Below, one piece after another: positions 1 through 39,297 of a stretch of DNA of 39,297 bases. Positions within the stretch are counted from its first letter, which is position 1. The number at the start of each line of letters is the position of its first letter. Both the position numbers and the translations under genes were made by a program. The stretch is from Blastopirellula marina. Its GTDB lineage: Bacteria; Planctomycetota; Planctomycetia; Pirellulales; Thermoguttaceae. The stretch is taken from positions 1-39,297 of the forward strand of contig DYLT01000007.1 in the NCBI GenBank assembly GCA_020721945.1, written 5' to 3'. The notes beneath the pieces were generated by a model. That model was not told the DNA's origin and searched no databases. It saw only the letters and a list, made by a program, of their open reading frames with translations.

Positions 1-225
1 GGCGGCGGCAGCCCCGAGGCGCGCGGCCCAGCGTTCCGGCGGAGGCGTCACATAGTAGGTCGCGTCGTCGTCCAAATGGTCTTCGAGCCGGCGAATCTGC
101 TTCGACTGGATGACGACCAGGGGCACCACCCCCGCCAGCGCGATGCCCAACAGCGCCAGGGCCACCTGGAGTTCCAGCATCGAGAACGCCTTGGATGGGG
201 CGGAAAACCGGCTCGGGCAGCGCAC
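1..225 (-). CDS. Minor pseudopilin (type II secretion/type IV pilin-like), 3' part outside window
   Basis: Seventy-five codons of a class III prepilin-type protein are visible; the rest lies beyond the window. The GTG start at 225 is chosen because AGGAG sits 8 nt upstream and only about 11 nt separate it from the stop of the preceding pseudopilin at 237. A short basic leader (13 residues) ends in Ala, followed by the mature N-terminus FSMLELQVALALLGIALAG, which has the conserved Glu at mature position 5 and the long hydrophobic helix. Prepilin peptidase normally prefers Gly at -1; here it is Ala, which is tolerated in some pilins. The C-terminal part seen (after the helix) is charged and Pro-rich. 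It is last in the visible operon and probably forms a minor tip subunit of the pseudopilus. The prepilin call is firm; GspI/J-type assignment is not possible. Confidence 0.75.
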   Translation of the reverse strand, partial: MRCPSRFSAPSKAFSMLELQVALALLGIALAGVVPLVVIQSKQIRRLEDHLDDDATYYVTPPPERWAARLGAAAA

Positions 226-236
226 GGCGGCGGCTC

Positions 237-731
237 CTATTCGAAGGCCGGGGTGATGGCGGTTTCGCCTTCGGCGGTGACACGGCCGGCAAGGGCGCCG
301 TCGGCGCCGATGGTGAACTGGCCGGACCATTTCGCGCTGCCGATGCGCGTCGCCGCGGCCAGGAACGAGCCCGCGTCGGCCGAGACGATCGCGTACGCAT
401 AGTACGCAGTGCCTGCCCGGATGGTCGGATCGAGCAGGCCGGCCTCCTCCAGGGCGACGAAGTCGCCGGCATACGCGCGGTGTTCGAGCCAGTAGATCCG
501 TTGGGCCACCCAGATCGCCCGGAGGTTGGCCCCCGCGATGTCGGCCCGCGAATGCTCGAGACTGCGGCGGAATGACGGGGCCGACATCGAGATCAGGACA
601 CCGACAATGGCCAAGACGACCAGCACCTCGACCAGGGAAACGCCCGATGCGGGCCGGTTCCCCCGGCTGCGGGCTCGGGATCCCACGCGCGCCTTTCTCG
701 GTTTGGTGTTGGTCGGGGTTGGCGGTTTCAT
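237..731 (-). CDS. GspH/PilE-like minor pseudopilin
   Basis: A 164-residue class III prepilin. A long, strongly basic leader (about 30 residues, rich in Arg, Lys and Pro) ends in Gly, and cleavage would expose VSLVEVLVVLAIVGVLI with Glu at mature position 5. The globular part contains the short beta-rich C-terminal domain usual in minor pseudopilins. The ATG at 731 lies 11 nt after the GspF stop at 743, so the two genes are probably cotranslated. A longer open frame runs upstream through the GspF region but is an antiframe shadow of GspF. The leader is longer than the usual 6-15 residues, so an internal start is possible, although no better ribosome site was seen. By position and size this is a minor pseudopilin rather than the major one. 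Confidence 0.82.
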   Translation of the reverse strand: MKPPTPTNTKPRKARVGSRARSRGNRPASGVSLVEVLVVLAIVGVLISMSAPSFRRSLEHSRADIAGANLRAIWVAQRIYWLEHRAYAGDFVALEEAGLLDPTIRAGTAYYAYAIVSADAGSFLAAATRIGSAKWSGQFTIGADGALAGRVTAEGETAITPAFE

Positions 732-742
732 GTTCCGCGGCC

Positions 743-1837
743 TCACTTCACGGCGCCGGCCATTTCGAACATGGGCAGGTATATCGCCAACATCAGCCCC
801 GCGATCGTTCCGCCCATCACGATGATGATCGCGGGCTCCATGAGCTTGGTGACCTTGGCCAGAAAGCTGTGCATTTTTTCCTTGTAGTACGGGGCGATCT
901 GTTCCATGACCGGCGCCAACTGGGAAGACTCCTCGCCGATGCGGACCATGTTGGTCATCATCGTGGTAAACAGCCTGGTGTCGACGAGGGAATCGGCCAG
1001 CGGGTGGCCGGTGGCCACGCGGCGGTGGACCTCGAGCATCGCGTCGCGGTAGATCGGGTTGCCGCGGAACACCGTGCTCATGGCCGAGAGCGTTTCGAGC
1101 ATGGGCACGCCGCTTTTCAGCAGCAAGGCGAGGTTCGAGGCGAAACGGTACATGGCCGACTGGATAATCAAGTCGCCGAACAGCGGCAACGAGATTCCCA
1201 TCGCCAGGACGCGGCGGAGGCCCTCTTCGCGGCGGAGGTAGTAGCGCACGCCGGCCACCAGCGCCGCCACACCGCCCACCAGGTAGAGGCCGTTGGCCAC
1301 GATGAAATCCGATGCCTTCAGCACGTATTCGGTGATGGCCGGGAGCTTGGCGTTCATCTCGCGGAACATGGCCGCGAAGGTGGGCACGACGAACCAGAGC
1401 ATCGTGACGACGACGCCCACGGCGACGACGAGGAGGACGATCGGGTAGATCAAGGCACCGGTGACCTTGCGTCGGGCCTCGCGCGACTCGCGGATCTGCT
1501 GGTTCAGCTCGCAGAGCACCATGCCCATCTTGCCCGACACCTCGCCCGTGCCGATCACCTCGATCCAATGGTCCTCGAAGATGCCGCGGTAATCGCCCAG
1601 CACCGAGTACAGCGACCCACCGCCGGCCACGCGCTCGGCGATTTCGGTCAGCACGGTGCGCATCCGCGTGCTCTGGCTCTGCTCGGCCGCCATCTGGAGG
1701 GCTCCCAGCAGCGGCGTGCCGGAGACCACCAAGGTGGACAATTGCTGGAAAAACGCCATCTTGTCGTCCAGCGTGATGCGCGTGTGCTGCTTGGCGGACG
1801 TACGGGCGTGGGCGAGGCACCAAGCTTCCAAAGGCAT
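743..1837 (-). CDS. gspF: Type II secretion/type IV pilus inner-membrane platform protein GspF/PilC
   Basis: A 364-residue polytopic inner-membrane protein that anchors the assembly ATPase to the pseudopilus machinery. Two T2SSF domains are visible, at about residues 25-150 and 225-350. Each has the conserved FFxQLSTLVxSGxPL / FASNLALLLKSGVPMLE type helices and is followed by hydrophobic segments: about 125-158, 175-197 and a C-terminal one at 335-360. The Gly-Glu signatures GTGEVSGKMG and GEESSQL, typical of the two repeats, are present. The protein is slightly short because the usual N-terminal extension is almost absent. The ATG at 1837 has GGGAG 9 nt upstream and follows the ATPase gene by 29 nt. 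It appears intact, unlike several neighbours. Confidence 0.93.
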   Translation of the reverse strand: MPLEAWCLAHARTSAKQHTRITLDDKMAFFQQLSTLVVSGTPLLGALQMAAEQSQSTRMRTVLTEIAERVAGGGSLYSVLGDYRGIFEDHWIEVIGTGEVSGKMGMVLCELNQQIRESREARRKVTGALIYPIVLLVVAVGVVVTMLWFVVPTFAAMFREMNAKLPAITEYVLKASDFIVANGLYLVGGVAALVAGVRYYLRREEGLRRVLAMGISLPLFGDLIIQSAMYRFASNLALLLKSGVPMLETLSAMSTVFRGNPIYRDAMLEVHRRVATGHPLADSLVDTRLFTTMMTNMVRIGEESSQLAPVMEQIAPYYKEKMHSFLAKVTKLMEPAIIIVMGGTIAGLMLAIYLPMFEMAGAVK

Positions 1838-1866
1838 CGTCGCAGGCTCCCGGGGCGGGCGGAACG

Positions 1867-4047
1867 TCAGTCGTCCTCGGAGATGGTGATGGCCAGGGCC
1901 TCTTCGAGGCTCGTGACGCCCTGGCGCACCTTCTCCAGCGCGCTGGCGCGGAGCAACTTGATCCCGTGCTCGACCGCGGCCTGGCGCAGCGCGGCCAGAG
2001 GCGTGCGAGTCTGAATCAGGCTAGCCAGCCGGCTGGTGATGGGCACCACCTCGAACACGCCCACACGCCGCCGGTAGCCTATGTCGCGGCACTCGCGGCA
2101 CCCCCGTGGGCGATAGATGCGTTCGCCCGAACCAAGGCCATACCGCTCGGCCGTCTCCGGGGCGCAGTCGTACGGCTCGCGGCAGTGCAGGCACAGCCGG
2201 CGCAAGAGGCGCTGGGCGAGCACCACGCGCAGCGTCGAGGCCAGAAGGAACGGCTCGGTACCCATGTCCTGAAGCCGGTTGACGGCGGCCAGCGCGTCGT
2301 TCGTGTGGAGCGTCGAGAGGACGAAGTGGCCGGTCAGGGCCGCCCGCAGGCAGATCTGGGCCGTCTCGGCGTCGCGGACCTCGCCCACCATGATGATGTC
2401 GGGGTCCTGGCGCAGAAACGCGCGCAAGGCGCTGGCAAAGGTCAAGCCGATCTGCGACTTGACCTGGATCTGGTTCACGCCCGGCATCTTATATTCCACC
2501 GGGTCCTCGACCGTGCAGATGTTCTTCTGCGACCGGTTCAGCAAATTGAGGCATGCGTACAGAGTGGTACTTTTGCCGCTGCCGGTCGGGCCGGTCACCA
2601 GGGCCAGGCCGTGAGGCGTCTGGATGCCCGTCGTCAGATCGTCGCGCTGGCGTTCGTCCAGGCCCAGATCGGCCAATTGCAGCGACACGGCGCTGCGGTC
2701 GAGGATTCGCATGACGACTTTCTCGCCATAGATCGTCGGGACCGTGTTGACGCGCACATCCACGCGTTTCTCGCCGGTCTTCAGCGCGATGGCGCCATCC
2801 TGCGGCAGCCGCTTCTCGGCGATGTCCATCTTCGCCAGCACCTTGATGCGAGAGATGATCGGCACGAATAGGGCCAGGGGCGGGGGAGCCACCTCGGTCA
2901 GATTGCCGTCCACGCGAACCCGCACGCGGCATCGGTCCTCGAACGGCTCCATGTGGATGTCGCTGGCGCCGACGCGGAAGGCCTGCTCGAGCACCTGGTT
3001 CACATAGCGGACGATGCGCCCGTCCCGGCCGGGCGGAGGCGGCTGGTCGAGGTGGACCACGTCCTCGTTGGACGCCGCCGTCGTGGCGTCCGCCTCGTCG
3101 CGCTCGGCCACCTCCTCGAAACTCGTCGTGCGCTCCGGGGTCTCGGGCGTTTCCGGCCACTCCGAGTTCTCGTAGAGCAGCCCCAAGAGTCCCTCGACCA
3201 CCGAGAGCGGAGCGATCCACGGGCGGATCTCCATGCCCGTGATCAATTGCAGCTCGTCGATCAGGTGCAACTCGTTCGGCGTGAAAAACGCCACCTCCAT
3301 GGTCCGGCCGAAAACGGCCATCGGGGCCATGAGATGATCGCGGCAGAGCTTTTCGGGAAGCCGGTGCGCGATCTCGCGGTCCACCCGAATCGGCTTCTCC
3401 GCGGAATCGAAAAGCGGCAAGAGGAAATGCTCGGAATACGCCCGGGCGATGTCGCGGTCGCTGGCCAGCCCCTTGCGGATCAGGATTTCCTCGAGCGTGA
3501 GCTTCTCGCGAGCCTGCGCCTCGCGGATGGGCTCCAACTGGTCCTCGGCCAGTTGGCCGGTGCGGAGCAAAAGCCGGATCACCAGCGGCAGGCGATCGCC
3601 CGGTTCCCAGCTCTTATCGTTGATGATCGCCACGCTTCGCCGGGCACCCACGTAGGTGCCCGACAACGTCAGGCGCGCCAACCGGTCGGCAAGGCTCTTC
3701 TCGGGGACGTTGTCCTTGGCCGCACCAGAAGCTTTCAAGTCCCTGGAGGACTGGGCCGTGGTGGAAGGCCTAACCGCGGTGGAGGGTTTGGCTGCACCGG
3801 CCTGAGCGGCTGGTGCCGCCTTGGCCGCCGGTGGCTCGCCGCGCGGCGGCGCGTGGGCAAGCTGGAAGGGATTGCGGCCCGTGCCAGGATCCAACACGGG
3901 GTTCCATAGCGCGGCGGGCAGCTTGGCCGTTTCGTCGGGCCGCGATGGGGTTGCGCGGGGCGTCGCGTCCAGGTACGGCCAACTGCACCACAGCGCCATC
4001 GCGGCGACGATTGCCGCCGGAGCCGATCTCGCGACGTGCCCTCTCAT
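1867..4047 (-). CDS. Secretion ATPase PilB/GspE with an N-terminal PilP/GspC-like module fused in frame
   Basis: A 726-residue product. Residues 1-29 look like a membrane anchor or signal (hydrophobic AAIVAAMALW). Residues 30-152 are an Ala/Pro-rich linker ending in a PilP/GspC-like strand pattern (LTLSGTYVGARRSVAIIN, then DKSWEPGDRL). From about residue 155 the sequence becomes a GspE N-domain (LLLRTGQLAEDQL) and then the ATPase: Walker A GPTGSGKST at 486-494, Asp box CTVEDPVEY, Walker B region LRQDPDIIMVGEVRD, His box near 572-585, and a tetracysteine zinc site at C619/C622/C650/C653. The ATG at 4047 forms an ATGA overlap with the PilO stop. PilP-type domains are periplasmic and the ATPase is cytosolic, so the fusion is topologically odd. 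The PilP part also lacks its usual C-terminus. A deletion or assembly join is likely; an independent internal GTG start for the ATPase near residue 156 is possible. Confidence 0.88.
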   Translation of the reverse strand: MRGHVARSAPAAIVAAMALWCSWPYLDATPRATPSRPDETAKLPAALWNPVLDPGTGRNPFQLAHAPPRGEPPAAKAAPAAQAGAAKPSTAVRPSTTAQSSRDLKASGAAKDNVPEKSLADRLARLTLSGTYVGARRSVAIINDKSWEPGDRLPLVIRLLLRTGQLAEDQLEPIREAQAREKLTLEEILIRKGLASDRDIARAYSEHFLLPLFDSAEKPIRVDREIAHRLPEKLCRDHLMAPMAVFGRTMEVAFFTPNELHLIDELQLITGMEIRPWIAPLSVVEGLLGLLYENSEWPETPETPERTTSFEEVAERDEADATTAASNEDVVHLDQPPPPGRDGRIVRYVNQVLEQAFRVGASDIHMEPFEDRCRVRVRVDGNLTEVAPPPLALFVPIISRIKVLAKMDIAEKRLPQDGAIALKTGEKRVDVRVNTVPTIYGEKVVMRILDRSAVSLQLADLGLDERQRDDLTTGIQTPHGLALVTGPTGSGKSTTLYACLNLLNRSQKNICTVEDPVEYKMPGVNQIQVKSQIGLTFASALRAFLRQDPDIIMVGEVRDAETAQICLRAALTGHFVLSTLHTNDALAAVNRLQDMGTEPFLLASTLRVVLAQRLLRRLCLHCREPYDCAPETAERYGLGSGERIYRPRGCRECRDIGYRRRVGVFEVVPITSRLASLIQTRTPLAALRQAAVEHGIKLLRASALEKVRQGVTSLEEALAITISEDD

Positions 4048-4583
4048 GTTCCGCTCCGAAGACCCCAAAGGACCAGTTGCATAACCAGCCGCCTCTCGTC
4101 GCCTTTGGCCGGGGCGATCTTCGCCGAGTCGACGCGAAACAAACGCCGGTTGGTCTCGAGCCAAGCCAGGAACGCATCGAGATCGCGGTAGTTCCCCTCC
4201 AGTTCGACGGTCAACTGCACCGCCTGGTAGGGGCCCAGACGCTCCAGGGAACCCGCGTCCAACGCGGTCATCTTGAGCGGGTACTTCCGGACGCCTTGCA
4301 GTACGTATTGAATCCACTCGTTGTTGTCGGTGTTGGCCGGCACCCGGTCCGCGAATCGTTCCACTTGCAGGCGAAGGCAATCGGCCTCGGTAAACAGGGC
4401 CTGGCGTCGGCGTTCGTTCTGGAGGGTGCGGCCGGTCTCGTCGAGATGACTGCTCAGCGGTAGATAGACCCCCAGATATCCTGCCGCCAACATCACGACC
4501 GAGACCAGGACGCGCAGCCGGTTGGGATCGCGGAACTGCTCGGCCAGCGATCGCGCGAAGGACTTGGTTTCCTTAGCGTCCAT
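4044..4583 (-). CDS. pilO: PilO-like secretion/pilus assembly protein
   Basis: A 179-residue bitopic membrane protein: a short cytosolic N-terminus, one transmembrane helix at about residues 24-44, a coiled-coil segment (roughly 45-80, LDETGRTLQNERRRQALF), and a ferredoxin-like periplasmic domain ending in LVMQLVLWGL. This is the normal PilO/GspM layout. In the alignment complex it would pair with PilN and PilP and link the platform to the secretin. The ATG at 4583 has GAGG 6 nt upstream and lies inside the end of the PilN-like fragment (11-nt overlap). Its TGA overlaps the ATG of the next gene (ATGA). Both overlaps point to translational coupling. No lesion is seen in this gene, which makes the damage on either side more notable. 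Confidence 0.85.
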   Translation of the reverse strand: MDAKETKSFARSLAEQFRDPNRLRVLVSVVMLAAGYLGVYLPLSSHLDETGRTLQNERRRQALFTEADCLRLQVERFADRVPANTDNNEWIQYVLQGVRKYPLKMTALDAGSLERLGPYQAVQLTVELEGNYRDLDAFLAWLETNRRLFRVDSAKIAPAKGDERRLVMQLVLWGLRSGT

Positions 4584-5359
4584 GGCTTGCCTCGGGAAGC
4601 TGGGCGATTTCGTCGGGCGCTTGCTTGGCCGCCTTCTCCTTGGCCTCCTTGGGATGGCAGACCACGGTGAACCAGGCGGCCGGAGATTCGGTCCCCAGGC
4701 GGCGGACTTGCTTCAGTTCCGTCAGCTCGACGATCGGGAAGTCGCGCCGCAGCCGCGGATGGGACCGAAGACTGTCGATCATTCATGGCCTCGTGTTCCC
4801 CGAGAAACAGGCGGAGGACGACCTTGGCTCCGCGCGGGGCGCGATAGGCCCGAAGCGCCACGCGCCGCAAGGCGCACGGGCCGGGCTCGATGCGCACGGG
4901 TCGAAGCCCCCGCGCGCCCAGCGCGGCCACCACATCGCTCACGTACTGCCCGTCGCACGCCGCGATACTGGCCACGGGCCGGCGGTCGGGTTGCACCTTG
5001 AGCACGTCGACCACCATCTGGCCGACGGAAATGTTCGGCGACCGCAGCGCTTCACGAAGCAAAACATGCGGGGACGGGTCGCGGCTGACCGACTGAATCG
5101 GACGCGTGGCAAAGAACACCTTGCGCGCCGAAATGCTGACCGCCACCGGCACGTGACCTCGGCCGCGCGGACCGAGAAACGACCGAAGCAACTGGTCGAG
5201 GGCCTCCTCGTGTTCCCCGTCGGCGAACGGCTCCGTCCGGCGGACCACCTCGACCGGGCCCAGCGGCGTGGCGACCGCCTGGCTCAGCGTGATCGTGCCT
5301 TCCCCGAGGTACAGGCCGACGGCCTTGGGCAAGCCGATCTTCGCCAAGACGGACTTCAT
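4493..5359 (-). CDS. PilM/GspL-like actin-fold assembly protein, C-terminal half lost (out-of-frame tail)
   Basis: The first ~191 codons match a PilM/GspL-type cytosolic actin-like protein: KAVGLYLGEGTITLSQAV at the start, a central VLLREALRSPNISVGQMVVD region, and SIAACDGQYVSDVVAALGA with a following RPVRIEPGPCAL strand. The match stops around position 4787 (VLRLFLGEHEA). Beyond that, the frame runs antiframe through the PilN-like fragment and the PilO start until 4493, giving a low-complexity, non-homologous tail of about 97 residues. PilM proteins are normally about 350 residues, so roughly half is missing. The start at 5359 is firm: GGGAGG lies about 7 nt upstream. PilM would normally sit under the ring and bind the PilN N-terminus, which is also missing here. 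Either a real deletion or an assembly collapse joins PilM' to 'PilN. Confidence 0.6.
   Translation of the reverse strand: MKSVLAKIGLPKAVGLYLGEGTITLSQAVATPLGPVEVVRRTEPFADGEHEEALDQLLRSFLGPRGRGHVPVAVSISARKVFFATRPIQSVSRDPSPHVLLREALRSPNISVGQMVVDVLKVQPDRRPVASIAACDGQYVSDVVAALGARGLRPVRIEPGPCALRRVALRAYRAPRGAKVVLRLFLGEHEAMNDRQSSVPSAAAARLPDRRADGTEASPPPGDRISGRLVHRGLPSQGGQGEGGQASARRNRPASRGKPWTLRKPSPSRDRWPSSSAIPTGCASWSRS
4573..4782 (-). CDS. PilN-like C-terminal fragment
   Basis: A 69-residue frame whose sequence (SLRSHPRLRRDFPIVELTEL, then WFTVVCHPKEA) resembles the C-terminal end of PilN/fimbrial assembly proteins. In those proteins a last beta-alpha-beta unit ends in a strand like FTVVC followed by a charged tail. 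Full PilN proteins are about 180-200 residues with an N-terminal transmembrane helix; neither helix nor N-domain is present. A TGA stop precedes the ATG directly, so nothing upstream in this frame can be translated with it. The end overlaps the PilO start by 11 nt, as expected in an intact pilN-pilO pair. I read it as the remnant right of a deletion junction. It may still be translated, because GAGG lies 6 nt before the ATG. Confidence 0.55.
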   Translation of the reverse strand: MIDSLRSHPRLRRDFPIVELTELKQVRRLGTESPAAWFTVVCHPKEAKEKAAKQAPDEIAQLPEASHGR

Positions 5360-5510
5360 GGTCACACCTCCCGTTCCATCCCGGCGTCCAGGCGGCCGCC
5401 TTGGAATGCGCGGGGGCACCGTCTCCTTCCCGTTTCCCGCGCATTCGGCAAGGAAGCAATCGTGGTCTAGCCCGCGATGCCCTCAGGTCGTTGCCGCGGC
5501 CCCGTCCGCA

Positions 5511-5960
5511 TTAGGTGCCTTGCGGGTTGATGTCGGGCATACTCTGGATCGTGCTGTTGACGGAATCGTACCCCTCCTGGGTAAACGTGACCGTGTACGC
5601 ACCGTAGCCTGCCGACGCCCCCTGGCGCGTGAGCGTCAACGACCAGGAGTCCTCCAGCGAACCCGAAGCCCCAGGCTGGATCATGCCCACGGTGAAGTAC
5701 TTGGGGGCCGATTGCTCCATATCCAAGTCGGTCAGGGTCGCCGCGTACGTACCTTGACGGGCCTGGTACCGCTCTTGGGCGGCACGCACCGTGGCGAGGC
5801 ACTGGAACGCCTCGGCCGCCTTGGACCGTTCGACGCTCTTGAGCATCCGGGGGATACCAAACGTCGCCAACACGCCGATGATGATGACGACCACCGACAA
5901 CTCGACCAGCGAAAACCCTTTGCGGTTCGAAACCGCCTCACGCGAACGCATGTTCTTCAT
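5511..5960 (-). CDS. Major pseudopilin, GspG/PilA-like
   Basis: A 149-residue class III prepilin. The leader of 15 residues ends in Gly, followed by mature FSLVELSVVVIIIGVLATFG with Glu at mature position 5 and the N-methylated Phe position intact. After the helix comes the typical region where short repeats are read (AAEAFQCLATVRAAQERYQA). The rest is a small beta domain ending in NPQGT. Several starts are in frame; the ATG at 5960 is chosen because GGAGGT lies 6 nt upstream. An upstream in-frame ATG at 6023 lacks such a site. It sits directly after the secretin gene and before the PilM-like gene. As the first pseudopilin and the most canonical of the three seen, it is the best candidate for the main pseudopilus subunit. 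Confidence 0.88.
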   Translation of the reverse strand: MKNMRSREAVSNRKGFSLVELSVVVIIIGVLATFGIPRMLKSVERSKAAEAFQCLATVRAAQERYQARQGTYAATLTDLDMEQSAPKYFTVGMIQPGASGSLEDSWSLTLTRQGASAGYGAYTVTFTQEGYDSVNSTIQSMPDINPQGT

Positions 5961-6035
5961 GGAATGACCTCCAACCTTGCCTGAATCCACGCAGCCGTAA
6001 CCTTTGGTACCGCCCGGGATCACATGCCCAGCGGC

Positions 6036-7511
6036 TCAAGAAATGATCGAATGATCCTCCAACGAGGGGAAATCTAATCCTCTCGGTGGGAAGGACGCCG
6101 AGGGAACCGCTTCGGGTTCTTCGGGACTGGAGCCTTGCGGTGGGCACACCGATTCGGCACTTCGGGGCTGGTGGCCCCAGTGCGGTGGCAGAAGTCCGCG
6201 CGGATTGCGCACCGCGTCGGGCAGCATGGCCTCGCCAGGCCGCGCGCACCGCTCCAAAGCCCCGTGAAACAACGGCGTCTCGGCACGCTGGACCTCGAAT
6301 CGCTCCCGGGCGGCGTCGTCGGGCGTGTACGGCATGACCCGGGGTAGCAGCGTGATGACGATCTCCGCGCGGCTCTTCGTGACCGCCTGCTTCTGAAACA
6401 GCCGCCCCACCAGCCACAAGTCGCCGAGAAACGGAATCTTGCTTTGTTGGGTGTCGTCCTTTTCCTGAATCAATCCGCCGATCAACATGCCCTGGCAGTC
6501 GTTCATCATCACGTCGGTCTCGGCCTGGGTGGTTTTCTCCTCGGGCAGGGCGGTTTCGGTGTTGATCTTGCCGCTGGAGACCTTCGGTTTGACCCGCAGC
6601 GTGACGTGCCCGTCGCGGCTGATCCGCGGCGTTACCTCGAGTACCACGCCGACCTCGAGGAACTTCACGTCCTCCATCGACGAGGTCTCGGTCGTCGTCA
6701 CGACGCGGTAGCCGAGCCGCTCGCCGATCTGGATCTGCGCCTTCTGGCCGTTGAGCACCAGAACCTTGGGCGACGCGAGCGTCTTCGCGTCGGTGGTCGT
6801 TTGAAGGCATTCGATCAGCGCGTCGAAGTTCGACCCGTTGATGTTGACGAAGAACGCCTGGGGGGCCGCGGGGTTCGCGAACCCCTGAACCTTCAAAGTG
6901 ACGTCGTTGTTGACCACCCGAAAGATATGCTCCCAGTTCACGCCGCTCCGTTTGTCGTCTTTCAAGTCGATCTGGAGGATGTGGGCCTCGATAAGCACCT
7001 GGAGCGGCGGTTGATCGATCTGGCGGAGGTACTGCTCGACACGGCGCAGGGGGTCGGGGCCATCGTCGACCACGAGCACGTCGCGGGTCCGGCGGTTGTC
7101 CTCCGGATCGCTTTGCGTGATGTAGCACTTTCCGGCGGGCGAGAGCATGCCCCGGACCGCCCCCTCGACATCGGTCGCGGCCACGTGGTCCAACGGAAAG
7201 ACCCGCAGCATTCGCGTGGCCTGGGCGTGTTCTTCCGGCGTGCAAACGAAGAGGATGCCTCGTTCGCGGTAGGCCACGAGGTTGCTCAGTTTGAGGATGC
7301 TCTGGAAGGCCTCTTCGGGGCTCATGCCCCGCAAGTCGGCTGTGATCCGGCCGCGCACCCCGGGCGACACGAGCAGATTCTCGTTTCCCTCGCGACTGAG
7401 CATCTCGAGGACCTTGCGCACCTCGACATCGTCGAGGTGCAGGCTAACGAGGCGTCGAGCCGCCGAGCCCGCGCCTCTTGAGGGCGCGGTGGCGGCCGCG
7501 TGCGCGACCAT
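6036..7511 (-). CDS. Secretin (GspD/PilQ-type), N-terminus disrupted
   Basis: The 491-residue frame contains an STN/secretin N0-like module (VSLHLDDVEVRKVLEMLS, then ADLRGMSPEEAFQSILK), a second N-domain, and the secretin barrel domain: KVLVLNGQKAQIQIGERLGY, EVGVVLEVTPRISRDGHVTL, then GMLIGGLIQEKD and SKIPFLGDLWLVGRLF. A Pro/Ala/Ser-rich tail of about 100 residues follows. It would form the outer-membrane channel of the secretion or pilus system. The predicted ATG start gives an N-terminus without a signal peptide, which a secretin needs. Upstream, at 7655-8041, is a signal-like segment and Pro-rich sequence in another frame, separated by a TAG and a frame change. The barrel is intact but the gene as assembled cannot be exported as one polypeptide. 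Confidence 0.85.
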   Translation of the reverse strand: MVAHAAATAPSRGAGSAARRLVSLHLDDVEVRKVLEMLSREGNENLLVSPGVRGRITADLRGMSPEEAFQSILKLSNLVAYRERGILFVCTPEEHAQATRMLRVFPLDHVAATDVEGAVRGMLSPAGKCYITQSDPEDNRRTRDVLVVDDGPDPLRRVEQYLRQIDQPPLQVLIEAHILQIDLKDDKRSGVNWEHIFRVVNNDVTLKVQGFANPAAPQAFFVNINGSNFDALIECLQTTTDAKTLASPKVLVLNGQKAQIQIGERLGYRVVTTTETSSMEDVKFLEVGVVLEVTPRISRDGHVTLRVKPKVSSGKINTETALPEEKTTQAETDVMMNDCQGMLIGGLIQEKDDTQQSKIPFLGDLWLVGRLFQKQAVTKSRAEIVITLLPRVMPYTPDDAARERFEVQRAETPLFHGALERCARPGEAMLPDAVRNPRGLLPPHWGHQPRSAESVCPPQGSSPEEPEAVPSASFPPRGLDFPSLEDHSIIS

Positions 7512-7654
7512 GCGGGTGTCTGGTCCCTGTGCCCGACCTGGCCCCGAGCTTCGGCGACCACGCCGAATGGGAATGGGTCGCGGTCCACGTGCAAGGCCGG
7601 GACGACCGGCACGTCTCGGCCGGGCCGGGCCGGCAACGGCACTTGGGCAAGCGG

Positions 7655-8041
7655 CTACGACGAGGACGCCAGGGGAGTCAAGGCGAGGTCCACGGCGTTC
7701 GGATTTCCATCGCGGCCAAGCCTCACCGGTGCAATCCGAGACACCCCAGCGGCCTCAGTGGTCTCGCCCAGCAGGTTGCCGAAGAACGTGACGGGGGGCA
7801 ATCGGCGCAGGCATATCGGGGAGGTTCTTGGGTCCGCCACCGGGCTCCGCAAGCTCGGCGTATCCGGCGGGACATGGCGGGCCATCATTGCCCCGAGCAG
7901 GAAAACCGACATCGCCACGGTGAGCAAGCCGCGCAAGCGACCCGTCGAGGCACCCAGCGCAAGGCCGCGACGCGAGGATCGCCCCAACTCCGGCAGGACG
8001 CTCGCATCTCGGGTTCGAATGCTACCCCGTCGGTGGTGCAT
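7655..8041 (-). CDS. Small signal-bearing ORF, probably the detached N-terminus of the secretin
   Basis: From an ATG at 8041 this frame reads a long basic N-region, then a hydrophobic stretch LRGLLTVAMSVFLLGAMMA typical of a signal peptide, then about 75 residues of Pro/Thr-rich sequence to a TAG at 7657-7655. In the same frame the sequence continues past the TAG for about 48 codons (PLAQVPLPARPGRDVPVV and on) with GC-rich third positions, before the secretin reading frame begins in another phase near 7511. This fits an ancestral secretin N-terminus broken by one nonsense codon and one frameshift. The start is unsure: no ribosome site precedes 8041, and a TTG closer to the hydrophobic segment is possible. 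A separate small exported protein remains an alternative. Confidence 0.38.
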   Translation of the reverse strand: MHHRRGSIRTRDASVLPELGRSSRRGLALGASTGRLRGLLTVAMSVFLLGAMMARHVPPDTPSLRSPVADPRTSPICLRRLPPVTFFGNLLGETTEAAGVSRIAPVRLGRDGNPNAVDLALTPLASSS

Positions 8042-8407
8042 GGTGCGATGCCGAGTCGAACAGCCCAGTTCGGGACGATTGCCATACGGCACCTGCACCT
8101 TCGGGGACTGCGTGCGGTCCCCAACGCGGTGTCTGTCTTTCCTGGAATCGGGTCGGTCTAGACGCACCTTGACGAATTCTCCGTCTGCCCCCTCCACATC
8201 GGGGGATAAGGCCGTCCCGAGCCACGCTCGAGCGAACCATAACCTACGGTTGATTAAGACTCGTCGACGCCCGAGCGAGCGCTGCACGCACCTCGGTGGC
8301 GGCGGTACCGACGATTCCGCCGCCCGGCCACAGCGGCCTTGCTTGGCGATGGCGGACCCATTCACGGCGATCGCCCGAGGCCCTTTGGGGAGATCGCGAG
8401 CACGCGT
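8042..8407. other. Intergenic region between the secretion operon and the next plus-strand gene
   Basis: About 365 nt without a supported gene. Divergent promoters for the minus-strand secretion operon and the plus-strand gene at 8408 should lie here. The segment 8235-8265 is locally AT-richer than its surroundings (ACCATAACCTACGGTTGATT), but no pair of boxes is convincing on either strand. A long minus-strand open frame crosses the region only as a continuation of the frame at 7655 and has no coding character. No RNA gene or repeat was recognised. Confidence 0.4.
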
Positions 8408-8917
8408 ATGACCGAATTGCGAACCATCCTCGCCACCTATGAACATCTGTTGACGGCCGACGTTCCCACGAACGGCCATCGCCTGCTCGACACGCTGAAT
8501 GACCGGGCGAGCGATTTCCTTCGCGTGACCAATGTGCAGCTTGTGCAGCGCGACGGGACGGGGTGCGTCGCTTCCGTTCCCTCGGCGGCAATCCGCAAGG
8601 CGCAGATCGGGTTGGCGATCCCGGCTTCCGAGTCGCACGAAGCCCGCGACAAACGTCTGGCGTGCTTCGTTCAGAAAAAAGAATACGAAGCCATCTTACT
8701 GGTCCTCGGCTATGTGGTGCGCGGCCGGCTGCAACTGCGCGACACCGACGACCCGGTGGTCGCGCTGTGCCACGAGCTTCAGACCTTCTTTCCGATTCCG
8801 CACGCCAGTGTGTCGCTTCCCGGTGTGCCCGACGACGTAAGGACCAGAGTCGTCCTGGTCAACAGCAGCTTCGTCTCCTTCTTCCACTTCGACGCCCCGA
8901 CACGCAGCCGCGGGTGA
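8408..8917 (+). CDS. Conserved unknown, tandem DUF6812-like small beta-domain protein
   Basis: A 169-residue soluble protein with no signal or membrane segment. It shows two halves of related pattern. The first reads LLDTLNDRASDFLRVTNVQL (residues ~20-45), with VLVxx-type strands after it. The second contains YEAILLVLGYVVRGRLQLRD and ends with VVLVNSSFVSFFHF. This resembles the small DUF6812-type beta domain (strand, LSDFLN-like helix, FLxLTxA strand) known mostly from genomes of this kind; I recall this only as a pattern and could not test it. The ATG at 8408 is taken because homology-like sequence starts just after it; the Shine-Dalgarno match is weak. It converges with the small lipoprotein frame from the other strand and overlaps its proposed 3' end. 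Role unknown. Confidence 0.7.
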   Translation: MTELRTILATYEHLLTADVPTNGHRLLDTLNDRASDFLRVTNVQLVQRDGTGCVASVPSAAIRKAQIGLAIPASESHEARDKRLACFVQKKEYEAILLVLGYVVRGRLQLRDTDDPVVALCHELQTFFPIPHASVSLPGVPDDVRTRVVLVNSSFVSFFHFDAPTRSRG

Positions 8918-9070
8918 GTCGCCATACATGCCGTGCGGAAGGGGAGGCTCGGCGCAATACTCGTACGGCACGCAACCGCACGGGTAGGCATGATACGCAC
9001 GGGCGCAGCCGCATGATGCGGCCAACAGGGCCACCGCAACGAGCAGCCAGACGACGCGAGTCGACAACAT
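8696..9070 (-). CDS. Small Cys/Pro-rich lipoprotein, 3' end probably truncated or rearranged
   Basis: The start is good: the ATG at 9070 has AGGAG 8 nt upstream and lies 31 nt after the TolC-type gene stop. The N-terminus MLSTRVVWLLVAVALLAASC is a lipoprotein signal, with Cys directly after a short hydrophobic core. It is followed by Cys-rich sequence CGCARAYHAYPCGCVPYEYC and a Pro-rich stretch. Short proteins of this style sit next to metal-efflux outer-membrane proteins in planctomycetes (family knowledge). From about position 8920 downward the frame becomes the antisense of the convergent gene 8408-8917 and loses coding character, ending only at 8696. I infer that the original 3' end is missing and that the last ~75 codons are not ancestral. 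Confidence 0.5.
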   Translation of the reverse strand: MLSTRVVWLLVAVALLAASCGCARAYHAYPCGCVPYEYCAEPPLPHGMYGDSPAAACRGVEVEEGDEAAVDQDDSGPYVVGHTGKRHTGVRNRKEGLKLVAQRDHRVVGVAQLQPAAHHIAEDQ

Positions 9071-9101
9071 GGTCAGGTTCTCCTGGGCGAATCGCGCGGC
9101 G

Positions 9102-10508
9102 TCAAGGGCGCGCGGAGTCCGCGTGCTGGGCCGGAAGCTCGCCACCGACAAGGCGTTCCAAGGTTGCCAGGGTCTGCTGTCGCTGGCTTTCCAGTCGGGC
9201 CAGCGCCACCTGGAACCGCAGGACCTGCCGCCAGTTGTCCAGCAGTTGCAAGAAATCGGTCCGGCCCGCTTGGTAGGCGGCCAGCGAGGCCTCGAAGGCC
9301 TGTTCCGCCTTGGGAACGATCTCGCTCCGGAAAAGCCCGATCAGCTCGTGCTGGCTGGTGGCCCTGGCGTACAGGTCCTTGACCTGTTCGACGGTCCGGT
9401 CGCGCAGGGCGTCGTACTGCCGCGCGCTGGCCACGGTCTGGGCTTCGGCCTCGCGCACCGAGGCGTCCAAGCGCTTGCGGTAGATGGGCACGTTGACCAT
9501 CATGCCGATGCCTACGTCGTCCAGACCGTCCGCCGTGGGCGCCATCGCCCTCGAGCGCGACATCTCGGCCCAATCGACCGTCAAGGCCAGATCCGGAAAG
9601 TAGCCCAGCCGCGCCAGGTCGAGGTTCTGACGATCCCGCTCGATCATCGCCAGTTGAGCGTGGAGTTCGGGCCGCGAAGCGACCGCTTGCTCGTAGAGGC
9701 GTTCCAGATCGGTGGGACCCCGGTCGTCGGTCAGGCGTTCCAGGGCGGCCAAGGGCGTCTCAGGCGAGACATGAAGCAGCCGGGCGAGCTGGGCCTGGGC
9801 ACTAGCCTGTTCTTGACGCAGGCGGATCAACTCGTTCTCCAGGTTCGCCAACTCCAATTGGGCCCGCAGCACGTCCTGCTGGCTCACTTCTCCGGTCTGG
9901 TATTTCACTTGGGCGATCTGGACGATCTCGTCCAGCAGTCTGCGCTCCTCCGTCGTGATTCGGATGGAACGCTGGACGAAGTACAGTTCGTAGTAGGCCC
10001 GCTTGACCTGCTCGATGACCTCCAGCTCGGCGGTCGCCAGTCGGCGCCGGGCAACCTCGGCCTCCGCCTCGGCCGCGGCGGCCCGCGCCCGCAGTTTGCC
10101 GACCCACGGGATCTCTTGGGTGGCCGACATTCGCACCGTTCCGCGGCCCGAGGCCGTCTGCGGCACATTCGGCACGAAGGGGAACCCCATGACCGAGAGC
10201 GTGGGATCGTCCAGGCTGGCGGCTTGCGGCACCCGGCAGGCCGCGGCCTCGACCTCTTTGCGGGCTGCGTGGATCTCGGGGTTCTGAGCCAGCGCGAACT
10301 CGACGTAAACCTCGACGGGCTGCGGCCCTGCAAGACGGTCCACCACCGGAGGAATCGCTTCGGCCGCCGGATCGGAACTGGTCTGCGAGCGCGCGATGGC
10401 ACGGGCGAGTTGGGCGTACTCGGGATCGCGCACTACCCTAGAGGCATGGCACCCCCCAAACCATGATAGCGCCACCACGAGCACTAGCGGCATCCAGCGG
10501 CACGGCAT
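9102..10508 (-). CDS. TolC/CusC-family outer-membrane efflux lipoprotein
   Basis: A 468-residue outer-membrane factor for tripartite efflux. The N-terminal signal ends in a lipobox (SWFGGC, Cys20), so it is probably lipid-anchored like CusC. Two OEP repeats are visible, each with the long alpha-hairpins that form the periplasmic tunnel: about 65-255 (VEVYVEFALAQNPEIHAARK, then ELEVIEQVKRAYYELYFVQR) and 265-460 (LYEQAVASRPELHAQLA, then LAAYQAGRTDFLQLLDNWRQ). The ATG at 10508 has AGAGG 6 nt upstream. Only the small Cys-rich lipoprotein follows; no adaptor (CusB-type) or RND pump (CusA-type) gene lies next to it before a convergent gene starts. It is either an orphan partner for pumps encoded elsewhere or the remainder of a broken efflux operon. 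Substrate unknown; heavy metal is a guess from the family. Confidence 0.88.
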   Translation of the reverse strand: MPCRWMPLVLVVALSWFGGCHASRVVRDPEYAQLARAIARSQTSSDPAAEAIPPVVDRLAGPQPVEVYVEFALAQNPEIHAARKEVEAAACRVPQAASLDDPTLSVMGFPFVPNVPQTASGRGTVRMSATQEIPWVGKLRARAAAAEAEAEVARRRLATAELEVIEQVKRAYYELYFVQRSIRITTEERRLLDEIVQIAQVKYQTGEVSQQDVLRAQLELANLENELIRLRQEQASAQAQLARLLHVSPETPLAALERLTDDRGPTDLERLYEQAVASRPELHAQLAMIERDRQNLDLARLGYFPDLALTVDWAEMSRSRAMAPTADGLDDVGIGMMVNVPIYRKRLDASVREAEAQTVASARQYDALRDRTVEQVKDLYARATSQHELIGLFRSEIVPKAEQAFEASLAAYQAGRTDFLQLLDNWRQVLRFQVALARLESQRQQTLATLERLVGGELPAQHADSARP

Positions 10509-10841
10509 CTTTGGCCTCTCCGTGGCCAGGCGGCGCGTTGGCGGTCCGAAGACATGAATGGCCTGAAGCGCACGTCACGCGAGTGCGGAACAACCCGTAG
10601 CACCCGCTCAATTCCGATCGGATGCATCACCCGAAGGCTTTACCGGATTGTCCCGCTCCTCCTAATCCTTCCCTGTTTTCCTATCCTTTCACGACCAGCA
10701 AAGTGAAGAAATCGGTCGCGGCACCCGATCTGCGGGTGTTTCAGAGGATGAAACGCGGTCCTGGGGACGAGAAACGCCAACCGCCACGGGCTGGCTTCGC
10801 CGCGACCACGGGCTGGCAGGGGACCGTCTGCCGGTCAACGG
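10509..10841. other. Intergenic region upstream of the TolC-type gene
   Basis: A 333-nt gap between yceH (ending at 10842) and the outer-membrane factor. The 10640-10700 segment is very pyrimidine-rich on the plus strand, so purine-rich in the sense of the downstream gene. A 12-nt direct repeat, CCACGGGCTGGC, occurs at 10784-10795 and again at 10806-10817, 22 nt apart, directly 3' of yceH. No convincing promoter boxes or terminator were found. Open frames crossing it have no coding character. Confidence 0.45.
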
Positions 10842-11639
10842 TCACGTTGCGCCCAGCTCGGCCCGCAGGCGAAGGATCTCTTGTCGGGCCGTGTCGAGGT
10901 CGCCCGACAATCGGCCGAGGTCGTGACGCAGTTCGGCGACCTGGGTCTGAAGATCGCCGATGGCTTGGCGCAATTCGTCCAGCGTGGGTCCGTGGGAGGC
11001 GGCCGCCGATGGCGGCGCGGCGGTTGCCGAGGTGTCGGCCGGGACCGTCGCCCGAAGGTCCCCTTCCAGCGCGGCCGCTGCGCCGGCGCACTGGGCTCTG
11101 AGGTGTTCCAGCTCGCGCGCCGAGTACAGGGCGTGCGCGACCACATGGCCGCGGCCTTCGGGGGTCAGGGGGACCACCAGCCCCTTGGCCTTCAGCGAGC
11201 CGAGCACCGGTCGCAAGGCGGTCAAATCGGCAATCGGCTCCATGCGCGCCACGTGTCCGCGCAGTTCGCCCTCGGTCTGGGCGCCGCGCAGCAGCAATTC
11301 GGCCATCACGGCCGCCTCGGCCTTGTCGATGCCGAGCCATTCGTAGAAGTAATGCCGGTATTTCGCCACCCGGCCCATTCCCTGCACCATTCCCACGGCG
11401 CCGAGGTGGCGGAGACGCTCGAGCGATTCCTCGACATCTTCCGGCGCAAGCTGCATAAGCGGGTGGCGGTTGCTCTTTTGGTTGCAGCCGGTCACCAGTG
11501 CATTGAGCGACATGGGATAGGCGTCGGGCGTGGTCTTGGCCTTTTCCACGAGCACGCCGAGCACACGGCGGTCGATCGGCCCGATCGGCTGCCATCGCAG
11601 ACCACCCGGCTGCGCCTGAGGTGCTGACTCGTCAGTCAT
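10842..11639 (-). CDS. yceH: YceH/DUF480 family winged-helix protein
   Basis: A 265-residue cytosolic protein. Residues ~18-95 contain the diagnostic start of the family, GPIDRRVLGVLVEKAKTTPD followed by YPMSLNALVTGCNQKSNR, and then a first winged helix. A second winged helix follows at about 100-180 (AEAAVMAELLLRGAQTEGEL). The C-terminus is longer than in the E. coli protein (about 215 residues): an Ala-rich linker, then a predicted coiled coil at ~225-262 (LDELRQAIGDLQTQVAELRH). The ATG at 11639 is well placed, with GGAGG 7 nt upstream. The molecular role of the family is not settled. Probably monocistronic, because the next gene on this strand is 333 nt away. Confidence 0.93.
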   Translation of the reverse strand: MTDESAPQAQPGGLRWQPIGPIDRRVLGVLVEKAKTTPDAYPMSLNALVTGCNQKSNRHPLMQLAPEDVEESLERLRHLGAVGMVQGMGRVAKYRHYFYEWLGIDKAEAAVMAELLLRGAQTEGELRGHVARMEPIADLTALRPVLGSLKAKGLVVPLTPEGRGHVVAHALYSARELEHLRAQCAGAAAALEGDLRATVPADTSATAAPPSAAASHGPTLDELRQAIGDLQTQVAELRHDLGRLSGDLDTARQEILRLRAELGAT

Positions 11640-11997
11640 GAAGGACCCTCCCTAGGACAAGCTGCCGGCTTGCCCAATGGTTCCATCGGGTCCGCCGGTG
11701 TTCCACCTCGACGGGATGCTCTGGGCGATCCCGCGATTGCCCCCATTCATACTTCAGCGCCGCTGCGATGTAAATGCACTTGGACGTGGCGTTGCCCTCG
11801 CGGGCATACCAGGACCGCGGTACATTGGTATTGCATGGAAAAACCGGCCTCCCTTATCCGCGCAACGGTCCTCGGCATTGGCTTGGTTCCTCCAGCGGGC
11901 GCAGCCAGACGCGAGGCCCTTGCGCGGCTACAAGGGGGAGCTGGGACCCCCTGCGGCACGGCTGCGTGAAGGTCCGACGACCGGAGGCACTTTGACG
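11640..11997. other. Divergent intergenic region between yceH and the Pcp lipoprotein gene
   Basis: About 358 nt lying between two divergent genes, so it should carry both promoters. The segment 11755-11860 has several TTG-type hexamers (TTGGAC near 11781, TTGGTA near 11826) but none with a good -10 box at the right distance. The frame of the downstream protein is open upstream to 11677, yet that extension has no coding character and would bury the lipoprotein signal. I see no RNA gene or repeat. Confidence 0.4.
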
Positions 11998-13170
11998 ATG
12001 AATCTGTTCTCCCGACCGTTTCCCCTAGTCACCCCGCTTGCGTGCCTGGCCGCGATGGTGGCTTCTGGCTGTCGGCCCTCCTCCGCCGTCGAGGAGGACA
12101 CGGAGGCTCGGTCAGAACTCGTCTCGGCGGGCGGCGCGCCGCCCGAGCAGCCGGTTATCGTGCTGACCGGCTTCGAGCCATTCGGTCCGGGGCGCCCGCC
12201 GAACGCTTCGTGGGAGGGCATCGCGGAATTGGACGGCCAGACGTGGAAGGGGTACCGGTTGGCGTCGAGACGACTCGAGGTAGTTTGGGGCGCCCCACGG
12301 AAACAGTTGGACCAGGCGATCACCGAGTTGCGGCCCGCGGCCGTGTTCGCGTTGGGTCAGGGGTTGCCTGGCGCGTTCGTCTTGGAGACGAGAGCGTCGA
12401 ACCAGCGAGGCAACGGACGCGACAACCGCGGCGATCTGCCGCCCGGCCCCACGGTCGTGCCGGGCGGACCGGACGTGTTTCAAGCGACGGCCGATTGCGA
12501 TCGGCTGGCCCGGGCCCTGCGTGACCAAGGCTATCCGGTGCGGGTTTCGACCGATGCCGGACGCTACTTGTGCGAGGAGACGCTCTACGTCTTGGAGCAC
12601 CTTAAGGCGAAGCGCCAGCTCCGGTTTGTGCTTTTCTGCCATGTGCCGCCGCTCGACAGCGCGATCGGCTCGCAGAAGGTCACGGCCCCGTACGTTCGGC
12701 AATTCGTGCTCGACCTCCTCGAGGCCTGGCATGGCGGCAGCGCGGACGCGCGGTCCCCCGCGGCAGCCAAGCAGCCGCCGGCCAACGACCCGCGCGTGGC
12801 CGAGGTCGAGGAACTCATCCGGCGCTACTTCCGCACCTGGTCGAACCAGGACCTCAAGGGCTACGGCGAGTGCTTCATGCCCGGCGCTTGCGTGCAGTTC
12901 ATCGGCCCCAACGGACAGATCGAACCCTCCGACCTGGCACCGTTTCTGGCCAGCCAGGCCGAATGCCATCGCGTGGCCACGCACCGCATGATCGAAACTC
13001 CGCAGACGATCGACATCCGCATCGAGGCCCGTTTGGCACGCGCGGTCGTCTATTGGAAACTATCCGCCGGACCGCGCACCGAATTCGGGTACGACCACTT
13101 CACCCTGATGAAGCACCGGGGGCAGTGGCGCATCGTGAATCTCGTGTTTTACGGGACGAAGCCGGATTGA
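11998..13170 (+). CDS. Secreted lipoprotein: pyroglutamyl-peptidase I (C15) domain fused to a SnoaL/NTF2-like domain
   Basis: A 390-residue protein. The signal ends in a lipobox (MVASGC, Cys25). Residues ~53-240 are a pyrrolidone-carboxylate peptidase domain: VIVLTGFEPFGPGRPPNASW at the start matches the family signature. The likely catalytic residues are in place: Glu130 (FVLETRAS), Cys192 (GRYLCEETLY) and His215 (LFCHVPP). Such enzymes remove N-terminal pyroglutamate and are usually cytosolic, ~200-residue proteins. Residues ~265-388 form a SnoaL/NTF2-like cone domain (EELIRRYFRTWSNQDLKGYG, then TLMKHRGQWRIVNLVFY), a fold that binds small molecules or supports catalysis. The ATG at 11998 is chosen for the signal peptide and GGAGG 10 nt upstream. 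Export plus this fusion suggests envelope peptide processing. No operon partner on this strand. Confidence 0.85.
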   Translation: MNLFSRPFPLVTPLACLAAMVASGCRPSSAVEEDTEARSELVSAGGAPPEQPVIVLTGFEPFGPGRPPNASWEGIAELDGQTWKGYRLASRRLEVVWGAPRKQLDQAITELRPAAVFALGQGLPGAFVLETRASNQRGNGRDNRGDLPPGPTVVPGGPDVFQATADCDRLARALRDQGYPVRVSTDAGRYLCEETLYVLEHLKAKRQLRFVLFCHVPPLDSAIGSQKVTAPYVRQFVLDLLEAWHGGSADARSPAAAKQPPANDPRVAEVEELIRRYFRTWSNQDLKGYGECFMPGACVQFIGPNGQIEPSDLAPFLASQAECHRVATHRMIETPQTIDIRIEARLARAVVYWKLSAGPRTEFGYDHFTLMKHRGQWRIVNLVFYGTKPD

Positions 13171-13235
13171 GATCGCCCGCCGGGCGCCCCTCGTGCCGGC
13201 GGCGGGCCTCGACGCAAAACCGGGCGAGCCAGCCC

Positions 13236-14129
13236 TCATGCCCGGGCCTTGGCGACCATGCGCTCGAACAACTCCCGCTGTTCCACGAGCGCCGCGACCA
13301 GATCCTTGGGCGTATCGTGGGCTTCCATGAGGACCCAACCTTGATAGTCCGTCTTGACCAGCAGGCGGATCAAGTCCTGAAACGGGTAGTCCTTGCTCTC
13401 CAGCCGTCGCACATGGACCGTGGCCCCGAACCGCTTCCGGACGAGGTTGAAATTGGCTTCCAGGCCGTCACCTTGGAGATCGGCGCCGTTGGAGTTCCAG
13501 CAGACCGTGGCGTTGGGGTGGTCGGCCACGTCCATGATTCGTTTTATGATCGGCAGGGGCGAGCAGGCGCCGTGGACCTCGAGGCGCACTTGTTGTCCGT
13601 AGTCGGCCCCGAACGCCGCGACCGTATTCATCGCCTTGCCGATCTGCTCGATGGTCTTTTCCTGCGGGACGCTCTTGGGCAGATCGTTCGGGCGAACCTT
13701 CACGCCGCTTCCGCCGACATCATGGCTAAGCTTGATGAACGCCTTGGTCTTCTCGATGGCCTTGGCCAGCGCCTTGGGGTCTGGATGGTGGAAGGCCTCG
13801 GCACTGCCCAGCCCCACCAGCTTGACGGGGCTGTCGGCAAATCGCTTCTTGACCTCGGCCCGCTGGGCGGCGCTGAGCGTCGGCTCGACCTTGTGGGCTC
13901 GCTCGGTGCGCAGCTCGACCCCGAACACCTTGGCCTTGGCAAGCAAGCGAAGCAAGGTCGGCAGGTCCTCGTCCTTGCCCCAGATGTAGGTGACCATGCC
14001 GAAGGCCAGATTCGCCCCCGGGTGGTCGGCGGCGCGGGCGATCGGCCGAGGCCAGGGCGAGGCCAGTACCGCGGCAGCGCCCAGACCAAGAGGTGTCTTC
14101 AGGAAATCGCGGCGGGTAGGACGAAACAT
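13236..14129 (-). CDS. Tat-exported sugar-phosphate-isomerase-like TIM-barrel protein
   Basis: A 297-residue protein with a twin-arginine signal (PTRRDFLKTPLGLGAAAVLA) followed by an AP-endonuclease-2/xylose-isomerase-like TIM barrel. Visible barrel features are AFGMVTYIWGKDEDLPTLLR at the first strands, VFGVELRTERAH, KLVGLGSAEAFHHPDP, the metal-type segment VRLEVHGACSPLP, HPNATVCWNSNGAD and YQGWVLMEAHDTPKD. Glu and His residues in these strand ends fit a divalent-metal site. The ATG at 14129 has AAGGA 6 nt upstream; a longer frame begins further up but includes no plausible signal. Proteins of this class are numerous in planctomycetes and generally have unknown substrates (sugars or sugar acids). 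It stands alone, convergent with the Pcp lipoprotein. Confidence 0.83.
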   Translation of the reverse strand: MFRPTRRDFLKTPLGLGAAAVLASPWPRPIARAADHPGANLAFGMVTYIWGKDEDLPTLLRLLAKAKVFGVELRTERAHKVEPTLSAAQRAEVKKRFADSPVKLVGLGSAEAFHHPDPKALAKAIEKTKAFIKLSHDVGGSGVKVRPNDLPKSVPQEKTIEQIGKAMNTVAAFGADYGQQVRLEVHGACSPLPIIKRIMDVADHPNATVCWNSNGADLQGDGLEANFNLVRKRFGATVHVRRLESKDYPFQDLIRLLVKTDYQGWVLMEAHDTPKDLVAALVEQRELFERMVAKARA

Positions 14130-14370
14130 CGGCGTTCCTTTCGTACAAGAATCGTGGCAGGCCGGGCCAACGGCCCTTCCTATTGTGCATGGCCCCCCAA
14201 GCGCACGCAACCGTTGGCCGCGCGCGTGCCGTTGGTTCGGGCCGATGGCTTGCCGCGACACGCCGCGCGGCCGGCCTCAAGAAAGGCGCAAGGCCGCCCG
14301 CGCAAAACCACCGCCACCCGCCTCGACGTGCTTTCTTGCCCGCTGGCTACTGGGTCGCCTCGGATGGCTC

Positions 14371-14529
14371 CTACTGGGGCGGGAGGGCTTCGATCACGAT
14401 GGGCAGCGTCGCCTCGGTTTGGCCGTAGAGGTCGAGCGTGTCATACGAAATCGTCGCCACGAAGGTCTCTTGCTTGCCGTTGATTTTCAGGCCCTTTGGC
14501 ACTCGCCACGAGTACCCACACGTCCCCCC
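14371..14529 (-). pseudogene. In-frame continuation of the secreted unknown after the TGA
   Basis: Directly after the TGA at 14532-14530 the same frame reads 52 sense codons to a TAG at 14373-14371. The segment has ordered secondary-structure character (GYSWRVPKGLKINGKQETFV, then SYDTLDLYGQTEATLPIVIE), a low rate of rare codons and a natural-looking end. It has no start of its own near the TGA. I read it as the true C-terminus of the upstream protein, cut off by one G-to-T change (GGA to TGA) or by a sequencing error in the six-G run next to it. Confidence 0.6.
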
Positions 14530-16137
14530 TCAGCCAAAGGGCATGCGCCCCTGGGCCACCTGTTCGCCGGCCGCGTTGCGGATGACGATCTCGGGATCGA
14601 GCCGGGCGTACTCCGGCACGGTGACTTCCTCGCCGCCCATCCGGTACTTCAGCTCGCCGATTTTCTTGGTCGTATCCCAAAGGCCCGTGATCATGATCTT
14701 CTGCCAGGGCTCCGAGAGCATCGCGCGGATGGCCACTTGGCCCCCCGGCTTGAACGTCCGATCCTTGGGGGGGCCGAGGAAGACCACCTCGGGCTTGCCC
14801 GAAAACTCGAGCACGCAAGGCTTGTCCTTGCGCACCTGCACCGAGAATGCCGGCGACTTGGAACTCACTGCGGGCAAGTAATCGGTCGCCGGCCGGCACG
14901 CAAACCGCAACCGCCCGTACTGGATGATCAGCGAGACGGGCTGGTAGTCGCCGACGGGCACCTGGTACCGGCGCGGCAGCGTCTTGGGGGGCACCAAGGT
15001 GGGCTCGCCCAAGGGAACCGTGCCCTGTTTCGACACGAGCGTTCCCACGATCCCCAGGTCGGTAATCGTGCGCCCGCCGGGACCGACTTCGACGATCCCC
15101 GTGTCGCCCCGGTACGGTTGGAGCGTCAGCTTGTCGCCCATGGGGCTGGCGCTGAGCGTCGCCAATTGCCCGTCGATCCAACGGAAGTCGCCCAGGCTGC
15201 CCGGGCGAAAAAGCCGCCCGGCGCTCGAGGCCGGTGCGACTGGATACAGTTCGAGCTGCACCCAGAGGCTGTCGTAGCGCCCGGTGATCGTCCGCGACTG
15301 GGTCAGCAAGGCCACGTACTCCGCGCCGCCGAGCTTGATCTTCCCCTTGCGCATCGTCGCCGGGATGAACATCACGATCCCTTGGTCGCGGGCGACCGAG
15401 GCCAGCCAGGGGACGATCCGAAACGGCTTCTCGCCCAGGGGCGGGCCGAAGTCGAACGGCACCTCCAAGGCGTCGAAGACCTGCGGCAAGACGGGGCTTC
15501 CGGGACCGAAGGGATCGGCGTCTCGGCCCGCCTTGAAAGGCGACTGTCTGGCCAGCGTGACGACCCCGTCGTTGGTCAGATCGAGGTCGCCGTTGCGATC
15601 GAAGTAGAGGCGGTCGAACTTCGCCGCCGGGTAGCTGGCGATCGCGCGCGAGGTGCGCCGCTGGGCGTCGGATTGCACCGAGTCCTTCGTGCCGCCGTCC
15701 TTCTTCACGTCCTTGGCGGGTTCCTTCGTCGTGGTCGGCGGCGGCTCTTCTCCTGACGCGTCGAGCACGAAGTAGAACGTCTTTCCCGACTTAGGGTCGA
15801 GCGGATCGCCCCCGAAGTTGACTGCCCCGTAAAGCGGGCGCTGGGCCTTGAGCTTGGGATAGGCCTTCACCTCCCTACGGGGCGAGGCAGTGCATCGGGC
15901 GTACGGCCCGCGCGGAATCGGGTACCGGCCCGGCGTGTCCTTGCCGAACTCGAAGGCCGACACCTCTTGCATCGTGAAGACCACCGGCCGCTCAAGCCCG
16001 GCCCTCTTTTTCTCGGCCGGGGCTTTTGGCTTGGCTCCCGCCTTCTTGGCGGGGCTGTCTGGCTCCGCCGGGCGGGCGGGGGGGCCCAACGCCAACATCG
16101 TCAGGACGAGTCCGGCAACCAGCCAGATCTTCCTCAT
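14530..16137 (-). CDS. Secreted planctomycete-type protein of unknown function, ending at an in-frame TGA
   Basis: A 535-residue frame with a clear signal peptide (MRKIWLVAGLVLTMLALGPP) and then a Lys/Ala/Pro-rich linker. The remainder is a beta-rich body with no catalytic domain I can name. One segment, FDRNGDLDLTND (roughly residue 195), has the Asp-x-Asn-x-Asp-x-Asp spacing of an EF-hand or dockerin calcium loop, so calcium binding is plausible. Two ATGs lie in tandem; the second (16137) is preferred because GGAGG is 5 nt from it. The frame is interrupted by TGA at 14532-14530 but continues afterwards in the same frame with clear coding character to 14371. The gene is therefore either disrupted near its end or affected by a base error. 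Role not known. Confidence 0.72.
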   Translation of the reverse strand: MRKIWLVAGLVLTMLALGPPARPAEPDSPAKKAGAKPKAPAEKKRAGLERPVVFTMQEVSAFEFGKDTPGRYPIPRGPYARCTASPRREVKAYPKLKAQRPLYGAVNFGGDPLDPKSGKTFYFVLDASGEEPPPTTTKEPAKDVKKDGGTKDSVQSDAQRRTSRAIASYPAAKFDRLYFDRNGDLDLTNDGVVTLARQSPFKAGRDADPFGPGSPVLPQVFDALEVPFDFGPPLGEKPFRIVPWLASVARDQGIVMFIPATMRKGKIKLGGAEYVALLTQSRTITGRYDSLWVQLELYPVAPASSAGRLFRPGSLGDFRWIDGQLATLSASPMGDKLTLQPYRGDTGIVEVGPGGRTITDLGIVGTLVSKQGTVPLGEPTLVPPKTLPRRYQVPVGDYQPVSLIIQYGRLRFACRPATDYLPAVSSKSPAFSVQVRKDKPCVLEFSGKPEVVFLGPPKDRTFKPGGQVAIRAMLSEPWQKIMITGLWDTTKKIGELKYRMGGEEVTVPEYARLDPEIVIRNAAGEQVAQGRMPFG

Positions 16138-16709
16138 CATCACCTCCTTCTCCCAGAGGGGCTGCCTCGCCATCGGGGGTCCGAACGTCTTCCGGAGACT
16201 TTGGCCCCGCGTGCTCCGAAGTCCGTGCGGGAAACCCGGGCAACGCATCGCCCGACAGAAAGGACCCCAGCGCCTTGTGGCCAGGGCAATAGAGCACTTC
16301 GCGGATCGTCGGACACTCGACACGAGCGCCCAAACCGCGCGGCTCAGCGGAACTGAGACCGCCGCGCCAGCAGGCTGTTGGCCCACGGCACCTCACGGAC
16401 CCACCGCGCCGAAGGTTGCCCCACGTCCGCCGTGGGAACCCCGTGCGATGCGGGCTGCCGGTTTCGAAGACATGCCATCACGTTGGCCATCCCGCGCGAT
16501 AACCCACTGGGTCGCGCGAGCCCTCGCCCCCGCGAACTCAGGGGATAACGACCGCCAGTGTAGTCGATTGCCTCGGGGTTCACAAGCACCCTTGGACGGA
16601 GAAACACGGGACTGGCGGGGGCGGCTTGCCAAACGCCTTGAGGGGGGCTATAACCGGGGTCTTCAGGTCGTCCGGCGACCACGCATCACTCGAGTTCAGG
16701 GAGTCGAAT
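16138..16709. other. Divergent intergenic region between the secreted unknown and the xylose-isomerase-type gene
   Basis: A 572-nt gap between two divergently transcribed genes. A minus-strand frame of 112 codons (16344-16682) and several plus-strand frames cross it, but codon use and composition are not gene-like and none has a ribosome site. Both promoters should be here; no clear -35/-10 pair was recognised. The length is large for this window, so a lost gene is possible. Confidence 0.4.
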
Positions 16710-17744
16710 ATGGCGGCTGATTATCGGTTCTCGTTCGGTCCGTGGAACATTCATGAGGGGGCCGATCCGTTCGGGCCCGCAGTGCGGCCGCGTCTCGAGT
16801 TCGGCAAGAAATTGGCGATGTACAAGCAACTCGGGTTCGACGCGGTGCAGTTCCACGACGACGACGCCGTGCCCGACCTCGAGAGCCTCTCGCCGGCAGA
16901 GATCGCCAAGAAGGCCGGCGAGGTGAAGAAGATGCTCGATGGCGAGGGGCTGGTGGCTGAGTTCGTGGCCCCGCGGCTCTGGGAGAACCCCAAGGGCATC
17001 GACGGGGGATATACGTCGAATTGCCCCGAATGCCGCCGATGGGCCATCGAACGCACGTTCCGCGCGGTCGACATCGCCAATGCCCTCGGTACGAACATGC
17101 TCGTGTTCTGGCTTGCACGCGAGGGCACCTATGTGCGCGAGTCCAAGAACGCGATCCAAGCCCACCAGCACCTGGTCGACGCTATGAACCAGGTGCTTCA
17201 GTACGACAAGAAGATCACGATCGCCATCGAGCCGAAGCCCAACGAGCCCATGGACCATGCCTATTTGCCCACGATCGGGCACGCCCTGGCGATCGCCACG
17301 CGCACGGTCGACCCGAGCCGCGTCGGCGGGTTGATCGAGACAGCCCATGCCCTGTTGGCAGGGCTCGATCCGTCGGACGAGATGGCGTTTGCCCTGTCGA
17401 TGGGCAAGCTCTGGAGCGTCCACTTGAATGACCAGAACGGCCTGAAATTCGATCAGGACAAGACCTTCGGCGCGGCGAACCTCCGCGCGGCCTACAATCA
17501 GGTGCGCGTGTTGGAGCTGGGGGGCTATCCGGCCACCGGCCGGTTTGTGGGCCTCGACGTGAAGGCCATGCGCACTCAGAAGGCCGAGGCCGCTACCCGA
17601 CACCTCGCCAATTCGCGGACGATCTTCCTCGCGCTGGTCGAAAAAGTCCGGTCGTTCCCCAAAGACATCGAACGGCAGTGCATCGCCGACCGCGACTACG
17701 AGGCCCTCGAACTGGCCGTCGTCAAACACCTGCTCGGCAAGTAG
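16710..17744 (+). CDS. Xylose isomerase-type sugar isomerase
   Basis: A 344-residue cytosolic TIM-barrel protein close in layout to class I (Streptomyces-type) xylose isomerase. The catalytic His/Asp pair is at FHDDDAVP (His49, Asp52). The first metal Glu is in AIEPKPNEP (Glu174). Glu210 and His213 lie in GGLIETAHALLAGLD. Asp248 and Asp250 are in KFDQDKTFG, and Asp283 is in GLDVKAM. The residue corresponding to the metal-ligand Asp in HIDLNGQ is His238 (SVHLNDQ), as I align it. The ATG at 16710 has GGAG 6 nt upstream. It is followed 100 nt later by a rhamnose mutarotase gene, suggesting a pentose/deoxyhexose catabolic unit. D-xylose is the default substrate; the altered ligand and the neighbour allow another aldose. 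Confidence 0.85.
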   Translation: MAADYRFSFGPWNIHEGADPFGPAVRPRLEFGKKLAMYKQLGFDAVQFHDDDAVPDLESLSPAEIAKKAGEVKKMLDGEGLVAEFVAPRLWENPKGIDGGYTSNCPECRRWAIERTFRAVDIANALGTNMLVFWLAREGTYVRESKNAIQAHQHLVDAMNQVLQYDKKITIAIEPKPNEPMDHAYLPTIGHALAIATRTVDPSRVGGLIETAHALLAGLDPSDEMAFALSMGKLWSVHLNDQNGLKFDQDKTFGAANLRAAYNQVRVLELGGYPATGRFVGLDVKAMRTQKAEAATRHLANSRTIFLALVEKVRSFPKDIERQCIADRDYEALELAVVKHLLGK

Positions 17745-17844
17745 CCGTTCGTCGGCCGGGGACCGCTCCATTTTGGCGGGCTTCGCCGCGAAAAAGCGCG
17801 GCGCCCCCGTCAACGCGGACGCCGTCGATCGCTAGGAGAATCCC

Positions 17845-18180
17845 ATGCAGCGCCATGGTTGGGTCATCGGCTTGCGTCCCGAGAAGGTCGAGGAATACAA
17901 GCGTCTGCACGCCGCAGTCTGGCCGGGCGTGCTGCGGATGATCCAAGCGTGCCATATCCAAAACTACTCGATCTACTTGCGCGAGATCGAGGGCAAGCCG
18001 TACCTGTTCAGCTACCTGGAGTACACGGGCGACGACTTCGAGGCCGACATGGCCCGCATGGCCGCCGATCCGACGACCCAACAATGGTGGGAGCACTGCA
18101 AGCCGTGCCAGGCGCCGCTGCCCGACCGCGCCCCCGACGAATGGTGGGCGACGATGGAGGAGGTGTTCCACCTCGACTGA
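17845..18180 (+). CDS. rhaM: L-rhamnose mutarotase
   Basis: A 111-residue member of the RhaM family, which interconverts alpha and beta anomers of L-rhamnose. The fold starts RHGWVIGLRPEKVEEYKRLH and keeps the residues known to be catalytic or substrate-binding in E. coli RhaM: Tyr18, His22 (RLHAAVWPGVL) and Tyr41 (IQNYSIYL). A tryptophan pair (Trp81-Trp82, QQWWEHCKPCQ) sits near the usual Trp76 position. Length matches the family. The ATG at 17845 has AGGAG 6 nt upstream. It follows the isomerase-type gene by 100 nt on the same strand, so cotranscription is likely. Rhamnulose kinase and aldolase genes are not in the window. Confidence 0.93.
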   Translation: MQRHGWVIGLRPEKVEEYKRLHAAVWPGVLRMIQACHIQNYSIYLREIEGKPYLFSYLEYTGDDFEADMARMAADPTTQQWWEHCKPCQAPLPDRAPDEWWATMEEVFHLD

Positions 18181-18222
18181 TGGGTCGATCGGCGCACCTT
18201 CTGCGACCAGAGGCTGCCGCGC

Positions 18223-18438
18223 CTACTCGGTGTTGCGGTCCGGGGGGGACGACCCGCGCGGTGGTAGTCCGTTAGACTCGCAACCGATCCATCTCAACCA
18301 CGATTGCGCCGCCGCCTGCCACCGCCGCGCTGCCTCCACGTCGCCCTTGCACTCGAGTTCGCGTGCCAAATAGAGGCAACGTATCGCGTCAACGGCCGAG
18401 AGAATCTGGATTTCTTGGTCCTTTTCGTCGTCGTTCAT
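18223..18438 (-). CDS. Small hypothetical protein
   Basis: A 71-residue frame (MNDDEKDQEIQILSAVDAIR, then CLYLARELECKGDVEAARRW) that looks like a two-helix protein with a TPR-like helix pair, followed by a Pro/Ser-rich end. No signal or membrane segment. The start is not secure: the ATG at 18438 has no good ribosome site, and an in-frame TTG at 18492 would add 18 residues. It lies just downstream of the sigma-factor fragment, on the same strand. Planctomycete ECF sigma genes often have small partner genes, so this could be such a partner. I could not assign a family. Confidence 0.4.
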   Translation of the reverse strand: MNDDEKDQEIQILSAVDAIRCLYLARELECKGDVEAARRWQAAAQSWLRWIGCESNGLPPRGSSPPDRNTE

Positions 18439-18519
18439 GACCCATGGCGATCGGTATCTGCCGTTGTCGGCGAGCCCCTTGGATTTCGCCAAGGTCGGGG
18501 TCGCCCCTTCGAAACGTGT

Positions 18520-18888
18520 TCAACGATAGCACATTGGAGCGTTCCTGTCACCATGTTGAAGCCTGGACCCGGCAGCTCGAGGATCGCCGAGCTTAGGCCG
18601 CGTGATCTTGCGCAACCACGCTCGGAAGGCCCCGGAATGGCCGTTCCTCTGGAAGTCGGCCATACGGCGAGCAACCGTCCGGAAGGCCTCTTGAAGCACA
18701 TCCTCGGCATCGGCGGCCTGCAATTCAGCACGCAAACCCCAGCCGTACACCCAAGGCGCGAACACACCGGTCGTGCGGGCCCAGGCGTCGGCCGCATTGG
18801 CGCGGACCGCTCGCAGTAGCCCGGACGAAAGCGTGCCCGGGGTGCCACGCGCGCCGTCCTCAACAGGGAGAAGGGCTGAGAATGTCAC
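18520..18888 (-). pseudogene. ECF RNA polymerase sigma factor, truncated after region 2
   Basis: A 122-residue frame from a GTG at 18888. Residues ~20-95 carry sigma-70 region 2: SGLLRAVRANAADAWARTTG, then the region 2.2 core AEDVLQEAFRTVARRM and the region 2.3-2.4-like segment GHSGAFRAWLRKITR. After that point the sequence loses the expected KLRDHFRR-type continuation and ends in 24 unrelated residues at a TGA (18522-18520). Region 4, which reads the -35 element, is entirely missing; complete factors are about 170-200 residues. No region 4 fragment is visible in the 300 nt downstream. I call this a decayed sigma factor. A region-2-only protein with some function is possible but not expected. 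Confidence 0.6.
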
Positions 18889-18926
18889 GGGTTGATGGGG
18901 GAGGCGTTAGCCCCCCATCGGGCCCC

Positions 18927-20297
18927 TTACACCCGCTCCTCGATCACCCATGGCTTGCGGTACTCACGCTTGAAGAGCTTCATCGCCTCGGCATTGCCGA
19001 CGATGTGCTCGGTCTTGGGGTCGATCGTCAGTTTCTGGCCGCCGAGGCGGTAGCTGATGTTCGCGTAGTGGGTCAACAGGGCGCTACGATGCCCCTTCTC
19101 GATGTCGGCGTTGGGCAGCGCCCGCGACCGCAAACTCTGCACGAAGTTCTCTTTGTGCTCGGGGTCGGGAAACTTGCCGTTGCCCTCGGCGATGACGACA
19201 GGCGTCTCGCGCTTGGGCCGGCCGAAGACCTGCCAACCGCCGCCGTGGCGGCCCACGTACATCACGCCTTTCTCGCCATAAATCTCGATCCGCGTGGCGC
19301 ACTGGGGCCAATACGGGTACTCGGTGAGCGACTCGCGGATCTGAGGCGAGATTTTGAGCATGTACGGGGTGTACAGCGTCAGCTCGAAGGTCATCACCAG
19401 GTTGTCGAAGTCGTAGACGGCGATCTGGGTATCGGGCGTCTCGGCGGCCCCCTGCGAGTTGAACCGTCCGCCGGTGCTGTAGACCGACTTTGGGTGTTCC
19501 ACGCCCATCAGCCACCGCGCGAGGTCGAGCTGGTGGCTGGCGTCGTTGGCAATATCGCCGCCCGAGTAACGCCACAGGTGGTGCCATCCGCCGTGGAGCG
19601 TGGGATTGTACCGAGCCTCGGGCGCGGGGCCGTTCCACATGTCCCAGTCCAGGCCCGGGGGTGGGTCGCAATCGGGACGCTGGGGAAAATTGCCCCATGC
19701 CTTCTGATTGAACACGCGGCACAAGTGGACTTTGCCGAGCTTGCCCGAGGCGATGTACTCGCGGGCCTGGCGATTGTGCTCGGCGCTGCGGCTCTGGGTC
19801 CCGACCTGGACAACGCGCTGGTACTTCCGCGCCGCCTCGACCATTTTTTGACCTTCCCAGCAGCTATGGGTGGCCGGTTTCTCGACGTACACGTCCTTGC
19901 CCGCCTGGCAGGCCCAAACCGTGGCGGGGGCGTGCCAATGGTCGGGCGTGGCGACGATCACCGCGGTGACCGACTTGTCTTCCAGGGCCTTGCGGAAGTC
20001 CTGAACGGCCGCAGGCGCCTTGCCCTGGAGGGCCGCAAGCGACTTGGCCAGCCCCTTGGCCCGGTTGATGTCGGGATCACACGTGAAGGCGTACACGCAG
20101 TCACCCCGCTCGACGAACCCGGCGGCCAGATTGCTGCCGCGCCCCCCACAACCGACCTGGGCGAGCACAATCTTGTCGTTGGCCGGCGCCGCCCAGACCG
20201 ACTGGGCGTTCGCCAGAAGCGTCACCCCGGCGGCCAGGCCGAGCGAGGTCTTCTTCGAGCGATCGAGGAACTGGCGGCGGTTGAGCGAACGCTTCAT
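18927..20297 (-). CDS. Tat-exported Gfo/Idh/MocA family oxidoreductase
   Basis: A 456-residue protein. The N-terminus carries a twin-arginine signal (LNRRQFLDRSKKTSLGLAAG). A Rossmann fold follows with GCGGRG at 49-54, ATPDHWHAP at about 116-124 and the family's EKP motif at 139-141 (VYVEKPATHS). The C-terminal part has the alpha/beta substrate domain, including SGGDIANDASHQLDLARW, where Asp and His would take part in catalysis. The ATG at 20297 has AGGAG 8 nt upstream. Export with a bound nucleotide cofactor via Tat is typical of planctomycete members, whose substrates (sugars, inositols or derivatives) are mostly unknown. It appears intact and monocistronic. Confidence 0.9.
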   Translation of the reverse strand: MKRSLNRRQFLDRSKKTSLGLAAGVTLLANAQSVWAAPANDKIVLAQVGCGGRGSNLAAGFVERGDCVYAFTCDPDINRAKGLAKSLAALQGKAPAAVQDFRKALEDKSVTAVIVATPDHWHAPATVWACQAGKDVYVEKPATHSCWEGQKMVEAARKYQRVVQVGTQSRSAEHNRQAREYIASGKLGKVHLCRVFNQKAWGNFPQRPDCDPPPGLDWDMWNGPAPEARYNPTLHGGWHHLWRYSGGDIANDASHQLDLARWLMGVEHPKSVYSTGGRFNSQGAAETPDTQIAVYDFDNLVMTFELTLYTPYMLKISPQIRESLTEYPYWPQCATRIEIYGEKGVMYVGRHGGGWQVFGRPKRETPVVIAEGNGKFPDPEHKENFVQSLRSRALPNADIEKGHRSALLTHYANISYRLGGQKLTIDPKTEHIVGNAEAMKLFKREYRKPWVIEERV

Positions 20298-20430
20298 GGC
20301 GTGGTCTCCTGAGGAAAAAGGGACGTCGCGGCTCCCGATCCCCGCGGGCTGGCCGAGGAAACGCGTCCCTGCTGGTCGGATTATGCTTCCCATGCCAAGG
20401 GCATGTCAACCAACAAGGGGCTCCACGCCC

Positions 20431-21483
20431 TTACCTCGCCGGGAAGACCTGGAGCACCTTGCCGGTGCGTCGGAACGCCAGCCCGGCCGGCGTGAGCAGG
20501 GCCTCGAGCAACTCGTCCGCCGTGGCGTTCGCGACTCCGAACGAAACGGTCTGGTCGAGCGAGATTCCCGCGGCCTCGATGGCGTCGCGGTCGATCCGCA
20601 GTTCCAGCCCGAGCTTCTCAGCCAGTTGGCCCAGCAACACCCCGACGGGGCCTCGAGTGCGCTTCTGTGTGAACCGCACCTCGGCAGGTCCCACCGAACG
20701 CCTGCCCGGCGCGGAGCGATGCGCTGGGGCCAGCCGCCGCGGGGCCGAGGTCTTGGCCGCCGCCCGCGCCGGTGGAACCGCTTCGAGTTCGTCGGGGATG
20801 GGAACGAGCGCGACCGAGGCGCCGTCCGGCGCGATCTCGAACGTCAAATCGAACTGAATGGCAATCAGCGTCAGACGATCGACAAGCGATAGCGGCGCGA
20901 GATCGGCCGCGGCCCAGAGGTCGTGCGGCACACGGTCCAAGCCCGCCACGGCAAGGCCGCCCGAGCGCGCCAACTGGCCGAGCAATGCCCGAGGCGTCGC
21001 GAAATCGTCCCACTGGAGCCGATCGAGCCGCAGCAGGGCGTTGGAGGCTTCGGCGGGCAGACGCTTGGCCTCGGCCGAGCGCACCTGCGACAACGGGCGC
21101 ACGAGGGCCGCGGCGTGTGGAGGGCCCAGATAGACCACGGGGCCCAGCAGGGCAAGCCCCAGTCCTTTGGCCTCTGCCACGCGAAGGAGCACTTCTTCCA
21201 GCGGCACCCCGGCCGCGCGGAGCTGCAAGCCCTGCTCGGGGTCCACACGGCGGTCGATCAACACGGCCACACCCTGCCCAGCGCACAATTGAGTAACGGC
21301 CCGGCGCAGCGGATCACCGGACCAGAACACGGCCGCTGGCGCGCGAAGTCGCTGCGCGAGGGCCGCGGCGGTGGACGCGGTCCGGCCACTCGCGGCGGGT
21401 GCCGCGCCGGCCGTGTCGAATCGCACGAGCACCAGCGCTATCCCAACCGCCTGATACACCGTGGACCACCCACCAGTCGTCAT
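20431..21483 (-). CDS. Exported protein with three STN/secretin-N-like modules, no barrel
   Basis: A 350-residue protein beginning with a hydrophobic segment (YQAVGIALVLVRFDTAG). Three modules of similar strand-helix-helix-strand pattern can be seen. One is at about 55-135 (DPLRRAVTQLCAGQGVAVLI, then GVPLEEVLLRVAEAKGLGLA). A second is at 165-250 (DDFATPRALLGQLARSGGLA, then LSLVDRLTLIAIQFDLTFEI). The third is at 270-350 (PVGVLLGQLAEKLGLELRID, then ATADELLEALLTPAGLAFRR). The middle linker is Ala/Arg/Pro-rich. These patterns match the STN fold that precedes secretin or TonB-receptor barrels, but no barrel follows. The ATG at 21483 has GAGGA 8 nt upstream; a start 18 codons earlier is possible. 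Function unknown; a periplasmic adaptor is an inference. Confidence 0.7.
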   Translation of the reverse strand: MTTGGWSTVYQAVGIALVLVRFDTAGAAPAASGRTASTAAALAQRLRAPAAVFWSGDPLRRAVTQLCAGQGVAVLIDRRVDPEQGLQLRAAGVPLEEVLLRVAEAKGLGLALLGPVVYLGPPHAAALVRPLSQVRSAEAKRLPAEASNALLRLDRLQWDDFATPRALLGQLARSGGLAVAGLDRVPHDLWAAADLAPLSLVDRLTLIAIQFDLTFEIAPDGASVALVPIPDELEAVPPARAAAKTSAPRRLAPAHRSAPGRRSVGPAEVRFTQKRTRGPVGVLLGQLAEKLGLELRIDRDAIEAAGISLDQTVSFGVANATADELLEALLTPAGLAFRRTGKVLQVFPAR

Positions 21484-21700
21484 GTGCTGAATCCTCGTCG
21501 GAGATGTCGGGGGCCGCGCCAGTCCATTCTCCATCAAACGGGGGACAACGGAAAGGGGAAACCCTGGCCCGGGCGGCGTTTTTTGCTGGTCTTGGCGGAC
21601 GACTCGATTACAATCGACGATATGGACCGCGCCCGAACCGCTCGTTTCGGACGGCGCTGGAGCGCCAAAGCCGCCGCGGGCGCCTAACGGAGTCTTTGCC

Positions 21701-22366
21701 GTGAGTCGAAGCCACCGCAACCCTCGCCTGTTGGACCTTTACCAGGAATACCTCGACGACCAGAACGCGGCCGCCTTTGTCCGCAAGGTGTCGCGGTCCT
21801 ACAGTCAGGGCACGCTCGAGCGCCTCGCCGAACACGACGCCCCAGAGGTGCGCAGGGCAGCGATCTTGGCGCTGGGATTTCTGGGCGACTACACGGCAAA
21901 TCCGACGATGGGGCGGGCCCTCCACGACGAGGACCGCACCGTGCGCATGCTCAGCGAGAACGGCATCCGCAACGTGTGGGTGCGGGCTGGGGGCGATCAG
22001 GAACGCCGGCAGTTGAGGGCCATCATCCGCCTGAACACGGCGCAGCGCTACGACGAGGCCCTGCGGCGCGCCACCACGCTGTTGAAAACGGCCGGCTGGT
22101 ACGCCGAACTCTGGAACCAGCGCGCGGTAGCGCACTTCGCCTTGGGCCACTATACCGAGTCGATCCGCGACTGCCACCAGGCCCTGGAGCTCAACCCCTA
22201 TCACTTTGCGGCCGCGGCCGGCATGGGCCAAGCGTATCTGAAGCTAGGTAACCACGTTCTGGCGCTGGAGAGCTTCCGCCGCGCGCTGCGTCTGAACCCC
22301 GACTTGGAGGCCGTGCGGGTCCAGGTCGCCCGTTTGACCCGGCTGATCGAAGACCGCGGCACGTAA
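21701..22366 (+). CDS. HEAT-repeat plus TPR protein
   Basis: A 221-residue soluble protein. Residues ~40-100 form a HEAT-like pair (APEVRRAAILALGFLGDYTA, then DEDRTVRMLSENGIRNVWVR). Residues ~105-215 hold about three tetratricopeptide repeats (LWNQRAVAHFALGHYTESIR, then AAAAGMGQAYLKLGNHVLAL). The GTG at 21701 has GGAG 8 nt upstream; no ATG alternative is near. Its 5' end is divergent from the STN-like gene, separated by about 217 nt. The protein is likely a scaffold for protein-protein contacts. Known TPR/HEAT mixtures of this length are common in planctomycetes and have no assigned role. Confidence 0.85.
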   Translation: MSRSHRNPRLLDLYQEYLDDQNAAAFVRKVSRSYSQGTLERLAEHDAPEVRRAAILALGFLGDYTANPTMGRALHDEDRTVRMLSENGIRNVWVRAGGDQERRQLRAIIRLNTAQRYDEALRRATTLLKTAGWYAELWNQRAVAHFALGHYTESIRDCHQALELNPYHFAAAAGMGQAYLKLGNHVLALESFRRALRLNPDLEAVRVQVARLTRLIEDRGT

Positions 22367-22484
22367 ACGGGATGCCACACCGGCGGCAAGCGGCGCCATG
22401 ATGGCACGTGCGTCGTTGAGGCTCCTAAATGGTGTTGCACGATTCTGGGAAATGCCGGAGCGCGGGCATCTTGCCCACACCGAT

Positions 22485-22501
22485 GCGGCCGAGACGGCCG
22501 C
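22485..22501 (-). terminator. GC-rich hairpin 3' of the thioredoxin-YHS gene
   Basis: A perfect 7-bp inverted repeat GCGGCCG/CGGCCGC with a 3-nt loop, located 24 nt beyond the stop at 22525 and inside the gap between convergent genes. No T-run follows on either strand, so it is at best a weak intrinsic terminator or a transcript-end stabiliser. The same hairpin could serve the convergent HEAT/TPR gene. Confidence 0.35.
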
Positions 22502-22524
22502 GCTCCAGGATCCCGCAAGTCCAT

Positions 22525-23958
22525 TTAAGATCGCCAACTCGGCGCGGAATGCCGGGCGTTGGGTTGCGACCCACCCGGATAGGGTGTCGATGGCGCAGGT
22601 GCCGAAGCCTCCGGCCCAGCCTCCCACGGAACGGCCGATCGCCAAGCGGGGCCCCCTCCGTTCGGCGGAACGACGCCCTGGTCGTTCGTGCCAATGGGCG
22701 AGTCGGAACATCTGGCCGTGCTCGCGGCGGGTTGGACGGTCGGGCTAACATACCGTTTGGGATCCTGGGCAAACTTGGCGTACGAATCCTCGCTGGCGAA
22801 CAAATACACCCTGCCGCCGTACCACGCCCCGTGTTCCCGACGGCCCGCGACCGTCTGGCCCCGATCGGCCAGAAGCACCACGTCATTGCCCGACATGGCC
22901 GGCGCGAATCGTTCGGGTTCTTCATAGAACCGGCGCGCCTCGTCCGGCCCGGCGAACAGGTAGGTTCTCCCCTCGTGAATCACTCCGAACCGCGGATTGC
23001 CTTTCACCCAGCGTTCCTTCTCGGCCAGGCTGACCGCGCAATAGCCATCCAGGGCCAACGGGGGATTTCCGGCGGCTGGCTGCGGTTTGCCCGCCGTGCC
23101 CGCCATCGAAGTGGACGAGGCCAACCCAGGGCCCGTCCCAACCTGACCGACGGAGGTCAGTGGATCGTCTTTCCCTCTCCCATATCCGTACGCCGATGGG
23201 GCGGACGACAGGTTCGCCGCTGCCGGGGTATTGGGTAAAGTGCCGCCCGCCACGGGACCGCCTCCCCACCGATCGGAAGATCGCGTGGGCTGAGGTGTGG
23301 ACGATTGTCCGGCGCGGTTCGTATAGGTCGGCTGGACCTGCCATGATGGGGGGGGCATGTTTGGGTCTGTCGATGGCGACGTCATCCCAGCCAGCGGATG
23401 GGTGTCCGCCCGTGCGGCGGTCGTTGGTGGGGTCGTCCCTGATGGATTGTACGGAAGTGACGGTTGGCCCATAGGTTGCGTTGTTCCTGCCAGTCGGCGT
23501 TCGGCGGACTGGGGAGTGCCCACCCTTGGGGTGACCGGCCCGCGAGCGGTCATGGCAAGCTGTTTCAGACGGCCCAAATACGCCGAAGCGGGCTTGAAGC
23601 CGATGCTCTTGTCGAGCACGTTTCCGTGGACCGTGACGACCACATCGGTCGGCCAGCTCGTGATGCCGAACTGCTGAGCCGTCGCAGGGTAGTGTCTGAC
23701 ATTGACCCGGACCGGGACATAATCGGTCTCCAAGGCAGCGGCCACATCGAATCTCGAGAACACGTCGCGGTCCATTCGGGCGCAGGGCTCGCAACCCTCT
23801 GCCCAGAAGTGGATAAGGATCAGCCGGTTGGTTTGCGCGGCAAGTCGCCGTGCCGAGTCGAGATCGGGCTGCCAGCGGACAGCTTGTTGGGCCGAAGCCG
23901 ACAAGGCCGTCGCCGAACCGAGGACCAACGTGAAGAGGAACCGGAGTGTCGCCCGCAT
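22525..23958 (-). CDS. Exported thioredoxin-like protein with two YHS-like domains
   Basis: A 477-residue protein. The first ~25 residues are a signal peptide. A thioredoxin fold at ~28-135 has the redox motif Cys56-Glu-Pro-Cys59 (EGCEPCARMDRDVF) and a cis-Pro segment (ITSWPTDVVV). A Ser/Thr/Pro/Gly-rich linker of ~150 residues follows. Next come two YHS-like metal-associated modules: ALDGYCAVSLAEKERWVKGN to the FAGPDEARRFYEEPERFAP segment, and VAGRREHGAWYGGRVYLFAS to FAQDPKRYV. A low-complexity tail ends the protein. The ATG at 23958 has GAGGG 8 nt upstream; a TTG 5 codons earlier is less likely. The design suggests periplasmic disulfide/metal handling, but no reaction is established. Similar proteins are a planctomycete speciality. 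Confidence 0.85.
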   Translation of the reverse strand: MRATLRFLFTLVLGSATALSASAQQAVRWQPDLDSARRLAAQTNRLILIHFWAEGCEPCARMDRDVFSRFDVAAALETDYVPVRVNVRHYPATAQQFGITSWPTDVVVTVHGNVLDKSIGFKPASAYLGRLKQLAMTARGPVTPRVGTPQSAERRLAGTTQPMGQPSLPYNPSGTTPPTTAARADTHPLAGMTSPSTDPNMPPPSWQVQPTYTNRAGQSSTPQPTRSSDRWGGGPVAGGTLPNTPAAANLSSAPSAYGYGRGKDDPLTSVGQVGTGPGLASSTSMAGTAGKPQPAAGNPPLALDGYCAVSLAEKERWVKGNPRFGVIHEGRTYLFAGPDEARRFYEEPERFAPAMSGNDVVLLADRGQTVAGRREHGAWYGGRVYLFASEDSYAKFAQDPKRYVSPTVQPAASTARCSDSPIGTNDQGVVPPNGGGPAWRSAVPWEAGPEASAPAPSTPYPGGSQPNARHSAPSWRS

Positions 23959-24124
23959 GACCTGGACCCTCAAAAAACCGCAACGGAAGAGCGTGGAAGC
24001 GGCGGATGCCGGATTCGGTTCTTTCCGTATCGGTCAAAGAGGCCAGGGACATCGGGGAAAATTAACGGAAAAGACCGGATTTGCCGATTTGGAGTGGTGA
24101 GCGGTGTCTGCGCACCATTTCGAC

Positions 24125-24153
24125 TTGCCAAAGCGCGTAAGATAGGGTATATG
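24125..24153 (+). promoter_or_regulatory. Possible secondary sigma-70 promoter upstream of rho
   Basis: TTGCCA (24125-24130) and TATATG (24148-24153) are separated by 17 nt. The -35 box matches five of six consensus bases, the -10 box four of six. It lies about 150 nt before the stronger candidate and in the same direction as rho. Weak evidence only. Confidence 0.3.
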
Positions 24154-24274
24154 GGATACAGCGGGACCAGGACCCGTCTTGGCCTGGGGATTCTGCTGTC
24201 GCGGGAATCGCTCGGTTGGGCTGAGAACAGGCGTTCTTGGGGCAGGGATTTGCAGAGATTCCTGGGCTACCAGC

Positions 24275-24302
24275 TTGACACGAACCGAGATACGGTTAAG
24301 AT
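24275..24302 (+). promoter_or_regulatory. Sigma-70-type promoter for rho
   Basis: A consensus TTGACA at 24275-24280 and TAAGAT at 24297-24302 with a 16-nt spacer stand out in a GC-rich background. Transcription would start near 24309, giving a leader of about 395 nt. Bacterial rho genes are often autoregulated through a leader where Rho terminates its own transcript, which fits this length. Seen in sequence; activity is inferred. Confidence 0.55.
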
Positions 24303-24703
24303 AGCCATAGTTTGAGTTCTGACTGGCAGGTTGACGCTGCGGCCCATTGATCTTGAATCTCGGGGCCGGTCTTTCGCCGGGGAGTCACCGATCCGGCAAA
24401 CGAGACACAGAGGCTTCTCGACCTGGTTGTCCCGCTGTTGACCGCACCTGGAGTGCGACACCCGGTCTGGCAAGGGTGGTGCGCCGGGGTGGGGTCAGCG
24501 GATTCGCGTTGGTCGTATGGGGAGCGCTCGGAAGGCGTCCTGCTGGCCTGCGAGAGGATTTTCGTCGCCGTACGGAAATAGACCTCTTGGATAGCGTGCC
24601 CGGGTAGTGCTGCTGGTCCGCCTTGGGCTTTGGAACGTGATCCTGAGCCGGGTACCGCAGCGGAGCATTGGTGCGCCCTCTGTTTCATCTCAGGTAAGAG
24701 ATC

Positions 24704-25978
<1,275 letters not shown>

Positions 25979-26104
25979 GGCGGCACGCCGGTGGCTCGTG
26001 GTCAGCGCGATCTCGGTGCGGCCAGCAAGCCGGCACGCGTTGGGGGTCTGCACCCGACGCCGGGACTGACCTCGCAACCGTTCGCCCAGGACCGACAGCC
26101 CATG

Positions 26105-26132
26105 TTGCACGCCCTGGAGCCAAGCATAGAAT
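26105..26132 (+). promoter_or_regulatory. Possible promoter of tRNA-Ser
   Basis: TTGCAC (26105-26110) and TAGAAT (26127-26132) with a 16-nt spacer lie 43 nt before the tRNA. The -10 box differs from consensus by one base; the -35 box is only half matched. Direction and distance fit a tRNA promoter. Confidence 0.4.
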
Positions 26133-26174
26133 GGTAAGGGGCCAGGTGGAGCAACGCCTCCACATGCCCCATAC

Positions 26175-26256
26175 GGAGGGTAAGCGAATGGCTAGCGGCC
26201 ACACTGGAAATGTGGTGCCGGGAAACCGGTTGCGGGTTCGAATCCCGTGCCCTCCG
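26175..26256 (+). tRNA. tRNA-Ser (anticodon GGA)
   Basis: A cloverleaf can be folded by eye. The acceptor stem is GGAGGGT with GCCCTCC (one G-U pair), and the D arm contains GGCTAGCGG. The anticodon arm is CCACA / loop CTGGAAA / TGTGG, giving anticodon GGA at 26206-26208. A class II variable arm follows (CCGG, GAAA loop, CCGG), then a T arm with loop TTCGAAT. The long variable arm and the GGA anticodon identify serine, reading UCC and UCU. The CCA end is not encoded (GCTGG follows). It sits between rho and yqgE on the same strand. Confidence 0.93.
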
Positions 26257-26409
26257 CTGGAAGTGCCTGTGAGGCGTGCGTTGGGCCAAGCGTAACCGGG
26301 CAGGGAGGTGCATCGACCGCCTTGCTCGTTCGTTCCATGGTCCACGACGCGACCTGGGTTACGGCCAAGTGGATTGGTCGCGCCCCTTTCGGTGAGGTCG
26401 AGACAGTCC

Positions 26410-26961
26410 ATGAACTCGCTCAAAGGCCATTTCCTTGTGGCGTCGCCGCACCTGGTCGATCCCAACTTCGTCCGGACCGTGGTGTTGTTGATCCACCATA
26501 CTGAGGAGGGGGCCTTCGGCGTGGTGCTCAACCGGCCGGCCGAAAGTACGGTCCGCGATTTGTGGGAGAAAGTAGGGGCCGGCCAATGCGACAGCGATGA
26601 GCATGTTCACGTGGGCGGACCTGTCCCCGGTCCCTTGATGGCCGTTCATGCCGACCGCTCGGCCGCGGAGATGGAGATCGTTCCCGGGGTGTACTTCGCG
26701 GCCCAGCGCGAGAACCTCGAGAAACTCGTCCACCAGCAGGAACATGCGTACCGGCTCTTCGTGAACCACTCGGGTTGGGGCGGCGGCCAGTTGGAGAACG
26801 AGTTGAAAGAGGGGGCGTGGTTCACGTTGCCGGCGACGGTCGAGTTCGTGTTCGCCGACTACGATGAACTCTGGAAGCGAATCACCTTCCGGATCGGCGA
26901 GGCGTTCTGGAAGTCGGTCCTGGGAGTTCGCCACGTGCCGGCGGACCCGTCGATGAACTAG
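26410..26961 (+). CDS. YqgE/AlgH family protein
   Basis: A 183-residue cytosolic protein of the UPF0301/YqgE family. It starts NSLKGHFLVASPHLVDPNFV and continues RTVVLLIHHTEEGAFGVVLN, the hallmark beginning of the family. Later signatures are HVGGPVPGPLMAVH and the glycine-rich LFVNHSGWGGGQLENELKEG. The ATG at 26410 matches the family start exactly; an upstream frame open to 26308 has no support. The ribosome site is weak. The family's biochemical role is not established (AlgH was named from alginate regulation). Its TAG overlaps the stop of the convergent receiver-HD-GYP gene in the palindrome CTAG at 26958-26961. Confidence 0.95.
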   Translation: MNSLKGHFLVASPHLVDPNFVRTVVLLIHHTEEGAFGVVLNRPAESTVRDLWEKVGAGQCDSDEHVHVGGPVPGPLMAVHADRSAAEMEIVPGVYFAAQRENLEKLVHQQEHAYRLFVNHSGWGGGQLENELKEGAWFTLPATVEFVFADYDELWKRITFRIGEAFWKSVLGVRHVPADPSMN

Positions 26962-28103
26962 CGGCCCGCATCCAAAACGCTCACGCCGGCCAGTTCCTCG
27001 GCGGCCAACCGTTCGCTTTCCTCGTGGGCCGCGAGGAAATCCTCGCGGCGTGCGACAAAGGCGTCGTACACCGCGGGGTCGAACTGGGTTCCGCGGCCTT
27101 CCTCGATGATCGACCACGCCGTCTCGTGGGTGAACGCCTCCTTGTACACCCGCCGCGTGGTCAACGCGTCGTAGACGTCGGCCAGCGACACGATCCGGGC
27201 GGCCAAGGGGATCTCGTCGCCGGCCAGGCCGTCGGGGTAGCCGCTGCCATTGAAACGCTCGTGGTGATGTCGGGCGACCTCGCGGGCCATGATGAGGAAA
27301 TGCCCGCACCCGCAGGCCTGCCGTGCCGCCTGGTCGAGCGTCTCGGCGCCAATGACCGTGTGCCGCTTCATGACCTCGAATTCCTCGCGGGTCAGCCGGC
27401 CGGCCTTCAGCAGAATCGCGTCGGGAATGCCGACTTTGCCGATGTCATGCAGCGGGCTACAGCGGTAGATGTCGCCGATGAAGGCATCGTCGATCTGGGC
27501 CGTGTAAGGGCCCTGCATGCTGAGTTGTTCGGCCAGGATCCGCGCGTAGTTGCGGATCCGTTCGAGGTGGGCGCCGGTCTCCGGATCGCGCGACTCGGCC
27601 AGCTTGGCCAGTGCGAAGATCGTCAGATCGCGCATGCCGACGATCTGGGCGGTGCGCTGGTCGACGAGCCGTTCCAGGTCCTCGTTGAACGCCCGAAGCT
27701 TGGCATCGGCCTCCCAGACCTTGGCCAAGGCGGCGCGCAGGCGGAATTGCACGCGGACCTTGGCCAGCAGCTCGTCGTGGTCGAACGGCTTGATGACGTA
27801 GTCGTCGGCGCCCGCCTCGTACCCTTGCAGCCGTTCGGCCTTCGAGGCCTTCCCGCTGACCAGAATGACCTGGGTGAACGCGCCCACGGGACTGGTCTTG
27901 ATCCGCCGGCACACCTCATAACCGCTGATCCCAGGCATCATGACGTCCAAGAGCACCAGGTCGGGCGCGAACTCCCGGATTACGTTCAGGCACTCTTCGC
28001 CGGTCGAAGCCGTGGCCAGGTGATACGAGTCGGACAAGATCTCCTTGAGGATCTCGACGTTGATCTCGCTGTCGTCGACGATGAGGATTCTTCCGATAGT
28101 CAT
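26958..28103 (-). CDS. Response regulator with HD-GYP domain (probable cyclic-di-GMP phosphodiesterase)
   Basis: A 381-residue cytosolic protein. Residues 1-125 are a receiver with the acidic pair Asp10-Asp11, phospho-acceptor Asp53 (LVLLDVMMPGISG) and Lys105 (VIKPFDHDEL). A coiled linker (~125-155) leads to an HD-GYP domain at ~155-345. That domain has HD at 219-220 in SPLHDIGKVGIPD, and HHERFNGSGYPDGL with the GYP motif at 288-290. IVSLADVYDALTTRRVYKEA also fits an active phosphodiesterase that hydrolyses cyclic-di-GMP. The ATG at 28103 has GAGG 8 nt upstream and starts 3 nt after the kinase stop, so it is clearly the last gene of the operon. The adjacent kinase is its likely phosphate donor (inference). 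Confidence 0.95.
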   Translation of the reverse strand: MTIGRILIVDDSEINVEILKEILSDSYHLATASTGEECLNVIREFAPDLVLLDVMMPGISGYEVCRRIKTSPVGAFTQVILVSGKASKAERLQGYEAGADDYVIKPFDHDELLAKVRVQFRLRAALAKVWEADAKLRAFNEDLERLVDQRTAQIVGMRDLTIFALAKLAESRDPETGAHLERIRNYARILAEQLSMQGPYTAQIDDAFIGDIYRCSPLHDIGKVGIPDAILLKAGRLTREEFEVMKRHTVIGAETLDQAARQACGCGHFLIMAREVARHHHERFNGSGYPDGLAGDEIPLAARIVSLADVYDALTTRRVYKEAFTHETAWSIIEEGRGTQFDPAVYDAFVARREDFLAAHEESERLAAEELAGVSVLDAGR

Positions 28104-28106
28104 GGG

Positions 28107-29540
28107 TCAAACCTCTGCAATGTCGAGCCGTGCTGCCGGGCATGGGGGCGGTTCCAACGGACCGCCCTCCGTCGGCGGACCCGTGCCGTCCCGGCGGCAC
28201 CCAGCCGCTGTGCCGGTTGCGTGGTTGTCCCGATCCTGGGGCGGGGTGCGAGGGTCGATGGGCATCTCAAAGGTGAACACGCTTCCGCCGCCGGGCCGGT
28301 TCGAGGCCCAGATGCGCCCCTTGTGTCCCGCCAGAATCTCCCGGCAAATCGCCAGCCCCAGCCCCGTGCCGCCGGCGCCGGTGCGTGTCTTGCTCGATTG
28401 GATGAACTTGTCGAAGATCGCTTCCAGCTCGGCCTCGGGGATGCCCACGCCGCGGTCGGACACGCGCACCCACACCCGAGGTCCCGCCATGCCGGCCTCG
28501 ATCTCGATCAGGCTTCCGTCCGGCGAAAACTTGATCGCGTTGCTGAGCAGATTGCGGACCACCTGAACAAGTTTCGTCTCGTCGGCGACGATTGGGGGAG
28601 TGGTTCCGGCGGGGGGCATCGCCATGCGGATGTGCTTCTGGGCAGCCAGGGGCGACAGCTCGTCGGCCACGGTCAGCAGGAGGAGCCGCAGGTCAAGCGT
28701 GGCGAAGTCGTAGGTCGCCCGGCCTGACTCGAGCTTGGCCAGATCGAGCAGGTCGTTGATCAAGACCAACAGCGATTTGCCACTCCGTTCGATCTTCTGG
28801 AAGTACTGGTAAAGGTCCTCGCGGCTGGCCGTCTGGGCCTTCTTGATGCCGAAGGCCGCGAAACTGAGGATCCCGTGTAGCGGGGTACGCAGCTCGTGCG
28901 ACATGTTGGCGAGGAACTCGGTCTTGGCCTGGTTGGCCGCCTCGGCCGCGCGGTAGACCTCTTCCAGCGCCATCCGGTGAGCTTGCTCTTCCAATCGCTG
29001 GTGGTGCTCCTCGACGATCTGGCTGACAATCTCGCCCTGGCACGTGCGCAGTGTCTCTAACTCGGCCCGGAGGTGGCGGACTTGGGTCTCCAGCCGTTCT
29101 TGCCGCCGGTGCGACAGCACGGCCAGACGCGCCAGGGCGCCGGCCGCCTGGAGCGCGGGAACGAGTTCGGCCAGCCGGAGCGGGACGTCGCTGGCAGCGC
29201 GGACCAGACCGGCCAGCACCCCCCCCGCCTCTCGGTCCCCAAAGACCACGGCGAACGGCGTCTGCGAAGGCAGTTCGGCCAACGGCGCAAGCAGGCGCAA
29301 CGGCCCCTCGCCGCGGTCCAGCTCCAACTGGCACCGCAGCGCCTCGGCGGTTGGCGCATCGACCGACGTGTCGAGGCTGTCGGCCGCCAGAAGCGTTCGA
29401 TCCGCGTCGGTCAGCACCAACAGCGACGGGCGCAGCTCGCTCAAGAGCGGACGAATGGTCATGAGCGCTCCCGTGGGATCCCGAGGCGGCTCCTCGGCCC
29501 CGAAGAGCGTGGCGATCATCTCGTCGAAATCCTGGGTCAT
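28107..29540 (-). CDS. Soluble sensor histidine kinase
   Basis: A 477-residue protein without a signal or membrane segment. The first ~145 residues form a GAF/roadblock-like globular sensor region (LSELRPSLLVLTDADRTLLA), followed by a coiled coil at ~145-205. The dimerisation/phosphotransfer helix has the H-box ANMSHELRTPLHGILSF with His215. The ATPase part has the N-box (RNLLSNAIKFSPDG), G1 (DRGVGIPEAELEAIFDKF) and G2 (GTGLGLAI). The C-terminal ~50 residues are Pro/Gly-rich and unrelated to any domain. The ATG at 29540 overlaps the HDOD gene's TGA (ATGA), so translation is coupled. No receiver is fused. It presumably senses a cytosolic signal and phosphorylates the receiver-HD-GYP protein encoded next. 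Confidence 0.93.
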   Translation of the reverse strand: MTQDFDEMIATLFGAEEPPRDPTGALMTIRPLLSELRPSLLVLTDADRTLLAADSLDTSVDAPTAEALRCQLELDRGEGPLRLLAPLAELPSQTPFAVVFGDREAGGVLAGLVRAASDVPLRLAELVPALQAAGALARLAVLSHRRQERLETQVRHLRAELETLRTCQGEIVSQIVEEHHQRLEEQAHRMALEEVYRAAEAANQAKTEFLANMSHELRTPLHGILSFAAFGIKKAQTASREDLYQYFQKIERSGKSLLVLINDLLDLAKLESGRATYDFATLDLRLLLLTVADELSPLAAQKHIRMAMPPAGTTPPIVADETKLVQVVRNLLSNAIKFSPDGSLIEIEAGMAGPRVWVRVSDRGVGIPEAELEAIFDKFIQSSKTRTGAGGTGLGLAICREILAGHKGRIWASNRPGGGSVFTFEMPIDPRTPPQDRDNHATGTAAGCRRDGTGPPTEGGPLEPPPCPAARLDIAEV

Positions 29541-30421
29541 CCCGCCGCCGCCTCGTCGAACAGACCGCGGTTGCGCTGAATTTCCCGGTCCAGATCCTCG
29601 GCCAGCACGGAGAGATCCTGGCGGTTCATCGCCAGGTCGCGAAGGACCTCGCCCGAGAGCCGCACCAGCGAAAAACCCACCGACGACATGCCCTTGCACG
29701 AGCAGATCAGGTTCGCCAGTTCGACGCAGTGGATCACGGTTCGATGATCGCCCTCGTAGGCGTCGGAGCGGTGGTGGTATCGGATCACGTCGGTGATCAG
29801 CTCCGGGAAGCCCCACGATTCGGCCACTTGCCACCCGAGCGTCGTATGGTCGAAGCCCAAGTGCTGGCGCTCGACCTCGCAAAGCGTCTTCCCCTCGTCC
29901 AGCGTCTGGAGGACCAGGACGAAGTGGTGGTGAACGTACTGGTCCTCGAGGATCAACCCCACGTCGTGAAGCAACCCGGCGAGAAAGACGTCTTCGAACC
30001 GCGTCAGCTTGAGCCGGGTGGCGATCAGCCGGGCGCAGATGCCCGTGGCTACCAGGTGCCGCCACAAGTCGCGGCGACGATAGCGTCCGATCGTCTCCTC
30101 GTGCTTGAACAGGCGGCTGACGCTGGCCGTCATGGCCAGGTTGCGGACCTGCTTCATGCCGAGGTACGCCACGGCTTGCTGGAGGTTCGTGATCTTCGTG
30201 CGCAGGGCGAACGCCGACGAGTTGACGCTGCGAAGGACCCGGGCGCACAGCGGCGCGTCCAGCTCCATGGCGGCCTTGAGATCGCCGGCCGTGGCGTTGG
30301 GGTCCTCGGCCACGCGCATCACGCGCAGGGCCACTTGCGGAAGCGTCGATACGTCGTTGATCCGCCGCGCCAACTGGGCGAGACTCGGCGGTGCCGTGCG
30401 CAGTTCGAGGGTCGACGACAT
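29537..30421 (-). CDS. HDOD domain protein
   Basis: A 294-residue cytosolic protein with an HDOD domain over about residues 12-215. Visible are LARRINDVSTLPQVALRVMR at the start, the LDAPLCARVLRSVNSSAFAL segment and LQQAVAYLGMKQVRNLAMTA. The HD-like FLAGLLHDVGLILEDQ follows, then later helices including GFDHTTLGWQVAESWGFPEL and IRYHHRSD. HDOD proteins are usually non-catalytic relatives of HD phosphohydrolases acting in signalling; some keep metal residues. The ATG at 30421 is preferred; an in-frame ATG at 30448 adds nine residues and neither has a strong ribosome site. It is the first gene of a three-gene unit with a histidine kinase and a receiver-HD-GYP protein. Confidence 0.9.
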   Translation of the reverse strand: MSSTLELRTAPPSLAQLARRINDVSTLPQVALRVMRVAEDPNATAGDLKAAMELDAPLCARVLRSVNSSAFALRTKITNLQQAVAYLGMKQVRNLAMTASVSRLFKHEETIGRYRRRDLWRHLVATGICARLIATRLKLTRFEDVFLAGLLHDVGLILEDQYVHHHFVLVLQTLDEGKTLCEVERQHLGFDHTTLGWQVAESWGFPELITDVIRYHHRSDAYEGDHRTVIHCVELANLICSCKGMSSVGFSLVRLSGEVLRDLAMNRQDLSVLAEDLDREIQRNRGLFDEAAAG

Positions 30422-30550
30422 AGGGCCCCGGTCAATCCGAATGTTCAAGACCAGCGCCGCGCGGCGGACCGCGTGGCGCCGCGACCCTGGACTTCAGACA
30501 AACCTACGTCGCGCCATCGTCCGAATGCACACCGGAGGGGAATACCCCCC

Positions 30551-30572
30551 TAAAATCCCGGGGGAGTCCCGG
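30551..30572 (-). terminator. Possible intrinsic terminator downstream of the NagB-like gene
   Basis: Read on the minus strand, a CCGGG/CCCGG 5-bp stem with a 5-nt loop (30558-30572) is followed by G and ATTTTA, about 70 nt after the stop at 30642. A partly overlapping alternative stem of five C-G pairs (30546-30564) exists. Stem is short and the T-run only four bases, so confidence is low. Confidence 0.33.
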
Positions 30573-30641
30573 CGAAAAATCGCTACCGACGGCAAGAACC
30601 GGTCGATCCAGCGGCCCGAGTCGTTTCCCGCACACCGCGGG

Positions 30642-31574
30642 TCAGTGCATCTCCGCCGCCACGGTGCCCAAGCCGTGCCGGTAGAAATTGAACTGCACGT
30701 TGGGATGGTCCGCCAACAGCGACATGGGCACCGCCGAATCGGGAATCCGCGTGCTGATCATCAACGTGGTCAGTCGCATGCCGAAAGGATTGTCGTGCAT
30801 GCCAGCCTGCCAGATCGACACTTTTTCGGCCTTCCAGGTCTCGACAGGCCCCACCGTGGCCGCCTTGGTGGGCACCATGGCCACATGCCCGCCGCCGGAG
30901 GTGCGGGCGTTCTGGATGATGGTCATCGGGTGTAGATCGGTCACGCGGGTCGAGAGCTTCCGGTATTCCTCGGGCGGAGGCGGCGCGTCTTTGTACCGGC
31001 CCTTGCGGCGGGGCGGATCGTTGAAGGCCCAGTGTTTCACCTCGCCCTGCCCCCCTTGCATCACGGCGCAACGCACCTGATCGTAGGTCTTCGCATAGGC
31101 CGCCAGATCGCCCGTGGGAAAATGCAGGTGCGCCTGGGGCATGCGGAGCTTCGGCTTGATCCTCCGGAAACACAACTCCATGTCGGCCTTGGCGAAGCTC
31201 AGGGGGTGGGTGATGGGTACGGGCTGGCCCTGCTCGTCGACCCATTCGTCCATGCCCCAGAAGTGCGCACTGCGAACGTCCAGTTCCAGTTCATTGACGA
31301 GCCGGGCGACCAGGGGAAGCTGCTCCGTCGGGCCGATCGGCCCGCAAATGCCCACCGGGTTGTCGTCGGTCGACTGCTTCCAAGCCGTCACGTATTCCAA
31401 GGCTTCGGCAAGGTAGAAGTCCTCGAGCGTGTCGTACATGACCACGCGAAAGCCGGGCCGGGAGAGCTTCACCAGGTCCTTCGGCGAAAGCCGGGCGGCG
31501 TCGTCGAGGATCTCCGGGTCGAGGGTCGTGTAGTCCCACCATTCGGGAGCGACTTTGCTGAGGGGGCGCGACAT
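30642..31574 (-). CDS. NagB-like glucosamine-6-phosphate deaminase/isomerase family protein
   Basis: A 310-residue cytosolic protein of the NagB/RpiA-like fold. Family features are the phosphate/sugar region [39 protein letters not shown] and [12 protein letters not shown], which keeps Asp109 (E. coli NagB Asp72 equivalent). The usual DGHIAFNEP motif reads [11 protein letters not shown] here: His181 is kept, the Asp at -2 is Val179 and the Glu becomes Asp186, by my alignment. Substrate may therefore differ from glucosamine-6-phosphate. The ATG at 31574 has AGGAG 8 nt upstream. Upstream on the same strand lies a PIG-L-type deacetylase, giving a plausible deacetylase-deaminase pair for N-acetyl amino sugars. 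No frame damage seen. Confidence 0.85.
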
Positions 31575-31726
31575 GACGTAGGCTCCTGTCGATTGGCAAG
31601 GGCGGTTGGGCCAGGAATGGCGAAAATCGAAAGTCACAGGACCACGGAATGTCGACGGCCGAAGGACGAAACGGCCGGCCGCCGCCGAGGCCCTTCGTCA
31701 TCTGGCGTTCGACATTGGGCATTCTC

Positions 31727-32470
31727 TCATGGGAGCATTTCCGCCAACCAATCGTCTTTCGGATAGGCGTGGCCCCGGTGCTGGACAAAGGCCTCGGCCG
31801 CCGCCACGCCGATCTGGCGTCCGCGCATGGCCGCGTGCCGGCGCATGGCCTCGAGGTACTCGTCCATCCCGTGGTGGGCCCACAGCCACTCCCGCTGGCT
31901 GGCGTGGCAGGCAAGCATCTCGGCCTTCTTGTCCACCTGGGCCGTGATGTCGACATAGGTGGTCGCCGAGACCGGTTGGCCGAACGGATCGATGGCCTCG
32001 ATCGGGTCGCAATAGTACAGGTACGGCACGCACGAACCCTCCAGCACCGGGAACGCCGAGACGTTCGGGCCGGCGTAGAGGAAACTCGCGGCCCGGGCCA
32101 AGAGCGACGCCTGCTCGTGGTCGAGCATGTAGTCCTTCGGCGCGTGGGTGAAGACCAGCGACGGGGCGACGCGCCGAAACAGGTCGTAGGTCTTCTGCAA
32201 CGTGGGCTTGTCGTAGACGATGAATCCGTCGCGCTCGTCGAGACAATGATAGTGTCCCCCGATCTTCGCGGCCGAAGCCGTCGCCTCGCGCGTGCGCCGG
32301 CTGCTGATGTCCCAGCGGTTCTCCGTGGCCGTGCCGCAATCGCCCGGGGTACACGTGGCGATGTGGACTTGCCATCCCGCCTCCGCCAGGCGGATCAACG
32401 TTCCGGCGCAGAGCATCTCGGCGTCGTCGGGATGGGCCAAGAAGGCCAGCACGGTGCGGTTGCGGACCAC
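31727..32470 (-). CDS. PIG-L family N-acetylglucosamine-type deacetylase
   Basis: A 247-residue metal-dependent deacetylase of the LmbE/PIG-L/BshB superfamily. The zinc and catalytic motif HPDDAE is at residues 13-18 (His13, Asp15, Asp16), followed by the helix EMLCAGTLIRLAEAGWQVHI. The second metal motif is HAPKDYMLDHEQAS, with His118. Members remove acetyl groups from GlcNAc-containing small molecules or sugar phosphates. The GTG at 32470 starts just before the conserved strand; AAGGAG is 10 nt upstream. The upstream-open frame is not coding. It lies between the UDP-glucuronate decarboxylase and the NagB-like gene, all on one strand, though gaps of 193 and 152 nt leave the operon unproven. 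Confidence 0.9.
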   Translation of the reverse strand: MVRNRTVLAFLAHPDDAEMLCAGTLIRLAEAGWQVHIATCTPGDCGTATENRWDISSRRTREATASAAKIGGHYHCLDERDGFIVYDKPTLQKTYDLFRRVAPSLVFTHAPKDYMLDHEQASLLARAASFLYAGPNVSAFPVLEGSCVPYLYYCDPIEAIDPFGQPVSATTYVDITAQVDKKAEMLACHASQREWLWAHHGMDEYLEAMRRHAAMRGRQIGVAAAEAFVQHRGHAYPKDDWLAEMLP

Positions 32471-32663
32471 GGACCTCTTGCTCCTTGGGACGTCGCGTTG
32501 GAAGAAGGACCCTGGCCGCCGACGCGCATCGGCAGCCAGGGATGGACCTCCATGTACCCAGGTTCTCCGTGCCCGATAGTATACCCGGCCGCGGCAAGGC
32601 CACAATCCACCCCGGCGGAACAATCCGTCCCGTGGTCGCCCCTCGGCCAGGAAACCGGCGCGG

Positions 32664-33641
32664 TCAGTAGTTCGGCGTGGGAGGGCGGTAATGGGCCATG
32701 TCGATCGAGCGGAACCACTCGATCGTCCGGCGCAAGCCCTCGCGCAACGGGACCTTGGGCTCCCAACCCAGGCGCGCGCGAGCCAGCGCGATGTCGGGCT
32801 TGCGGCGCTCCGGGTCGTCGGCCGGCCGCGGATGGTACACGATCCGCGATCGCGACCCGGTCAGCTCGATGACCAACTCGGCCAACTCCTTGATGGTGAA
32901 CTCGCCCGGGTTGCCGAGGTTCACCGGTCCCGGGAAGTCGTCCGGGGCAGCCATCATCCGCAGCATCCCCTCGACGAGGTCGTCGCGGTAGCAGAACGAG
33001 CGAGTCTGCGAGCCGTCGCCGAAAATGGTCAGGTCTTCGCCGCCCAGGGCCTGGCGAATGAAGTTCGAGATCACGCGCCCGTCGAACGGGTGCATGCGCG
33101 GGCCGTACGTGTTGAAGATCCGCACGATGCGCACGTTAACTCCATTCATCCGGTGGTAGTCCATCACCAGCGTCTCGGCCGCGCGCTTCCCTTCGTCGTA
33201 GCAGGCCCGGGGGCCGAGCGTGTTGACCGCCCCGCGGTACGTTTCGGGCTGGGGATGGACCTCGGGGTCGCCGTAGATCTCGCTCGTCGAGGCTTGGAGC
33301 ACCTTGGCCCGGCAGCGTTTGGCCATGCCCAGCACGTGGATGACGCCCAGCACGGAGGTCTTCATCGTCTTGATCGGGTTGTATTGGTAATGGCCGGGCG
33401 CGGCCGGGCAGGCGAGATTGTAGATCTCGTCGACCTCCAGGAAGATCGGCTGGGTAATGTCGTGCCGGACCAGCTCGAAGTTCGGCCGGCCCAGCAGATG
33501 GGCCACGTTCGACTTCTGGCTGGTGAAGAAGTTGTCGAGGCAGATCACGTCGTGCCCGCGCTCGACCAGCCGTTCGCACAAATGGGAGCCGAGAAACCCG
33601 GCCCCCCCGGTGACGAGGACTCGCTTCAGGGCCGCGCTCAT
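32664..33641 (-). CDS. UDP-glucuronate decarboxylase (UDP-xylose synthase type, extended SDR)
   Basis: A 325-residue extended short-chain dehydrogenase that converts UDP-glucuronate to UDP-xylose with bound NAD. Evidence includes the nucleotide loop [15 protein letters not shown] (residues ~11-25), [28 protein letters not shown] with the VxxACPAxP motif typical of UXS and related enzymes, ASTSEIYG for Ser/Thr-120 region, and the catalytic YDEGKRAAE (Tyr148, Lys152). [12 protein letters not shown] and [12 protein letters not shown] complete the substrate domain. Length matches the single-domain bacterial enzyme. The ATG at 33641 has AAAGGA 8 nt upstream. It starts 26 nt after the 2-hydroxyacid dehydrogenase gene, indicating coupling. 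Product UDP-xylose feeds surface polysaccharides or glycosylation. Confidence 0.94.
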
Positions 33642-33667
33642 GCGTGGGGTCCTTTCGCAGATCGTGG

Positions 33668-34663
33668 TCAGTTCACGATGTTCCGCAGGGGCAAGCCGAG
33701 AATCGCCCGCCGGCACGCCTCGGCGCTCTTCCGCCGCATGTCCGACAAACCCTCCTCACTGTAGAAGGCGGCGTGCGGGTTGAGGATGAGCCGATGGTGG
33801 GCCGGGTGGTCCGGATCGCGCCAGGCGACCAGCAGGGGGTCGTCGGGCAGCGGAGGCTCGTTCTCGTACACGTCGATGCCCGCCCCGGCTAGCTGCCCCG
33901 AAGCGATGGCCTCGGGCACAGCCTTCGTCTGGACGATGGGGCCCCGGGCGGTGTTCACCAGGAACGAGCCGCGCGGCATCTGGGCCAAGGCCGCCGCGTC
34001 GATCATGTGCCGCGTCTCGTCGGTCGCGGGGCAGTGAATGCTCACGATGCGCGACTGCGCTAACAGCGCGTCGAGCGTCTCGCAGCGGCGGATGCCCAGG
34101 GCCTTGTCGTAGCCGTCGGGCTTGTAGGGATCGTAGAACACGACCGTCATGCCCAGGGCCTTCGCCCGCAGGGCCGCGGCCGTGCCGATCCGCCCCAAGC
34201 CGACGATCCCGAACACGCTGCCGCGCAGCCGCGCCAACGGAACCGTCTGAAGGTACGACCACGGCCCCAAGCCCGCGCGAAGCCGCGAATTGAGCAGGTG
34301 GACGCCCCGGGCCAGGGCCAAGGCCATGGCGATGGCCGTGTCGGCCACCTCTTCCGAGCCATAGTCGGGCACATTGCCCACGGGAATGCCCTGGCGGCGC
34401 GCGAAGGCGCCATCGACGTTGTCGTATCCCACGCCGGCCCGCACGATCAACTTGCACCGCCTGAGTCGCTCGAGCGTCCGGCGCGTGAGCATCATCTCGT
34501 GAAAGAGAATGATCGCGTCGGCATCTTCGATCCGGCCGACCAGGGCATCTTCGGTTCGGGCGCCCAGGGCGGTCACGTCCGCCAGATCGCCCAGCACTTG
34601 CCGCTCGGGCTGCAACTCGTCCTGGATGAAATCGGTGACCACGACGTGGTACGGTTTGCTCAT
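33668..34663 (-). CDS. C-terminal-binding-protein-like D-2-hydroxyacid dehydrogenase
   Basis: A 331-residue NAD(P)-dependent 2-hydroxyacid dehydrogenase. The nucleotide fold has GLGRIG at 155-160 after FGIV, then the acidic residue in [11 protein letters not shown]. Catalytic residues are Arg240 (VNTARGPIV), Glu269 (VYENEPP) and His297 ([12 protein letters not shown]). The PHAAFYS context is typical of CtBP-like members. Signature segments [22 protein letters not shown] and [17 protein letters not shown] are intact. The ATG at 34663 has GGGAG 10 nt upstream. It is the first of the minus-strand set before the UDP-glucuronate decarboxylase (26 nt apart). Substrate is not evident from sequence; phosphoglycerate, glyoxylate/hydroxypyruvate or a related 2-keto acid are all possible. 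Confidence 0.92.
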
Positions 34664-34851
34664 GCCGGCGCTACTCCCACGAGTCCTCGAACGAAAGCGC
34701 TTAGGATACTGCCCGCACCGCGTGCTGGCTAGGGTGCGGTTGCACCGAACGGGGTGGGGCTTGTCCGTCGGGCTCCTGCCTCGGGAGGGCTTGAGTGACC
34801 TATCCCGGCCAGGTAGATTCAAAGCACCTTCCACCGCAGGGAATTGCCGCG

Positions 34852-36399
34852 ATGTCTCGACCCTCCCACGTTCGGCACGCCATCCTCGCTGGGCTGTTGC
34901 TGCCCACCGCCATGTCCGCCGCGGCCTTGTCGGAAGACCGTCCGCAATGGGGCGAGCGCTACTCGCGCAACATGGTGTCGGACGAGAAGGGCCTACCCGA
35001 CCGCTTCGATCCCAAAACCGGCCAGAACGTCCTCTGGTCGGTCGCCCTGGGCACCGAGTGCTACTCGACGCCCGTGGTGGTCGGCGGCAAGGTGCTGATC
35101 GGCACGAACAACAGCAACCCGCGCGACCCCCGCCACGAGGGCGACCGGGGCGTGATGATGTGCTTCGACGAGAAGGACGGTCGGCTCGCGTGGCAACTCG
35201 TCGTGCCGAAACTCGAGGGCGACATCTATCTCGACTGGCCCAACGCGGGGATGTGCTCTCCTGCCACGGTCGAAGGGGACCGCGTGTACACGGTCACCAA
35301 CCGCGACGAGGCAGTGTGCCTGGACCTCTTGGGACTGGCCAACGGCAACGACGGCCCCTATCGCGAGGAGGGCCGACACATGGCCCCGCGCGAAAAGGCC
35401 GCCATGGAGCCGGGCCCGCTCGATGCCGACATCCTGTGGCTCTTCGACCTGCGCAGCGGGGCCGGCGTTCGACCGCACGACTCGGCCCACAGTTCGATCC
35501 TGCTCGATGGGCAATTCCTCTACGTCAATACGAGCAATGGCCTGAACAGCCAGCACACCGGAGTCGAAAAGCCCGAGGCCCCCAGCTTGATCGTTCTCGA
35601 CAAAGGTACGGGCCGGCTCGTGGCGAAGGACGCCGAGCAGATCGGCCCGCGGATCTTCCACTCGACGTGGTCGGCGCCGGCTTGGGGCCAGTGGCAAGGT
35701 CGGCGCATGGTCGTTTTCGGTGGCGGCGACGGCGTCGTGTACGGGTTCGAGGCGCTTGGCCCGCTCGGCACGGCCGACGAACTGCGCGCGTTGGCACGCC
35801 TGTGGCGGTTCGACTGCGACCCGACCGCGCCCAAGGAGAACGTCCACCGCTACATCCGAAACCGCCGCGAGAGCCCCAGCAACATCAAGGGAATGCCGGT
35901 GTTCCACGAGGGCCGGGTGTACGTGGCCGCCGGTGGCGATATCTGGTGGGGCAAAAACAAGGCCTGGCTGTTCTGCATCGACGCCACCCAAACCGGCGAC
36001 ATCACGAAGACCGGCCTCGTCTGGACCTACCCGCTCGACCGCCACTGCTGCTCGACGCCCGCGGTCCGCGAAGGGTTGGTTTACATCGCCGATTGCGGCG
36101 GGAAGGTTCATTGTGCCGATGCCCAGTCGGGCAAACCCTATTGGGTCCACGACGCGCGCGGCGAGATCTGGGCCTCAACCTTGGTGGCCGACGGCAAGGT
36201 CTATATCGGCACCCGTCGCGGCGACTTCCTGGTGCTGGCCACCGGCAGAGAAAAACGCCTGCTCAGCTCGATCCGACTTCCCGATCCCGTGATCAGTACT
36301 CCTGTCGCGGCCAATGGGACTTTGTATGTGGGAACCATGTCGCGGTTGTATGCACTACGAACTGGGGCCCACGGCACCTCGGCAACCGTGTCGCCCTGA
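34852..36399 (+). CDS. Exported PQQ-like beta-propeller protein
   Basis: A 515-residue protein with a signal peptide (HAILAGLLLPTAMSAAALSE). An eight-bladed-type propeller follows, made of repeats with the AxxxGxxxW and VYxxxGD-like blade ends (GDRVYTVTNRDEAVCLDL, then DGQFLYVNTSNGLNSQHTG, and GLVYIADCGGKVHCADAQSG, DGKVYIGTRRGDFLVLATG). The pattern is that of PQQ_2/PQQ_3-type repeats of quinoprotein-like propellers. No PQQ-binding or metal residues typical of active alcohol dehydrogenases were recognised, so catalytic activity is not claimed. The ATG at 34852 has AGGGA 9 nt upstream and starts the signal peptide. It is divergent from the dehydrogenase gene. The SLC13-type gene follows 117 nt downstream. 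Confidence 0.87.
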   Translation: MSRPSHVRHAILAGLLLPTAMSAAALSEDRPQWGERYSRNMVSDEKGLPDRFDPKTGQNVLWSVALGTECYSTPVVVGGKVLIGTNNSNPRDPRHEGDRGVMMCFDEKDGRLAWQLVVPKLEGDIYLDWPNAGMCSPATVEGDRVYTVTNRDEAVCLDLLGLANGNDGPYREEGRHMAPREKAAMEPGPLDADILWLFDLRSGAGVRPHDSAHSSILLDGQFLYVNTSNGLNSQHTGVEKPEAPSLIVLDKGTGRLVAKDAEQIGPRIFHSTWSAPAWGQWQGRRMVVFGGGDGVVYGFEALGPLGTADELRALARLWRFDCDPTAPKENVHRYIRNRRESPSNIKGMPVFHEGRVYVAAGGDIWWGKNKAWLFCIDATQTGDITKTGLVWTYPLDRHCCSTPAVREGLVYIADCGGKVHCADAQSGKPYWVHDARGEIWASTLVADGKVYIGTRRGDFLVLATGREKRLLSSIRLPDPVISTPVAANGTLYVGTMSRLYALRTGAHGTSATVSP

Positions 36400-36439
36400 T
36401 CCTCCCTCCACGTCGACCGCTCGCTCCAATGCGGTAAGG

Positions 36440-36474
36440 CTGGCACTGGACTTGGGTCGATAATATACTATATT
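36440..36474 (+). promoter_or_regulatory. AT-rich promoter/operator candidate before the SLC13-type gene
   Basis: Within GC-rich DNA, TAATATACTATATTG stands out. A palindrome AATATA-C-TATATT is at 36462-36474. It includes a -10-like TATACT (36464-36469) with CTGGCA (36440-36445) 18 nt upstream as a weak -35. The palindrome over the -10 box would suit a repressor operator. Inference from sequence only. Confidence 0.4.
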
Positions 36475-36516
36475 GATCGCTCTGGTATAGATTCTTTCTT
36501 CTCGGGCGTATGCGGT

Positions 36517-38361
36517 ATGGCGTTTGAAGCCTGGTATACGTTGGCGGTCGTCCTGCTGATTTTGGGGTTGCTGAGCAGCTCCAAGTTCCCGCCAGATGTA
36601 ATTCTCATTGGTGGATTGGTCATTCTACTTCTTGGGGGCATTTTGACCGAAAAGGAGGCACTGGCCGGCTTCGCTAACGAGGGAATGATTACCATTGGGG
36701 TGCTGTTTGTGGTCAGCGCTGGCATCATCGAGACCGGTGGCGTGGCCTGGATCGCGGATCGGCTATTCGGCCGGCCGAGATCGACGACCGATGCCATCGC
36801 CCGGATAGCACTTCCCACAACGGTTCTTTCGGCCTTTATGAACAACACGCCCCTGGTGGCGATGCTCATTCCGGCCGTCAACGACTGGGCCAAGCACCAC
36901 CGCATCGCGCCGTCGAAGCTGATGATTCCGTTGAGCTACGCGGCGATCCTCGGGGGCACCTGCACGTTGATCGGCACGAGCACGAACCTGGTGGTCAACG
37001 GGATGCTCCTCCAGGCGTATCAAATCGGCGACGGCAGATACGGCTCGATCGCGATTCCCAACGGCCTGGGCATGTTCGACATCACCTGGGTGGGCCTGCC
37101 CGTGGCCGCGGCGGGCCTCGGCGTGCTCTTGGTCGCTGGCCGATGGCTCCTGCCGGAGCGGCTTCCCCCGATCAGCACGGCCGCCGACCCGCGCGAATAC
37201 ACCATCGAGATGCTCGTCGAGCCCGGCAGCCCACTGGTGGGCAAGTCGATTGAAGAGGCGGGCCTGCGCCACTTGCCCGGGCTGTACCTTGCCGAGATCG
37301 ACCGCGAGGGCGTGGTGCTTCCCGCGGTCGGACCCGAGGAGGTGCTTCGGGGCAACGACCGGCTGGTGTTCGTGGGCATTGTCGACTCGATGGTCGATCT
37401 CCAGAAGATCCGCGGCCTGGTGCCCGCCACGAACCAGATCTTCAAGCTCGATTCACCCCGGTCGCAACGGTGCCTGATCGAGGCCGTGGCCAGCAGCAGT
37501 TGCCCGGTGGTCGGCCGGACGATTCGCGACGGGCGGTTCCGCTCGATCTACAACGCGGTGGTGATCGCGGTGGCCAGGCAAGGGGAGCGGATTCGAGGCA
37601 AGATCGGCGACATCGTCTTGCGCGCCGGCGACACGCTCCTGTTGGAAGCCCACCCGTCCTTCGTCAACCAGCATCGCAACAGCCGGCATTTCTTTCTCGT
37701 TAGCCGCCTGGAGAACTCGAATCCTCCTCGGCACGACCGGGCGGCGATCGCGTTGGGAATCCTGCTTGCGATGGTCGCTCTGGTGACCTTCGGCGAGAAC
37801 TGGGGCCCGTTGCCTCTGGTCGGCCAGATCACCATGCTCAAGGCGGCCCTGGTGGCGGCCGGGTTGATGATCGCCGCTCGCTGCTGCCAAACCCGGGGGG
37901 CCCGGCGGGCCATCGACTGGCAAGTGCTGTTGGCCATCGCCGCGTCGTTCGGCATCGGCCGCGCCCTGGAGAAGACCGGCGCCGCCGACGCCGTGACCCA
38001 CGCGATTACCCACGCGGTCGGCGGCAGTCCTTGGCTTTCGCTGGTGGCTCTCTATGGCGTGACGTTGCTGGTGACCGAACTGATCACCAACAACGCGGCG
38101 GCGGCGCTGATGTTTCCCTTCGCCCTGGCCACCGCCGGCAACCTCCAGGTCAATCCCATGCCCTTCATCGTTGCGGTGATGATAGCGGCCTCGGCCGGAT
38201 TCGCCACCCCGATCGGCTACCAGACCAACCTTATGGTCTACGGGCCCGGTGGATACCGCTTTACCGACTATCTGAGAGTGGGGGTGCCATTGGATCTTGT
38301 GGCATGGGCCCTCACGGTGGCCATCGCGCCTTGGGTTTGGCCTTTTCATGCCACGACCTGA
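36517..38361 (+). CDS. SLC13/DASS-type anion:sodium symporter with two RCK_C domains
   Basis: A 614-residue inner-membrane carrier. The N-terminal half has about five or six helices, the NNTPLVAMLIPAV hairpin and the GTSTNLVVNG motif. Two soluble TrkA-C/RCK_C domains are inserted at ~215-300 (YTIEMLVEPGSPLVGKSIEE) and ~310-385 (RCLIEAVASSSCPVVGRTIR). The second membrane half follows, with TELITNNAAAALMFPFALA and the mirror motif GYQTNLMVYGPGGYRFTDYL. This matches bacterial SLC13-like carriers for dicarboxylates, sulfate or related anions; substrate cannot be assigned. The ATG at 36517 follows an AT-rich control region. The first ~100 codons have a visibly lower GC third-position content than the rest. 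Confidence 0.93.
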   Translation: MAFEAWYTLAVVLLILGLLSSSKFPPDVILIGGLVILLLGGILTEKEALAGFANEGMITIGVLFVVSAGIIETGGVAWIADRLFGRPRSTTDAIARIALPTTVLSAFMNNTPLVAMLIPAVNDWAKHHRIAPSKLMIPLSYAAILGGTCTLIGTSTNLVVNGMLLQAYQIGDGRYGSIAIPNGLGMFDITWVGLPVAAAGLGVLLVAGRWLLPERLPPISTAADPREYTIEMLVEPGSPLVGKSIEEAGLRHLPGLYLAEIDREGVVLPAVGPEEVLRGNDRLVFVGIVDSMVDLQKIRGLVPATNQIFKLDSPRSQRCLIEAVASSSCPVVGRTIRDGRFRSIYNAVVIAVARQGERIRGKIGDIVLRAGDTLLLEAHPSFVNQHRNSRHFFLVSRLENSNPPRHDRAAIALGILLAMVALVTFGENWGPLPLVGQITMLKAALVAAGLMIAARCCQTRGARRAIDWQVLLAIAASFGIGRALEKTGAADAVTHAITHAVGGSPWLSLVALYGVTLLVTELITNNAAAALMFPFALATAGNLQVNPMPFIVAVMIAASAGFATPIGYQTNLMVYGPGGYRFTDYLRVGVPLDLVAWALTVAIAPWVWPFHATT

Positions 38362-38376
38362 CGCAGGAGAACGACG

Positions 38377-39297
38377 ATGGCGGCGGTGGATGCGCGCGAC
38401 GTCCGCCAGAGAGCTTTCCCCACGGCCATGGCCGCAGCGCTTGCGGCCGCCTTGGCCGGCTTGGGTGGGGCCTCGGAACCGAGGCCGGGCGAAAACCTCT
38501 TCGTGATCGGGATTCCCGACGGTCACGCGGCCGAGTTCGGCCTGACCGCCCCCGGCGAAGGCTACTCCGCCTACTTGCGCAAGTTTCCCCAGCCGATCGT
38601 CTTTGCGGTGGGCAAGAGTCGACCCTCCGAGTGGCCGTACATCCACCCCGCGCCCAAGGACCGCTGGGCAGGCGGTCGGGTCCACTCCTTTGCGATCCGC
38701 TTCGAACGTCGTGCCGAGGAGAACCGCCCCCTGTTTCTCGTCTTGGGATTGGCCGGCGGCTCGCCCAGCGAGCGGTCGAAGGTCGTGGTGACGGTCAACG
38801 GGGCCGACCTGGCCTCGCAAGTGGCTCCCCGCGGCGATCCACGCGTCGCATTCCAGCCGATCGCACCAGGCAAGCCCGAGACGATGGTTTTCGAGATCCC
38901 CGGCGGGCGAATCCGCAAGGGAGAAAACACGCTGGCCATCCGGTTGGAGGATGAGAGCTGGATCATCTACGACTACGTGGCCCTGCGCACCGAGGGCAGG
39001 CCGCTTGCCTTGATTCGACCGCCCGAACCGAACCTCTTGGCCGAGTTCTCGAAGGGGCCCATGCGCGGCATCGAGCACCTGATCTTCGCCGTCCGTGCGC
39101 TCGGCGAAGACCCCCATTGGTATGCGAACTTCGGCTTTACGCTCGATCACTCGCGCTGGAAGACCTACGGCCGGGGCGGGCGCCTGTGTCGGCTCGATCT
39201 GAAGACCGGCAAAGCCACGGTGCTTCTAAACGCCCCGCGAGGCGGCGTGCGCGACCCGGCGGTCCACTACGACGGGCGCACGATCCTCTTTTCGTAT
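38377..39297 (+). CDS. Large exported lyase/HZS-alpha-like propeller protein, 3' part outside window
   Basis: The first 307 codons of a longer protein. An N-terminal hydrophobic segment (AMAAALAAALAGLGG) resembles a signal. Residues ~40-205 form a beta-sandwich of the polysaccharide-lyase-4 domain-III/carbohydrate-binding type: FVIGIPDGHAAEFG, PIVFAVGKSRPSEWPYIHP, then DESWIIYDYVALRTEG. From ~225 the sequence turns into a propeller start seen in proteins annotated as hydrazine-synthase-alpha-like or PD40-type in planctomycetes: EHLIFAVRALGEDPHWYANF, then RLDLKTGKATVLLNAPRGGV and DPAVHYDGRTILFSY. The ATG at 38377 has AGGAG 7 nt upstream and follows the SLC13 stop by 15 nt, so cotranscription is likely. 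The true length and any catalytic haem residues are outside the window; no anammox role is implied. Confidence 0.8.
   Translation, partial: MAAVDARDVRQRAFPTAMAAALAAALAGLGGASEPRPGENLFVIGIPDGHAAEFGLTAPGEGYSAYLRKFPQPIVFAVGKSRPSEWPYIHPAPKDRWAGGRVHSFAIRFERRAEENRPLFLVLGLAGGSPSERSKVVVTVNGADLASQVAPRGDPRVAFQPIAPGKPETMVFEIPGGRIRKGENTLAIRLEDESWIIYDYVALRTEGRPLALIRPPEPNLLAEFSKGPMRGIEHLIFAVRALGEDPHWYANFGFTLDHSRWKTYGRGGRLCRLDLKTGKATVLLNAPRGGVRDPAVHYDGRTILFSY

Follow-up and report, generated by a model that had tools for sequence, protein, structure and literature searches.

In the secretion operon of Blastopirellula marina, the beginning of a gspC-like gene continues in frame into gspE. This open frame is probably a fusion born of a deletion, real in the cell, in a type II secretion-like operon that has recently begun to decay. 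The window, that is the whole stretch of DNA analysed here (39,297 nt, contig DYLT01000007.1), comes from a draft genome of 576 contigs. It was compared with G001, the only same-genus genome in the comparison (a Thermoguttaceae MAG, isolate A05DMB26, coverage 2.8), and with more distant members of the family and order.

Composition of the fused frame

The frame is uninterrupted over its whole length, as originally predicted, and lies on the minus strand, which the prediction had left unstated. Its parts are as follows.

1867..4047, minus strand: fused gspC'-gspE open frame, 726 codons, no stop
3583..4047, minus strand: shortened gspC/pilP-like portion covering residues 1-155 (aligned with 11 intact relatives; weak GspC profile matches of the intact orthologue)
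3582..3592, minus strand: deletion junction, the one copy left of the 11-bp repeat CCTGCCGCTGG (comparison with G001)
1867..3582, minus strand: gspE/pilB ATPase part with MshEN and T2SSE domains, native start lost (domain matches and motifs)
Fusion residues 486-494: Walker A
Fusion residues 512-519: Asp box
Fusion residues 551-559: Walker B
Fusion residues 572-584: His box
Fusion residues 619-622 and 650-653: two CxxC pairs (tetracysteine site)

The larger part matches MshEN (PF05157, E=8e-10) and T2SSE (PF00437, E=1e-140) in Pfam, and its T2SSE domain carries both Walker motifs together with the Asp and His boxes. With the tetracysteine site, this is the full equipment of GspE/PilB ATPases (NCBIfam type_IV_pilB and type_II_gspE), although the scores fall just below the NCBIfam curated cut-offs. 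The earlier description of a complete ATPase thus holds for domains and motifs but not for the gene start, since the start codon and nine further codons, and only these, have been lost. Whereas MshEN would be expected at the protein's own cytosolic N-terminus, it is here preceded in frame by the anchor and partial domain of GspC, which supply the N-terminus of the fusion.

The smaller part begins with a hydrophobic segment that would serve as N-terminal anchor, followed by an RNPF motif, a Pro/Ala-rich linker and the first strands of the HR domain, ending GDRLPL. This layout agrees with the PilP-like module that had been proposed, yet the domain looks more like GspC, the PilP counterpart of type II secretion. 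The assignment is based on weak matches of the intact orthologue to NCBIfam GspC (E=0.001), Pfam T2SSC (E=0.05-0.07) and the GspC structure 2lnv in the PDB (E=0.067); anchor, linker, first HR strands and a gene position between gspM and gspE are likewise those of GspC. An AlphaFold model of the intact protein, built from a two-row alignment, reached a pLDDT of 46 and was set aside for fold searching. Although an anchor-like helix is present, the HR/PilP domain is incomplete: in the window alone, the match to the GspC profile breaks off at position 143 of 213, and the last conserved strands are missing. The helix is only moderately hydrophobic, with Kyte-Doolittle values of at most 1.5 over any 19 residues, and its membrane insertion is therefore presumed from the family. 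An anchor of the GspC/PilP type points its C-terminus to the periplasm and would place the ATPase on that side, where it does not belong.

A probable 298-bp deletion between direct repeats

The same operon is found in G001 on contig C17 (L034), where gspC encodes 249 aa (L034 10091-10840) and gspE has its own ATG at L034 10815, overlapping the end of gspC in a different frame. In a DNA alignment the window equals the G001 sequence minus 298 bp, with one gap placed exactly between two copies of CCTGCCGCTGG (L034 10546 and 10844), one of which is retained. The in-frame deletion that had been suspected, removing the end of gspC and the start of gspE, is thereby supported, and the junction falls inside the interval proposed for it (3500-3620). 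The loss from GspC is larger than the 30-40 residues first estimated: relative to the same-genus orthologue it amounts to 94 residues, among them the conserved strands after GDRLPL and the entire C-terminal tail. Within the 6.4 kb of the operon, direct repeats of at least 11 bp at a spacing of 150-899 bp number only nine, and a random cut would land on one of them with a probability of ca. 2.5e-5. As in other deletions between short direct repeats, one copy has been kept and the intervening segment is gone, but here the event happens to join two genes in frame; the frame stays open because the two copies have identical codon phase, each within its gene. Neither the missing 298 bp nor the 767 bp missing from gspL (see below) was found elsewhere in the same genome, in which only short matches at chance level were detected. 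The nearest internal start codons of gspE are not preceded by a clear Shine-Dalgarno sequence.

Twelve other genomes of the family carry a close relative of the junction region. In 11 of them (G001, G004, G005, G015, G017, G052, G053, G054, G106, G107 and G108) gspC and gspE are separate genes, while in the twelfth, G003, the contig ends inside gspC. The fusion is thus absent from every family genome in which both genes are visible, an outcome that the original prediction had taken to favour deletion or assembly error. Across 397 genomes of the order, a GspC profile matched in 66, and GspC and the ATPase share one frame only in the window and in G332 (see below). Further fusions in G306, G346, G387 and G393 were suggested by a listing of open frames, but direct translation gave separate genes. 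A plasmid search returned relatives of GspE, none covering 80% of the query, and the literature search found no papers on planctomycete GspC/GspE or on repeat-bounded deletions in type II secretion systems. In G004 a GspF-like match occurs twice and another GspC-like stretch adjoins gspE (L036 1951-3943, G004:C80), which suggests a partial duplication of the operon.

These comparisons point to an ancestor in which gspC and gspE were adjacent and overlapping within a type II secretion/type IV pilus-like operon. Slippage at the short repeats, or recombination between them, would then have removed the segment in the cell and not during assembly. A real though lesser possibility is that the assembler joined two contig ends over the 11-bp overlap across a gap in the reads, dropping 298 bp that the organism has. 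The exact overlap at the junction, the fragmentation of the draft and the good conservation of the genes on either side are all compatible with such an artefact. For rnaSPAdes, the closing of gaps over exact 8-bp overlaps with a single read pair has been described (PMC6736328); if a similar assembler was used, a false join over 11 bp could have arisen. The condition of the neighbouring genes bears on this choice.

Lesions and conservation in the rest of the operon

Read along the minus strand, the operon comprises the secretin gene, a pseudopilin gene, gspL/pilM, gspM/pilO, the gspC-gspE frame and gspF.

743..1837, minus strand: gspF platform protein gene, intact
4044..4583, minus strand: gspM/pilO-like gene, intact
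4573..5419, minus strand: gspL/pilM gene, frame broken by the loss of 767 bp at 4783/4784
5511..6023, minus strand: major pseudopilin-like gene, intact
6036..7905, minus strand: secretin gene, N-terminal region lesioned, body intact

The deletion in gspL (relative to G001) breaks the frame and, contrary to what an overlap join would leave, its ends overlap by almost nothing (1 bp). In G001 and nine other relatives the gene forms one frame of almost full length; in a tenth relative it runs off the end of the contig. Between the signal region and the body of the secretin, two further lesions relative to G001 were found, a CAG to TAG substitution at 7657 and a 1-bp frameshift near 7548, neither of which arises from joins of this kind. 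The secretin frame runs through its long N-terminal extension in G001 and in the four other relatives with enough sequence; these lesions nevertheless weigh less because the secretin linker is poorly conserved. Over the ca. 78 kb covered by the genome-to-genome comparison with G001, most large indels fall outside genes, and large frame-breaking deletions of the window's genome are confined to this operon, although the numbers are small. The gspL deletion and the secretin stop and frameshift, which short-overlap joins would not produce, speak for decay of the operon rather than for an assembly error.

Other differences from G001 were recorded. A 351-bp in-frame deletion inside a gene occurs at L057 17571 (G000:C2), and a further 599 bp just past it is also absent. 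At 30642-32170 of the window, a 110-bp insertion and a 1-bp shift affect what is a single 474-codon frame in G001 (L102 11320-12741); this gene has no Pfam match.

With gspL and the secretin N-terminus broken as well, the operon, as far as its sequence can tell, would no longer be functional and would have been inactivated recently. The good preservation of GspE, GspF and GspM, in which no sign of decay was seen, counts against decay and would date any inactivation to the very recent past: GspE shares 94.8% identity with that of G001 and has one window-only change at 277 conserved sites, so that it still looks selected. An unbroken PilB/PilC pair is present on another contig of the same genome, and loss of the operon may thus be tolerated.

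Retaining the GspC anchor and only some of the periplasmic domain, the fused product would take the ATPase out of the cytosol. Because an anchor of this type sends the C-terminus to the periplasm and because the GspC domain is incomplete, the product is unlikely to work. The original prediction had raised the prospect, should the frame be real, that the ATPase is tethered to the alignment complex in an unusual way. Such a functional GspC-GspE fusion appears very improbable: the open frame and intact ATPase motifs would allow it, but GspC is cut within its domain, gspL, the product of which normally recruits GspE, is broken, the signal region of the secretin no longer lies in frame, no family relative shares the fusion, and the topology of GspC would export the ATPase. 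The one further point in its favour is a second, independent GspC-GspE frame outside the family.

A second GspC-GspE frame and its bearing on the fusion

This second frame belongs to G332, a genome that consists of one contig and comes from another family.

L117 3516-5915 (G332:C1 ca. 783515-785914), minus strand: in-frame GspC-GspE, 799 codons

As in the window, GspC and GspE occupy a single open frame. Unlike in the window, both domains are complete, with no domain loss, and are joined by a linker with no obvious membrane segment; gspF, gspM, gspL and the pseudopilin gene beside them are intact. A GTG preceded by GGAG stands where relatives start gspE and may act as an internal start. In G501 and G336 both genes lie in one frame but are separated by stops, so that loss of a stop would give the state seen in G332, whereas in 20 other translated genomes of the family of G332 the gspE frame excludes gspC. 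G332 is therefore a better candidate than the window for a real fusion.

It has also been considered that GspC-GspE frames arise repeatedly in the order, because the genes are adjacent or overlapping, and that in some cells the fusion, or a dual product made by internal initiation of GspE, works and links the ATPase to the alignment complex. The chance that this is so seems slim; G332 would be its best candidate and the window a less likely one.

Taken at face value, the fused frame of the window would conflict with what is known of how type II secretion and type IV pilus machines are arranged in the membrane. Its origin, as seen from relatives, is simple, and it should therefore not be held up as an example of a novel architecture. 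What it records is either damage of recent date to a single secretion operon or a slip in the assembly of a draft genome, and it illustrates how easily neighbouring gspC and gspE join in frame. Whether such a fusion can work is better asked of the frame in G332.
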